Source: Exobasidium rhododendri (taxonomy: Eukaryota > Basidiomycota > Exobasidiomycetes > Exobasidiales > Exobasidiaceae). From it: DNA of 64,000 bases. Every line of letters starts with the position of its first letter. The stretch's first letter is position 1. The notes beneath the pieces are model-generated. The model was given only the letters and a program-made list of their open reading frames with translations, did no database searches and was not told the origin of the DNA. This document shows positions 1 through 64,000 of the stretch, piece by piece. Location: assembly GCA_026210745.1 (NCBI GenBank), contig CP110630.1:2108001-2172000 (forward strand), given 5' to 3'. Made by a program: the position numbers and the translations under genes.

Positions 1-3000
1 GGCCTTGATATTCCCGCGCCGACACTGCTACTACTGTTGTTGCCATTTCCCCCGAGCGGTAGACCAAAGAAGGAAGTTGCCGCGTTCGACTCAGTCTGGC
101 TCAGTCTCCCTAGCTGCGCCTTTGCCATTGATGGATTGAGCGGGCTATTGCGGGAGGCAGCACTGTTCGTCAGCGCGTTTGTTGCTGTTGAAGACGTCGT
201 CGTCGTTGTCGAAGCTCGCTTCTTCCCAATGGCCGTCTTGGAACTAGCTCCATTCATCGGCATTCCACCTGCCACTCCACCACCAAACGCACCTGTCCCG
301 CCACCACCGCTACTTGCAGACTTTCTCTGACTGACCATGCTGTACTTGTTCTCTCCCAGCGTAGACTGCACCATCCCTGCTCTTCTAGATCTTTCATGGC
401 GGGATTGAACCACTTTAAAGTGAATGAGCAGCTCGTTCCATTTCAGGTCTTCTCGATTGTTGCCTATAATCTTGCTCCTCGTGTTGCTGATGTTGGAAGC
501 GTTGCCTGCTCCCCCACCACTGCTGCTGTTGCTGTTGCTGATCGAGGCGCTCCTGCTGCTCCCGACGTGAAGATACCCAAGAGCGCTAACGGCATTCAGT
601 CGATTGCGCAGCGTGGCAAAGGCAGAGCTCTGAGGTAAGAGCATGAGGAGGCCATAGAGTGTTTTGAGGAGGTGCGGGTATCGTTCTGGCTCGAGCAGTT
701 GCAGTCGAAGCGTCATGAAGACTGGACTTTCTATCAATTGGACCAACTTGTCGATTTGTATGAGGAAGCTGACAGTGATCTCTAGTTCTGTAAAGATGTT
801 GAGCAGATTGCTTGCATGCTCATACGCTTGGGCTAGCAGGCATAAGCTCAGCGTCGCTACCGAATTATGACACCAACTCTTGTACAATCCGATGAACAGA
901 TGCTGACCATCCTTTGTTTCGAGATTCTTGAGTCGCTTGCGAAAGTCGCTCAATTCTGGTGAGGTGATGAGAATCATGTTCAGGTTTGTAATCATGATGC
1001 TTGCAAATTCCAGGTCCTCGTCCTTTTCAAGGATCTCCGCCAGCGTCTTGAAGACTCTCTCAGTGTGTAGCGAGGTGCATAGCTGTCGAATAATGAGGCT
1101 GCCCCTCGCTTCCAAGAGTCGTCTGTCGGTAGAGAACAAGTTGACGAGATTGGCGAGATAGGAGTTGTAAGCATCGTCGGATGCTCCACTCATCTGCGCC
1201 AGCAAGCGTAAGTCACATCGAATGACGTCTTCGCTTGGATCAGATAGTGTTTTGAGCAGGGCTGGGAATGTGCCGTCATTGATGCTCAAGATCCTTCTTG
1301 GTGCCTTTTGATGGAGCATGAGTAGCCACTCCAGTGCTGCCACTCTAGTCTCTTCGTGCTCGTCGATCAATTGCAGTGTCAATACGTTGACAGTGGTTTG
1401 CAGATCAAACGGATCTTTCTGCGGTCTCGGTGCATTGCCCAACGAAGTTGTCGACAGACTCAAGGCGACACCTTCACCTGCATCTACTTGATCGTGCGCG
1501 TTAAAGTGCGTAGTCGAGCGAAGACGGGGAGACTGAGGCGGCGAGATCACCCTTTGCTTTTCAGTGATAGTACCATCCTGACTAGAAGGTGCTTGCTGAG
1601 ATTCCTTTGTCGAGTCTGGGGCAGTTGCGAAGAAAGGCGTCCAGGGAAGCTGTTCAATGACTTGATACAAGTTCATGTTCGTAATGTTGGCGGCACTTTG
1701 GATGGCTGGACTGTGATGAGCAATACTGGGTAACACGGCGGGAATAAGTCGAGGCGTGAACGGCACCACCACTTCTTTGACCACGACTAGAAATTCAGCA
1801 ATCCATTGCTGTATCGTCGCCTGGATCTCATCATCGGGGTAGCTTATATGATTCACTAGAATCTCCATGATGGAGGCATAATCGATTCTCACTTCTTGAG
1901 CTGGTATCCACTCATCGTCATCCTCGTCGATGATCGTCTGCTCTGTTTTTTGTTCTTCTCCTTCTGCATCTCCACTGTTCGGCTCCTCCCTCCGCTCCTT
2001 TGCGATCCCCTCAGCGTCTTGCTTTTGCTGCTTGCGTTCGGCTCTTCGGTACTCTGCCTCCTTTCGCAGTCTTCCCAGCTCGGCGGCTTCTTGAATTTCC
2101 CGGAGAAAGTCAGCCAAGACTTTGGCTGTTGCTACACGAACGTCTGTGTTAGGATCACTGAGATATTTGATCAAGCCGTCCAGGAAGCTTGGCAAGAAAG
2201 TGACAAGCTCCAAGTCAGGAACGGAGTCCAACACTGTTATCCAACTGACGAGATAATTTCTTGTAAAAGGAGACAAGACATACATCCTTTCCGACAGTAG
2301 CGGCACAAATCGAGCCAGACTGAACGCTTTGTTCGCTGCGAGGTTGGCTTCCTCCTTGGAAGCCGCCTCTTCTGGCCCTGCTTTAGCCCTTGCCTTTTCT
2401 CTAGCGACGTCTAGTTCAGCCTGACCGCCAATGTTGCCTTCTGATGAGTCTTGCTTCGCTCTGATGAGAGAAATATCTTGATATTGGGAGACATAATGAG
2501 GAGCCGCCTCACAGACAATGTCTTTCAAGAGTCTATCCAGAAGCTCTGCCCCGTTCTTCACTGACAGCTCGGAGTCAGCGGCAAGCTGATGTGCAGACGT
2601 GTATGGTGAGCACATCTGATTCCTTTGCTGTAACCAAAGGAGGACTTACCTTGGAAAGAGCATCAAAGATCTCATTAAAGTACATCAAGATCTCCCCCTT
2701 GCACACTTTTGCAATATTATAAAAGCTCTCGCAGGCAAAGTAACTGTCGTTCATGTGGAAGAGTGAGCTGGCGATCCTACGCCTTGTGACTCTAGAAGAG
2801 ACAACTTCACTCACCGAATTTTGCTGTCAGGATCACCGCAACATGCAAGCACAGGGGGTACGATCTGTTCCAGGTATGATGCAATCTCTACACCCAACGC
2901 AATTCCGATACCCGCCAGCCCAATGAGGCCTCCGTTCCTTGCATTGACACTTTGTGGATTGGTAGTCGATGTCGGATTGTTGTTAAGCAGTGAGCATAGC

Positions 3001-3272
3001 TGCTGCACGATCAGGTTGATCCGAGCGCGATCATTGCGAATCAAGGCCTCTCTGACCTGTCTATATTCACGGGACAGTCGTCCATCAGAAAGGTGTAGCA
3101 GGAGAAGAACCTTCCCCCTTTTTCTACTCACTTTTCCAGCTCTAAAGTTGCCGCCTTTCGCTTGTCATACACCCGATCAAGCAAAGCCTTCTGCAGATTG
3201 GCGTCTATTGCGAATCACGCTAGGGGAGTGAGCACACGAAGACCTGCTACTCTGATAGCTCTGCTCACCCAT
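1..3272 (-). CDS. VAC14: Vac14-like regulator of the PI3P 5-kinase complex (3' end cut by window)
   Basis: Vac14 is the HEAT-repeat scaffold that joins the Fab1/PIKfyve lipid kinase and the Fig4 phosphatase on vacuole and endosome membranes. The spliced minus-strand protein starts MDANLQKALLDRVYDKRK and carries the family blocks NGGLIGLA, YLEQIVPPVLAC, YFACESFYNIAKV, NGAELLDRLLKDIV, RNYLVSWI, the C-terminal LYKSWCHN and TLYGLLMLLPQSSAF. Exons are 3272-3269, 3204-3132, 3060-2815, 2743-2650 and 2585 to the edge. All phases agree, and the first exon is only ATG plus one base. The C-terminal tail is rich in Ser, Gly and Ala and is still open at base 1, so the stop lies outside. At least 1000 residues are present. 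The gene is divergent from the PP2C gene. The identity is near certain; the exact start rests on the tiny first exon. Confidence 0.93.
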
Positions 3273-3648
3273 GCTGCTTCTGCTTCTGCTTCTGCTTCTG
3301 CTTCTGCTGCGACTACTGCTGATCTCACTGGCGGGCAGTCCTCTGTCGGTGGTGTGAAAGTCAAGACATCAACACTCGCCTACCATTCTCCTTTGACTCA
3401 AGTTCTGCTTCTTTTCGGGGACGTGCGCCCTATCTGAACGATGTGGAAATTAGAGTGGCCAAGAAGCCACGCGCAGGTCGCCCTCTGCTTTGCGAGGCAA
3501 TTTTCCATTCAGCGACAACCCTCTTTTCCACCTCTCGGAATTTGCAAAAGCCAGTCTTCCCCAGAACAGGAGTTGCAGCACCACCAGCGGCGAATCTGGG
3601 GGATTAGCCTGAACGAGGAATATTCTTGCTCGGGAGAAACACAGATTG
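3273..3648. promoter_or_regulatory. Divergent intergenic region VAC14 / PP2C phosphatase
   Basis: About 375 bases separate the two divergent start codons, so this must hold both promoters. Apart from the hexanucleotide tract I see no clear TATA box or other defined element. Confidence 0.5.
3275..3304. repeat. (TGCTTC)5 hexanucleotide tract
   Basis: Five perfect copies of TGCTTC lie directly upstream of the VAC14 start codon. On the VAC14 strand this is a purine-rich GAAGCA run in the 5' leader, starting three bases before the ATG. It is a simple repeat likely to vary in length between strains. Confidence 0.9.
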
Positions 3649-5718
3649 ATGTTACAGGGTCGACTATCTGGCCTTGCCCAGAGGTACGCTACTACAGGTA
3701 AAAGCGTCGGAACTCATCTTCGAAGTCTAGCAACAAAGGGAAGCGCTCCAACGAGTAGCAGTACAGGTCAAAACAGTGGTAGCAGCAGTAGCTCTCCCGG
3801 AACGAGCACGGCCTCCGTCAGATATAAGCAAAGGGCTCGAGACTGGGTCATTGTCGGGGCTTCGGGAGGAGTAGCAGTCTACGGCGCTTGGTGGTATCTT
3901 CAAGATCGTTCTACAAAGCCCTCTTCCTCCGATAATCTAGCGCAACACCGTGCTTTCTCGTTATCACCCGTCAGAGCAACATTCTCAATTCCAGTTCGAA
4001 AGGCTTCCAATCCTTCTCAGAGTGAAGCCAAAATTATATCTGCACTTCTACCTGATGAGGTGGACGCCAGGCTACGGGCAAACGAGAAGAGCACAAAGGT
4101 AGAGAGACCTGCAGGTGCTTGCATCGTAGAGAAATATGAGACCAATAGCCTGGCGAGCAATGACCCACTCGAAGATAGGAGAGCGGAAGTCATTGTGGAA
4201 AGAGATCGAGCAGTAGAAGGTGTTACGATGGCTCAGAAGGGCGACTTGGGCTTCTTTGCGGTGATGGATGGTCACGCTGGATACCAGACGTCTACACTCC
4301 TTTCCAATAAGGTAAGTGATAATTGCCAGAGGCGTTTGCACTGTGATCTTGTTAATCTCATCGGATCATTGATGTCACCACAGCTGATTGCGTTTGTCGC
4401 TCTGGAACTGGACAAAGTGATACGTGAGGCTGGAGAATACGGACAGATTGCCAAGGCAAAAGCAGCCATGCCCGCCAAGCTGTGGAGAGTCATCTTTGGC
4501 GGACCGGAGTCAACATCGAGTGATTCGCAGAGTCCGTCTTTCGGGCTTGACGGGGATTCTGAGATCATCAAAAGAGCAATCGTCAAAGCCTTTCGAGGAT
4601 TGGACAAGGAGATTGTCAATACACCGGTAGAACTACTCAAAGAATACGAATTGGCTAGGGATACAATTCTAGGTAGTCATCGTTCAGATCAAAATCAAAT
4701 CACTGGCACAAGAAGCCTATCATCACTGGCCCATAGCATCTTCCCGGTATCACAGCCGTCGAACAGCTCCTCCACTGCGACACAAAAGAGTGCTTACGAG
4801 ACCATGCTGCCTGCCTTGAGTGGAAGTTGTGCCTTGCTTACCTACGTCGACAGCGCGAGAGGAGATGTGTACGTTGCCTGTACTGGTGACAGTAGGGCAG
4901 TTGCAGGATGGTGGGATCATGACAAGCAACAATGGCAAGTAGAAGCATTGAGTAAAGATCAGACGGGAAGAAATCTAGACGAAGCAAAGCGAATGCGATC
5001 AGAGCATCCTTCTTCCGAAGCAGAGCATGTCATTATGCGTGGAAGGGTTCTAGGAGGCTTGGAACCTACTCGTGCTTTTGGAGATGCTCGATACAAGTGG
5101 GATCGAAATCTGCAAGACCGACTTTATGACGCCTTCCTACCCGGTGGAAAAGAATCTGTTCGAGGCGCCCCTCGTGGGCTTCTCACACCACCCTATGTTA
5201 CGGCAGAGCCAGTAGTCGAATGGAAGCGTCTGTCGCCTACTAGCCCAAAGGAACTGAAGTTCATCATCATGGCCACAGACGGGCTATGGGACATGATGTC
5301 CAATGAAGAAGCAGTCGGGCTTGTGGCCACTCATCTGTCTGGATACAGAGGTGTACTTGGGGCTTCGGAACTACACGCTAGATGCTTCGAGTCACGCAGA
5401 AAGGGCAGTTCTGGAGACGTCCTCCCTTCAGACGGGCAGGCGCAAGATCAAGGTAAAGAGCAGGCTCATCCTCTCAGCAAGGCAAAGCAGTCTCAATTTG
5501 CATTCGATGATGAAAACCTAGCGACACACCTCACTCGAAATGCACTAGGAGGAGCCAATCGCGATAGAGTTGCTGGCCTTCTCGCCATCCCTGCTCCCCA
5601 CTCTCGTCGGTATCGAGACGACATCACAGTCAATGTCCTCCTCTTTAACACTAGGCAAGAGCAGCAGTCTGCGGATGCTTCACACACTCTTCCCGACCTC
5701 CCCAAGTCGAAACTCTAG
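3649..5718 (+). CDS. Mitochondrial PP2C-family protein phosphatase (Ptc5 / pyruvate dehydrogenase phosphatase type)
   Basis: A metal-dependent Ser/Thr phosphatase of the PPM family. The two exons, 3649-4311 and 4384-5718, give about 665 residues. The N-terminus is basic and Ser/Thr-rich like a mitochondrial presequence. A single membrane segment follows near residue 70 (DWVIVGASGGVAVYGAWWYL). Catalytic motifs are present in order: FFAVMDGHAG near residue 206, the GDSRAV strand, ATDGLWDMMS and the closing DDITVNVLLF. This layout matches fungal Ptc5, which acts on mitochondrial pyruvate dehydrogenase. The substrate here is inferred. The intron at 4312-4383 is 72 bases, a multiple of three, with no in-frame stop, so unspliced RNA would stay open. 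It falls just after the DGHAG metal-binding motif. ATG 3649 is the first in-frame ATG. Confidence 0.88.
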   Translation: MLQGRLSGLAQRYATTGKSVGTHLRSLATKGSAPTSSSTGQNSGSSSSSPGTSTASVRYKQRARDWVIVGASGGVAVYGAWWYLQDRSTKPSSSDNLAQHRAFSLSPVRATFSIPVRKASNPSQSEAKIISALLPDEVDARLRANEKSTKVERPAGACIVEKYETNSLASNDPLEDRRAEVIVERDRAVEGVTMAQKGDLGFFAVMDGHAGYQTSTLLSNKVSDNCQRRLHCDLVNLIGSLMSPQLIAFVALELDKVIREAGEYGQIAKAKAAMPAKLWRVIFGGPESTSSDSQSPSFGLDGDSEIIKRAIVKAFRGLDKEIVNTPVELLKEYELARDTILGSHRSDQNQITGTRSLSSLAHSIFPVSQPSNSSSTATQKSAYETMLPALSGSCALLTYVDSARGDVYVACTGDSRAVAGWWDHDKQQWQVEALSKDQTGRNLDEAKRMRSEHPSSEAEHVIMRGRVLGGLEPTRAFGDARYKWDRNLQDRLYDAFLPGGKESVRGAPRGLLTPPYVTAEPVVEWKRLSPTSPKELKFIIMATDGLWDMMSNEEAVGLVATHLSGYRGVLGASELHARCFESRRKGSSGDVLPSDGQAQDQGKEQAHPLSKAKQSQFAFDDENLATHLTRNALGGANRDRVAGLLAIPAPHSRRYRDDITVNVLLFNTRQEQQSADASHTLPDLPKSKL

Positions 5719-5964
5719 TCAACCGAAGCATGTCAAAGTAATCGCCTTCCATTCCTTCCCCTTTGTATCATATCTGACGACGGCAGTTCCCCTTGTCTTG
5801 CTACCTGCTAGTGACACCTTGTCGTTGCCCTACTACCTGAGATTGAGCGAGTCCCCTTCAGCTCGTCCAGCGCATGTAGGCACATCTTGAATCAACCAGT
5901 GATTCCCCTCTCATTCGTCTTTTGCGTTGTTGCCTATTTAGTGTCCTCGCGTTGAGAGGGTTGA

Positions 5965-7524
5965 ATGTCTTTTCTCGAAGGGGTGCAAAATCGGGAGCAT
6001 CCGTCATCCTTACCACCACAACATGATACCCCAAGCTGTTTTGCGATGACGGCGCACACCTCCCCTTTGCCTGCACCATCGCCATCTCCAGTCACTCTCC
6101 GACAGCAAGATCAATTACGCCGCTTCTTGTACCCGTCACTCTCCAGTAAGGATGGCCTCCCTCTGCTTCTACCGCTGCCTATTGAGCTTCTCAAGGACGT
6201 AGCATGGAGAGAAGTCGATCTCCGCGTTCAAGTTCTTCTCGCGCAACTCCTGCGGATAGCCATATTGCCTTGGTATGCAAAGCTGACAAACGATCGAGAG
6301 CTCGTCGAAGAAGTCGTCGCTGTACTTACTTTTGGGCTGAGATCAGTCAACGAGTCCCTGCTCCGGAAGACCAAGAATGTAGATGGCACTACAAACGCAT
6401 TGACACAGATCGAGCATTTTCTCTTGTACGATGCAGTTTTTGTCCTCCAATCGCACTACACAGAAGTCAGACGAGCCAGGTCGATGTCTTCTCTTGAACC
6501 AGAGGAGGCCCTGCTCTTCTTAGCTTCCAATCCACATCCAGCTCTGGCGATAGATGCCCAATCGCAACTTCAAGTCGACGAGTCCTACATAGATCTTCTT
6601 CTGCTCGCCATTCTTCGAACAGTCTTACCTGCAAGACATTACTGCTCTCGCAATGAAGTGCTGCTAGTGATGGACGTCATCAAAGGTGGCATCAGGGGTC
6701 AACTTCGTATCAAGGGAAGGGGAGCGTGGGTAATAGTTAGAACGCTGCTGAACATCCTCAATGCACATGAGTCATCACACGTCAAGTCGGCCTCGAATGG
6801 AGAAATATCTGCAAGCGAAACCTCGAATTGGTACGATAAGGATAATTTGCTTTTGGGTCTCGACTTCGTCTATGCGATCATGAGGACCATCTTTTACTAT
6901 CTTGTCGTCGTCTATCTAGACTTCTTTACACCCGTAGCGGAGCCAAAGAGGAGGTTACGGAAACGCAAAGAAGACACCGAGGCAGTGGACAGGTCGACGC
7001 TAAATCATTGGGACATGGTGCCACTCCTTGAGCTGGTAGTAGAAGCACTGGGTTGGAAGCGTCGTTTCTTGACCAGGATTTTGGAAGAGTGGGTCCAGAT
7101 CGGACTGGCTTGGGGAGGAAATCGACTAATTGAAAGACAGGTCAGGGAAACGCTGTTGCGATTGACTCGACCGGACGTCCTTGCAAAGCACATCACCATG
7201 CTGTATGATACACTTCTCCTCTTGCCAGATCAAGCACCAGCCGTTTCTGTACAGGAGCCAGACATTGCCAATCAAAGGGCGGAGTACGATGAACTCGTCT
7301 TGAAATTGCTTCAAGTGGCCCAGCAATCCACCGCCCTCGCCCTGCTTCTTGGTCGCACAGAGGCGGACCAGAAGCAAACCATCGAAGAAGCAATATCGCC
7401 CTTTCTTGCACCATCGTCTGATTTAGCTCGCACTAGCATCGTACAAACTGCCAATGCCAGAAGTCTGCTCGTCCTGCTAGAGCAAATCGCTATCCTTCTC
7501 GACCCCCCGCCCATGAGAAGCTGA
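5965..7524 (+). CDS. PXA (PX-associated) domain protein
   Basis: A single-exon 519-residue protein. After a Ser/Pro-rich start of about 45 residues, the region from about residue 72 reads PIELLKDVAWREVDLRVQVLL and continues as a helical block typical of the PXA domain found in Mdm1/SNX13-type sorting nexins. Those proteins work at endosome, vacuole or ER contact sites. A hydrophobic segment near FVYAIMRTIFYYLVVVYLDF lies in the middle, and the rest is helical. No PX, RGS or nexin C-terminal domain is present, so this is a stand-alone PXA protein as known in other fungi. ATG 5965 is the first in-frame ATG. The membrane-contact role is inferred from the domain. It lies tail to tail with the dehydrogenase at 7670. 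Confidence 0.8.
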   Translation: MSFLEGVQNREHPSSLPPQHDTPSCFAMTAHTSPLPAPSPSPVTLRQQDQLRRFLYPSLSSKDGLPLLLPLPIELLKDVAWREVDLRVQVLLAQLLRIAILPWYAKLTNDRELVEEVVAVLTFGLRSVNESLLRKTKNVDGTTNALTQIEHFLLYDAVFVLQSHYTEVRRARSMSSLEPEEALLFLASNPHPALAIDAQSQLQVDESYIDLLLLAILRTVLPARHYCSRNEVLLVMDVIKGGIRGQLRIKGRGAWVIVRTLLNILNAHESSHVKSASNGEISASETSNWYDKDNLLLGLDFVYAIMRTIFYYLVVVYLDFFTPVAEPKRRLRKRKEDTEAVDRSTLNHWDMVPLLELVVEALGWKRRFLTRILEEWVQIGLAWGGNRLIERQVRETLLRLTRPDVLAKHITMLYDTLLLLPDQAPAVSVQEPDIANQRAEYDELVLKLLQVAQQSTALALLLGRTEADQKQTIEEAISPFLAPSSDLARTSIVQTANARSLLVLLEQIAILLDPPPMRS

Positions 7525-7669
7525 CCACCCGCTGTACTATATCGTTCTTGATCGCAAGGACGCATGATACCCCATTCACTTTGCCGTGCCGTTTATGACC
7601 GAAGGCTGCAGCGCTTCATCGGCACCAGAGATCTGTAGGCAATATCGAAGTGAGCAGGGGAAGCGTCGT

Positions 7670-9010
7670 CTACTTTTGAATCCGAGTGCATCGACTGACC
7701 GACTGAACAACGTTCCGGATCCAGTCTGGCATTGCTTTCAGTAACGAAGCAAGGCACGCCAGATACGGCAAGTATATTCCTCCGCTTTTCTCTCTCTCCA
7801 AGTGATCAATCAAAGCTTTGGCGACTTTTCGTGGTTCTTGTGTCGGCTGCAAAAATTGTGCCAGGGAGGACACACTTGTGCGAGCAAAGAGCGGTGTAGA
7901 GAGCTTGCCAAGGACGAGCAACGTAGTGCAGACACCCGGTGCTTTGTACCTGTCATTTGTGGACATCCTTGTCAGTTCATAAGACAGAAGAAGAGAAGTC
8001 AACATCTCATCGTCTCTCACTTCTTGTCCAATTCAAAGCGTAGCGATTCCATGAAGCCAACTAGAGCGTGTTTACTCGCCACATAGTCCGCTGATCAGTC
8101 GAAGCAAGTATGAGCGAAGAGAATCACGATACAATCACAGGATTCTTCGAACTTACTCAGCTGACTGATGGCAACATAGCCCATCACCGACGAGGTGGCC
8201 ACCTGACAGTAAGATGAGAAGCGCATCAGATAGGTCTACTCGTGTCGTACGGATAGGGTGGCACTCACGATATGCCCACGTCCACTTCCGAGCATACTAG
8301 GGAGGAAGGCCTTGACAGCGTGGTATGTGGCCAAGAAGTTCACTGCTATCGTTCTGGAGAGTGAGAGCGAATTCTGAGTGCACGCTCACCAATAGTCTCT
8401 GCTGTCTCATACCCACCTCTCAAATTGGTCCTCTTCAAAGTCGAGGACGAGACGACCGACCATAATGCCGGCATTGCTAATGAGGATTGTTGCGTCTTGC
8501 CCGAACTTGGCCTTGATCTTTGCAGGAAGAGCACTGACTGCCCTTTTGTCTGAGACGTCCGCTCTTATGTACATGTAGGTGAGATCGACATCGCTCTTGC
8601 TGGCAGCTGTCTCTTCCGCAATGTCTACTGCTGCGACCCGGCACCCCTTCGTCCTCAGCTCGGACACAATGGCCCCACCCAATCCACCGGAAGAGCCAGT
8701 GACAACAGCGACCTGCTCTTTCCAGACAATAGAAGGTCGTTGAAAGTGTTTTTTGACACCGTAGGAGACCACCAGGGCAGCCCAGAGTGCTGGGACATGG
8801 AGGAGAGCGTGTCCTGTCCCGTACTGGATCCTACAGTAGAACCAACCGAGATGCAAGGCAAGGTAAGCAGCGGCATATCGAGGATCTTCAGTTGTGGTAG
8901 ATGATGATGATGATGCCTGTAAGACTCTCGTGTTCGTGACTCGCAAGCGAACGCTACTCACCGCAGAAGCAATCGATCACATCATCAATCGAGATTGCCT
9001 TCGGCTGCAT
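7670..9010 (-). CDS. Membrane-anchored short-chain dehydrogenase/reductase (SDR)
   Basis: An NAD(P)-dependent oxidoreductase, resembling the RDH10/HSD17B11 group that acts on retinoids, steroids or other lipids. Splicing gives 332 residues from exons 9010-8962, 8885-8417, 8353-8269, 8202-8157, 8090-8021 and 7949-7670, and all phases agree. An N-terminal hydrophobic stretch (HVPALWAALVVSYGV) probably anchors it to ER or lipid droplets. The Rossmann motif TGSSGGLGGAI, the ISNAGIM motif, the catalytic serine in VATSSVMGY and the catalytic YVASK pair are all visible. The last acceptor could also lie slightly earlier (same phase, adding a few residues). The substrate cannot be told from sequence. 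The gene is divergent from the secreted protein at 9424. Confidence 0.85.
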
Positions 9011-9423
9011 ACCACAGGCAAAGAGAAGGAGAAGGGCGGAAAGGAAAAAGACCAACACTCGTGATGACGATGTTCGCCCGCGCGTGCCGTGGAAGGTGGG
9101 GCACGCGCCTCGGAGACGTCAAAAGAGAAAGATCGAAAGGACCCTTTGTTCCTGTGAGGACGCTAATGCAGACTTCTTTCCTTTGGAATTCGCGAAATAT
9201 GTGATCTATGAAGCCAGCCGGTCGTCCGTGTCCTTCATGTCTGTAGCATAAATAAGGAAGGCAACAGGAGTGGGAGCACCTCTGAAGTGAAGACATCCAA
9301 CAGCCATCTATCTCGAATCCTTCTCACGCCTCCCTGTCTCTACTGTCATCTTTCGACGATCCGCTCACCAGCAATCAAAACACTTTCGTTTACCCTCCAT
9401 CGCTCCCTCGCCCTGCAGTCGAC
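9011..9423. promoter_or_regulatory. Divergent promoter region, SDR / secreted Kre9-like protein
   Basis: A 413-base gap between two divergent starts. A TATA-like CATAAATAAGG sits near 9246, about 175 bases before the plus-strand start. The last 100 bases before that ATG are pyrimidine-rich, a common feature of expressed fungal promoters. Confidence 0.45.
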
Positions 9424-10094
9424 ATGGTTCACGTTCTGTCCAGCATCACCGCTCTCGCCGTCGCCCTCTTTTCCGTCCAAGTCTCTGCTCAGGCTTCCAA
9501 CAATGACCCTGTGAGTGTTGCGAGAAAAGGCCGACGTTGCAGAAGAGCTCGCTTCTTATATATCGCCTTTCCTTCCTCCCTTTGTCGCATCATAGAATGG
9601 CAAGTACTTCTACCTGAGTGAGCCTTCTTGCAACTACTATGAGTGCCACGTCACCCACCACCAAGGAAGCAAGATGAACGTCAAGTGAGTACCCGACTGG
9701 CGACAGCATGCTAGTCATCCACTAAACATCACCCTCTTTGTGATTCTATAGCTGGTTGAACCCTCTTCCCGGCAAAGTCACAATCACCCTTGAGCCACAG
9801 AATTCTGACGGAACTACATACACAATTGCTAGCCACCTGCTCGCCACGAACAACCACACCAGCTGTGACAAAGGCAGCCAAAAGACGTGCGGCGCTTACG
9901 AATGGACCATTCCCGATGATGTTGTTCCTGCGGACTACAGCGTTCAATTACACAGCTTGCACAACAGAAAGGTCTACAGTGAGTGTGAATCGAGAGGGAG
10001 GAGAAACGCTTCCTCGCTGCTCGCTTGACTGAACCTCGATTTTCGCCTCTCAGGCTATACTGACATAATCACGATCAAGAAGAAGACCACCTAA
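9424..10094 (+). CDS. Small secreted Kre9/Knh1-like cell-wall protein
   Basis: Four exons (9424-9510, 9596-9684, 9752-9978, 10054-10094) join in phase to give 147 residues. The first 22 or so residues are a clear signal peptide ending in VSAQA. The mature part has a beta-sandwich pattern with WLNPLPGKVTITLEP, YEWTIPDDV and DYSVQLHS, which fits the Kre9/Knh1 N-terminal domain family of fungal wall proteins. Four cysteines (PSCNYYEC and SCDKGSQKTC) could form two disulphides, and NHT is one N-glycosylation site. There is no Ser/Thr-rich stalk or GPI signal, so it is probably freely secreted. A wall or host-surface role is inference. Confidence 0.78.
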
Positions 10095-10582
10095 GATGCG
10101 GGCGCTTCTCGCCCTCCTGCTTGAGTAATTCTCAAAGCGCCTTCTCTCGTCTGGAACCAGGAGCACACTGTACATACATCATTCACATACAAATACCATG
10201 CAATCTTCTCGTCATAGTCATTCTTGATGTGGGACACTGCATCTTGAATTGTTGCGTTCCTTCTGGGTATGTAAGGGATATCAAGAAGGGTACATAGTCT
10301 GTTTGCGGTAGGTTGTGACATGAGCAACAAGCCAAGCTTTCCAAGTCAAAAGAGATCACATCTTCAGACGCACATCGAGGGAGATAGAACCAGAGCCTTA
10401 CAGCTAGTGATTGTTAATGAATGATATTAAAATTACTATATTCCTTTGCTATTCTTAGCCGAAGCCCCTCGCGTCTCCTTTCCCCTTGAAGTGAAGTGAC
10501 GATCTTGGTTGATGTGGATGCTTTCCTTTCCCTGCACAAAACCGCATCGACTTCATTTCCCCTGCACAAAACACCTTTCGTC
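10095..10582. other. AT-rich intergenic stretch with a short direct repeat
   Basis: No gene is supported. The sequence becomes AT-rich after about 10380. The 13-mer CCCTGCACAAAAC occurs twice about 30 bases apart (near 10530 and 10559), just upstream of the next gene. Confidence 0.4.
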
Positions 10583-11098
10583 ATGAAGAAATTCGAGTAC
10601 TCTTTTCTTCCAACCTACACAAACACCATGGAATTAGCCACTGTTCCATCATCATCACCTTCTACCCCACCCCCCTCCTACCCGCCAGCAGCAGCTATCG
10701 CTGCTGCTGGCGGCTTATCAAATTCAGTAATAGAGAAAATTAAGGACTGGATCAAACACATGTCTGATAAGATATCTGCAATCACTAACGACCAATTATT
10801 TGAATGGTTCGTGTTCTTTGCTGTACAAACTTACTACCACTTGTCATCAGCACCTACTTGGGTGAGTAAATAATTGTACAAGACAGTGCTATCGTACTAT
10901 TTCTACTGACACAGACATCATTAGTATTTAAAACCAGATCCATGGTTCTATGGTTTTTCTCTAATTTGGACCATTCTCTTGTTTAAAGGCGCAGAACTGT
11001 CAAGTCAATTGAAGAAAGAACTCTCAGGCATGCTCGCTTTCATAGTCATTACTTCTGCATTTCTCTTAATATTGCGTTTGACAAATAAGGAGACGTGA
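10583..11098 (+). CDS. Orphan small membrane protein, AT-rich codon use
   Basis: I do not recognise this protein. Two exons (10583-10861 and 10925-11098) join in phase 0 to give 150 residues. A second in-frame ATG at 10628 would give 135. The N-terminal third is Pro/Ser/Ala-rich, a middle helix reads VIEKIKDWIKHMSDKI, and the C-terminal half has hydrophobic segments around WFYGFSLIWTILLF and GMLAFIVITSAFLLIL, suggesting a membrane protein. Codons such as TTA, ATA, AAT and AAA are common, unlike the neighbouring genes. The alanine run is encoded by a perfect 14-base-pair hairpin. Support is the clean splice, the open frames and the coherent membrane pattern. Expression is unproven. Confidence 0.55.
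10682..10713. repeat. Perfect inverted repeat, 14 bp arms, TATC loop
   Basis: The left arm CCGCCAGCAGCAGC and right arm GCTGCTGCTGGCGG are exact reverse complements separated by TATC. It lies inside the coding sequence of the orphan membrane protein and encodes a Pro-Ala-Gly stretch. The hairpin is GC-rich in an AT-rich setting and would be very stable in RNA. Confidence 0.9.
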
Positions 11099-11171
11099 AA
11101 GAGATGTACCCAAAGCAAGGATCGAAGTAGGATCTCCAATCTACACAGCACTCTAGCACTTCATAGTACTG

Positions 11172-11289
11172 TCACACCATTCTCCATTTCATACTTCTTG
11201 GCAACCTCATCTTCCGACATTCTCTCACACCGTTCTCCATCTCATACTCCTTGGCAACCTCATCTTCCGACGTTCTCTCACATCGATCC
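11172..11289. repeat. 53-bp tandem repeat, two copies plus a partial
   Basis: Unit one runs 11172-11224 and unit two 11225-11277, each starting TCACACC and containing TTGGCAACCTCATCTTCCGA. A third copy begins at 11278 and decays quickly. The copies differ at only a few positions. The repeat lies between the tail ends of the orphan gene and the DHHC gene and could serve in their 3' regions. Confidence 0.85.
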
Positions 11290-11311
11290 TTTATCATCAC
11301 TTAATATAATA

Positions 11312-13455
11312 TCATTTCACCACATCTCTAATAGTGTGCCACTGCTCGTCTCTCCCTGCCCACTTCTCTCTTCTCCTCCAAAGTCCTTCCTTCCCGAAGC
11401 GCCAGTTGCTCTCATAGGTCAATCCATCACTTTTTGCCCTTCCGATTGGCAAGATCCACTGATACCACGATTCGCCCAAGGCCTGTTTCCAATTGGGGCC
11501 TATTGAATGATACCATGACCTCTTCTTTGGATCGCTCTTTCGTGCCTTTTCTTCGTCGTCTATCCACCACAGATTTGCTTCCGTCTTCAGATTGCCCCAT
11601 TGTTCGGCCCACTTTCCTTTCATTCGCTTCTTTTCCTTCAACTTATCACCAAACGTCATCTTCTTCTCTCCGGAGTCCTTGCGAGCGTCCAAGTAACGGG
11701 TCAATAGAATGTCCTCCCTTGTCTTCATCCGATCATAGGACAGATGCTCGAGCGTGGTGAGGTTGAGGACGAACAGATACGTATGTGTGATGAAGAGCAT
11801 CATCGTGAAGAGGGTGAACATTGCGGTGCTGTCCAGTGATCAGAGAGAGGTTTAGTCTACGCACACCCACCTGCAAAGTCGCAGCGGAAAGCACGTCGAC
11901 TCACATGGGAAACAAGCTTATCATGTAGCCGTCGATCTCCCACCCTGGTCCATCCGCTGACCTCCTGTTGATCCCTCTACTGAACACGATGGCGTTGGTG
12001 ATGAGAACATAGATTTCCAACAGAGTTACCCACTGGATGAAGTGATAGAAGTATTTGTGATTTCGAGCACCCACACAGCCTCCGACCCATGGACAATGGT
12101 GATCCATCTTTAGAACACACGTAGCACAATGACGACAGTGATGAGCACGAGGCGGTTTGTACCGTTTGCATCGATAGCAGTAAAGATTGCTCGAGTTCAG
12201 CGGTGCCGATTGTGGTGGTACTCGATACGGTTCTGGAACTCCACTGGCTGTCATAGTGATTGGCGTCTGTTCATGCTGCTGCCAAGAGGTCGGAACAATT
12301 GATTCCTCTTCCCTTCTCTGCACATCCCTCTCTTCGTCAACTTTCGCTGCTTGACCAGCGATCACCGGTCCTACTATTGCAGGCAGGGCAGCGTCGACCG
12401 GCTCTTCAGTCTGTGCGTGTAAATTGCCATTTGTGTGCTCGTTGGCTGGCTCCGCATTCTTGCTCGTTGCACTGAAAGCAGAGGGGTATGCTGCAGGAGC
12501 GACGTAGAGGACTTCACTCGGAGCAGCGGGTGCTGCAGAGATAGGTACGTGATCTCGGACGTAGCCTGGTCCAGTGAGAATGACTCTTATATAGGTCCAC
12601 AGTGCTGTAAAGGGCAAAGGCAGAGAAGCCATTGTCAGCTAAGGATGCTCTGGATTTGGTCTACTCATACGAGCTACCTACTCGTCAGCCAAAGGACATT
12701 CAGGCCGACGAGTAGACCAACTGCAAGCAAAATTTGTCAGCTTATTTCTCTTTTTAGACAATACCAGGCTGCATGTATGCCTACAACTTACTTCCTTGGC
12801 GTCTACTGATGAGCGCTCTTGGCTCATTCCGTATCCCGGCAACGCAAATCCTCCAGGTAAAGACCAAGTAAACCCAAGATAGAATGATCGCAACGACAAA
12901 GATGATTCCTTTCCTCTTCAACCAAGAGTCTCCATTTGGTTCTATACCGATTCCATTTTCATCAAAGATGACTTCTTTGCCGCTCTTCACATTCCGCTTC
13001 TCTCTCGCTTTCTCGTCTTGCCTTTCAGACCATGCTTGGACTGACAAACTGCATGTTTGCACCCGTTCCGTAAAGTTGACTAGACAAGCCGGCCCAGTCA
13101 AGGGCGCTGCTACCCCTGCTGATCCCATCACTCGACCACCTTCTTCTTTCCCTGATATTCGCATTTCCTTCTCTGTATTGCTATCTTCTCTTCCTGAGAC
13201 ATCTGCTTGAGCGTGAGCCAAGGATGATGCAGTGGCATACCTGGTGCTCTCCCTTGGAGAAGTATGAGACGCTTCTACACCAGCATGTCCAACATCATGA
13301 CGTGCTGCATCCTCTGCAGTAGCGCTATCACTATCCTTTACATGCTGAACTGTGGAAGCGACTCCTTCTACCTCTGGCGCAGGATCTTGGTCCAGCGATT
13401 GGTTTTGTTCAGCGGAGGATCCGGACTGATCAGTCCTAGCCACATCCGCCGACAT
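11312..13455 (-). CDS. DHHC-type protein S-palmitoyltransferase
   Basis: Transfers palmitate to cysteines of membrane-associated proteins. Exons 13455-12792, 12720-12682, 12604-11905 and 11828-11312 join in phase to give 639 residues. The first 180 residues are acidic, Ser-rich and probably disordered. Then come a membrane segment (GIIFVVAIILSWVYLVF), a second one mostly encoded by the 39-base exon 2, the cysteine-rich zinc region CYRCKRYKPPRAHHCRHC followed by DHHCPWVGGCVGARN near residue 400, and two more membrane segments. The motif spacing is canonical, with the catalytic cysteine intact. The layout resembles yeast Pfa3, but orthology is not certain. The long charged N-terminus is an extension over the yeast enzymes. 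Confidence 0.9.
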
Positions 13456-13903
13456 GACTAGCAGGCGCTGTGTTTACGATGTGAAATCCAAATGAAAGTA
13501 TACGAGATCGAGAGCGGTAAGATTCGCACTATACACAGACGCGTTCAGCCACAAAGGAAACACAGGGTCAACCTAAGTAGTTAGATTCAAGGGGGCTCGT
13601 CTGAATGAACGCAACCCTGGGTGGGATCCAACAAGGGATTCTCCCTTTGGCAGTACTGCCTTGGGATGGACACCAGACCACACCACACACTTCACACACA
13701 GAGGCACACAGAAGCGGGAGTGAATAAGTATGCATTAAAGTATGTCTTGTGTGGCATTGGAAAAGACGACAAACGAACATGGTAAGAAACATTACGGAAG
13801 GGTATGAATAAAGGAGAAAACGCGGAAAACTTCACTGGGGAACAGCAACAGCAACTAAGACGATGACAGAACTCTGACCCCCAACCTCACCCCCGAACCC
13901 TAT
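13456..13903. other. Intergenic region between DHHC and giant reductase genes
   Basis: Both neighbours are on the minus strand, so this holds the DHHC promoter and the end of the downstream transcript region. CA-rich runs occur near 13675-13710. I see no gene here. Confidence 0.4.
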
Positions 13904-16900
13904 CTAGGAGATCCTGACTACGATACTACCTGGCTCGACCTCACCTCCTCGCAGTGCAGTCTCGAAGGCTCTCGGTGCTTCACCAAATGAAAGAATACTC
14001 TGCAATCTTGGACAGATTTGTCCCCGTTCGGCTGCCACTTTCACAGCTTCAAGACCTTCACGGCAATCTTCGCCTGTGTCTGTTCCAACCCATTCGTAGC
14101 CAATCCTCTTGGTGTCCTTTTTGAAAAAGGATCGTCTCAAAGAACGCAAGTGAGACTTGAGATTGGGGTTGGCGGAGATGGATTGAGAATCGCCTACGCA
14201 TGTAACGAATTGCCCTTCAAATGCAATGATCCTTCTCGCGGCATCGTAGATCCTCCTTCCTCCAGCGGTATCAATGACCAAGTCGAAGCTGCTCTCATGT
14301 AGTGAGTTAAGTGCCCAGAGTGCGTCACCAATCACAACCTCCGAAGCACCGTTTGCTTCACAGAGAGCCACACCGTCTGAAATCGAAGCAGGGCAATGAG
14401 CTACGATGATGAGGCCCATGTTGGCAGATTCTTGCATCGTCAGCAATCCAACGCCATCATGAGCATTCAAGATCAAAATTCGTGAACCTCGCTTTAGTTG
14501 AGAGCAATGACTCGTCGTCATCTGATGCGCCAGGATACCAACCGAAGGCAAGGCGGCGATCTCTTCCGTAGTCAAGCAATCTTGCGGTGCTTTCGCTACC
14601 AAGTTCTGATCGATCGTCATGAACTCCGCCAAAGCTCCACATTTTCGACTATGTTGCAATCCGAACACGACGTCGCCTTTCCTCATTCTCTTCACTTCCC
14701 ATCCAGTCTCCATCACGCGACCACAGAAGCTTCGACCTGGGACGAAGCCATACGCATTTTCTGTTCGGATCCTTTCTCGAAGTAGAATCCGATCTGTTTC
14801 ATCGATAGCACAAGTGATGATTTGGACAAGCAGTTGCGTCGAATTTAGCTTTCGCGGTGGTGGTGTGTGAGCGGTCATACTCATTGTAGTTCGACTCAGC
14901 TCTTCTGTGAGACCATCTGGAACAGTATCGACGGAAACCCTGGATTGTCGTGCACTGTCATAAAGACTGGCGGACGAGACTTCTGCGGAAGATCTTCGCT
15001 TTCGAAGACTTTTGCTTCGAAATGCTCCACTCGTCACTGCGATAGTAGACATGGTCGTCTTTGCGTACAGTCGATCGTCAATGGTGTTGGAGGCCTTGAC
15101 TGGGTCTTGAGGTCGATACGAGCTTTGTGGGATGGAGGGAAGGCTCAACACACTCTGCGTCCCGTTCAAGCCGGAAATGTCAGATTCTGCGCCGAGGTAG
15201 GTGCCGCCCCAAGCCTGCACTCCATGGCCGTCTAAGCTTTCTGCGCGACTAGAGAGCGCTCTCGGTGCAAAGACTGAGTTGAGTTGAGTGTCTGGTGGTG
15301 TTCCACTTGGTGATTGACGGATGGGGGAAGGTGAAGCCGAGTGGTCTCTCTGGAAACCACCTTGACCCCTGGAAGCTCTGTTCATTGCAACAGGAGAGTC
15401 GACATACGATGGCAGGGGACTGACACTTCTTGCCCTGCTGTCGATTGGACTACTTTCCCATTCGCTGATGGATGACATGAGCGAAGTACGGGCTTGACCA
15501 GTAGGACCGGCCGATAACGTTCGAATCTTGCGATTGTAGTTCACCTTTCCGTTGGACGTATCCGAAAGAGCACTAGAGGAGATGTTGGAAGAAGACATGC
15601 CAGATCGACCAGAAGCACTGGGAGCAGGTGAGGGTGAGGGAGAAGTAGAAGCGTGAGATCGAGAGCGAATAGAATCTGATCCAACTGATGAGTTCGTCTC
15701 GCTCCGATTGGACGGTATGGCTAGATGAGGGAGTGAGCCAGGCAAAAGCGGCACAGGAGGTGCACCTGCTAAGCTATGATTGAGGGCAGAAGACGATTTA
15801 CGGATAGAAGGGTCCGATGTATTGTAAGAAGGGCTCGCATAGACTCGACTAGGAGTGTTTGATGACCTTTTTCCTTTACTCTTCTTCTTTTGAATTGTAC
15901 CGTCAGTGGAAGGATCAGACGTTGCAGTGGCAGAAGATCGAGGTTGAGAATCGATGCTCTGACGACGCTGTACAGAGCTTGCCACAGTTGTCACACTAAG
16001 GCCGTTGGGCAGATTTATGCCCTGACCCTGATAATCACCTCCTACATTCGACCTGTGACTACTGCTACTGCCTTTCTTGGAACTGCTTCTCCTTACTGGA
16101 TCAGATGAATCGCTCCTTCCGTTGATTGACCTCTGCCTGGAGTTACTCCTTTGCATCGCCATTGCTTCGTTGAAGCCATCTTCGCCCGGTTGCTCCATGA
16201 CAGTGGCAGGTGCTGCCCCTCTTGGAGCCTTTGAGGTGATATTCGTATAAGAGTGGCTGGTCTCGAGAGCAGGAGGAGTAGGTGGAATCAGATTGATACC
16301 AAAGGACGGTTGCTCCACTTCTGCCAATGGCGTTCTGTTGTCGTCGTAGTACATCGCGCCAGATCGAGAACTTTCAAATGACGGTGCTTCTCTTCCCATA
16401 GTCGATGTAGGTAAGACGCTGTCTTCAAAGGTAGGCGTCGGAGGCATAGGAAGCTTCTTCTCTGTTGCAAGTCCATTCATTGAATTTTCCCCGTTCTTGA
16501 CACCGGGTAAAGTCATACTATCCAGGATTTCAGAAGCGCCCGATGTAGCAGGATCAGAGCTGTTGCCACTTTCGCCAGACCATAGCTCAGAAGGATTGTT
16601 TTGTTCCCCTTGATCGCGTTGAAAGTCCGACAATTGTCTAGGCTGTTCTTGCGTGGGAATCTCCTCGACCTCATGGTGAGCACTGCTGGCTTCTTCAACC
16701 TGCCTCTCCCGTACATCACTTTGAGAAGGAAGTTCCTCTCCGTCTTCGCTCGACAGGCGGGGTTCAGACAGAGGAACAGAGGCTGGCTTTTCGTCCAAGG
16801 CACCTTCTCGCCCTTCGTTGAGATTTTCGCGCGCTGTATGAAACCTAGTCATTTGTGGTGTAACGTCTGCAAGTGAAGCCTTCTCTTCGCTTCTTACGTC

Positions 16901-19900
16901 ATCGTTTGCCAAATCCTTCTCAGCTGTCACCGTCTTGACTTCCTTTGACGCTACCTTTGAAGAAGAAGAAGGAGATGCAGGAGAATCATGGAGAAGACTT
17001 GCTTTCTTCTCTGCAACGCTGTTTCTTCTCTTCTTCTTTTCGTTTGATGATGTCGAGAATGAGAACAAAGTGTCGGCTAACGACTTGGATTCTTTTCTAC
17101 CTTTCAGAGCTGATTTCACTGGTGCAGGCTTGTCTTTACTGGAAGGCAAATTCGATGGCTTCATTTCAGGTGAAGTGGGAAGGGACGGAGGCGGTAGAAC
17201 AGGACTCTTCAGCTTTTCTTGAGCCTCTTTCATTTGCGACAGTGTTTGACTATTAGCGAGTTCAGGGAAGGTGGACCGGACGTCTTCCGTCACCTTTGCT
17301 GGTTCTGGCTTTTCCTCTGCGGCCAGTCTGCCTTGCGAGATAGGCACACCGCCCATCACCTTTGGTTTTGCAGCTCTATTTCTTGGTCGATCCATCACAC
17401 TCTCCTTCTTCTTTTCCGCTTCAACAGGGGCAGACACACCAAAGAAGCTCCGGATACGAGCCGACGTAGAACCATGCGCAGAAGAGGCTAGACCGTCACT
17501 TGACGCGGTGGAAAGCTCTCGACCGTGTCCCTTGCGTGTCACAGGTGAAGATGTGGCGGAAGGTGCATTGGCAGGAACGACGGGCGGTGTTGCTGATACT
17601 GCTGCTGCTGCCGCCACGACAGGTGCGTCCGCTTGATTCAGCAACCAGACTGCTGCAAAACTAGGAGCGATGCCACTTTGGACAGTCATCGCATCACTGT
17701 TTTCTCGTCTCTTCGACTTGGTTCCCGTGCCTAATTCTCCTCTCAGTCTCCGCACTTCCATGATCCTCTCCTGTGCATTGTTGTTGAGGATTTCTTGTGT
17801 ACTGAGTGCGGCTGTGTCTCTTTTTGTCGATTTGGAGAAAGGTCCGACGTTCAGGTCCAACTGACTAACTGCATTACTGGGCTCATCGTCCCAACCAGTC
17901 TTTCCAAACTTATCAAGAATGCTGGAGAGTGAACCGCCAAAGAAGTCTTCCCCTACTTTCATGTTCCGCAACCTTTCTTGCTCGGCTTTGATCTTTGCTT
18001 TGAAGTCGGCATCCGTTTCATCATCTGACCCTGAATGAGCAGAATCAGAATCTCCGTCCCTCATTTTGAACCTTCTTGAAGAAGAGGCTTGTCCTCTGAT
18101 GATACCACTCATTCCAAACGAAGTGCCAACACTAATGTCGCTCAACCTCCGTGACAAGGTAGGTGGACGAGAGCCTGATCGAATGCTGGCACTCCTGCCT
18201 TTCGTAGCTGTATCTCCCGAATCGATCGAGTCTCCGTCTCCCTTACTCTGCGCGTCCTTGGAATGTGGATCAAAGGTGACTGTTGCCTTGCCGGTTTGTG
18301 TGCTCCTCATCGATCGGGTGTCCGACTTGTCATTTGGATCCAGTCTTTCATCAGATTTCATGATCTCGGAAGGACCCAGTCTCTCATCAGATTCTACAAC
18401 ATCGGAAGAACCCAGTCTCTCGTCAGATTCTACTTTATCAGAAGAACCCAGTCTCCCATCAGAGACTACGTTAACACTAGAAATCACTTCGTCTTTGAGA
18501 TCTGCTCTCCTGTCAGACATCAAGGTATCAACAGATGGCACCTTTGATTCATCTTCCACCTCGCTAGAAGTTTCTACTTCCTCTGATCTGTGTGTAGTTT
18601 CGGTCAAATTCGAGTTGACAGACGTGCTGTTGGTGACGTAGGGCTGGGATCCAACAATTGCAGGAGGTAGATCCTCTTTGGCCGTTGATGCTACTGTCGT
18701 CAAAGCAGTAGGAGGACTCATTGTCACACTAGTTGGTGAGACAGCTCCACTGCCAGATCCATGACCGACACTGGAACGGTTGGTATTCAAAGCTGCCTCG
18801 AATGCTCGATACTTTGCTGCACCCACCACCGCTGCTCCTCCGGTGCTTGCAATCGCTAGTGGATGACGACGCATTTCATGACCTGCGCTGCTAGTCTCTT
18901 CCTCTTCTTCGCGAAGTGCTTCCAAATATCGACTTTCCTCGCTATCGCCTTCGCTCGAATTCTCTTCTTCTGATGAAACACTTTCGGCAGCTTGCACGTT
19001 TACGTTGGGAATAGAAGGTAGGTTACCATTCCGCAGCTTGGGAGAGGTAATTGGGCTTAAAGCTCGCTCTGGTGTGGGTACGTTCCTAGCACCATTCTGC
19101 TGAGGCGGAGAGATGATGGATCCGGGTCGTACATTGGTCCCCAACGAGTCAATCGCGTTATGCTTGAATCCAGGAGGATGACCGACAACTTGACTGGCAG
19201 CTCGAGCAAGCAGATCCTGATGAACGACACCGGGATCCCTGATGACTTGCTCGAATTGCGCTTCATGCTGAAGTTCCTTCTGGAGTCGAGCCATATTACT
19301 CTTCCGTCTTTCGACGCCATTCACTGGTCCCTTCTTCAAAGCTGCTGCTACGTTTGAAACATCACCACTTCCTCCTTCCCAGACCTTTGAAACCTCACTG
19401 CCTTTCATGCTTTGGACGAATTGATTCCAATCCTGTGAGCCCCTTTGAGCGGTACGCCTAGAGTGGCTCGAGTCACTGAAGGTAGGCGACTGAGCTCGCG
19501 GCGGTGGGGAGAAGGAGCGATCGATGCTTTGACCCTTTTTGAGGTTCGATTGGGAAAGTGTGCTCATTCGTGACTTGGAAGGTTTGCTGCTCAGCGAGGG
19601 ATTGAGTGTAGTTGATCCTAATGGAGCTACATTAGATTGCAACCGTCCGGCTGGTGCTCCGCTGGTGATTCGACTGTCAAGTTTCGGCATGGGTGGCACG
19701 ATGGAGGATCTGCTGTACGATCCGCCAATATCGCTCCTAGCACCTCTATGCTTCTGTCCTACTCCGACCCCTGAGCCGATTCCTGCCATCCCTGACCACG
19801 TATTCATTCCAGTGTTCCATTCTGGCTCGGAAAAGATGCTGTCACCTGCAACACTCGAAGCTCTGTTCCTCTTGCCAAAGTTCATGCTGCCTGCTTCCCA

Positions 19901-20305
19901 CCATCTGCCTTTCTTTCGCGAGAATGTCGCACTGCTATCGGCTACGCTACTCGGTGCGTAGTGGCTTCCGCCGTTGTCCTGGTCAAAAGTATAAGATCCT
20001 GGCATTTTTGAACCCGCCTTCCGACTTCGGAATCGTGACGATATGGATCCTCCGGCTACTGAGCCAGCATTCGACCTTCCGGCGTTTGAGTCTCTCCCTG
20101 AGTACTTCCTGCTGGTGTCTTTTCTGAACATGCTACCGGACAGTATGGATGATGGCGCAGCCGGTGCACTCGGTAAGTCAGAGGGTGCAGACCATTTCGA
20201 ATTAGGTCCTCTGCGTTGATAGTCTGGATACCTGTCTGAATCTGAAGCCGCATAGCTCTGAGAAGGCCTCTTCAGGATAGAGTCCAGAATCGAAATTCGA
20301 GGCAT
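13904..20305 (-). CDS. Giant disordered protein with C-terminal medium-chain reductase domain
   Basis: One uninterrupted frame of 2133 residues. Residues 1 to about 1800 are rich in Ser, Pro, Thr and charged residues, with many SP sites and no recognisable fold except a short tandem repeat. From about residue 1805 the sequence becomes a medium-chain dehydrogenase/reductase (quinone-reductase-like) unit: GFVPGRSFCGRVMETGWEVKRM is the GroES-like part, ILILNAHDGVGLLTMQ the nucleotide-binding loop, and FDLVIDTAGGRRIYDAARRI a later core strand. The usual glycine-rich loop is altered (HDGVG), so cofactor binding or catalysis may be weak. Such domains occur in the yeast membrane-associated protein Ast1, but orthology is not shown. 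A scaffold role at the cortex is only a guess. No introns were needed. Confidence 0.8.
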   Translation of the reverse strand: MPRISILDSILKRPSQSYAASDSDRYPDYQRRGPNSKWSAPSDLPSAPAAPSSILSGSMFRKDTSRKYSGRDSNAGRSNAGSVAGGSISSRFRSRKAGSKMPGSYTFDQDNGGSHYAPSSVADSSATFSRKKGRWWEAGSMNFGKRNRASSVAGDSIFSEPEWNTGMNTWSGMAGIGSGVGVGQKHRGARSDIGGSYSRSSIVPPMPKLDSRITSGAPAGRLQSNVAPLGSTTLNPSLSSKPSKSRMSTLSQSNLKKGQSIDRSFSPPPRAQSPTFSDSSHSRRTAQRGSQDWNQFVQSMKGSEVSKVWEGGSGDVSNVAAALKKGPVNGVERRKSNMARLQKELQHEAQFEQVIRDPGVVHQDLLARAASQVVGHPPGFKHNAIDSLGTNVRPGSIISPPQQNGARNVPTPERALSPITSPKLRNGNLPSIPNVNVQAAESVSSEEENSSEGDSEESRYLEALREEEEETSSAGHEMRRHPLAIASTGGAAVVGAAKYRAFEAALNTNRSSVGHGSGSGAVSPTSVTMSPPTALTTVASTAKEDLPPAIVGSQPYVTNSTSVNSNLTETTHRSEEVETSSEVEDESKVPSVDTLMSDRRADLKDEVISSVNVVSDGRLGSSDKVESDERLGSSDVVESDERLGPSEIMKSDERLDPNDKSDTRSMRSTQTGKATVTFDPHSKDAQSKGDGDSIDSGDTATKGRSASIRSGSRPPTLSRRLSDISVGTSFGMSGIIRGQASSSRRFKMRDGDSDSAHSGSDDETDADFKAKIKAEQERLRNMKVGEDFFGGSLSSILDKFGKTGWDDEPSNAVSQLDLNVGPFSKSTKRDTAALSTQEILNNNAQERIMEVRRLRGELGTGTKSKRRENSDAMTVQSGIAPSFAAVWLLNQADAPVVAAAAAVSATPPVVPANAPSATSSPVTRKGHGRELSTASSDGLASSAHGSTSARIRSFFGVSAPVEAEKKKESVMDRPRNRAAKPKVMGGVPISQGRLAAEEKPEPAKVTEDVRSTFPELANSQTLSQMKEAQEKLKSPVLPPPSLPTSPEMKPSNLPSSKDKPAPVKSALKGRKESKSLADTLFSFSTSSNEKKKRRNSVAEKKASLLHDSPASPSSSSKVASKEVKTVTAEKDLANDDVRSEEKASLADVTPQMTRFHTARENLNEGREGALDEKPASVPLSEPRLSSEDGEELPSQSDVRERQVEEASSAHHEVEEIPTQEQPRQLSDFQRDQGEQNNPSELWSGESGNSSDPATSGASEILDSMTLPGVKNGENSMNGLATEKKLPMPPTPTFEDSVLPTSTMGREAPSFESSRSGAMYYDDNRTPLAEVEQPSFGINLIPPTPPALETSHSYTNITSKAPRGAAPATVMEQPGEDGFNEAMAMQRSNSRQRSINGRSDSSDPVRRSSSKKGSSSSHRSNVGGDYQGQGINLPNGLSVTTVASSVQRRQSIDSQPRSSATATSDPSTDGTIQKKKSKGKRSSNTPSRVYASPSYNTSDPSIRKSSSALNHSLAGAPPVPLLPGSLPHLAIPSNRSETNSSVGSDSIRSRSHASTSPSPSPAPSASGRSGMSSSNISSSALSDTSNGKVNYNRKIRTLSAGPTGQARTSLMSSISEWESSPIDSRARSVSPLPSYVDSPVAMNRASRGQGGFQRDHSASPSPIRQSPSGTPPDTQLNSVFAPRALSSRAESLDGHGVQAWGGTYLGAESDISGLNGTQSVLSLPSIPQSSYRPQDPVKASNTIDDRLYAKTTMSTIAVTSGAFRSKSLRKRRSSAEVSSASLYDSARQSRVSVDTVPDGLTEELSRTTMSMTAHTPPPRKLNSTQLLVQIITCAIDETDRILLRERIRTENAYGFVPGRSFCGRVMETGWEVKRMRKGDVVFGLQHSRKCGALAEFMTIDQNLVAKAPQDCLTTEEIAALPSVGILAHQMTTSHCSQLKRGSRILILNAHDGVGLLTMQESANMGLIIVAHCPASISDGVALCEANGASEVVIGDALWALNSLHESSFDLVIDTAGGRRIYDAARRIIAFEGQFVTCVGDSQSISANPNLKSHLRSLRRSFFKKDTKRIGYEWVGTDTGEDCREGLEAVKVAAERGQICPRLQSILSFGEAPRAFETALRGGEVEPGSIVVRIS
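18341..18484. repeat. 36-bp coding minisatellite, four copies
   Basis: CAGTCT followed by a CATCAGA-type core recurs at 18341, 18377, 18413 and 18449, exactly 36 bases apart. It encodes twelve-residue repeats of the form SDERLGSSDVVE in the disordered part of the giant protein. The outer copies are more diverged than the inner ones. Confidence 0.9.
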
Positions 20306-21966
20306 TGCGGCTTTTGTCCCTTATTCTTTAATATAAAATTATGTTAATCGTTGCAATAGGATATTGATGGTGATGGAATGAGCAGAATGGACGTATTGCA
20401 ATGATGGCGGTGCGTAGGGGTGAATTCCGTGTTCAGTCTCAGGCTTTTCAGAGCATTCCCTCCGTTGCGTCGAGTTGCGGATGCTTGTCAATGTGTCGGG
20501 CTTGCGGACCTTTGTCTTCAAGACGCCGAGAAGAAACGTAGCGTGAGGACAATCCTACAGCGGCAAGGGGGCTTGTATGCGTGCGTAGTAGCTCTCTGAT
20601 TGATATGCAAGAAGAGGGTGATCCTAGGCGTGTCGAGCGTTGCAGCAAAAAGACTACCGCGACACTAAAGGCCTTGTGACCAATGGAGGAGTGAGATGGT
20701 ATACGAGGTAGGTGCAAACTCAACGGGAAAAGTGCGAATCTCGGATCATAGGCCCAGGTCGAATTGAAATTATCGATCAATGAGATTCCCTGCTTCCAAG
20801 GAAGGGGAGGGTCTTCTTTTGCACTCCATCATCGATTCCTCTACATTGAATACAATGAATTTAATAAGCCTGCAAGAGAACGCGCCAAAGCCACGTTTCG
20901 ATTACGAACGGCGTATCTCTATAATGACTCTATATTGTAGCGACTTTTGGGCGAAAGTCCTTGCGCTTATAATGAAAGTTGTATTACTAATAGAATTGCT
21001 ACTTCCTCTATCGGAAGCACGCTTCCTTTGTAGTACTCCAGATGCATACTTCTTCCTGCGATAGTCTATTGCGACATGTACGATGAGAGCGTATTAATTC
21101 GACGAAGGAAGTCCGAAGGGCCACGCAACGTAGGAAACCGTAAGAAAGCGTAAGAGAGCATGCGCGTGATCGGTAAAGCTATATTCCCCACCAAACTATC
21201 GCGACGTATAGGTGCATTTAGATTCGTAGGATACGGCAGTGCCTGTGACTAGTAAATGTTGACGCTTTAGCCATTTGCGAAAGTTGAAGTGCGCGAGGAA
21301 AAAAGCACACCTGTAAGTTGCATAGCGAAAGTTCAATCTAGATCTACTTTGGAGGAGGAGTTGGCTGTTGTACAAATCGACGCTAGGCTAGGCGGGGAGG
21401 AGAGGAGGGGTCACACATCTTCTAGAAGTGTGGAAGAGGATCGTCTTCCGAGGCTGTGTTGTCCTTTTGCAACCTCGACATATTCTCTCTAGTCGCTTGT
21501 CATCCCCGGGGAATAAAATGTGAAATCGGCCTAAGCGATAGAGGTGGGGTGTTCGCCAAGCTCACTAGAGCGAAGCTTCAGGAGATGATTTTAAATGTAC
21601 TGTCCTTGGTCGATCGAGCAGCGAAGAAATCTGCTACAGTTCGTGGTGGCATTGATTCTTGTCTTTCACAAACGGAACTTCATAGAATACGAGTAGTACA
21701 TGCTGTGCTCACAACATCTCTCCCCGCCAGCAATCGGAGGTAGGTGACATTATCTGAATAGGCGATCGGAAATCATTCTTGTGCACATTCAATTTCAAAG
21801 CACAACCATCGCTCCGTCGAATCTCTTCTACAATTGATGAGCACACAGCTGAGTTCGCTGCTGAAGAGGAGGATGGGAGTCTTGGCCTTTCTTTTCTTCT
21901 TTGCGGCCAGCTCTAATTAAGGTAAAAAGAATCGGAAGAAAGACGAATTTAGAAATGGCTGCAGAT

Positions 21967-22233
21967 TCACAGCGGGAGGAGCCTCGTAGCTCTATCCACT
22001 TTTAAGATCTCATCCTGCATCCCCTCCTTCACTGCCACACACCACCTAGCCTCGACTCTAAACTGATTTTGCTGATTGTTCATATCTAGATACGTCTTCA
22101 GCAGTCCCATCTGCCCCGGCAAGTCCTGTGCGAAGTCATGCGGTCCAGTAGTCCAGCGGAGGAAGCTATTTTGGGAAAGAAGGGAACGCGTCGTGGCAGA
22201 AAGTATATCACTTCTCCTGTTCATATTATTCAT
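21967..22233 (-). CDS. Possible small protein or exon, unrecognised
   Basis: An 88-residue frame starting MNNMNRRSDILSA, with an ordinary mixed composition including RWTTGPHDFAQDL and EGMQDEILKV. It could be the last exon of a gene, since CCATAG directly before it would serve as an acceptor. I recognise no family and found no convincing upstream exon. The call rests only on the open frame. Confidence 0.2.
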   Translation of the reverse strand: MNNMNRRSDILSATTRSLLSQNSFLRWTTGPHDFAQDLPGQMGLLKTYLDMNNQQNQFRVEARWCVAVKEGMQDEILKVDRATRLLPL

Positions 22234-22536
22234 ATCTATGGAAGTCAACAGTGTGATTCTTCTAGCCAACGTGCTTACTGATTACCATATGTTCACTATT
22301 GTTGACAGATTTACTGTACCTTTTTGAAAGCGCGAATAAGAGGAAGTAGGGCGTTTGTCTACTGCCTCGGGGGACCGCCGGCTGGAAGATGAGGGATACT
22401 TTCAAGCTCGGCTGGCCTTACAGGAAACAAACAGCGTGTGAAGATGCTGTGTGGCCCGAGCGGTTGAAGCGGTGATGTCCCCTGTCAGTCAGAAGCACTC
22501 TAGGCCGTGCCAGCGTGTGGAATCAGTCTAGTCAAG

Positions 22537-22544
22537 TATATAAA
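22537..22544 (+). promoter_or_regulatory. TATA box of the CipC-like gene
   Basis: TATATAAA lies about 200 bases upstream of the CipC start and is followed by a pyrimidine-rich leader. It is the clearest core promoter element in the window and suggests strong or inducible expression. Confidence 0.6.
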
Positions 22545-22740
22545 GCTCATCTGTCTCCTTCCACCCACCCCGCAAACCAACGATCGACTCCCACACTTGA
22601 AACTTCCACCCAGTAAGTAGAGTGCGAAAGTCGCTCTGATATCATCATCGATCACCGTGCTGACAATACCACCCACCTTCCCTCCGTATATTGCCGTCAC
22701 CCCTATTCCTTTTTAGCTCTCTAGTAATCATCAATCAAAA

Positions 22741-23189
22741 ATGGGCTTCTTTTCATCTGACTCTCACCAGGAAGTCTACAACAACCAGCCTCGCGAAGGC
22801 AAGTGGTCCCACGAGCTCGTAGGAGGTGCCGCTGCCTTTGAGGGTATGCGAAAGGTGAGTCATCGTCGCGAGCCGGGACACGAGACACCTCCTTATCCTT
22901 GCTTCCTTCCCGCTTTTTCCTCTCAGTACGAACAGTACGAAGAGAAAGAAGGCAAACCTGAAAACCATGCCTTGGCCAAGGAGATCTTGGCAGGTTTTGT
23001 AGGAGCCGAGACTGACAAGCTCTTTGAGACCAAAGGTCTTAGCTTCCTCGATCGGTGAGTTCTGTCATCTGCATTTGTAGTCCTTAACATGTGCTGACCT
23101 TGTCCCTTTCCTCCATGTCTGTTAGGGAGAAGGCCAAACACCAAGCTCAAAGCCAAGCCTCGCAACAATACGACCAAAACTACAACTGA
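22741..23189 (+). CDS. CipC-like protein (DUF3759)
   Basis: Three exons (22741-22854, 22927-23054, 23126-23189) give 101 residues. The family hallmarks are clear: MGFFSSDS start, SHELVGGAAAFEGM, HALAKEILAGF, then DKLFETKGLSFLDREKAK. CipC was first described in Aspergillus as a concanamycin-induced protein. Homologues across fungi are small, soluble and strongly induced by stress or growth phase, but their biochemical role is unknown. The Gln-rich C-terminus is typical. The TATA box upstream fits regulated expression. Confidence 0.92.
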
Positions 23190-23378
23190 TTTTTTTGTCC
23201 GTTGCTACATGTAGTAAAGTGCCATGCTATTGAATTAGATCATCTCACTATAATAGTACAAGTATCGCATGACCTAGAAGTGAAGGATCGGCTCGTTAAG
23301 GATCGGCTCGTTTGTCAATCGATTGATGATGCTGTACCCCTTTGTCTCGTCAACTTTTCAGTCTGCCAATGATTTTGC

Positions 23379-23840
23379 TTATGATAACCAGCCGAACCAA
23401 CTCTTGCTACTCTTGCTACTCTGTACACTCTTCTCCTGTTCCACCACTCCGCCTTTCTGCAGTTGTTCTTTCACTTTGCTCTCCAAGTCGTCTCGTACTT
23501 GATTCTCCAGCTCTCTCTGCTCATTGCCATCTAGATACTGCCATGTGAGGTGAAGGGCAAAGTAGACGGCACTACCGTAAGCGAGAACTCGAAAGAGAGG
23601 TGGCAAGATAGTTCTATAGAAGAGTTTGTGCTTTGATGGTGGCCCTGTAGAGCGTCGATGTGGTGGTAGAAGGGGACTTTCTGTGGTTGCAGGTGCGGAA
23701 GAAGAAGAGGAGGAGGAGGAAGAGGAAGGTGAACTCGTGCTTTGCCATCGACTGAAGCCCAATAGTTGTTGCTTCCGCGGTAATGTGGTATCGTACGTTC
23801 TTGATAGCGCCACTGTCATCCGTCTCGATGCGCCCGACAT
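23379..23840 (-). CDS. Small single-pass membrane protein, probably mitochondrial
   Basis: A single-exon 153-residue frame that I cannot name. The N-terminus (MSGASRRMTVALSRTYDTTL) is basic and Ser/Thr-rich like a mitochondrial import signal and is followed by a run of serines. One membrane segment (PLFRVLAYGSAVYFALHLTW) is followed by a charged helix rich in Glu and Gln and a short aromatic tail. This layout is common among small inner-membrane assembly proteins, but no specific family is recognised. It lies tail to tail with CipC. The start at 23840 is the first in-frame ATG. Confidence 0.65.
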   Translation of the reverse strand: MSGASRRMTVALSRTYDTTLPRKQQLLGFSRWQSTSSPSSSSSSSSSSAPATTESPLLPPHRRSTGPPSKHKLFYRTILPPLFRVLAYGSAVYFALHLTWQYLDGNEQRELENQVRDDLESKVKEQLQKGGVVEQEKSVQSSKSSKSWFGWLS

Positions 23841-24090
23841 TCTCGTGAGCTCGCCTCTGGAAGGTATGCCGATTATCCTGAGAAAGAGTCAATATAGTAG
23901 ATGATGCGAAAGGTTAGGGCAGACAGAGAGATGTGCGACGGAAAGGTCGATGCAAATAAGTCCGACAAAGCACCACCCGTGCGGCCCAAAAAAAAGGTTT
24001 CTTTTTTGTTTTTCCCTTTCTGTGTTTTAAGATTGGCTTTATTATTGATGCGTGCACTGAGTAAAGTGGTCCACTGCCCTCATACATAGG

Positions 24091-25530
24091 ATGGCGCCCT
24101 CGTCATCTTTGGCAGAGGAAAGAGTATATGCGAGTGGGAGACGCAGACGGCAGGGCCCGACCGGTCCTCTCCAGCGTGTCCTGTCCCAAACACCTGCGAG
24201 CTACGAGTGTTCGCCGAGCCGTATGCAACCATCTATTCTAAGTTCATCAGACGACAAAGCTCCGTCAAGCTCAGTCTCCCTTCATTCATCATCTCGATTT
24301 CGCGAAAGAGATCATTCAGTCATCCCATCACTCAACTCTGCGATCTTCAGTACCTTTGAAAATACCTCCTATCTCGAGACGGAAGTGGATCTATTCCGAC
24401 AGATGAGTAGAGGGACCTCTCATCCCAACTTTGCAGAGCCAAGTATGAGCGACCCATCGCGAGTCCCTCAGGGGGAGTTCAGCTTTCAGTCTTCATCGAA
24501 CTTATCGCAAAACAAAGCTGGAAGTGCGATCACAGACGCATCAAGCGCAGAGACAAGCTCTACCGCGTTTGCAAGATTGGTGCAGGCACAGAGAGCTCAA
24601 CAAGAGACACAAAGACAATCAGTCTCTTTTCACGAATCACTTCATCTCACCAGTGAACCGCCGTCCAAGAAGAGAAAAGGCGTTGCTGGTGTGCTTGTTG
24701 ATGGCGCTCTGAGTGCAGCACTTTATACCGGGGCAGCTGCAGTAACGGCGTACTCTCTGTGGTCAAATTGGGGCAAGAAAGCAGTGGACGAGGAAGAGCA
24801 GCAAGGGGAACATCTCGACCATGGAAAGAGAGAGAGACTTCCACCCGGTGGTCAGGAGGAACCCCCACCGCCCTATATAGATCAACGAGGAGTTGCTAGT
24901 TCTTCTGGCTCTTCTACCAAAGTGCCCTTGTCTCCATCTCGCCCAACACATGTCTTTGTTTCCTCACGAAGAAGGAGACCCGTCTTTCAGGCTCACAAGG
25001 CAGCAGCTCGCAGTAACACCCCTAAGAAAAAGATCAGTGGTGCGCATATAAAATCGTCAGCTACATATCATCAGCAGGATGAAGAAAAAGGAGAATCAAG
25101 CATTGATGGACGGTACGAGGATGACATGTTTGCCAGAATGCAAAGCGAGATGACAAGAATGATCGAAGAGGGAAATAGAGCATTGCAATCCAAGGTAGAA
25201 CTGGAGGATGAGGATCAAGTCTTGCCTGCGGCGTCACCTAGTAAGCATAACACCCTTGATTGGAGTCGCACAGAACAGCGATCAACGGCCCACCCTTCGC
25301 ACACCCAAGTAGTCAACTGCAATCTTTCCGATACGGACTCCACTGCAGCTTCGCCATCTCTTACCTCGCCTCAGAAATTTACCCACCGAAGCAACCTCTC
25401 TCAAGACGGTGCTACTCCTTCCGCTCGTTTGGGCTACCATGTGGTCTCCAATCGTAGCCCTGCCAGTCCGTACTCCCGTATTCCCCGACTAGGAAACACT
25501 TCCACCCCTTCGACGAAGCGTCGCATCTGA
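24091..25530 (+). CDS. Unrecognised Ser-rich protein with one central hydrophobic segment
   Basis: A 479-residue single-exon frame. Residues 1-190 are Ser-rich and disordered. A basic KKRKG is followed near residue 200 by a long hydrophobic stretch (VLVDGALSAALYTGAAAVTAY) that could cross a membrane. The rest is charged and disordered, with a proline-rich PPPPYI patch, several basic RRRR clusters, a short helix (DDMFARMQSEMTRMIEEGN) and SP sites near the end. These features would fit a nuclear-envelope or ER membrane protein with phosphorylated tails, but that is only inference. It lies tail to tail with the coiled-coil protein at 25727. Confidence 0.65.
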   Translation: MAPSSSLAEERVYASGRRRRQGPTGPLQRVLSQTPASYECSPSRMQPSILSSSDDKAPSSSVSLHSSSRFRERDHSVIPSLNSAIFSTFENTSYLETEVDLFRQMSRGTSHPNFAEPSMSDPSRVPQGEFSFQSSSNLSQNKAGSAITDASSAETSSTAFARLVQAQRAQQETQRQSVSFHESLHLTSEPPSKKRKGVAGVLVDGALSAALYTGAAAVTAYSLWSNWGKKAVDEEEQQGEHLDHGKRERLPPGGQEEPPPPYIDQRGVASSSGSSTKVPLSPSRPTHVFVSSRRRRPVFQAHKAAARSNTPKKKISGAHIKSSATYHQQDEEKGESSIDGRYEDDMFARMQSEMTRMIEEGNRALQSKVELEDEDQVLPAASPSKHNTLDWSRTEQRSTAHPSHTQVVNCNLSDTDSTAASPSLTSPQKFTHRSNLSQDGATPSARLGYHVVSNRSPASPYSRIPRLGNTSTPSTKRRI

Positions 25531-25726
25531 TGCAAGCGCTTTCCATCTGTACTTGTTCTGTAGACACTGTCAAATCCCTTCAACATACACTTATACAACA
25601 CACATACACATACTTTCTGGGTTGGTGCATCGATCTGGTTTTGGTACAATGTAAGGGTATCGTCATGACAGGTATGCCCGTGTGGGGCGTGGGTATGCTG
25701 CTTGCTTTCGCTTGGATGGTGTTCGT

Positions 25727-26650
25727 TCAGCTAAAAGTATTGAGCGACTTTTCGTGAAGAGCCAATTTTTGACTCCAAATTTCTTCTCTCTCCTTTGCTA
25801 GTCGTATCTTGTCATTACATTCGACCATCTTGAGTGTGTTGCTCTTCTCGAAACCTCTGATCAACAATGCCTGTGCTTCCATCAAAGAGAGAATGGCGGA
25901 CAAGTCTGCTTTTGGCGCCGGCGGCGACGATGACCGCGCTGCTTCTTCTTCGTTTGTTTCGTCTGCGCTGTAGAAGCTGGAGTCTGCCAGTGCAGCACTA
26001 CTCCTCTGTGCCGTAGTTACAAGCGGACCCTTTGATGATCGTGCCGGCGTCACATCATCGTTCTCCGATCTCGGGTGGGCTCCCAAATCTGTGCTGGCGC
26101 TCTTCAAGTACGAGGCTGAGGATCCAAACACCATTGCTTCCCAGTCGTTTACGCCGTAATGACGTGCAAGATGTTCTGCCATCAATTTTGTCTGTCTTCT
26201 CAATTTCTCCACCTCAATCGTCTTGGCTTCGTTGTCCTTTTGCAGCCCCTGTAGGATGCATTCTTGACTTGCAAATTCTCGCTCCAACTTGGCAGCTGCT
26301 GCTTTCGTCAGGCGTCCCTTATCTGCTGACGGTGATCTTGAAGTATTGACGCTCAGCAGTGCTTCCGACCCGCCTGCTCTAGCGCTCCTCTTCTTGGGAT
26401 CATGATTCATCTCATCATATTTACTCTCTAGATCGGAAATTTCCTCGTCTTCCTCGTCATTATCATCACCATCATCGCGATCCTCTTCAAATCCGACCTC
26501 TTCTTGTAGGTTCGAAGGGGACGTCACCGCTCGCTTTGAACGTGACGTCGGTGGTGTACGGCTCCCGCCAGCGGAAGATCGCTTCTGCACCCTCCTCAAC
26601 AATGCTCGCGTTGGCGTTTCGGGTCTGAGATGTAACTCTTGACGTGGCAT
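25727..26650 (-). CDS. Coiled-coil protein of unknown function
   Basis: A 307-residue single-exon frame starting MPRQELHLRPETPTRALLRR. The N-terminus is basic, followed by a strongly acidic run (DDGDDNDEEDEE). The segment around residues 120-165 (KLEREFASQECILQGLQKDNEA and following) is a predicted coiled coil, and a second helix lies at the C-terminus (LIRGFEKSNTLKMVECNDKI and following). The design resembles small cytoskeletal or kinetochore linkers, but no family is recognised. The region between the helices is Ser-rich. Confidence 0.65.
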   Translation of the reverse strand: MPRQELHLRPETPTRALLRRVQKRSSAGGSRTPPTSRSKRAVTSPSNLQEEVGFEEDRDDGDDNDEEDEEISDLESKYDEMNHDPKKRSARAGGSEALLSVNTSRSPSADKGRLTKAAAAKLEREFASQECILQGLQKDNEAKTIEVEKLRRQTKLMAEHLARHYGVNDWEAMVFGSSASYLKSASTDLGAHPRSENDDVTPARSSKGPLVTTAQRSSAALADSSFYSADETNEEEAARSSSPPAPKADLSAILSLMEAQALLIRGFEKSNTLKMVECNDKIRLAKEREEIWSQKLALHEKSLNTFS

Positions 26651-27073
26651 GGTGACCGCAAGTACTCATTGGGGGATACGCCCTTGCAGACGCAACCGCC
26701 TCAGTGATTTGAGTCCGACACCGACTTCTCTTACCGCCTTTTCTTCCGATTACTCACAAGTAGTTTGTAATTTTGAAATTCCTTTTCCTTTCCCCTCATA
26801 TACCTTTCCTCTTGTTCTAAAGCATAAGGATGCTTATTTCAAAAGAAAGTTAGACATTGATTTTACATTGTATTTACTGTTGTGTTCTGCTTTTGGGGTA
26901 CAGTACAGTGAGAGTATACTTAAAGAGACCCACCAATAAGAGCTAATCTTTTAAAATCTGCTCTCTCCATACTTTTCACAGACGTTCCTTTTCCTCGTAC
27001 CCTCTCTTTCCGCCACCACCTTTCGCATCTGAACAGCTTTGCTTCTTCGAAACCACCATATATCAACCACAAC
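26651..27073. promoter_or_regulatory. Divergent promoter region, coiled-coil gene / cytochrome b5
   Basis: A 423-base gap between divergent starts. It is AT-rich around 26800-26900 and pyrimidine-rich for the last 120 bases before the cytochrome b5 start. No gene is seen. Confidence 0.45.
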
Positions 27074-27802
27074 ATGTCCGATTCACAGAGCTCGGAGAAG
27101 AAGGTGACGATGGAACAGTTGAATGAGCACAAGAGTCAGGGAGACCTGTGGCTTCTCGTAGAAGGAAAAGGTGAGCAGGTGTTCAGTCACTCTTCGAGAG
27201 CACGCAAGAGAGGAAAATGAATGAAGTGTGTCTCTGTATGCAAATGCTGACGTCTCTTCCATCAACACGATAAAAAAGTGTACGACCTCTCCAAGTTTGC
27301 CGATGAGGTACGTCCTTGTGGCAATATGCCGTAATGATAAACACGGGTACTAACGGCTTGCTCTCATCTCCTGTAGCACCCTGGTGGAGACGAGGTCTTG
27401 CTTTCCGAAGCTGGAAAGGATGCCACTGAGGCCTTTGAGGATGTCGGTCACTCGGACGATGCACGAAGCTTGCTGCCAAACATGCTCGTTGGTTCAATGG
27501 AGGGCGCTGTGAGTCTCTTTTGGTTGCTTACATGCTGTTGCATGCAACACGAACACTCACTTTCTGCTTGCTATCCTCTCCCTTTTCCCTCGCTACAGGT
27601 CTCTTCCGTTAAGAGAGCCGCACCCTCCGTCAATCAAGCCGCCCAAAAGAGTGGAAAGTAAGTTGTGGCACGTTCCTCTCGCCAATCGTTGCCAGCTCCA
27701 TTGATCATCTTCCCACCTTCGCTTCTCCTCTGCAGCCCCATTCTCATGTTCATCCCACTCTTCTTGCTAGGCGGCTGGATCGCATACAGATACGTCAGTT
27801 AG
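27074..27802 (+). CDS. Cytochrome b5, tail-anchored
   Basis: A haem protein of the ER or outer mitochondrial membrane that passes electrons to desaturases, hydroxylases and P450s. Five exons (27074-27170, 27279-27307, 27377-27508, 27599-27657, 27736-27802) give 127 residues. The haem domain has [19 protein letters not shown] with the first axial histidine in HPGG, and the second in [11 protein letters not shown]. The C-terminus is a membrane anchor ([18 protein letters not shown]) with a short polar end. Exon 2 is only 29 bases. The intron 1 acceptor is unusual, a run of A followed by G with no pyrimidine tract, yet phase and protein agree. Confidence 0.95.
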
Positions 27803-28372
27803 TAGAGCACCTTTCAACACCGCCCCGTCCTACCTATATGCGACGCCCGACGCCACTGCAAGGATGATTGCAGATTTCCACCCTCTCCTGGTCACATCAT
27901 GTATTTGCTTATATCAGGTCAATAAAATTCCGCTCTTAGGATCTGGAAGTATCTGTTGCGAAGACGAAAGGAGGAGCTGTAGGAATACAAGGAAAAGATG
28001 GAGCACGGATGGGTATGCTACATTGAGGCTTGTGCGAGGGGCAGGAGAACCACTTTGCAGCGAGGTGCGATCATTTGCTCGCTCGGACGGAGCTCATCCT
28101 TGTCAATGAGTGAGCTCTATCAGATCTCTGTCGGGATCACGGGTGAAGCTGTGACGGTCGAGTGAAAAGGGAGGAGAAGGAGCCAAAACAGGGGATGTAC
28201 CGCGAAAGGCAAGGATGTTCGTGCTGGCTTCTAGCTGTGTTGCTCGAAGTACATTACGAGCAGTAGTAGCAGACCAGTGTCTGTGGGTGGTGTGAAATCC
28301 GATGACAGAAGACGTACTAGACCGATGTGGGGAGGTAGGCGAGAGACGATCATGGCCCTTTCCCGCCCATGC
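27803..28372. other. Intergenic, no gene seen
   Basis: About 570 bases between tail-to-tail genes. Longer than needed for two 3' ends, but I find no coding or RNA signature. Confidence 0.4.
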
Positions 28373-28825
28373 TCATGTGACTACAAGCGTTGCAAGTCTT
28401 GCTTTCTTCCTGACTCTGCCGTCATCACTGCCGACCCACTTTCGTTTCCTTTTCAGCTTACTGCCTATTGTCGAGTGCTTCAGCAGTCTCTTTTCTTCGT
28501 TTCTGACACTGTTCAGGGGCACTCGATCAATCATCCTGTCCAGAGTGTCCTGAGTCTTGAACCATCTGTCCGTTTCTGCACTTAGTTGCATGAATACTGC
28601 CATTTGTCCCTTAAAGTCGTCGATTCGAAGACGGAGCTCAGCGTAGGCATTGAACACACTCTTTCTTACATCCTTCAATTCTCTCCAGACTTGTTTGGCT
28701 TCCTGTACGGTGTGGATTGAGGCAGAAGTGTTGCTATTTCTATTCGGCACGCCTAAGGGGAGTCTTTCGAGCGAATTGGTCTTCTTGGGGCGAGCAGGCA
28801 GCTTAAATGCAAGCTCATTAGGCAT
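28373..28825 (-). CDS. Small basic protein, unrecognised, beside the tandem paralogues
   Basis: A 150-residue frame from MPNELAFKLPARPKKTNSLE. The middle (EAKQVWRELKDVRKSVFNAY and following) is helical and could form a coiled coil. The C-terminus has basic clusters (KLKRKRKWVG, RVRKKAR) that look like nuclear localisation signals. It sits next to, and on the same strand as, two paralogous genes whose N-termini carry a helix in a similar position. Similarity to them is too weak to claim homology. It could be a shortened relative or an unrelated neighbour. Confidence 0.5.
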   Translation of the reverse strand: MPNELAFKLPARPKKTNSLERLPLGVPNRNSNTSASIHTVQEAKQVWRELKDVRKSVFNAYAELRLRIDDFKGQMAVFMQLSAETDRWFKTQDTLDRMIDRVPLNSVRNEEKRLLKHSTIGSKLKRKRKWVGSDDGRVRKKARLATLVVT

Positions 28826-29227
28826 TTCTGCAATCTTGTGTGAAAGCAAAGGGGTCTAGAGAGATGGTATGTGCAAGTCAGGAAGTGGGAGGAGATTGCT
28901 TTGACGACTCGGTATCACATCAATTCTGGCTCACACGGAAGCAATCGAGGTCGGGACAGGGGAGGGAGCGATGGAAGCTAAATGTTCTCAATAGGGCGGC
29001 TCCAGTCGAAGAGGTGTGCACACGAAAGAGGTCCGTCGGAAAGAAAACGGCCAGATAGAGCTACAAGCATGACCAGAAAGCTCATCTCTTTTTTTTTCCT
29101 CGACGTATTAGTCACTCCTCATCTGTGCGTTGCCTGAGTCCAATGTCTTCACACTTACACACTCATTGGCGAGGTTTTCGCGCATTTATGTGTGCAACGG
29201 CGATCCTCTTCATTGCGGCTTACGTCT
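28826..29227. other. Intergenic, no gene seen
   Basis: About 400 bases between two minus-strand genes, presumably holding the promoter of the small basic protein. No defined element was recognised. Confidence 0.4.
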
Positions 29228-30412
29228 CTAGTTGTCATCCAGCAGCCGATGGGCAGACATTCTCTCAAGGTATGAGACGTTGTGCCCCTCCTCCTTGAAA
29301 GGCCTTTGCGGATCTGCAAGTCTGGCTATGGGATCATAGGCCTGCCCACTAGTCTCAATCTCGATGTTGCAAAGCTCTTCAGCCATGGTCATATAGTCGC
29401 ACACTGAGTCGCAGTGACATTGAAGGAAGACTCTGTCGTCCAATTGTGGAAGATAGGCTTGCAGGGCGGAGAAGGGGATGCCTCCCAGCTCGTGATGACG
29501 AACAAGGGCTTCGATGAGGGGATCAAAGAGCTCGGCCGCTGCTGGCACTTGTTCTTTCAGTCTAGGTGTACTTGTTGTAATGACTGAGCAGTCCAGCATT
29601 GCACTACTAGATTGGGCATCTGCCTCTTTCCACAGTCGTTCAATCTGCTCTTTAAAGGAAGGAACGCCTACTCTACGACGAATCAGCCAAGGTCGCTCGA
29701 TCTCTCGAAAGCGAATAGTCTCGTCCCCTTTCTTTGGTCCTACCTCGATGACCAGATCCAGGTGCTCTTGCATCACAACTACCAACTGACTGAATTTCTT
29801 CACACCCACTCTGAGCAGCGCTTCCGGGTCGACCCTTTGCATACCAGAAGCGATCATACCCATGTGAACTCCGCGCCTTTTGGAGCTATGCTGCAGGTCA
29901 AGCAGGACTCCTACAAAAGACCTCATCGATAGAGTCAGTTGGTCGATCTTCCCATTCTTGGATGACTGAGAAAGAGAATTTGCAGAGGGGTTTGGATGGG
30001 CGACGCTTTTTTTGGAACCTGTGTTGGTACTTTTCTTCGAGAGATGTTGTGTTTTCGTAGGTTGCTTTACATTAAACCTCCTCTTGCTGTGGGATCTAGT
30101 AGCATTTGCCACCGTGTGATCTCCTACTGCTGGTAGTGGTAATGTGGAAGGGCTCTGCTGCTTCGGTAGCGGTGCGAGTGTTAATTGATCTGACAATCGT
30201 TCGAGCTGAGCCTTCAGATAGATCAAATCACCGACAGTGCTTGTAACTTTGACTTTAATATCTTCTACCGTCTTCAAGGCATCATTGACGGCATGCAGAG
30301 CTTCTCTTTGGGAGGCAAGAGGCATCTCAATCAGCCGACTCGACGAAGAGGTAGGAACAGGCGTCTGCTCTCGCCCTTCTCTCGTCTCTGCCCATCGGTC
30401 AGCGTCAGACAT
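29228..30412 (-). CDS. Tandem paralogue A: coiled coil plus predicted winged-helix-like modules
   Basis: A 394-residue protein starting MSDADRWAETREG. Upstream in-frame codons are non-ATG, so this ATG is chosen. Near residue 45 a helix reads ALHAVNDALKTVEDIKVKV and continues as a coiled coil. A basic Ser-rich linker follows. Next comes a helical module (SFVGVLLDLQHSS and following, ending with ETIRFREIERPW) whose helix-helix-beta pattern resembles a winged helix of the OST-HTH/LOTUS type. A second such module ends in MTMAEELCNIE and LADPQRPFKEEG. The gene at 30872 shares the same blocks in the same order. I know no characterised family with this layout. Nucleic-acid binding is inference. Confidence 0.75.
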   Translation of the reverse strand: MSDADRWAETREGREQTPVPTSSSSRLIEMPLASQREALHAVNDALKTVEDIKVKVTSTVGDLIYLKAQLERLSDQLTLAPLPKQQSPSTLPLPAVGDHTVANATRSHSKRRFNVKQPTKTQHLSKKSTNTGSKKSVAHPNPSANSLSQSSKNGKIDQLTLSMRSFVGVLLDLQHSSKRRGVHMGMIASGMQRVDPEALLRVGVKKFSQLVVVMQEHLDLVIEVGPKKGDETIRFREIERPWLIRRRVGVPSFKEQIERLWKEADAQSSSAMLDCSVITTSTPRLKEQVPAAAELFDPLIEALVRHHELGGIPFSALQAYLPQLDDRVFLQCHCDSVCDYMTMAEELCNIEIETSGQAYDPIARLADPQRPFKEEGHNVSYLERMSAHRLLDDN

Positions 30413-30871
30413 TCGTGGGACTCTGCTCTTTGTCAGGAGACTGTCAAGTGCGATAATCTCAGTATCGAACACTACGAGACGGGGAAATGGGGCAAGGAAC
30501 AGCGACGGAGGTATTCTCAAATACACACAGCCAGATACGTGAGCGTTTACCCGGCTCGGCAAAGCAGTCAGCCCACTCACCTTTGAGTGGCAGAGGAAAG
30601 GGACCGAGCACCGTGAAGTGCGACTTCCTCGACAAACGTGACCACACGCATCGCAGCTCTTCCGACAGACCTGGCGAAATACCTTGTCTGATTGAGAGTG
30701 CCACTCTGCAGCGCACCGTAGAGATGAGTTGAAATTGACTTAGAAAGGATAGAAAGATGAAAAAGACTCGTAACAGCGGCAGATATGTATCTAAATTGTA
30801 TAAATGTACTGCAACTCGGTTGCTTCCCCTCGAATGATGTCCTGTCTCGCCATGAAAGCAAAGCTCTTTAA
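30413..30871. other. Spacer between the tandem paralogues
   Basis: About 460 bases containing the promoter of paralogue A. Open frames run through parts of it, but they start with non-ATG codons and show no similarity to the paralogues. Confidence 0.4.
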
Positions 30872-32005
30872 TCACTCCTTGTATGGCCGAGAAGGATCAG
30901 TCAATCGGTACTGGATACTGTCTCTAGCTCCATACCCTTTGCGTTCGATGTTGCATACTGCTTCGGCTAGTTGCATGTGCTCGGCTATCGTCAAGGATCC
31001 GCTCTTGGTAAAGGTCAAGCCATCCGCGAGAAGCAACTTTTTTTTCAAGGCTTGATTCTTGATCCAATGTCCATTAGCCAGAACCGCTCTCAAAGAATCA
31101 AAGAGTTCTCTTGGAGGTCTTCCATCAGCGAGCTGGCGAAGTCTCTTTATTTGCTGCGCCAGCGAAGGCAGCCGTTTCCTCGAGTGTGTCCACCAGGGAT
31201 TCTTTAGATCCTCAAGCCTTAGGCTGTAATGTCCAGATTTTAGGTCTGCTTTGGACTCAAAATCTAGATAGAGGCCAACCCACTGCTGAGCTTCTGTCAG
31301 AAACGTTGAAAAGTTGAATCTTGCCACCTCCTCTTCTGTACACCCCTTGCGAAGTTCCTGCTGTAATTTATCGCTGAGAATGCTTGCTCTGACCATTCCG
31401 TTCGATGATGCACGCTGTAAGTCTTGTAAGAGCTTCACAAATGACTGCAAGCGGGGATCATCTTTTGATTGTAGCATAGGATTCTCCCTTCTTGGTCTCT
31501 TATGGACAAGACGTGCCTCGCGTTGATTCTCACTCTCCATTTCTGAAGAAGGTCTCGATCGAAGAACCCCCGCAGCTGATGGCCTTATCGCTCCTTGCAT
31601 CGATCTTCGTTCTTCAGTGACGTTTGCCACTGATGTCTCACTATCTTTGTTCGCTGCGTCGCGACTCCAGGTTGTCTGTACCGTCCGCTCTCCTCTTCTT
31701 TCACGCTGCTGCTGCTCCTCGCCATGTGAAGATACCGTGCAACTGGACCTCAGACCCTCAAGCTGGCATTGTAGATGTGTCAACGAGCCCACGACTGTCG
31801 CTTTCAGGTCCTCGACAGTCTTCAACGCTTCGTCAAGTGAGGAGACCGGGCTTCGCTGTTGATGGAAGGCAAGATCTTGTTCGTGGCCGCTCGACGGTGG
31901 TTCGGATTCTGGTGTGTCTTCTCGCCTCCAAAAGACTGGCACTGTATCCTCTTCATCCTTGATGGTCAGCTTGGTCAAATCCGTGTTGCTAGACCCTCTG
32001 CTCAT
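30872..32005 (-). CDS. Tandem paralogue B: coiled coil plus predicted winged-helix-like modules
   Basis: A 377-residue protein starting MSRGSSNTDLTKL, with the same order of blocks as its neighbour at 29228. It has SLDEALKTVEDLKATVVGSL in the coiled coil, a Ser/Arg-rich linker with basic clusters (KRPRRE), SFVKLLQDLQRAS opening the first module, HYSLRLEDLKNPWW closing it, AQQIKRLRQLADG as a connector, and LFDSLRAVLANGH to MQLAEAVCNIE in the second. The C-terminus LTDPSRPYKE matches LADPQRPFKE. By eye the pair is clearly homologous but diverged, roughly a third identical in the aligned cores. This indicates an old tandem duplication. The function is unknown. Confidence 0.75.
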   Translation of the reverse strand: MSRGSSNTDLTKLTIKDEEDTVPVFWRREDTPESEPPSSGHEQDLAFHQQRSPVSSLDEALKTVEDLKATVVGSLTHLQCQLEGLRSSCTVSSHGEEQQQRERRGERTVQTTWSRDAANKDSETSVANVTEERRSMQGAIRPSAAGVLRSRPSSEMESENQREARLVHKRPRRENPMLQSKDDPRLQSFVKLLQDLQRASSNGMVRASILSDKLQQELRKGCTEEEVARFNFSTFLTEAQQWVGLYLDFESKADLKSGHYSLRLEDLKNPWWTHSRKRLPSLAQQIKRLRQLADGRPPRELFDSLRAVLANGHWIKNQALKKKLLLADGLTFTKSGSLTIAEHMQLAEAVCNIERKGYGARDSIQYRLTDPSRPYKE

Positions 32006-33091
32006 CGATTCGCTTCTTGTACCTACGATTGAGGTGCCCAAGAGGATGAAGTAGGATGAAAGAAGAAGAAAGGAGCCAGGCGATCAAAGCTGAGCTACCG
32101 CCATGAGACGGAGCTTCGGCATATTTCTTGGTCCGCTCGGTCTACGCCATATGCGTTAGGTCGCGCTTCATCGACGGCTCAGAGCGGATTCATGTCCAGA
32201 CAGACAACGGCAGACTGATGACTAGACGCAGGATGACCTCTCGCAGATAATGTCACAATGAAGTCGCACTTCATGGGGTGTGATGTGCTGGCGTATGACT
32301 TCGCATCCCCAGATCTGCCATGCAGCGGCGCCTTTAACAGCCACTGTTATCACCTCACCTTGCCTCGGTCGCACATTTCCCAAACGAGATCACAACGGGA
32401 CGAGACCTCTCCCTCACTGGGTGTAAATGCTGTCCTCGCAATCACTATACTCTGTCAAGATCCGGCAAGGTGATCGTTTCATGGCGACCGTGGGGATCTT
32501 TCGCTTGTACTCAGGCTGTGTCAAGTGCGGGCAACGTCCTCCGCTCTGATTCTTAAGAAGAGGAAACGGCCGCTGCTCTCTCGATGTCTTCCGGCTCTAC
32601 TCTTCGATCTGTGCAGCATTTCACCCTCCTCGCTGCCGACGTCGTTCGAATTGCGCTGGCGTGCAAGGCCGTTCTCTCCAATCATGAAAGATCCATCTTC
32701 CTTAGCGGCTTGCAAATGGATGGCGGCAAATGGAAAGTAGTCCCCACGTTTCCTTCTGCCCTTTCACGATGCAATACTGCTATCAATTAACTTCCTTTTG
32801 TGGGGGGGAAAGGGGAAAGAGGAAAGCGCGAATCTTCACCCGCAACGACAAAAGCAACGCGTCCGGGTCTATCTAGGCCCTGGCGCTAAGCCGGACTTTT
32901 GCAGGCTTTCACCCTGCTGCCTTGTTCGAATTCGTTTCAATGCTTGCAGTGACCAAAGAATTGCAGTCATTTCGAGATCGGGAGCACTGAACGAGAGTCC
33001 TGGGAGGCAAAGAGTAAAGTGTAAAAGGACACCGCTTTTCTCCCCTACCCATCTTCCTTGCACCCGCCTTCATCGTCGTCCTCCCTTCGAC
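32006..33091. promoter_or_regulatory. Long divergent intergenic region
   Basis: Nearly 1.1 kb between paralogue B and the TMEM135-like gene, which are divergent. Several short open frames exist on both strands without domains. The final 150 bases are pyrimidine-rich as expected of a 5' leader. I see no defined element. Confidence 0.4.
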
Positions 33092-35144
33092 ATGCCTGCA
33101 CCAAAGCGACAGAAGCCAGACTTCACTGTCGGCGACGAGGGGCAGAGTGGAAGTACAAGCACTTCACCGCGTCGTGATCCCAACCTTCGACTGCCTAAAT
33201 TCACTTCGATGCCCAGCGGAGCGGAGGATGGCAACGTAGAGGAAGAGGAGGAGGAAGTGTGGCATCCCAGCACCGGTTCGCAGACTCCCACCTTCTCAGA
33301 GAGTGCGCAACATCTCAGAAGATCCTTGAGCGTGCATGGCTTACACGAGCTTGCTACCATGCCTCCTTCAGAGCTCAGGAAGTCGGTCGGGAAGAAGATA
33401 TGGCGACCGCACGATGAAGAAGTACGAATGCCAAATGACTGGGAACGGCTGGCAGTGCATGTCTTCAGAGGCGGTGTTCGTGGCTTCAACATGGCTTTCA
33501 TGTTGCGAGGCTCCGTCATGATTGTCTTTGCTTTAATTCGAGCTATCAGATCGCAGTGAGTGTCTGCGCCGTGACGCCCATGGGCGTTCTTCCTTCCTTC
33601 CTTCCTTGCACACGTACTGATGTGGCTCTACATCGAATGACAGGAAGTTGAAAGGCAAGGCTATCGTACTGGCCATGTTCGGAGCAGACAACATTCGATT
33701 CAGCCTGATGTTCGCCGCTTGGACGACGCTGTACAAGACCACGAGCAATTCCCTTCGACTGATGACACCCATTCCCGAATCTACCAAGACAAGACTTGCT
33801 CGAGCAAAGTCGAATCCAGAAGGAGCATCAGATACGGAAGCAAACACTCAAGCCGGTATTGCGAGTGGAGACGAAAGCGTGGATTTGAGGCAAGCGTCTG
33901 GCACGACGACTCCTTCCAGTAATTGGAGGGAGCTCGAGGGAAAGGAAGGGGCCGAAAGGGCAATGGTCAAATCGAAGCAGAGAAGACGCACGTTCATGCG
34001 AGACCCCAGAAGCAAAGTGTGGCATGCATATGTAGCGGGTGCCATCAGCGCTCTCGCCATCATGATAGACAAGAAGGACAATCGAGTGAGCTTGGCACAG
34101 CAATTGCTCGTCCGTGGGCTCGAAGGCACGTACAACACAGCACATTCCAAAGGCCTCGTCAACATACCAAACGGAGCCGTGATCAGTTTCGGCTTAGCCT
34201 GCGGTCAGATCATGTATGCCTGGCTGAATCAACCTCACACGCTACCGAGGTCGTACATCTCTTGGATCACTCAAGCGTCACACATCAGTCCTGCTGCCTT
34301 GCCGATCCATCGGGACATCATGCACAACAATAGATCGGAAGCCGCCAAAGCCCTGGGTCACTTTACCGACGGAAAAGTGCCCAGTCCTCTTCTGTCCACC
34401 TCCAGTAGCAGCATGATGCGCTATCCCAACGTCGCACCGAACAAGGCCAATCGACGAGGAGTGACTGGCAAGAATGTGCAAGGCATCATCGACTTCATGA
34501 AGGGCCAAGAGGTGGGAAAGCGAGTGTCACACGTTCCGTGCGAAGTCGTTCATCCTTGGGAGAACAGCCATCTGTGGAGTCCAGTAGATCGATTCGTAGA
34601 AGTGGTTCGATGGATCATGCCAGTCTACATGACGCTCCACTTCGTCCCTGCTGTATTCTTGCGCATGAGATCGTTCAAGAAGGACCCGGCTCGAGTGTTC
34701 TTACGATCGCTCTTTGGATCGATTCGCTCGTCTTCCTTCTTGGGTCTCTTTGTCATCATCTTCCAGACGACGTTCTGCACACTACATCAACTTCACGACA
34801 AGATTGTCAGCAGTCCAACGCTGTCTGCTCATACTCCTACGTGGCTACGAAAGTTCCTCGTCTCCACTATGGCTCACTGGGGCGCAGGATTCCTCACCAG
34901 TCTGTCCCTCTTCGTAGAGCACAAGAGGCGACGAACAGAATTGGCCATGTACGTCTTGCCAAAGGGGATGGAAAGCGCTTGGAGTGTAGCTCGTCAACGA
35001 TCCTGGCTGCCCTTTGTGCCGGGGGGTGATCTGCTTCTCACCAGCGCAGGAATGAGTCTGATCATGGGCACGTACGCTCAGAATCCAGATCACCTCTCCG
35101 GAGTCGTCAGGAGGATCGTCTATCAATTCGTCGGCAGGAATTAA
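33092..35144 (+). CDS. TMEM135-like membrane protein
   Basis: TMEM135 proteins are multi-pass membrane proteins linked in animals to peroxisomes, mitochondrial dynamics and lipid handling. Two exons (33092-33555, 33644-35144) give 654 residues. The N-terminal 110 residues are acidic and Ser-rich. The core has repeated hydrophobic segments (GVRGFNMAFMLRGSVMIVFA, KAIVLAMFGADNIRFSLMFA, ISFGLACGQIMYAWL and others) and the conserved block VPCEVVHPWENSHLW followed by IMPVYMTLHFVPAVF. The final part (HWGAGFLTSLSLFVEHKRRR, ELAMYVLPKGMES) is also typical. The fungal role is inferred by homology. It separates the two paralogue clusters. Confidence 0.85.
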
Positions 35145-35294
35145 TTAGCACAGTAGAAGAAGCTTCCGTCGGCAATCCGTTTCTCCTTGCTCTGTACCAC
35201 TACTTACTTGCAACCGCAGCCAATCCATTCATTGCATATTCTCCCTGATGCTTACAACGGGCTCTGCGTGAGGAGGAGGCGGGAGGGGGCTCCA

Positions 35295-35720
35295 CTAGAC
35301 CATCTTGGACCGCAGGGTGTGTGCCCAGTGCATCTTGACACTCACAAGCGTGCGAGGTGGATCTCCCTCACATCGATTTGCGTTGATCGTCTTATGGATT
35401 TCGTGCCAGTCGATTCCCTTCTCTCCAACGCTCACGATAGTCTCTCTGATTATCGAGTCTTCCCAATCCGCCCACTTAGAGCGTAGTGGGTTGCGCACTC
35501 CCTTGGATGGTGACCCGGATCCAGCTCTGAATACTCCTTTGCGCTTGCTTGGAGATGAGAAAGGAGAAGCAGGAGCGCTGAGAGGTGAGCTGACGGGGGT
35601 CAAAGTAGACTTCGAGGTCGTTGGTGACTTTGCCCTCTTGTGAAGAATGTTGAAGGACTTCTTCGATGTTGGTGCGCTCGTTTTAGCGTCTATTTCGCCT
35701 TTTGTCAAACACTCTCCCAT
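35295..35720 (-). CDS. Myb/SANT-like protein 1 of a four-gene cluster
   Basis: A 141-residue protein from MGECLTKGEIDAK; earlier in-frame codons are non-ATG. Residues 1-80 are rich in Ser, Pro and Lys with many SP and TP sites and a basic patch in SPSKRKGVFR. The last 62 residues form a Myb/SANT-like domain: KWADWEDSIIRETIVSVGEK, then GIDWHEIHKTIN, then VKMHW. The tryptophan spacing W-x2-WE-x16-DW, followed by IN and a final HW, is shared with three neighbouring genes. Such domains bind DNA or histone tails. Here the domain ends a few residues before the stop, as in the other three. The in vivo role is unknown. Confidence 0.72.
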   Translation of the reverse strand: MGECLTKGEIDAKTSAPTSKKSFNILHKRAKSPTTSKSTLTPVSSPLSAPASPFSSPSKRKGVFRAGSGSPSKGVRNPLRSKWADWEDSIIRETIVSVGEKGIDWHEIHKTINANRCEGDPPRTLVSVKMHWAHTLRSKMV

Positions 35721-36303
35721 CTTCTCGTCGATGGCTCTGTCGATGCTGAAGCTCTGATGCAGTCTTAGCGGACGAAGTCTTGAATGTATCGTGGTGCTTT
35801 TCAGGTGTCTCGGTGACGTAGTTGCAGTCAAGGTGATCGTGTCGAGGGGAGCGAGAGAGGGTGAAGGGGTGATGGGGGAATATTCGCTAAGTTGACGAAG
35901 AGCAAGTAAGTGGGGCCAGATGCAATATCGTGTCTTCACTGCACCTCGGTAAAAGGGGAGGGTGGAATTCCGCTTTTTTTGCTCGAGTGGGAAGCAAAGG
36001 GGCGAACGCACTGTCTGTCGAGCAGAGGCAGCAAGGGAGCGCTTAGAGTAATCTACTCGGTGATCTCGGTCGCTGCGACACGAACGTTTGGATTAGTAGA
36101 CGCCAGGAGACAAGACTAGTAAGTAGTGACGCAGGAGGTTGGAATCGAGCGGAGCCTTGCCTTGCCTACAAGATTCGTTGTCGAAGCAGTCGAGAGGCGA
36201 AACTCTTTGCACCTCTCCTCGCTCCGTTATCCAGAGCTACAGACGACGCCCGACGTGGTCACTTTGAAGAGCAAAATTACCATCGACGATAGAAGCGGAT
36301 ATC
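35721..36303. promoter_or_regulatory. Divergent region between Myb/SANT-like genes 1 and 2
   Basis: About 580 bases between two divergent family members. An open frame extends upstream of gene 1 without an ATG, so a spliced 5' exon cannot be excluded. No TATA box is obvious. Confidence 0.4.
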
Positions 36304-36660
36304 ATGGTCAACATAGAGCATGGCAAGGGCCGTCCTTTGTCGGACGATCGTGCTGGCTTGCCGACACCGAGCACGCCACCAAAGAGCAAGGACAAGATCA
36401 ACTTACAAACACCTAGCTCTGCCAGCAAGCGGAAGAGGATGGAAGCAGAAAAGAGTTCTCCGTCCTCTCGCACTGCCTCAAAGTGGGCAGACTGGGAGGA
36501 CAAGATGATGATGGAAGCGGTAATTGCGGCGGCAGAGGAACGAATCGACTGGCATGCTCTCGCCAGTAGGATCAACGGGGAGCGAGACCCGTCCGACCAA
36601 CGGACTTTGAACGGCATCAGGCTACACTGGCGACAGCAAAAGACGAAACTGATAGAGTGA
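36304..36660 (+). CDS. Myb/SANT-like protein 2 of a four-gene cluster
   Basis: The shortest member, 118 residues, and the only one on the plus strand. The N-terminus (MVNIEHGKGRPLSDDRAGLP) is followed by TP sites and a basic KRKRMEAEK. The domain reads KWADWEDKMMMEAVIAAAEE, RIDWHALASRIN and IRLHW, matching the other members position by position through the second tryptophan. It ends eleven residues after the HW motif. It looks like a minimal DNA-binding protein with no other domain. The inverted orientation relative to its neighbours shows that the cluster has been rearranged. Confidence 0.75.
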   Translation: MVNIEHGKGRPLSDDRAGLPTPSTPPKSKDKINLQTPSSASKRKRMEAEKSSPSSRTASKWADWEDKMMMEAVIAAAEERIDWHALASRINGERDPSDQRTLNGIRLHWRQQKTKLIE

Positions 36661-36861
36661 AGGCATGCAGTAAGCAAATCCTGTAGACTGTAAAGAAAAC
36701 CGTTTAGAATTCGATTTGCTGTGTAAGCAATCCTCGCTCCAGTCATCGTGCTTGGCTCTCAGATGCAGGTGTGTTGACGACGACGTCTAGACGTCAGTAG
36801 CTGGTAAGTATGTATAATTCATTGAAGATGTAAGCCAGCAGTTACATGGTCATGTGTGATC

Positions 36862-37419
36862 TCACAGGAGAAGGGACGGTTTCATCTTCATTGACCAGTG
36901 CCGCTTGAGTTCTCGCAGCGATCTGCTGTCCCTTTCGCCTCGTCCCAGGTTGATGGTGTCGAGGAGAGCGTACCAATCGATACCCACCTCTCCGAACACC
37001 ACAATGGCCTTCACTATTAGTTTCTCTTCCCAGTCGAACCATAGCGTACTGTCCTCTTTTGCTGTTGTGCATGGCTGGGTGAGAGCTCGCTTGCGCCTGC
37101 GGGTGGGGGAGGGAGTGGCAGGAGGGATAGACCGCTGTCTATTTGTCGTCTTGTGCGGTGTCGACGTGGGACTTCCATTCTCTTTGGCTCGCCGAATATG
37201 TTCTTCTTGCCTGCCTTTCAACGGCGTACTTGGAGCGCTGGCAACAAGCCTCCTGGTGGTGATGTCTTTGCGTTCGCGATCTTCTTTGTCGACCACGGAG
37301 ACAGCAGGACTTCTTTGAGAAGGCTGGGGTGGGAATTGAGTCGGCAAGACCATACTCGTCTTTGATCTTGCAGCGTAAGGACGAGATGGGGGTGTAGACG
37401 AGACAGCTCGCTCTGGCAT
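36862..37419 (-). CDS. Myb/SANT-like protein 3 of a four-gene cluster
   Basis: A 185-residue protein from MPERAVSSTPPSRPYAARSK. The N-terminal 120 residues are disordered with several SP/TP sites and two basic clusters, the second being SPTRRRKRALTQ. The domain reads LWFDWEEKLIVKAIVVFGEV, GIDWYALLDTIN and LKRHW. It keeps all aromatic positions of its neighbours, although the residue before the first tryptophan and the surface residues differ. The protein stops shortly after the domain. It is the longest member, through its N-terminal tail only. Confidence 0.74.
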   Translation of the reverse strand: MPERAVSSTPPSRPYAARSKTSMVLPTQFPPQPSQRSPAVSVVDKEDRERKDITTRRLVASAPSTPLKGRQEEHIRRAKENGSPTSTPHKTTNRQRSIPPATPSPTRRRKRALTQPCTTAKEDSTLWFDWEEKLIVKAIVVFGEVGIDWYALLDTINLGRGERDSRSLRELKRHWSMKMKPSLLL

Positions 37420-37771
37420 TACGTTGTGGGTGCTTGGAAGGTCGCTCACATCCCTGCTGCTATAGTATTCCTACCTCTCCAAGTCACTCCAAATCACGTC
37501 GACTTACTCGACATGTAAGCCTACAGAGCACCACGCCCTCCGGAAATCACTCCCCGCTCCCGGCTACCGATCACTCTCCATCTCGAAGGACGTTGTAACT
37601 CATCAGATCATCATAGACAAACCTTTCTGCCTCCTTGTGACCCGGCGCCTGGATCCTTCTTGGATCCTTCGTTATCAGACTATGCAAAGGCAGTGTGTAG
37701 GTCACAAGCTTATCTCATTTCAAGCTAAATATGCGTAAAAGACCCATGGTGTGCAATTCTTTACATCACCA
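37420..37771. other. Spacer between Myb/SANT-like genes 3 and 4
   Basis: About 350 bases holding the gene 3 promoter. GGATCCTT occurs twice close together near 37650-37665. No gene is seen. Confidence 0.4.
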
Positions 37772-38269
37772 TCAAGAGACTAACGCTGGTTTCATGATCG
37801 CAGACCAGTGCTGCTTCAGCCCTCTCATCGTCCGAGGCAAGTGCGGATCTCGACTTTGATTAATCTTGTCCAGCAGGGTGTGCCAGTCCGTGCCCTGTTC
37901 TCCCACCGACACGATCGACTTCATGATCATCAAGTCCTCCCACACCTCCCATTTGGCTCCACACGACTTGCTTGGGGTGTTGCTAAGATCAGTCTCGGGT
38001 CTTTTGCGCTTATTGGGCGACGCCGGCGAGGGTGACGTGTCATTGAAATGGCGGTGCTTACACGGCGACGACGAAGTCCGTCCACTGCCTTGTTGGGAGT
38101 CACGCAGAAATTTCGCTTGGCTGCTAGGTGGGGTGCGAGGATACTTCGCTGGAGATGCACCGATCGATCCACCTTCCTTTCCACCTTCCTTCTTGACAGA
38201 TATCGTGTCTCCGTCAAGCATATGTTTGCTGCGGTGGTCATTGAGAGCTTGTCCAGAATTGGTCATCAT
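37772..38269 (-). CDS. Myb/SANT-like protein 4 of a four-gene cluster
   Basis: A 165-residue protein starting at the first of two adjacent ATGs (MMTNSGQALNDHRSKHML). It has SP/TP sites, a basic SPNKRKRPETD and then the domain KWEVWEDLMIMKSIVSVGEQ, GTDWHTLLDKIN and LKQHW. It shares its C-terminal MKP motif with member 3 (MKMKPSLLL against IMKPALVS), so 3 and 4 appear most closely related. A possible SUMO-type site (VKKEGGKE) lies in the N-terminal part. The function is unknown. Confidence 0.74.
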   Translation of the reverse strand: MMTNSGQALNDHRSKHMLDGDTISVKKEGGKEGGSIGASPAKYPRTPPSSQAKFLRDSQQGSGRTSSSPCKHRHFNDTSPSPASPNKRKRPETDLSNTPSKSCGAKWEVWEDLMIMKSIVSVGEQGTDWHTLLDKINQSRDPHLPRTMRGLKQHWSAIMKPALVS

Positions 38270-38576
38270 ATTGCTGCAATCCGCCCCTCTCCTGCTCAAT
38301 GTCGTTTGGTCTTGTTTGCTTGGAACGGGGTCCAAAGATGCGTACGATTTATATTGGTGACAAGATCTGTGTGAGTAGAGGGATGGAAGGTGCCGAAGAA
38401 TTCCCCTCTCATCAGCCTCAAGTCAGCTTTTCGAGAGCACGGGTAACTCCTAACGAGTGTCTTGATGGCTCTTCACCGAAGCGCCCTGGTCTCGTTGCGC
38501 TTGCTCCAAACGTCCAAGTGCGGCGCCTTCTCGTTAGAAAGCTACTCGTTTTCGCCATTACCCTGACTTCTCCTTT
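38270..38576. other. Intergenic, Myb/SANT-like gene 4 promoter
   Basis: About 300 bases between two minus-strand genes. No defined element was recognised. Confidence 0.35.
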
Positions 38577-39065
38577 TCACCCCTTGACGATCTTCTCAAT
38601 CATACGATCAAAGCCTTCGACTCGGATTGGCATCTCGGATGTGTAGAACGGGTTTTTCATCACTTGATCAGAATACGCTTCATAGGCCTTTTGCAATGCC
38701 AACTGAGGATTTGGATGCCAAGGCGAGGAGATGAAAAGGAACTTGGTGCCTGCACAGTAGTGAATAAAGAAGAGGAAGGTGATGAGTAGTATTCTCGCGG
38801 GCCTTCCCGGGTGTCACTTCGATGCTGAGCACTCACCTGTCAGGGTTAGCAGCACAGTCAACTTGAAGTTGTCTGCTTCTAGTGTATCGAGACCCGTGTT
38901 GCTGGTGTTGGGGACTGGATTCAATCGGGCAGTGATGGCGTGAATGCCGTGCAAGGTTCCAGCAAGGATAAGTGCTTCGTTGGAAGTGAGCTTCTGAGCG
39001 CCAACGAAGTGATCTGCTTGATAGATGAGTCCTCCGGCCTTGTTGATGATCCACAGCGATGACAT
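38577..39065 (-). CDS. TRS23: TRAPP complex subunit Trs23 / TRAPPC4
   Basis: A core subunit of the TRAPP tethering complexes, which activate the Rab GTPase Ypt1 in ER-to-Golgi traffic and autophagy. Two exons (39065-38837, 38749-38577) give 133 residues. The longin-type fold is visible in SLWIINKAGGLIYQADHF, LTSNEALILAGTLHGIHAIT, LEADNFKLTVLLTLTG and, after the intron, TKFLFISSPWHPNPQLALQK, closing with the FYTSEMPIRVEGFD block. The PDZ-like insertion of larger homologues is absent, so this is the compact form. It is divergent from the TMEM69-like gene. Confidence 0.94.
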
Positions 39066-39592
39066 GGTGTCGTCTGGTATTCGGCTATCTCTGACCAGCA
39101 GTCGTCGGTCTTGTAGACTATATACGGTCACTAGGAATGCAAATCCAAGAGGGACGATTAAACTTCCAGCGCTAGTGTAGCATATAGCAAGCAGCTCTAA
39201 AAGCTAAAAGCCTTGGTGTACTGTATTCTTCTTACCTTCGAGGAGCAAAGTCTGGTCGCGTGGATCAGTCACTGGATCTGTTTTGATCGTGTCTTGGTAG
39301 GCTTGTATCAATCATTACTCCGGGCATACAACAGCAGATATAATCGAGTGGAAGGATAGGCTGTGTGGGAATTGATTAATGTGGAGTGTAGGCGAGATAA
39401 AATACCTATACGTCATCAAGTGGGGCGGAAGGAAGGTACGCACAGACATTGACGTGTCCTCGGTGCTTTCGAGAGCCAAGGGGGAAGATAGAGAGATGGA
39501 AGAGCGGGACACCTCCAGTCTGGTGTGTATTGACTTGCGCACTAGGCCAGACGACCTTCTTGATCTCGCACTTCACTAATACCTGCGCCGCC
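39066..39592. promoter_or_regulatory. Divergent promoter region TRS23 / TMEM69-like gene
   Basis: About 530 bases between divergent starts. A TACGTCAT sequence near 39410, close to an AT-rich GATAAAATACC, resembles a bZIP (CRE/ATF) site. This is a weak motif-level call. No gene is present. Confidence 0.35.
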
Positions 39593-41131
39593 ATGTTCGC
39601 CCTTGTGAATCGAAACTCACTCTTGGCTGCCTCTAGAGCAGCAACAAGGTCAAGACCAGCTGCGATTGTGCTCCCTGGCCACACTGTGAATCTCGTTTCC
39701 CATCGTGCCTTCTTGGTGCCCACAGCAGCACGATATGCCGCCAATCCACAATCTGGCAAACCTGCCTCCGATAACTGGAGTCACACGGCCAGAAACATCA
39801 AGGAAGAAGCGGGACAAGTTGCTACATCTGTAGGCAAAGCCATCTCGGGTATCGAAGGTGGACTATCCAAGACCGATGGAGAAACTGCCCAAACAAATGA
39901 AATCTTGTCGGATGCGGTGAGTTGGTGGAATCATTGTGTGGAGATCCTAACTGGAGGACTAGAGGGACATTTCTGATGCCGGTCCATTTCCTCATCTCCT
40001 TTCTTCTATTATTGCTCTGCAGAAATCAATCATCAGCGAGGTCGCAGAACAAGTACCTCGGCCTGCTATGATCTGGGGTGCAGCAGGTATCATTCCTTAC
40101 GTTAGTACAGCAGGTGCTTCAATCTACCTTGCTCGTCAGACACAGCTCGTAGCCCAAGGTGAGCATAGAGTGTTGCAATAGTAACAATTACTACTGCGAA
40201 ACTGACCACACACATTCTCTCTCCCTCTCTCTATTACTTTCTCTATCAGGCCTTGACTCACATATCGACTTCGAGACTGCTTCTGCTCTTCTACTTCATT
40301 CTCAAAACGTCCAAATTCAATTCGGAGCCATCCTACTTTCGTTTCTGGGAGCAATTCATTGGGGTTTCGAGTTCAGTAAATTCGGCGGTGAACTAGGAAA
40401 CAAGCGATATGTTCTCGGACTTATTCCAGTGGCATTGGCTTGGCCTACGTTGATGTTGACACCACAATTGGCTCTTGTTAGTCAATGGGGTGCTTATGTT
40501 GTTACTTGGTTCATCGACTTGAAAGCGACCAATGCAGGTTGGGCACCTCATTGGTATTCAAGTTACAGATTTGGGCTGACTGCTGCCGTCGGTCTTAGTA
40601 TCATTGCTACCTTGGCTGGAACTGTGAGTGGGAAATAGGGACGATCGTGATGACCGTCACGAGAAGCGGGAAGGGAAACAGGAGGATGAAGACTGACCTC
40701 TTTCTTGGTATCTTTAATTGCAGAACTACTACGATGCAGACAAGTCTCGGTCGACTCGATACGGAGCTGGTCGTAAGCTGGCTAAACAGAACGCTGAAGA
40801 TGCGCCCAACAGAATGGCACTCTTGAAGTCGAATGCGGAAGGAAACAGGGGCACGTTCGCAGAGACGGAAGAAGTCGGCGGTGATGTGGATGCCAGTCAA
40901 GCCGGTGATGATGGCGACGGCTTTGTCAAGATCAGTAACCCTGTCAGGGAAGAAGAAGAAAGGAAAAAGAAAGAAGAAAAGGAGAAGAAAGAGAAGGAGG
41001 AAAAGGCCAAGAAGGAAAAGGAGAGTAAAGCAAAGGAAGGCGAGAAGAAGGAAGACAAGAAGGAAGACGAAGGAGACGACAAGGAGGGAGGCGATGAGGA
41101 GGACAAGGAGGGCGATGACAAGGACAAGTAG
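39593..41131 (+). CDS. TMEM69-like mitochondrial membrane protein (DUF3429) with charged tail
   Basis: Four exons (39593-39916, 40023-40158, 40250-40623, 40724-41131) give 413 residues. The N-terminus is a typical mitochondrial presequence (MFALVNRNSLLAASRAATRS). The DUF3429 core starts with PAMIWGAAGIIPYVSTAGAS and continues through NVQIQFGAILLSFLGAIHWG, YVLGLIPVALAWPTLML and a last membrane segment. This family includes human TMEM69, and its biochemical role is unknown. After the core, about 60 residues of nearly pure Lys and Glu end the protein. On DNA this is a purine-rich run at about 40955-41120. The tail is unusually long and charged for the family, from what I can recall. Confidence 0.85.
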
Positions 41132-41261
41132 GACAGAGACTGGGTACACAGACTCTCAAGCTACGTCTACGGTTGTATTGCCAACATTATTCTCAGTCGA
41201 TTTTGTTAAAATTACAGATTTCCGTCTTCTACTGATGGAGGAGTGCTTGTTGATACAACAT

Positions 41262-41528
41262 TCAGAGGTGAGACTTGCGTTTTGGTGTTTCTGTGAGGTT
41301 TAGTTTCCTGCTGCTATCACTTGTGTCATCTCCCACTTCACCGTTGTCGTCTTTCGGTTGTTCAAAGCCATACATTCTTGGTCTAACTCGCCGTTTCTTG
41401 AGCGCCAATGGCCCAGTAAATGCCATCCGAATGAGTCCTGTCTGAGCAATCTGATTGGGCGTATGCAGGGAATAGTCGGGCGCCTGCTTGTACGCTATAC
41501 TGGCCGCATGAATGAGGATGTCGCTGCA

Positions 41529-41564
<36 letters not shown>

Positions 41565-42538
41565 ACGATTGGAAGGTCCGACTCGAAAGCAGAGCACTTG
41601 CCAACCTTGTACATACCTTGTCAGACCGCGGATGGGATTACGATTGTCCCAAAAGGTGTGTCGTCTTATTCTTTGACCGAACCACGTAATGTCTCGACAT
41701 GTGTGCCAGTCGCTTGGCTCCCTCACTTCAGATCGTGGTGAATTCTGAATGTCAACGTCTGCTTTGAGTCTTAATGTCGTTCGCAATTGCTCCGAGGGAG
41801 AATGGTATAAAAATGCTCGTAGTGGCACCGAGAATAGCTGTGAAACTTCTTTGGGATTCAATTTGGGCTGAACGAACATTTGTTCAAAACATGGCGATGA
41901 GCTTCCTTCTCACACAATTTCGCGGAAGATCGGCCCCTGCCTCCTTTCTACTCACTTTGATGAGCGGATCGATGAGGAAAGTGACTATGGGTGTGACTAA
42001 GAGCTCGTTTGCGCTCAGGAAAGGTTCCAGCTCGCATAGCCTCGGTGCTCTCTTCGTGTCAATGGGAAGGCCAGTCTGAAGTCACACCCGATAAGTCCCA
42101 CTGAGCACTAGCACCATGAGTCTCTACATATCTCTCGCTCACCTCTTCCCATGCCTCTCTCCTCTGAGAATGCCCATCGCCAGCCACGAATGTTAGTGAG
42201 CTGACTAAAGGTAAAAGAGGCAGTTCTCTACTCACTGCTGTTGCTTCCAAATCTATATCGCTGGCCTCGAATCTCCCTCCCGGAATCGCTGTGTCACCTC
42301 CATGACTTCTCAAAACTGCTGCCCTCTGGCTCAGAATGACATAGAGCTCTCCATTTCTACCTGGAAATAGTCCCAATAAAACAGCGGCTCTACGGTACGC
42401 TGGAATTGCCTCGGGACAAGGCTCGCTGTTTGGATCCGCCTTGTAATTTGACAAATTTCGAAGCGCCGCCAACGAGTCCTCTGTCAGAGGGCCGAGCTCG
42501 GGTGGACTAGGAAGTGAGATGTGGCTCACTCGAGGCAT
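41262..42538 (-). CDS. Nudix hydrolase, coenzyme A diphosphatase type (Pcd1/NUDT7-like)
   Basis: Cleaves CoA and its derivatives, usually in peroxisomes. Five exons (42538-42236, 42163-42143, 42075-41956, 41867-41617, 41523-41262) join in phase to 318 residues. The CoA-type signature is present as ILSQRAAVLRSHGGDTAIPG, and the Nudix helix reads ATARREAWEETGL after splicing. Its catalytic RREAWEE core is encoded by a 21-base microexon. Downstream family blocks include ELEPFLSANELLVTPIVTFL, the HTCRDITWFGQRIRRHTFW region and GLTSDILIHAA. The C-terminus ends in KRKSHL, which resembles a peroxisomal targeting signal of the SKL type. The last intron carries an (AG)15 microsatellite that reads as its pyrimidine tract. 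Confidence 0.92.
41534..41563. repeat. (AG)15 microsatellite in the last Nudix intron
   Basis: Thirty bases of perfect AG dinucleotides. On the transcribed strand this is (CT)15, directly upstream of the acceptor TTGTGATGCAG of the last intron in the Nudix gene, where it stands as the polypyrimidine tract. Confidence 0.93.
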
Positions 42539-43248
42539 GGCTGAGCCGGAGCTCGAGAAGAGAATGGAGTCTCTGGAGAGCGCAAGATCGAGGTAGTAGT
42601 CTCAAGAATTTAATAGACCAATCGGTGAATGTGGGGGAGAGAAATAGTCGCGCTTGGGAGAGGCGCTAATGTGCAAGGTAGGGTTAGAGCAAAGAGTGGG
42701 ACCGAGTAGTGGGAGAAGACAGTCCCTCCTCGAAGGTGGAACGTGAGGCTGCCAAATTCCTCACAGTGCCAAGCATAACGCTTTGGAGATCCTCAAAGCC
42801 ATAGACACCGGTGTACTTGATAGTGAGTGGCACATCCAGCACATTCTGTGCAGCATCAGGACATAATACACCACCACTGTGACCCGGCTTAGATCTCTGA
42901 TGACCTTTGATTGTCTCTCCAATCTAGACTTCAATTTCCCATCCCAGAAAACGCGCGAATTTACAGGTCTACCCGGCAGGTTTCTCCGAAAGTCGATTAT
43001 CATCCAGTCGCTGAATTTGCGGGAATTTGGTAAGAAAAAAGTTTTCGATTTGTAGAAGAAGTGCACCAGGGGGGAGAGGTGGAGGGAGGGGATTTTCCGC
43101 ATTCTCGTCATTTTTACCTTCTGTGTAAGATTGGTCAGTAGAACGGATCTGCTGCTAGATCTTGAAAATGAAGGGAGGAGAATAATATCAAAAAGTTCGG
43201 GCTCAGGATTCACCCTTTACCTCCATCACAACACACTCCTCTGCGAGA
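42539..43248. promoter_or_regulatory. Divergent region Nudix / SNG1-like
   Basis: About 710 bases with no gene. Short minus-strand frames cover the right half, but they start with non-ATG codons and have no domain. Confidence 0.4.
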
Positions 43249-45001
43249 ATGAGCTCAAAATACCTGAGGTTACCGCCTGTTTGGGATCGCAGCTTGTCCA
43301 AGGAGCGACGAGGCTTCTTTAAGGTGAGGGAGACGAGGTGATTTTTCAAGCATCAGTAGGGCTCGTAACTGACGATCCTTTTCCTTCTTTCTCTTTCGCA
43401 GTCCTTGGGCCCTTTCTTCGTCGTCATTACCATCATTCTCTGGATATGTTTGCCCCTTTTCTGGGGTACGACACTACTCTTAGAGAATTATTTTTACCGG
43501 TTGAACATTCAGGTGGTTGATTTCGATAGTGCTGCCTCGGGCGCAAATGCAATGGTGGGACCACCCTTAGTCCAGTCACTGTTGCAAATCAACGAAGGTA
43601 GTAGCGCTCACTTGACGTATTTCAACATGTCACCATCCGATTTTCCAAATGGTCCAGAAGACGTGATGAAGAACGTAGCCCACAATTTTGCGTGGGGAGC
43701 CGTCGTGATATTTCCAAATGCGACTACTGCTTGGAGGAACGCCATTGAGACGGGAAATGCAAGTTATGACCCGACTGGTAGCGTGGGGATCTACTTTTCA
43801 GCGGCTCATTTGTGAGTCAAGCCTCGATGCTGTACGATCGAGCAATTTACTCTTCAGGCTCATCATCGCTATAATATTCCTCTGATCTTCCCAGCTATCA
43901 AATCGTGCTCCTCTACATTGCTCCTCTACTTACCTCGAATGTAGAGTCTGGCCTGACCATGGCTTCAGATACGGCATCCAGGGCCTTCCTCCAGAGTGCC
44001 ATCACTGCCAATAATGCAACAGCTATTACCACCGCTCTGACAGCTCCTCAAAGCATAGGTAATGTGTTTGGATACTTTCGCTATGACGTCCGACCGATTA
44101 CAGCATGGGCGGTAAGTGCATTCGGAGGGGCTGTCTGTGAAGACCGTGTGGAGAGAGTGTCTTTGCTTATCATACTTCTTGTCGTCATCAGTCTGCCGCA
44201 CCGATGGAAGCAGCTCTAATTTACAACGTCATCTTCACCTTCCATCTCGTTTTGTTCAGCTTCATAGCTCGCTTGAGTTCAGGCCTTCAAATGAAACTCA
44301 CAACGGGCTCACTCTTAAAGCTTCGACTAGCTCTTCCACTGCTGTTCTACTTTTGGTTTTCACTTTGGTACACCTTGGTGAATCGAGCGTTCCAGGTTCC
44401 TCTCTATGACTACGTCGGACGAGCAGGATTCGTAGTCTTTTGGGCTTTAAATTTCCTGACGTACTGCGCTCTCGGCCTGGCGTTAGAAGCACTGATGTCG
44501 CTACTCACCATGCGATGGTTCCCCTTCGCTTTGATTACATGGATCATTCTGAACATTTCCTCAAGTTTCTTACCAATCTCTCTGATGGATCCATTCTACA
44601 GATGGGGAAGAGCTTTTCCGTTCAGATTGAACGTTGAAGCAACAAAGATCATTCTATATGGCACCCAACCAAATCACGTCTTGGGACAGTACTTCGGAGG
44701 TTTGCTTGCTTGGGTGTTTGCAGGATTCGTCTCTGTCACTCTTTTCCAATTGCTGGATCGATGGAGAATGGAACGAGGGGTGAAGAAGGGCGTGGAAAAG
44801 AAAAAGAACGAGGACAGAGAAGCAGACGAAAGTGCAAGCGGAGAAGGAGAGGGCGATTCAAACACGATTCCATCCAGGGACGAAGAGCCCACCATCCCTC
44901 AAAGCGTAGAGACTCCAGGAGAAAGGTATTATGAGGCACAGACGCCCGGTGCTTTTGGTCGGAACACAAGTAGGGAGAGTCGACAAGGCATGTTCGACTA
45001 A
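43249..45001 (+). CDS. SNG1-like multi-pass membrane protein (DUF3533)
   Basis: The family includes yeast Sng1, which confers resistance to nitrosoguanidine and influences plasma-membrane lipid asymmetry. Four exons (43249-43323, 43402-43811, 43895-44111, 44192-45001) give 503 residues. After a short basic start, one membrane segment (FVVITIILWICLPLFWGTTL) leads into a large extracytoplasmic region with NFAWGAVVIFPNATTAWRNA and several N-glycosylation sites. Five more membrane segments follow, including VVFWALNFLTYCALGLALEA and FALITWIILNISSSFLPISL. The tail is charged and probably cytosolic. This 1+5 layout resembles ABC-2 type permeases. It lies tail to tail with the gene at 45093. Confidence 0.88.
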
Positions 45002-45092
45002 ATTTTTCTATTCACTATGTTCAACATTAATTATACAAAGAGTCTTCTTTTGCTTGATATTACACTGAAAGTTACGTTAAACCCCTTAAGAC

Positions 45093-46714
45093 TCAAGAAC
45101 TTGCATCTCCATCTTCTGCTGCATCTCTTGCACCCCCTTGCGCTCGGATGGGAAGCCGCACTACTGGTCTTGAATCGTTCCAGGATGATAGATCAAATCT
45201 TCTGGCACCTCGATTGCTCGTCTCTGCAGAATTCGCCTCTGCACTTTGAGTGACTTCTCGAATAGTTTCATCCGCTCGAAAGAGATTATTCAATGCTCGA
45301 TAGAATGTGTCTGTCTCTCTTGCATCCTCTTGGCGATCATTCGCACCCCTTCCTCCGGCGTGTACAAGTGTGTCAGCCTCGCTCTCGTGTCGATTTCTTT
45401 GTAGTAGACGACTGGCATTGGCGAAAGTCTCAAAGTCTCCCCATCTTCTTGAGTCTCTTTCCTCCTCGAGCACTTCTGAGTCGGTACTCCTGATTTGCGG
45501 ATTGGCTGCATCATCTTGGCCAGCATCCGTATAGAAAGAATCTGGGATTGCTGTATGAGGCGATCTAGGCAGTATATCCTCTGTATCGCCATAGATGGAG
45601 TTCAACAAATCCATCTCGCTTGCTGCCAAAGCTGAATCGCTGATGCCATTTCTATCAGCGCGAACACTCATCGACCTTGAGTCGGACGGGAACGGTTGCG
45701 TCAAGAAGCGGTGCACCAGATTGGCAGTAGGGTCGTCTTCCTCTTCACCTCCATCTTCTCCCACTACTTCTGGATCTGACGTTGTCGTAGCTGGTGTAGC
45801 AAAAGATGATCTTGCACCTCTCATCACTTCTTCGACTCTGCTTCTTCGTGCATTTCTCATTTCTCGAATTTGCGCTTGCCTTGACCTCGCTCTTGCTGTG
45901 TTTGACAGTCGTGTTCTTTGTGTCATCAACTCCGATCGCCGAGAACGAGAAGCGGCACTGTCCAGCATAGCTGCCGCTCTTTCGTTTCGTGTATGCCGGG
46001 TCGTTTCTCCTCTGCCTCGGACTTGCATCACCGAAGGTAGGACGGATGGAGGAGCTCTTGGTATCATGCCGATCGAAGTGATATCGTATGGAGTCACTGT
46101 TAAGTCGCTCCCCGATGAAGACGATGACGATGAAGAAGAGGAAGGAGAGTGGTACCCGTCTACCCACCCACTGCTTCTTCGATTGGCTTTGGTGAGATGA
46201 TTCATGGCAACACGCAATTTCCCACTCCGTTCGCAGCTCTTTGTCCATTCCGACTCTATCTCAGCTCGCACGGGAACGACAAAGTCTTGGCAATATTTCG
46301 AGAGGGCTGAATGGTCCATCGACTTGACTATCGCTTTGCGAACGGTTTCCTGCGAAGGTGGTGTGTTGATGAGATGAGGTGGGATTAATGTATGCCGCCA
46401 CCTCTTCCCATCCTTTTCGCTGCACTCACGCTGACTAAAAGCTCAACCAGATTTTTCACCAACTGGTCTTGGCCATCCAGATTCTCTACAAAGTGTTCAT
46501 ACGTCACTCCTTTCCTTGCTCTGTCAATCTCCAAGAGTGTCGAAGCATCCACTCCAGTCACATTACTGTATCGCTCGTTGGTCTCCCGACTTGACAATGC
46601 CTGAACGAATTCGATTTCGCTGCTTTCATTGAGCTCTTTCAACACTTGGCAAACGACGCCTTTTGTCTTTTGCAGGAGCAGGTCGTCGAAGAAAGCATGG
46701 TTGCTGCGACCCAT
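45093..46714 (-). CDS. Unrecognised Arg/Ser-rich protein with helical N-terminus
   Basis: Two exons (46714-46430, 46349-45093) join in phase to 513 residues. The first 140 residues are mainly helical (MGRSNHAFFDDLLLQKTKGV, VKNLVELLVS, SALSKYCQDFVVPVRAEIE) and may form a small bundle. The rest is disordered: a serine run, an Arg-rich stretch around SRSRRSELMTQRTRLSNTAR, an acidic GEDGGEEEDD patch and short helices. No catalytic motif is seen and I recognise no family. The charged, Arg-rich composition would fit a nuclear or cytoskeletal role, which is a guess. ATG 46714 is the first in frame. Confidence 0.65.
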
Positions 46715-47720
46715 GCTAGTGTTCTATCCTGTTGGAAGAAGCAGTGGATCCCTAAACCTAAAGCAAAGAGACGTGCAGGCGCGATCCAAGTCCAAGTCCG
46801 TCAGGGCGATGCTTAGCGCGCCTTGCTTTGTTCGAGAATCTTACCGTGCGTAGCATCTTTTTCATTTACGGTAGGCAACGCGGTGATTCCACGTGGCGAC
46901 TATTGTACCTTCCCTCTTTGTCCGTGTCGGCCTGACGTGTGCCGAAGGGAAGAAAAGCGATCCTTGGTTACTGAGCAGCAGCGCTATTCACCCTTGGCAA
47001 TTTGTGACAGAAGGCCCTTTCCCCATTATTTCATTATTTTCCCTGCTTTCTCCAGAATGTGAAATCAAATACTCCTCGAAGGCAACTTTCAACAAGCACA
47101 GGAGATGATCTGCAGACCGGGGGCAGTAGCGTCCCATTTATCCCCTGCGAAGTTTTCCTCGGATTCATGGTGTTCCTACATTTTGCCGAGCGACTTAAGA
47201 TTTTATCCTTTTTGTGAATTTCCTGCTCAATGATTTTCGCGCCTTGTGAACGGTCTTGCTACACTTTTGGGTCTCACTTAATGCGTGCAAATAATCGTGA
47301 TCAAACCCTTGTTTTCTTCTATTTGGAAAGATAAATTACCGCTATTAATTTCGACACTTCTAATAATAATCTATTCCTGTATCAGAACTCTTGTGTGACC
47401 TCATCCTCTGCTCGGTTTCCTTGTCGCCCATCATTTTCGTATCGCATCATCTCTCCTCATCCCACACTCTTCTCTTTCTCTCGGTAGACACTCTCACTCG
47501 GCTTCACCAAGCGTCATTCACTACATCGTCATCATACTGCAAACGTAAAACACCTCTTCGAACGTTTCTTGGTCTCTCCTTCGTCTCCGCTATCCGCCCT
47601 TTCAGCAAACTAATCAGCACTTCACAGACCTCTTACAATCAATGCCCTCGCACTGAGACAGCTTCGACATCGGAAAAAAGAATAATCTGGGAAAATTTTA
47701 CAGTGACCGCACAATCTTAG
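46715..47720. promoter_or_regulatory. Long divergent promoter region
   Basis: One kilobase between divergent starts. The stretch 47200-47380 is AT-rich and 47390-47640 is strongly pyrimidine-rich, as expected for a promoter and long leader of the plus-strand gene. Short open frames show no domain. Confidence 0.5.
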
Positions 47721-49349
47721 ATGGTAGCGATTGCTGCGATCGTCGTAGGGGCTATTGTAGGAGCAGTACTTTTCGCCTTCTTTGCATACAAACTCTATGT
47801 CAAGCTCTATCACCACCAGCACCGGAGGCAAGTTGAGCTTCCCGCAGTTCGAGAGCCTCTGAGCTATGCTTCGCATGCGCTGTCCCCCTCGGGCGGTACC
47901 ATGACAGGGACTCTGTACGGAGACGCCTACAATCGAGACTCATGGAAAGGCGGCCACAGCAGAGCAAGTTTGGCGTCGAATCTAGACAAGTACGGAAGTG
48001 AGTCAACATATACATTTCAGAACCAGCAGCGGGCAAGTTCGCAGGGGCTGCTTGCAATGAGTCCTACTGTTGGTGTGTTCAGTGCAGACAATTCTGCGCC
48101 AAGCTCGCCGATGAGTCCTCCGACAGAGATGAACTTTCCAACTGTCATGCCATCTTCCGCTACGGACGGCTTTGAAGCTTCCAATTCCAGCAACGCTCTC
48201 TCATCCACCTCATCCACTATGAAGCTGAAGAGGTCGTATGCGCCAAGCATGAAGTCCAGTGCGGCCGCCTCGACTGCCCCGACCTACAGACGTGACTCAT
48301 ACCTGCCTCATCTGCCAGAGAATCGCGATCAGATTCAAATAACACCACCGCAGCCCCTTGGATTTGGTCTCGGAGGCATGGCTACTGCTGTCGACCAAAA
48401 GACCCTAGCATTCTCTTCAACCAGTGGTATCGGGGGTACACAAGATGACTTCACGAGAGGGCTGATATGGCACGAGGGCAATCCAGAGACGGCAGCTCAA
48501 TTGAGAGCCAGTAAAGTGGGGGAAGAAGGTCGAAGTCGCTACCTAGCTCAAGGACCTGTTCGAACGATGAGTCCAGCAGCAATGAGGGGAGCTGTCCATA
48601 ACCATCTCTATACTGGCAGCAACGCAGGCTCCAGCGGAATGAGGACGCCAGAGATCCCTAGCTCTCGCTCGAGGTCACCAGCACAAGTGGGAGCGTGGGA
48701 TGGTTCAAGTGCCAGTGATGTTGGACCTTCAGTCTCGCAGCGAGGTACGATTCCACCGTCTCAACAATTCACACATCCCCTGGAAGCATCAAACAATTCA
48801 TCGCACTCTCACTCTTCACAAACTGCTCGCAGTGGCGCCTTTACGAGTCAACAGAGCCCTTTGGGCATGATGGGTGGCGGAGGAAACAGTGAAGGATTCC
48901 CTGCTCCAATCATTAACAGCATCGGCACACCAAACCATCCGTCACCAATTTTGGGCGCCTTTCGAAATCCTGCTCAAGGCCAGGGACCACCCATTGCCGA
49001 ATGGACATCTACTTCCCACTCTCACAGCAACAGCGCAAACAGTGGAAGCGCCAACAGCGGTTATCAGCACGGTGAAAGAACGCCTGGCTTGATGAGCGGG
49101 AGTGTCAGTACAGAGAACGAAAGTGGATCAGCACCATTGACTGACGGTAGTGATCGACAGAGTGCAACAGATATTCGCCTTCCCCAGAATGGCGCCGTAG
49201 AGGAAGAGAGGCGCATCGCGATCGGCAAAGACGGGCGGTTGGAGGCACTGAATGGCGTCGGACTCAACGACGTGCAACCACCAAAAGCAGAAGGCAAACG
49301 GCAAAGTAAAGGATGGCGACTCGGATCGATGCTAGGCAGTAAAGTCTAG
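47721..49349 (+). CDS. N-terminally anchored, mostly disordered membrane protein
   Basis: A single-exon 542-residue frame. Residues 2-24 form one membrane segment (VAIAAIVVGAIVGAVLFAFF) followed by basic residues, suggesting a signal anchor with a cytosolic tail. The remainder is Ser, Gly, Asn and Pro-rich. Two denser blocks stand out: APTYRRDSYLPHLPENRDQI followed by PPQPLGFGLGGMATA near residue 190-225, and a basic GKRQSKGWRLGSMLGSKV end. The ordered-looking blocks suggest conserved binding motifs, but I cannot name the family with certainty. Many SP sites suggest regulation by phosphorylation. Confidence 0.7.
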   Translation: MVAIAAIVVGAIVGAVLFAFFAYKLYVKLYHHQHRRQVELPAVREPLSYASHALSPSGGTMTGTLYGDAYNRDSWKGGHSRASLASNLDKYGSESTYTFQNQQRASSQGLLAMSPTVGVFSADNSAPSSPMSPPTEMNFPTVMPSSATDGFEASNSSNALSSTSSTMKLKRSYAPSMKSSAAASTAPTYRRDSYLPHLPENRDQIQITPPQPLGFGLGGMATAVDQKTLAFSSTSGIGGTQDDFTRGLIWHEGNPETAAQLRASKVGEEGRSRYLAQGPVRTMSPAAMRGAVHNHLYTGSNAGSSGMRTPEIPSSRSRSPAQVGAWDGSSASDVGPSVSQRGTIPPSQQFTHPLEASNNSSHSHSSQTARSGAFTSQQSPLGMMGGGGNSEGFPAPIINSIGTPNHPSPILGAFRNPAQGQGPPIAEWTSTSHSHSNSANSGSANSGYQHGERTPGLMSGSVSTENESGSAPLTDGSDRQSATDIRLPQNGAVEEERRIAIGKDGRLEALNGVGLNDVQPPKAEGKRQSKGWRLGSMLGSKV

Positions 49350-49833
49350 GTATTTTCAGGCCATCACTCTCTGCATTACGCCGCTATGATACTCCTTCTG
49401 CATCCTCCCCTCCCTTGCACCATCACACATCAAATACAAAACAATCTTACCGGACATTCAATCAATTCCCCTACTTTCCCAAGATTCCCGTTCTTCCTTT
49501 TCTCTCTTTCTTCGTCTTCACCATCATCATCCTTCGACAAAGAAGTATACATACATACACAAATCCGCTATTTGCTAGCTCACCTCTATATTACCTTGCT
49601 TTCATCAATCTTCCTGGCCTTGCAAAGGTTCATGAGCCTCTCCATCGGAATCTCATCAGTGACATGTACGGTATCTGCTCTGTTCAAGTAATCTGCTCGT
49701 GTTCATCTCTACAGATCTCAAATCAAACATACATTGCACAAACGAGGAACAGGGATGGAGACGAGAAAGGGTGGGAGGGGAAAGAATGGAGGGGAGGGAA
49801 GGGAAGTTGATGCTGTAATATAAATACACACTC
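49350..49833. other. Tail-to-tail intergenic region with polypurine tract
   Basis: About 480 bases between convergent genes. A purine-rich run of roughly 65 bases ends near 49807. On the GCN20 transcript it would be a CU-rich 3' untranslated segment. The left part is AC/CT-rich. Confidence 0.5.
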
Positions 49834-52053
49834 TCAATGCGACTTGACTTTGTGGGCTCCTTCGACAATGATCTTCTTGTAGTTGTCCACACTACCGTAG
49901 AACTTCTGCACTGTTCCTTCATTGGCCACCCAAAGTTGATCCATTGTCGAATTGACGAATCTTTGGTCGTGGGAGATAGCAATCACGCCACCGTTCTTCC
50001 ACGCTTTGATCGCATCCATCAAGGCATCCAAACCTTCGATGTCCAGATGATTCGTAGGTTCGTCCAAGAGCAAACAGTGCGGTTTCATCAGACTCAGCTG
50101 TGCAAATGCTACGCGGCTCTTTTGACCTCCCGAAAGAGTAGCAATCTGTTGCAGACCAGTGGTCCCCTTGATACCAAACGCACCCAAGTGAGCACGATAC
50201 TCTTCAGCCGTCTTTCCAGGGAATTTCGCAGCTAAAAAGGCGACAGGGCTGACGCTGAGGTCTAGCTGATCGATGTGATGTTGTGAAAAGTATCCGATTC
50301 GAAGCTTGTTGTTCCGTCTTTGATCGCCTTCAAGCGGTGCTATCTCTCCGATCAGCAATTTCATCAACGTCGATTTACCAGCACCATTGGGTCCAACGAT
50401 GGCAATTCGTGAGTCCTGCGTCACATCGAAATTGACGTTTCGCAGTAGGATTTTGTCTGGACTGTAGCCGAAGGTGACATTGTCAAGCTGCAACAGTGGC
50501 GGGCTCAGCTTTTCTGTTTCTGGCAACTTGAACTTGACGACGTCTTCTGTTTCTGGCGCCTCTACCACGGGCATTCGCTCCAATTCTTTGATCTTCGATT
50601 GCGCTTGAGCAGCTCGGTTGGCGTTGTACCTCCATCGATCGATAAATGCTTGCAAGTGCGCTCGTTTAGACATGGATGCTTCGTACTCACGCATTTGATT
50701 CTTCCTTCGTTCTTCTCGAGTTTCGTAGAATTGCGTAAAGTTCCCCTTGTAGTAGTCTAACCTTTCAGAGTGCATGTGAACAATGTCGGTCGCCACTTGA
50801 TCCAAGAACGATCGATCGTGGGATACGACCAACAGCGTTCCAGGCCACTCGTTCACCAGGTAGTCTTCCAGCCAAGCGATAGCATTCAAGTCCAACATGT
50901 TGGACGGCTCATCCAGCATGAGCAAATCTGGCTTGCAAAACAAAGCCCTAGCCAGGGCCAGACGCATTCGCCAACCACCGCTGAAAGAACTTGTTGGTCG
51001 CTGTTGATCTTTGTCCATGATACCTAACCCATTCAAGAGTGATGCCGCTCTTGCTGGACCGGTCTCTGCTTCCATGTCGATCAATTTAGCTTGAACTTCA
51101 CCCAGTCGACCTGTCAGTTCTTCTCTTCGTATTTCGCGCTGTCTAGTGTTCATGTCCGCCACACTACCTTGTGCCATTGACTGAGAATTCTCCTCGTTTT
51201 TGGTAGCAGCTTCAATCACACCCAATTCCACATTGATGGCCTTTTCCTCCTCGAGCAGCTTCTCACGCCATACGTCAGCCTTGAGTACAGCTTGAATGGC
51301 AGGCGTATCGTCTCCAGTGATCTCTTGCTCGACGTACAACAAGCTGACATGAGTAGGAATGGGAACTTCTCGTAGTGCCATGTTTCGAAGCAGCGTACTC
51401 TTACCCGTTCCATTTCGACCGATGAGTCCGTACCGCCTCCCCTGTGCCAATGTGAGACTTGCACCACTCAACAATCGATTGCTCCCAAAACTGACATCTA
51501 TGTTCGGCAGGTGAACATCCTTGTTTTTGCTCTTATTCCCTATACTCTCCAACGGGTTGACTTTGAGGAACATTTCCTCATACGTTTCCTGCATTTTGGC
51601 ATTCTCCACCAGTTTACTTGTTTCGTACAGATCTCTTTGCGCCCTCTTCTGAATCTTGGCTTTGGTCTTTGCTTCTTGCTTTTCCAACTTCTTGACATCG
51701 ACAGTCGATTTCTTCAACACACCACCGTGTGTAATATCAATCTGGCCAGACTTCTCGAAATTCGCTGTTCGACTATTATCGGTCATTCCCATATCGATCA
51801 CTTTTTCGACTCTCTTCAGTCCCATACTTGTACTGGCTGTTTCCGGCAGCAGTTTCGACATCTCTTGCAGTGTGATCTCCAGCCCCAGTCGGGCCGCTTT
51901 GTCATTGATTGTTGCCGATTCTAGAATGGCTCGAACGAGGGCCATGACTTCATCAGCTACATCTGTATCCGGCGATTCCACATAGCCAGAAAGGTAGTCA
52001 ACAATTGGCTTATCTAGGCTGGGAATAGCCCGGCGTAAGATGTCGGCCGCCAT
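49834..52053 (-). CDS. GCN20: Gcn20-type ABC-F ATPase
   Basis: Gcn20/ABCF3 has no membrane domain. It joins Gcn1 on ribosomes to relay uncharged-tRNA stress to the kinase Gcn2. One exon encodes 739 residues. After a helical N-terminal region that in yeast binds Gcn1, the first ATPase has Walker A GRNGTGKST near residue 213, signature SFSGGWRMRLALARAL near 355 and the family-typical Walker B variant LLMLDEPSNMLD. The second ATPase has GPNGAGKST near 551, LSGGQKSRVAFAQL near 638 and LLLDEPTNHLD. The linker between the two is Arg/Lys-rich and helical. The DEPSNMLD wording and N-terminus separate it from the other ABC-F types. It is divergent from TIM50. Confidence 0.95.
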   Translation of the reverse strand: MAADILRRAIPSLDKPIVDYLSGYVESPDTDVADEVMALVRAILESATINDKAARLGLEITLQEMSKLLPETASTSMGLKRVEKVIDMGMTDNSRTANFEKSGQIDITHGGVLKKSTVDVKKLEKQEAKTKAKIQKRAQRDLYETSKLVENAKMQETYEEMFLKVNPLESIGNKSKNKDVHLPNIDVSFGSNRLLSGASLTLAQGRRYGLIGRNGTGKSTLLRNMALREVPIPTHVSLLYVEQEITGDDTPAIQAVLKADVWREKLLEEEKAINVELGVIEAATKNEENSQSMAQGSVADMNTRQREIRREELTGRLGEVQAKLIDMEAETGPARAASLLNGLGIMDKDQQRPTSSFSGGWRMRLALARALFCKPDLLMLDEPSNMLDLNAIAWLEDYLVNEWPGTLLVVSHDRSFLDQVATDIVHMHSERLDYYKGNFTQFYETREERRKNQMREYEASMSKRAHLQAFIDRWRYNANRAAQAQSKIKELERMPVVEAPETEDVVKFKLPETEKLSPPLLQLDNVTFGYSPDKILLRNVNFDVTQDSRIAIVGPNGAGKSTLMKLLIGEIAPLEGDQRRNNKLRIGYFSQHHIDQLDLSVSPVAFLAAKFPGKTAEEYRAHLGAFGIKGTTGLQQIATLSGGQKSRVAFAQLSLMKPHCLLLDEPTNHLDIEGLDALMDAIKAWKNGGVIAISHDQRFVNSTMDQLWVANEGTVQKFYGSVDNYKKIIVEGAHKVKSH

Positions 52054-52288
52054 ATCTACTCTTCGCTGTCGCTATTGCGGACGAAGAAGGGAACAGTGCT
52101 GATGAGTAACAGGGAAGCCATTCTTTTGCCTGTACACACTTCACCACTCGACTTCAGCAAAAGTGATGCTGCACGTGAGTTGCCAATTTTTCCCGCTTCT
52201 CGATCCTTTGTTCCACCGCCGTGCAGATCATGTCATAGGCTCCTCTGATCTTACACAGTTTCCTCATCTACGGATCTGCGCCACGAAG
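52054..52288. promoter_or_regulatory. Short bidirectional promoter GCN20 / TIM50
   Basis: Only 235 bases separate the two starts, the shortest divergent spacing in the window, so control elements are probably shared. An earlier in-frame ATG at 52166 would extend TIM50 by 41 residues, but it spoils the presequence. Confidence 0.5.
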
Positions 52289-53695
52289 ATGTCGATCGCC
52301 ACTGCTCTGCTTCGTGCATCATTTCGATCAGTCACTGGTGCTGGTGCTGCTCCTTGCAGCGGCAGCACATCACAAATATTCGTTCGAGCTTTTGCAAAGC
52401 ACGCAGAACCTCCATCTTCTGGCAAGAAACCTTCTTCGGATGATACAGAGGCCGAAGGGGAGACGTCCGTCTCTGCAGTAAAGGAGCCTGCATCGTCTCG
52501 ATCAGGACCAACTTCGGCATTCGACATTGATACTGCAGTGTCTGACTTGGTTGCCCTGCAAGAGAAAAGGGGTGGTTCTGCTTCGAGGACTGGTGCCAAG
52601 TCACGAGGATCGTCGCCGAGGTCTGCAGAAAAGAAAAGGACGGCGCTCTGGAGAGTGCTGGGTGTAGGCTCAGTGATTGGATCGGGATTCATCATCAATA
52701 ACCTCGGGAGGGAGTGGGAGACAATCGAAGAAAGAACAAAGCACGCCAATGATCCAGCATTAGATAATTTCTTCGATAGATTCAAGACACGTCTTAGCAC
52801 CATGTACGGTTCATTACAAGCTCCAGCATGGGAGAAAGCTCTACCCGATCCTCTCCCATTCCCCTATCAGCGACCTTATACGCTTGTATTGGACTTGGAT
52901 GATCTGTTGATTCACAGCGAATGGTCTCGCGCCCATGCCTGGAGGACGGCAAAGAGACCGGGTCTAGACTACTTCTTGGGCTACTTGTCACAGTGGTATG
53001 AGATCGTCATCTTCACCAAGCAGCCATACTATATTGTTGCACCTATACTGGAAAAGCTGGATCCCGATCGTCGATTCATTGCGTACCAGCTATTCCGAGA
53101 AAGTTGTCGAACGATGGACAATGGCCAAGTGGTGAAGGATCTATCGACACTTAATCGAGATTTGAGTAAAGTCATTGCACTCGACATTGATGCCGACTCA
53201 CTAAAGCTTCAGCCGGAAAACTGCATCGTACTGAACAAGTGGGAGGGCAAGGCAGACGACAAAGATCTCATCGGCATGGTTGAATTCTTGGAAGCGATTG
53301 GAATCTACAACGTGGAAGATGTTCGTCAGACGATCAAGGCCTACCAAGGTGACTACATTCCCACTGAATATGTAAAGCGACAAGCAGAGCTAAAAATTAA
53401 GAACGACGAAGACTGGAAGCAGAAGCATCAATCGAGAAGCTCCAATTCATGGCTAGGCGGCCTTGCCTCTTCCACTTCCAAGGCAGATATACCCAAATCA
53501 TGGTATGATCGAGAAAGGGAACGGTTCCAGCAAGGCTACATGGAAGATCAAAAGTACTGGAGGGAGAATGGAGATGCAGTGCGACAGCAATTGAAAGACG
53601 ACCAAGAAAAGCAACTGAAGGAGATGAAATTGAATGCTTGGGGTTTCCTTACTGGTCAAGGGATGAAGCCAGCTGGCCCCGAGACGCAGCAGTAG
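52289..53695 (+). CDS. TIM50: Mitochondrial import receptor Tim50
   Basis: A subunit of the TIM23 complex in the inner mitochondrial membrane that receives presequence proteins from the TOM complex. A single exon encodes 468 residues. The start MSIATALLRASFRSVTGAGA is an ideal presequence. A membrane segment follows near residue 125 (VLGVGSVIGSGFIINNLG). The FCP1/NLI-type domain starts near residue 195 with PYTLVLDLDDLLIHSEWSRA. The second aspartate motif DxDxT is replaced (DLDDLL), as usual for Tim50, so no phosphatase activity is expected. Further blocks are YEIVIFTKQPYYIVAPILEK and YQLFRESC. The tail is charged and helical. Confidence 0.95.
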   Translation: MSIATALLRASFRSVTGAGAAPCSGSTSQIFVRAFAKHAEPPSSGKKPSSDDTEAEGETSVSAVKEPASSRSGPTSAFDIDTAVSDLVALQEKRGGSASRTGAKSRGSSPRSAEKKRTALWRVLGVGSVIGSGFIINNLGREWETIEERTKHANDPALDNFFDRFKTRLSTMYGSLQAPAWEKALPDPLPFPYQRPYTLVLDLDDLLIHSEWSRAHAWRTAKRPGLDYFLGYLSQWYEIVIFTKQPYYIVAPILEKLDPDRRFIAYQLFRESCRTMDNGQVVKDLSTLNRDLSKVIALDIDADSLKLQPENCIVLNKWEGKADDKDLIGMVEFLEAIGIYNVEDVRQTIKAYQGDYIPTEYVKRQAELKIKNDEDWKQKHQSRSSNSWLGGLASSTSKADIPKSWYDRERERFQQGYMEDQKYWRENGDAVRQQLKDDQEKQLKEMKLNAWGFLTGQGMKPAGPETQQ

Positions 53696-54088
53696 GGCTT
53701 TTATCTATAGTCCATCGACAGACCATCCTCCTCCTTGCCCACCACTCATATGACACTGTAGTAATAGTACGTGTAGCAGCATCAGCGGCGGCGGCAGTGT
53801 TGACAGCTCGTCCATCCTTGCTGATCTTCAGCGTCGACTTTCCTCTCAACATAGATTAGAAGAATGTCGATCGCTGTTCCACTTTAGATAGAAAGAACGC
53901 GTCTCTTATGAGTGTGCGCGTCTCCCTTTTTTCTTTCGTGTGCATCTAAGTAGTAACATCGCTGTTGCACCTATTCCCTTCTCTTACCACTCCCTTTCAT
54001 GACGGCGGGCGGCAACTTTTGATCGACTTTATTCGTACTTGATCTGAAAACCGAGTATGTTTTAGTCTTGTATATCCTAACAACAAAC
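53696..54088. other. Intergenic, SMC5 promoter
   Basis: About 390 bases between two plus-strand genes. It includes a short GCGGCG run near 53786. No gene is seen. Confidence 0.4.
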
Positions 54089-57000
54089 ATGAGTCGAAGA
54101 CCAAGCGACAGATCATCTGCTACGAGAACTCGCGGCACAGCTCCTCCTAATCTACTTCGCGATTTAAACGGTTCAGCGGCTGCCATGTCATCAAGGAGCC
54201 ATATGAAGAGACCAAGGGTGAAAGGGGAAGATGATGAGGACAGCGAATCTGAGAAGCCAGTAGCCTCTGGTAAGAAAGGGTCACTTGCGCCACCCAGATC
54301 TCCCAGCCGCGGCAGCTCAGGAGACGAAGAGGTTGAAGAGGCGGAGGACGTCAAAGATGTTGGACCGGGTTCGTCAAGCAGCGTTGCTCAACCATCTAGA
54401 GCGCCTCGCAACAATGGAGAGCCTCCGCAAACTTCTTCAAATGGAGTAGTAAGGCACAGAGGGGCCGATGGGTGAGTGCCAGGCTAAATTGTACGCTTTT
54501 GAGCAGAGAGGAAATTAATGATCTCTGAATGCATTTCTTCTAGTTTCACACCTGGCTCCATTGTCCGAGTGAAATTGCAAAGGTTTGTGACCTACGACGC
54601 AGTAGAATTTCAGTGTGGATCGAATCTCAATATGATCATCGGACCTAATGGCACTGGTAAGAGTAGCTTGGTTTGCGCGATTGCCCTTGGACTTGGCTGG
54701 AAGCCGGCGGTTTTAGGAAGGGCAAAGGATATCGCCGCCTTTGTCAAGTCGGGCTATGAGGATGGTATCATAGAGCTGGAATTGAAAGCAAAAGCAGATT
54801 CTGAGGAGAACATCATCATTGAAAGGAAAATCTTCACGAAAGATAACTCATCTGAATGGCGCTTGAACGGAACAAGGGCGACTGCAAAGGACATCACAGA
54901 TAAAGTGGACGAATTCGGAATACACATTGGCAATTTGTGCTGTTTCTTGCCGCAAGATAAGGTAGCCGACTTTGCCAAGATGCTTCCTCCGGAGCTGTTG
55001 AGGGAAACACAAAAGGCCGCTGGTGCAGAAGGTATGACAACTTGGCATGAAAAATTGATTCTGCTGGGCGGCGAGCAGAGGGAATTGGCGGGGAAGTTGA
55101 ACACAGAGCGAGAAGAAGTGACAAATCTGGAACAACGAAACGACATCCTTGGTAGAGAAGTGCAACGGGCAGAAGATCGAGAGGAGGTCGAGCGTGAGAT
55201 CGAGCTGTTAGAGTTGCGAGTGCCGTTTGCACAGTATGCGAAAGCAAGAGACGTGTATAGCAATGTGAAGAACGAACGCAACAAACGCAAAGCCGAGATC
55301 ACGCAGCGTCAAAAGATTCTCTCCCCCTTGCAGAGCCGATTGGACACAATGAAAGGAAAGGAACTCGAACTAGGGGCGAGTATCAAGGACATCCAAAAGG
55401 GGATCATGAAGGATACGAGACGCATTAAGGACAATCATGAGCAGCTCGAAGTTCAAGAGAAAGAAAGCCAAGAGACTAGTGACGCTTTGAGTGCCCTGCG
55501 CAAGCAAAAGGATGGAAGAAAGGGCGTAATACAGGCTTTGGAAAGGCAAATCACGGAGCTGGAGGAGACGGTGAAAGATGAACCGCCGCGCCCAGACAAC
55601 AAGCATCTTGACCTTCGCATGAGAGCCATCAAGGAAGACCTTCGCAGGAACAAAAACGATCTGCTGGACAAAGGAAACGCCCTGGATGAGGTGTCTTCTG
55701 ATATCTCGCGAATGAACAAAGAGTCCGATAGCATCAGACGTAAACTGCAAGATATGGACAACGTGAAAGCTGCCAGATTGGAGAATCTCCGAAGGGCAGA
55801 CCCGAATGCTTATGAGGCGGTCCGATGGTTACGAGAGAATGGAAATCTCTTCCGTGAAAAGGTGTTTGAGCCGATCATGCTGGAGATTTCCGTCGAGGAC
55901 GCGCGATTTGCCTCGGCCGTGGAAGGCAGCATCAACTTTGCTACCTTGAAGACATTCGTCTGTCAGACTCGAGACGACTACGATCTCTTCACCAGGGAAT
56001 TGGTGGATGGCAAAAAATATCGACTGAACGTGGTAGAACAAGAGGGCGGTAGACCGCTGGATACCTATCTGCAGCAGAAGCCAACGACGGAAGCAGACTT
56101 GCGTCACTTTGGGTTCGATCGGTACCTCATTGATTGCGTCGACGGTCCTGAACCGATCTTGCAATACTTGTGCGAGAGCTCGCACTTGCATGCGATTCCG
56201 TTTGCGTTGAATGGAGGGAACGTGAGAACGGAAGAGGTGGAGGATTCTCGTAAGTTTAGGAGATACATTATTGGCAACACGATCTCGACCATCACCTACT
56301 CGCAGTATGGAAATCGACTAGCTCAGGTGTTGACAAGGAATCTCAGAGTGGCTAGAACGTTTGTTGATACGGTTGATCAGACTGTAAAGAGGCGGCTAGA
56401 GCAGGACATTCAGTTGATCGGCGAGAAAAAGAGCGAGTCAGAAGATCGTGTTCGAGACTTGGCAAAGCAGGAAGACTCGCTGAAAGGGAACATGGAAGCA
56501 CTTCGTAAGCAACAGCTAGAATTGGAGCAGGAAAAGGGAGCCCTACAGCAACCTAGATCTAGGTGGGAAAGGCAGATGATCAATCTGAATTCGAAAAGAG
56601 AAGCGTTAGTAGTCGAGAAGAATAAGCCAAGTCCCAAGGAGAGGGAAGCGGGATTGATGAGGTCGTGGGCAGCAGTGAATGAGTTGAGCCGAACGATTGT
56701 GCTGAAGATCATGCAACTCATGAGGCATCAAGTTGAGTCACGTATTTCTATGGACGTCTTGGCTCTGGAGCAACTTCAACATCAACAGAAAATCGAAGCT
56801 CTTACCCGACTGAAACTGTCGCAGGAAGAGTCTTTGAAGGACGCTATGCAAGCGTTTACGGAAAGTGAGCATGGACGTCTCGGGTATTGTCTTGTGTCCT
56901 TCTTCTGACTTTTCCATCATTCACACAGTAAAAGACGCCTTGGCCAAAGTCAAGAGGGAAGCGGAGAGGATACACGAGAATCTGCAAAAGCGCCTGGATG

Positions 57001-57825
57001 ATGCCAAGCCTGAAGTGTCTGCCACATTCCAAGCATTGCCGTCTGATGAAGCTTCTGCACTTGATCGTCTAGAAGATCTTCTTGCGGAAGAAAAAGCGAA
57101 ATTAAACGCCATGATCGAAGTTAGACCAGGCGTCATGCGAGAGTACAATGAGAGGAAACGTGTGATCAAGGAAATGAACGTCACGATCGCTGCACTCGCC
57201 AAAGAAAAGGTCAAGATCGACGCAAAAGTGAAGAAATACGAAGATCGATGGAAGCCAGCTTTGGATGAACTGATCGGCAATGTCAGCCGACGATTCTCAA
57301 GAGCGTTTGAGTCCACTGGAAATGCCGGCGAGGTCCAATTGATAGAGCATGAAGATTATGCGCAATGGGGAATCGGGATCATGGTCAAGTTCAGGGATGG
57401 TGAAAAGCTTCAACTATTGACGGCGAGCCGACAGTCTGGAGGTGAAAGATCCATCTCTACCATCACTTACTTGCTAAGTCTGACAGAGATGTCCAGATCT
57501 CCCTTCTCACTCGTCGATGAAATCAACCAAGGAATGGATCAGAAATACGAAAGACAAGTCCACAATCACATGGTCAACGTCACTTGTCGAGAGAATGCAG
57601 GACAGTGAGTGGTGGGCGGCCAGAAAGGTACACGCTCGCTGCCGAAACTAGTGCTGACCTCTCCTTCATGACCTCGTCAGATACTTCCTAATCACCCCAA
57701 AGTTGCTTCCCAATCTCAGCTATCACGATCGAATGAAGGTACTGGTGATCAACAACGGCGAGTGGATACCCGATGACGGCTTCGACTTCAGAAGATATGC
57801 GAAAAAGAAGAGATCTACACGATAG
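54089..57825 (+). CDS. SMC5: Structural maintenance of chromosomes protein 5
   Basis: Smc5 pairs with Smc6 in the SUMO-ligase-associated complex that resolves recombination intermediates and restrains extrachromosomal DNA. Four exons (54089-54471, 54544-56864, 56929-57604, 57681-57825) give 1174 residues. The N-terminal 125 residues are disordered. The head has FTPGSIVRVKLQRFVTYDAV and Walker A GPNGTGKSSL near residue 160. Long coiled coils flank a hinge around residues 540-740. The C-terminal head carries the signature QSGGERSISTITYLLSL near 1070 and the Walker B FSLVDEINQGMD that is typical of Smc5. The protein ends in a basic RYAKKKRSTR. The length fits the family. Confidence 0.95.
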
Positions 57826-58357
57826 AACTCAAAAACTTTCGAGACGAGCTGTGGCTATTACTGTGAGATGTCTAGCCCAGCGCTTCATTTCTTTGCTACC
57901 AGTCAGATACTTTTCCCTTTCCCACTCGTGTACATTAGCACATACACTACTAGAATCTCCCATACATCTATTTCACCCTCTCCCAGCAGACTCACGGGGG
58001 AAGAGCCCCGGAGGTAAGTGGCGGCGGGCGGTGGCTACACACTGTGAAGTGGAAGTCGCTCTTATCTCGTAGCGCGAAGCTAAGGTACGCGTGCGCGGCT
58101 CATGACAATAAGAGGAAAGGAGGGAACACAGAAGGGAAGGAAAGTCCAAAGCAAACGCACCAATTCTTCTAGCACACACTTGTTCCTGCCGACGTCCAAC
58201 GGGAATCTTCCATCGTACACTCGACCTCGACAACGTACACACGACCATTTTGTTCCACCCCACCCCCAGGCTCGATTTCTTGTCTTCTTTACATCGAGCT
58301 ATAAGTCGAATTTCATCGTCCTTTCGTTGGTAACTACGCACAAAGACCAATACACTC
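57826..58357. other. Intergenic, ERV14 promoter
   Basis: About 530 bases between two plus-strand genes. The sequence is CT-rich upstream of the ERV14 start. No gene is seen. Confidence 0.4.
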
Positions 58358-59161
58358 ATGATGACTGGTGAGGGTGCGTTAAGGAAGATGCTGATGGCCC
58401 TCCGATCAGTGTTGTAGTAATTTTCCTCCCCTTCTTTCTCTTCCATCAAACAGGATGGCTCTTCCTCTTTGCAGTGCTGCTCTCAGCTGCACTGCTTTTC
58501 ACAATGGTCTTCTACGTGAGTATGCCGGACAGGACTTCAGCGTCCCGATGAGACGTGTACTGAAATCGCTCTGTCTCTCGCCAGATTATCATGTTTTCGG
58601 ATCTGGAATGCGACTACATCAATCCTATCGACCTTTGCAACAAGCTCAATCAATTCACGCTACCTGAAATGGCAGCACACGCAGCCCTTACACTGTTCTT
58701 TTTGCTCAGCGGTCAATGGTTAGCATTCTTGCTGAATGCTCCATTGGTGGCTTTCAATGTCAATAAGTGCGTTGGAGGAGGGGGAGGAATCGTCGAGGGC
58801 GTCTTTACTGTCGAGCTTCTTGGCTAAAATGCACCTTCTTTTTGCCTTTCACAGAGTAATGAAGAAAAACCACATGCTGGACGCAACCGAAATATTTCGG
58901 ACGCTGTCTCAGCACAAGAAAGAATGCTTCTACAAGCTGGGTTTCTACCTCTTGAGCTTCTTCTACTACCTGTACCGGTGAGTTGTAGTTCGTAGTGCTT
59001 TTCCAGGACTGCGACTGATGAAGAAAAAAAAAATCCTTCTCCCAGAATGATTCTTGCTCTGATCGCAGGTATGTGACGTTATCTGCTCCTTTCGCGAGGT
59101 GGAGATTGGGAGACTCAACCTGGTTATTTTCCTTTTCTACTACCCCACAGAGACAGAATAG
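58358..59161 (+). CDS. ERV14: Erv14 / cornichon cargo receptor
   Basis: A membrane cargo receptor that loads transmembrane proteins into COPII vesicles at ER exit sites. Six exons (58358-58367, 58454-58515, 58585-58766, 58855-58977, 59046-59068, 59151-59161) give 136 residues, close to the 138 of yeast Erv14. After the short start, WLFLFAVLLSAALLFTMVFY is the first membrane segment. The conserved block SDLECDYINPIDLCNKLN follows, then membrane segments in AALTLFFLLSGQWLAFLLNA and FYKLGFYLLSFFYYLYRMIL, with the linking YEIF-like motif in DATEIFRTL. Three exons are 10, 23 and 11 bases long. If the last intron is retained the protein ends a few residues earlier. Two adjacent ATGs start the frame. 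Confidence 0.93.
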
Positions 59162-60150
59162 AGGGAAAACTTCACGAGCAAGGGAATAGGGTGGAAGCAG
59201 GACTAGGTTGGGTCAATGAACAGAAGAGGAGAAAGAACACAGGGAGAAGGATAATGAAGAAGCGAGATAAGATTTGCAGGCTCGAAAGAATGAAGAAGCG
59301 AAACTAAAGCTGCAGAGCGTCTTTGCAATCATCTGTCGTCGAAGTATCATAGGAAGGGTGAAGTAAAGTGCTCCTTTGGCACTTGCAACTCTTTCACTTT
59401 CATCACCCATTGTCATACTATTCTCTGCTGACTGGGTTTTTAAATACACATCGTCTTATGCAATTTTTGAAACGCCATCGTAGGGAGGAGGGAAGGAGAA
59501 CGCACGAAGATGTGATACTTCAGGTGGCTTTGCTTATCCTCCAAATCTGGCTGATTGCTGCACATCAATGAGAACGACTGGGAAGCAAATTTTACAGCTC
59601 TGCTTTGCGTGACCCATCATCAGCGGCAATCCAGCGAACAATCGCCTCCCTGAGATTGAAATAGAGGTTGCCTCGAACTCTGACCGCAAGTTGCTCACAT
59701 CTCAGATGGACATGAACCAAAACTGTGACATAAGCAAAGACTGTGACGACTGATGCGTGTGACCTAGGAAGAGCTGGGTGCAAGTCCCCCGTCGATTCAC
59801 AGACGCTTTCAAATGAATGAGAGATGACTGTGGGCAGAGATTTTCGACCATGCTGACTACGAGACGATGAAGGAAAGCTTTGGATTCTTGTACTTGTCGC
59901 ATGAGGTCGTCCCCGGCCATGCCGTGTGAAGACCTCAGACAGCTGCCCGTGGAGCTGGGACACGCTTCTGAAGTAGAGCTTAGACTCTTCGATCCGTGTC
60001 AAGTCAGATGGAGGAACATGCACAGACCACACCTAATCAGTATTTTAACCAACTGTCAACCTCTACTTTCCAGACTGACGTCTTGCTTCCCTTGTCTCTA
60101 ATTCCTGCCCAAAAGCTCCGTACAGTATATACTGGCGAGGGAGAGAGAGC
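59162..60150. other. Intergenic, no supported gene
   Basis: About 990 bases between two plus-strand genes. Overlapping minus-strand frames at 59592-60032 and 59702-59920 have partly protein-like stretches (for example AGDDLMRQVQESKAFLHRLV), but I could not assemble them into a coherent spliced gene. A TATA-like GTATATAC at about 60125 precedes the aminopeptidase start. Confidence 0.4.
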
Positions 60151-62604
60151 ATGACTTGCTTCCATTTCCTGTTTCCTCGTCAGAGTGGCATCACGAAAGG
60201 AGATGCGCAATCGATGTGCTCTCAATCTACACTGGTACACGATGGCAGAGTTACTAGTAGTGCGACTGAAAAGTGCCGGACCTGGGACACCTCGGACAGG
60301 CTGGCGACACTTCGAAAGCTAATGAAAGAGGAGGGAGTGGAAGCGTATGTCGTGCCGTCCGAAGATGCACACTCCTCAGAATACACGTCGCCAGACAACC
60401 AGCGAAGAACTTTTATCTCGGGGTCAGTAGCAGCGTTCACGAATGGTGTCCTGCCGAATATAGGCTAATCTTTCCATGTTGACGTCAGATTCACTGGCTC
60501 GACTGGAGTAGCGGTGATCACACTACAAGAGGCGCATCTATTCACAGATGGAAGGTACTGGATTCAAGCTGAGAAGCAGCTTGACTCAAATTGGGCTTTT
60601 CACAAGGTTCCCCTCGTGAAAGACTGGGATGCCTGGCTGGTAGATGAATCGGAGCGGTCGAAGGGCATCAAAGTTGGCATCGACGCTACGCTTGTCCAGT
60701 ATGGTGAGTGTGCGAAGTGTCGCTTACTCAAGAGCCTTGTAATGTTGACTACGCTTCATGATGATCGACTGGGCAGCCCGGGCGTCTGCGTTCAACGACG
60801 ACCTTACTTCGACCGGAGGCAGCTTTACCTTCCAATCGCGCAACCTTGTCGATGTAGCCTGGGGAAAGCAAAGACCGAGTCCGATTGGTGCTCCCGTCCA
60901 CGTTCATCCCCTCGAGTACTCTGGTCAACCAGCACAGGAGAAGCTGTCGCAGCTGGCAAGTTGGCTCACAACAGGCGGCGACAAGACCACCAACAATGGA
61001 GGGTTCCCCCTAGGCAGCTCATACATAGTCAACGAGCTGGACCAGATTGCTTGGATGCTCAATCTGAGAGGAGCAAGCATTCCGTGCAACCGTGAGTGCC
61101 GTATTGTCGTCTTCTGACGCTTCAAAGAAGAAATGTCTCTGACGGAACAGATCTTCTACCAGCCGTGTTTCCCTCCTACTTGCTGGTGAAGCCAGATGGT
61201 GGTGATTCGTACTCTGCTCACCTCTACATCTCGGACAAGCTGCTTGCTCCCAGTAGTGAAGCGTATCGATACGTCATCGAAGACCTCAAAGTTCAAGTAG
61301 AGCCATACGAAAGTCTATGGGATCACCTCTCGTCAGGTGACTGCACGAACGATGGCTCAAAGAAGCTCGTCTGTGGGGAGAAAGTCAGCTGGGCCGTTGT
61401 GAATTCAGTCGGCAAGCCAAAGGCACACATCCTTAAACAGTCGCCAATCTCATTTTGGAAAGCGGTAAAGAACAGAGTCGAAATCGATGGCATGAGAAGG
61501 GCTTACCTACGAGACGGTGTTTGCTGGGTCAAATGGGCAGCTTGGTTGGATGAAGCGATTCGAGTGAAAGGAGAAAGAATCGATGAAAAGTCCGCTTCAG
61601 AGGCACTCATTCGAGAAAGGGAGAAGGCGGAGCGGTATGCAGGAATGGAGTCTTACGATGCCATCAGTGCCAGTGGCGAAAATGCAGGTGAGGGAAAAGG
61701 GAAGGAGTTGCTGGGAAGTGTCTGACCAAAGGAAGAGATTCTCACCCCGGAGCCTTTGTCTTTCTGCAGCCTTACCGCATTACGAGACACCGGACGAGGG
61801 ATCCCGCATCATTGATCGCAAGACGCCTTACCTAATGGACGCAGGAGGGCAGTACTACGATGGTACGATTGACACCACACGGACCGTACATTTTGGAAAG
61901 CCTACCGCAGAACAAATCCATGCCTTCACCAGAGTTTTGCAAGGTCACATTGCTATTGACACGAGTGTATTCCCCAAGGGCACAACTGGCACCACACTGG
62001 ACGTAAAGGCAAGGAGCGCTCTCTGGCGTGATGGTATGAACTACTCGCATGGAACAGGTCACGGAATCGGGAGCTTTTTGAACGTTCATGAAGGTCCTCA
62101 AGGTTTCTCGACCTCGTCTGGTGGTGCTCAAATTCCAGCTGAACTTCAAGTGAACATGTGTATTTCCAACGAGCCCGGCTTCTACGAAGAGGGCCACTAT
62201 GGTATTCGAACGGAGAGTTGCATTGTGGTCAAGTCGGTCAAAACAAGGAGAGATTTTGGAGGCAGCGGTGTGAGTGCTCGGCGTGTCAAGTTGACAGGGA
62301 GGACAATCTCTTGTGGGCAATGACTGATCGCCAGAACTTTGATTGCAGACGTGGCTTGGCTTCGAGAGACTGACAGTGGTACCAAGTGAGTGGGCTTTTT
62401 GCACGCGATTGTTGTGACCTTCATTCTGAGACACCCACACTTTCTTTCCCCCTTCTCTCAGTCTACAAGAATCTGGTCAATGTCAAGCTGCTTACTAAAG
62501 AGGAAGCGAAATGGCTAAAGAGCCACAACCAGTGGTGTAGGGAACAATTACAGCCGCTACTCAAGGACGACAAGCGGGCTCTTCGATGGCTCAAGGGACA
62601 ATAG
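60151..62604 (+). CDS. Xaa-Pro aminopeptidase (aminopeptidase P, M24B)
   Basis: Removes the first residue from peptides with proline in position two, using two manganese ions. Seven exons (60151-60422, 60489-60703, 60777-61091, 61151-61687, 61770-62269, 62349-62385, 62462-62604) give 672 residues with consistent phases. The N-terminal creatinase-type domains include VEAYVVPSEDAHSSEYTS and FTGSTGVAVITL. The catalytic domain has MDAGGQYYDGTIDTTRTVHF with both metal aspartates, the HGTGHGIG histidines, ISNEPGFYEEGHYGIRTES with the two glutamates, and the closing RLTVVP then KEEAKWLKSHNQWC. The exon 1 donor is GTCAGT, which is weak. ATG 60214 is an alternative start, given a TATA-like site only 25 bases before 60151. 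Confidence 0.92.
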
Positions 62605-62709
62605 AAGGACACTCATGCCGCTGCACTTGTAACGTAAGGCTCACAGGGAGATTGATATAAGTAGTATTTGCAAATGATGGTCCCTGTCACGACGGAAGCG
62701 ATCTTCATA

Positions 62710-64000
62710 CTACGAAGAGACGCCAATCGGTGTCATGGCCTTCTTGGTGAGGTCGTAGATCCTGGGAAGCACAACGAAAAGAATCAGTACAGCGAAAGGA
62801 CATCGCTTGCTTCCGTCAAACGTACCTCTCTTTACTAGCGAAAAGCAGAGCAGCTGTGAGCACGCTCTGTAGCAGTTTGCCTGCGATACCACGGTAGAGT
62901 CCGGCGAAGCTGCGAAAGAAGCCGAGATGTCAAGAAAGACGCTCCTCACGTTGGGTGGATGGGTAGGAAGCACACGACACCTCACTCACCCTTCTCGATT
63001 CACAATGTCTGTCATGGCTGTCCACACGTTGGAAGCACCCTTCGCTCCACTCTGCTGCCTGTTCTTGATGACTGAGAATTGGACAGTATAAAGGGTTAGC
63101 GACAGACCGCAATATTTCTTTTCTCCTCGCCTACTTCAGGCACGGATCCTCCAGGCTTACCGATCTGTGGGTAGGTCAGGCCTGTAGCAAGTAACTTGCT
63201 CAGTGCACCCAAAAGGAAGACTTCAAAGTCATTCAACTTTGGTAAAACACCTCTCTTTTTCTTTCCGTCCAAGGCCATCGATCGTAGCCTTTCGAAAGCA
63301 GTGTACTGCAGAATTGGATTGATGACTAGGACGAGTGCCGGACCTAGACCTTTCCAGAAAGCTGTGATTCCATCTGTTTCAAAGATGTGTTGGATGGTCT
63401 GAACGAATCCGAGCTTTTTGACTGGCGGTGCTGGTTTACTAGAAGGCCCAGCAGCACTGCTCGATTGTGGCGAACTTCTAGCTCGAACAGTTTGACGAGT
63501 GCTGATAACCCAAATCGGATTGCTGATGATCGTGGTGGCAGAGCCAGCAATAGCACCCGCTAGCATACTCTCCAACGTGGTCAGTGCACCCCCGGCGGCG
63601 ATCTTGGCTGCCTGCGTCGTGGCATTAGCAGCAACGTCCTTTGATTTGGCTGTCAAAATGACGTCTCGGACTTTCTCGAAAAAGAAGTAGTAGACGCTGG
63701 AGGAGCGGAGAAGAAGAAGAACAAGAAGAATTTCAGCTCTCTTGCCTGCAATAATTCTAAGCTTTTCCGTAAAATAACTCGCAAGTTGGAGACACCAACG
63801 CCGACGAGAGACGACTTAAGTCCAGCATACAGCCCGGTGACGCCCTCCTCTTGTATGACTTTTCCTGCAGCAGACACGAGCGACTGTACAGAGCAGATTC
63901 AGTGAGCAGCTTGAATCATGACACCCTTCACCACTACTTTCTCTCACTTCTTCTGGGTGTTTGGACGAGAGCACAGCAGCGCGAGTGCTGATCGACAGCA
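62710..64000 (-). CDS. Peroxisomal-type solute carrier (SLC25A17/Pmp47/Ant1-like), 5' end cut by window
   Basis: A mitochondrial-carrier-family protein. The peroxisomal branch exchanges ATP, AMP or CoA-type nucleotides. Visible exons are edge-63948, 63883-63783, 63696-63161, 63071-62990, 62909-62826 and 62761-62710. Family motifs are SISTRAAV (first repeat end), EEGVTGLYAGLKSSLVGVGV, AGAIAGSATTIISNPIWVIS with the P-x-W signature, EVFLLGALSKLLATGLTYP followed by VIKNRQQ, and GLYRGIAGKLLQSVLTAALL. An insert rich in Ser, Ala and Pro follows the second signature. The 63697-63782 intron appears to use a GC donor. The first repeat's start lies beyond the right edge. Branch assignment within the carrier family is fairly sure; the substrate is inferred. 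Confidence 0.9.

What the first reader, a model, noticed from the sequence alone, without database searches (positions are those of the whole stretch)
35295..38269. Cluster of four small Myb/SANT-like genes with one shared architecture
Four genes within 3 kb encode proteins of 118-185 residues that all end in the same domain. The first 23 positions from tryptophan one to DW align without any gap in all four, and three of the four keep the same length to the final HW. Each has a Ser/Pro-rich N-terminus with SP/TP sites and a basic KRKR-type patch 20-30 residues before the domain. Gene 2 is inverted. These are standalone DNA- or chromatin-binding modules, locally duplicated and diverged. This looks like a lineage-specific expansion, possibly of regulators or silencing factors.
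Basis: partly seen in the sequence, partly recalled or inferred. Interest (0 to 1): 0.82.

Follow-up and report, generated by a model that had tools for sequence, protein, structure and literature searches.

The report
Four duplicated small fungal Myb-like genes
A fungal chromosome carries four small neighbouring genes, old copies of one another, that probably make nuclear DNA-binding proteins of the widespread Myb type; the group is real and poorly catalogued, but of a familiar kind.

Summary
Four uninterrupted frames (141, 118, 185, 165 aa) at 35295-38269 share a C-terminal domain of about 59 residues; in none of six pairs do 10,000 shuffles reach the observed score. Six-frame protein searches of the 17.6-Mb genome found the domain only here. 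One outside relative was found, a metagenome protein 51% identical to gene 4 and closer to it than the four genes are to each other, so the duplications are probably older than that split.

The Myb assignment is plausible but remote. No window protein reaches a Pfam cut-off. Against 14 Myb domains of the same genome the cluster profile scores 25.3; the best of 300 permutations is 17.3, a homeodomain control 6.3. AlphaFold predicts three helices at modest confidence; Foldseek finds nothing significant. A basic helix 3 in 5 of 5 sequences favours DNA binding.

Most likely: nuclear single-Myb regulators, three with a CDK-type SPx[KR] site on the nuclear-localisation patch. Silencing is unsupported; a Harbinger-transposon origin got no support in a weak test. 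New member of a known kind.

The parts
35295..35720 (-). gene 1, 141 aa; C-terminal Myb-like domain from residue 83; SPSKRK element at residues 56-61; frame stays open upstream to 36092, so the 5' end is uncertain
36304..36660 (+). gene 2, 118 aa; Myb-like domain from residue 61; KRKR at residues 42-45 without an abutting SPx; listed in the protein database with the same 118 aa (P0002)
36862..37419 (-). gene 3, 185 aa; Myb-like domain from residue 127; SPTRRRKR element at residues 104-111
37772..38269 (-). gene 4, 165 aa; Myb-like domain from residue 107; SPNKRKR element at residues 84-90; closest of the four to the metagenome relative P0001 (51% identity)
35721..36303 (.). 583-bp gap between the divergent genes 1 and 2, possible shared promoter (inference from layout only)

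Best explanation
The four genes are old tandem duplicates of one small nuclear regulator gene. Each protein has a Ser/Pro-rich, probably flexible N-terminus, a basic patch that looks like a nuclear-localisation signal, and one divergent Myb-type three-helix domain at its C-terminus. Shown here: the shared domain, no further copy found in six-frame searches of the genome, signs of coding constraint, a remote but non-random similarity to Myb profiles, and a basic third helix. Inferred: the third helix contacts DNA. Because a single Myb repeat usually binds weakly (recalled), the proteins would act as dimers or with a partner. In genes 1, 3 and 4 the SPx[KR] site on the basic patch suggests that a proline-directed kinase such as CDK gates nuclear entry (CDK consensus and mechanism recalled). 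The likely role is transcription control, with paralogues diverged in targets or timing.
For: Domain alignment with shuffles. No copy outside the cluster in five protein searches of the genome (three of five weak extra hits read). Profile comparison with 14 Myb domains of the same genome: score 25.3 over 44 columns, 0 of 300 column permutations reach it (best 17.3), reversed 8.2. Control with 5 homeodomain stretches 6.3; leaving out any one Myb gives 23.0-27.6. Sub-threshold Pfam matches to PF00249, PF13873 and PF13921 (best E 0.0063, 0.0039, 0.009). Best genome Myb for the cluster HMM: L026, 9.3 bits, E 0.0019 in a 33-sequence search. Three helices predicted for gene 4 and gene 2, with the tryptophans in helix 1, at the start of helix 2 and in helix 3. 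Helix 3 with tail net +4 to +5 in 5 of 5, the rest of the domain net -4 to -6. SPx[KR] directly on the patch in 3 of 4 genes, chance 0.02-0.04 per gene in shuffles.
Against: No Pfam curated cut-off is reached (for gene 2's domain). Two of the five Pfam families matched at E <= 10 are not Myb. Foldseek's best PDB match is E 5.0 for the gene 4 model and E 8.6 for the gene 2 domain, neither a Myb. Model confidence is modest (pLDDT 75, pTM 0.50). Of 14 genome Mybs, each scored singly against the other 13, 13 score higher than the cluster does (32.6-57.9 against 25.3; the remaining one 20.4). In a six-frame scan of 51 fetched non-cluster loci, most of them Myb loci, the cluster HMM gave nothing below E 0.05. 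Gene 2 lacks the abutting SPx site and P0001 has no run of three basic residues there. The paralogues are related, so the three sites are not independent evidence. Expression and DNA binding are untested.
Confidence: 0.55

Rival explanations
1. The domain is a SANT-type protein-interaction module (histone tail or corepressor contact), and the proteins are small chromatin-complex subunits rather than DNA binders.
For: The whole domain is close to neutral (net -2 to +1, pI 5.6-8.3), and SANT domains are similar to Myb domains (start of abstract of PMC6353875, seen in the listing).
Against: Helix 3 with tail is basic (+4 to +5, 5 of 5), whereas SANT domains lack a positively charged third helix (passage of PMC7432317). 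Net charge of the whole domain decides little: the genome's 14 Mybs range from -9 to +6.
Confidence: 0.25
2. An unrelated three-helix fold that only resembles Myb by tryptophan spacing and composition.
For: No significant Foldseek match and Pfam scores below cut-off.
Against: Column permutations keep composition and still fall short (0 of 300); the homeodomain control scores 6.3.
Confidence: 0.1
3. The genes are domesticated copies of the Myb-like helper protein of PIF/Harbinger transposons.
For: The genome holds 10 DDE_Tnp_4 places, and the one element read has a convergent ORF with a sub-threshold Myb_DNA-bind_4 match.
Against: The cluster profile does not match that ORF (score 8.6; best of 100 permutations 16.9). 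This test is weak: the ORF is a single sequence and itself scores only 13.4 against the Myb profile. The window holds no tblastn match to that transposase below E 3.2 nor to the ORF below E 0.24. The genome searches found no cluster relative elsewhere.
Confidence: 0.05
4. Telobox-type telomere factors: single-Myb relatives of TRF/Tay1.
For: By eye the third helix (R[TS][LM]xx[LVI][KR]xHW) resembles the LKDKW-type telobox, which is recalled and comes from no call.
Against: The cluster HMM scores only about 0.7 and -1 bits on the two consecutive, by eye telobox-like Mybs of this genome (C1:5569963-5570391). One Myb-like domain per protein and no TRFH domain in the Pfam scan.
Confidence: 0.05

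Closest known systems
Myb DNA-binding domain families PF00249, PF13921, PF13873
   Same: Three predicted helices, three spaced aromatic positions, acidic residues early in helix 1 (W..xED), basic helix 3; these are three of the five families matched by the domains
   Different: Below curated cut-offs; the profile alignment opens a 3-column gap between helices 1 and 2 and a 7-column gap before helix 3, so the loops are longer; extra W in WED
Fungal Tay1 and TRF telomere-binding Myb proteins
   Same: Myb proteins of fungi; TRF proteins have a C-terminal Myb (PMC7952879, passages)
   Different: No TRFH domain, no tandem Myb, much smaller than the roughly 150-kD UmTay1 (passage); low profile scores to the genome's own two-repeat Mybs
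FLASH C-terminal SANT/Myb domain (PMC7432317, passages)
   Same: SANT/Myb domain at the extreme C-terminus of the protein (passage)
   Different: Not compared by sequence here; FLASH is a huge animal protein that binds NPAT (abstract start)

Membership tests
Myb-like DNA-binding domain (Pfam Myb families) | Profile score over the curated cut-off | tested here: not met
   whole proteins: best 14.9 bits vs 24.4 (PF00249, gene 2); genes 3 and 4 no family at E <= 10; gene 2 domain 17.0 vs 24.4; PF00249, PF13873 and PF13921 match 2, 1 and 1 of 5 members at E <= 10 (bits of the other members not shown)
Myb-like DNA-binding domain (Pfam Myb families) | Remote homology to Myb domains above chance | tested here: met
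   score 25.3, 0 of 300 permutations; homeodomain control 6.3, leave-one-out 23.0-27.6
Myb-like DNA-binding domain (Pfam Myb families) | Three-helix fold superposable on solved Myb domains | tested here: inconclusive
   Three helices, but no significant Foldseek match and no VIA-align match among the 4 and 1 chains it could align
Myb-like DNA-binding domain (Pfam Myb families) | Positively charged third helix (against SANT) | tested here: met
   +4 to +5 in 5 of 5; criterion from a PMC7432317 passage
Myb-like DNA-binding domain (Pfam Myb families) | Binds DNA | not testable with these tools
   needs a binding assay
TRF/Tay1 telomere factors | TRFH dimerisation domain or two consecutive Myb motifs | tested here: not met
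   no Pfam family other than sub-threshold Myb models in genes 1 and 2, none in genes 3 and 4; one Myb-like domain per protein
PIF/Harbinger Myb-like helper protein | Sequence similarity to the genome's own helper ORF | tested here: inconclusive
   score 8.6 (permutations up to 16.9), but the ORF is a single sequence and scores only 13.4 against the Myb profile itself; 1 of 10 places was read
PIF/Harbinger Myb-like helper protein | Transposase gene beside it | tested here: not met
   no tblastn match to the L070 transposase in the window below E 3.2

The most novel reading that the evidence does not exclude
A so far uncatalogued fungal family of single-Myb regulators, kept as a four-gene cluster across lineages, in which a cell-cycle kinase switches nuclear entry of three members through an SPx[KR]-NLS element while one member (gene 2) has lost the switch, so that the cluster works as a timed set of competing or pairing DNA binders.
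Probability: 0.1. Interest if true: 0.5.

Novelty: new member of a known kind. Interest (0 to 1): 0.3.

Why it matters
It points to a subfamily of fungal Myb-type regulators that Pfam does not capture above its cut-offs, and gives a small set of four neighbouring paralogues for studying how tandem-duplicated regulators diverge. It overturns nothing.

Tried and rejected
Telomere-factor reading: the third helix resembles the telobox by eye, but the cluster HMM scores near zero on the genome's own two-repeat Mybs. Domesticated Harbinger helper protein: no support, a test of limited power (see rivals). A fifth, diverged copy: gene 3 gave four extra places (E 0.0105, 0.0151, 1.21, 5.83) and gene 1 one (E 0.11). 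Three of these five (L013, L014, L021) were read and are Ser/Pro-rich or broken stretches without the domain; L015 and L016 were covered only by the HMM scan of 3464 stop-to-stop pieces from 51 non-cluster loci, whose best hit was E 0.052. Virus or prokaryote relatives: 59 and 106 pattern matches, none confirmed. Protein database: one search did not list the window's own gene 2, although one search did, so failure to list further relatives is weak evidence of absence. Gene 2's domain alone matched one PDB chain at E <= 10, a mut-7 exonuclease homologue at E 1.5. Literature: four listings on Myb families and expansions (15 of 94, 12 of 1761, 15 of 1156 and 10 of 14 papers listed) showed none on such a cluster; only titles and abstract starts were seen, and the library lacks most subscription papers. 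Passages of PMC3998117 held nothing on it.

Corrections and dropped rows. The first statistics script took the wrong DW; its pairwise and codon rows are void and one search replaces them. In one search loci on the minus strand were not turned, so its scores hold for plus-strand loci only; one search turns them. One search took 18 of the 33 Myb loci L025-L057: thirteen of the other fifteen overlap places already taken, and L049 (stops inside) and L056 (short) were left out. Of the 18, L052 was dropped for a stop, and L025, L029 and L032, which lack helix 1, were dropped, leaving 14. The homeodomain control used the 5 of 7 places over cut-off. The sigma-70 promoter scan does not apply to fungi and was not used. 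Foldseek hits in the viral library (best E 4.5) are not meaningful. Rfam and tRNA searches of the window found nothing.

Full report
Setting. Large frames around the finding match SMC, ABC (ABC-F by nearest solved chains), NIF-type phosphatase, PP2C, DHHC, M24 peptidase and DUF3533 families, DUF3429, and TMEM135 below cut-off. That this is a fungus, probably a basidiomycete, is my inference and was not tested.

Observation. Four frames of 141, 118, 185 and 165 aa occupy 35295-38269 in the strand order - + - -. Genes 2 and 3 converge; genes 1 and 2 diverge over 583 bp. All four share a C-terminal domain that begins at a tryptophan and runs to the last residues. Over the 49 aligned columns W..HW the six pairs share 20-24 identities with scores of 122-140, while 10,000 shuffles per pair never exceeded 27. 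Third codon positions differ most (162 of 294 against 114 and 96), and each frame is the best of six in codon usage, with low absolute scores. One search lists gene 2 as a 118-aa protein (P0002). These look like real, constrained genes and not chance frames.

Extent of the family. Five protein queries against the whole genome in six frames found the four genes and nothing else convincing. Gene 3 gave four further places at E 0.0105 to 5.83 and gene 1 one at 0.11; three of these five were read and lack the domain. An all-against-all comparison of 338 stop-to-stop frames of the window (E <= 1e-4) found only two paralogue groups, this one and a pair at 29-32 kb, besides one match between frames antisense to genes 1 and 4. 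Among 5.8 billion proteins the four-sequence alignment found one relative below E 10, P0001, a 175-aa JGI metagenome protein (E 3.5e-28). Domain-only searches with P0001 and with gene 2 returned only the query itself. That search needs shared five-letter words, and itself did not list gene 2, so more relatives may well be missed. Viral and prokaryotic contig scans confirmed none. P0001 is 51% identical to gene 4, against 40, 39 and 30% to genes 3, 2 and 1, and pairs with gene 4 in an unrooted five-sequence tree (support 0.865). Its distance to gene 4 is the shortest in that tree, so the duplications are probably older than the split of the two lineages; a root on P0001's own branch is not excluded.

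What the domain is. No window protein reaches a Pfam cut-off. Scanned as isolated domains (P0001 whole), members matched five families at E up to 10: PF00249 in 2 of 5; PF13873, PF13921, FANCM-MHF_bd and DUF2264_C in 1 of 5 each. Three of the five families are Myb. A stronger test used 14 of the genome's own Myb domains: profile against profile gave probability 66% and score 25.3 over 44 columns, aligning the three tryptophan positions with the aromatic positions of Myb; 300 column permutations peaked at 17.3. The same profile against five homeodomain stretches of the genome scored 6.3, and leaving out any one Myb left 23.0-27.6. For scale, each of the 14 Mybs alone against the rest scores 20.4-57.9, 13 of 14 above 32. 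The cluster is thus a remote Myb relative. The alignment opens gaps between helices 1 and 2 (3 columns) and before helix 3 (7 columns), so the domain carries longer loops than these Mybs.

Structure. AlphaFold gave helices 103-124, 129-138 and 148-164 for gene 4 (mean pLDDT 54, about 70 in the domain) and 2-26, 30-39 and 49-64 for the isolated gene 2 domain (pLDDT 75, pTM 0.50). Foldseek against PDB gave nothing significant for either model (best E 5.0 and 8.6). With five sequences in the alignment the packing is uncertain, so this neither confirms nor refutes the fold. By sequence, the only solved chains matched by the profiles at E <= 10 were SNAPC4 chains at E 0.24 and 0.034-0.084, not significant, and the best stretch there covers only the start of the domain.

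DNA or histones. A published criterion says that SANT domains lack a positively charged third helix (PMC7432317, passage). Here helix 3 plus tail carries +4 to +5 in all five sequences, and the rest of the domain -4 to -6. This favours DNA binding without proving it.

N-terminus. The N-terminal parts are 33-41% Ser, Pro and Thr. In genes 1, 3 and 4 a full CDK-type site SPx[KR] ends in the basic patch (SPSKRK, SPTRRRKR, SPNKRKR). In shuffles this adjacency arises at 2-4% per gene. Gene 2 has the patch without the adjacent site, and P0001 has no run of three basic residues there. The CDK consensus and the idea of a phosphorylation-gated nuclear signal are recalled knowledge. The genes share ancestry, so the three cases are not independent.

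Rivals. A transposon origin was tested because the genome holds 10 DDE_Tnp_4 places and the one element read carries a second ORF with a sub-threshold Myb_DNA-bind_4 match. The cluster profile does not match that ORF (8.6 against permutations up to 16.9), but the ORF itself matches the Myb profile only at 13.4, so the test has limited power. The telomere-factor reading fails on architecture and profile score (PMC7952879 and PMC7744550, passages).

Verdict. The kind is known; Pfam does not capture this subfamily above cut-off. Interest is modest.

Noticed in passing
29228-30580 (-) and 30872-32041 (-): A second local paralogue pair (frames of 450 and 389 aa, 27% identity) without a Pfam family above cut-off; a search with the first found only the pair in the genome.
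   Followed up: partly
13904-20305 (-): A 2133-aa single open frame: about 1800 residues that read as Ser-rich and low in complexity, joined to a zinc-binding alcohol-dehydrogenase-like C-terminus (PF08240 and PF13602 over cut-off).
   Followed up: partly
L070:853-2340 (+) and L070:2355-3419 (-): PIF/Harbinger-like element: DDE_Tnp_4 transposase and a convergent ORF with a sub-threshold Myb_DNA-bind_4 match. Ten DDE_Tnp_4 places in the genome, 8 of them within 0.5 bits of each other, which suggests recent activity.
   Followed up: partly
L028, L031, L044, L047 (G000 C1:5569963-5570391): Two consecutive Myb motifs in one open frame, by eye of telobox type, resembling the Tay1 telomere-binding family.
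   Followed up: no
G000 contigs C1-C4: Three large contigs (7.13, 5.45, 4.98 Mb) and a remainder of about 88 kb by subtraction: possibly three chromosomes and a mitochondrial genome, few for a fungus (the comparison is recalled).
   Followed up: no
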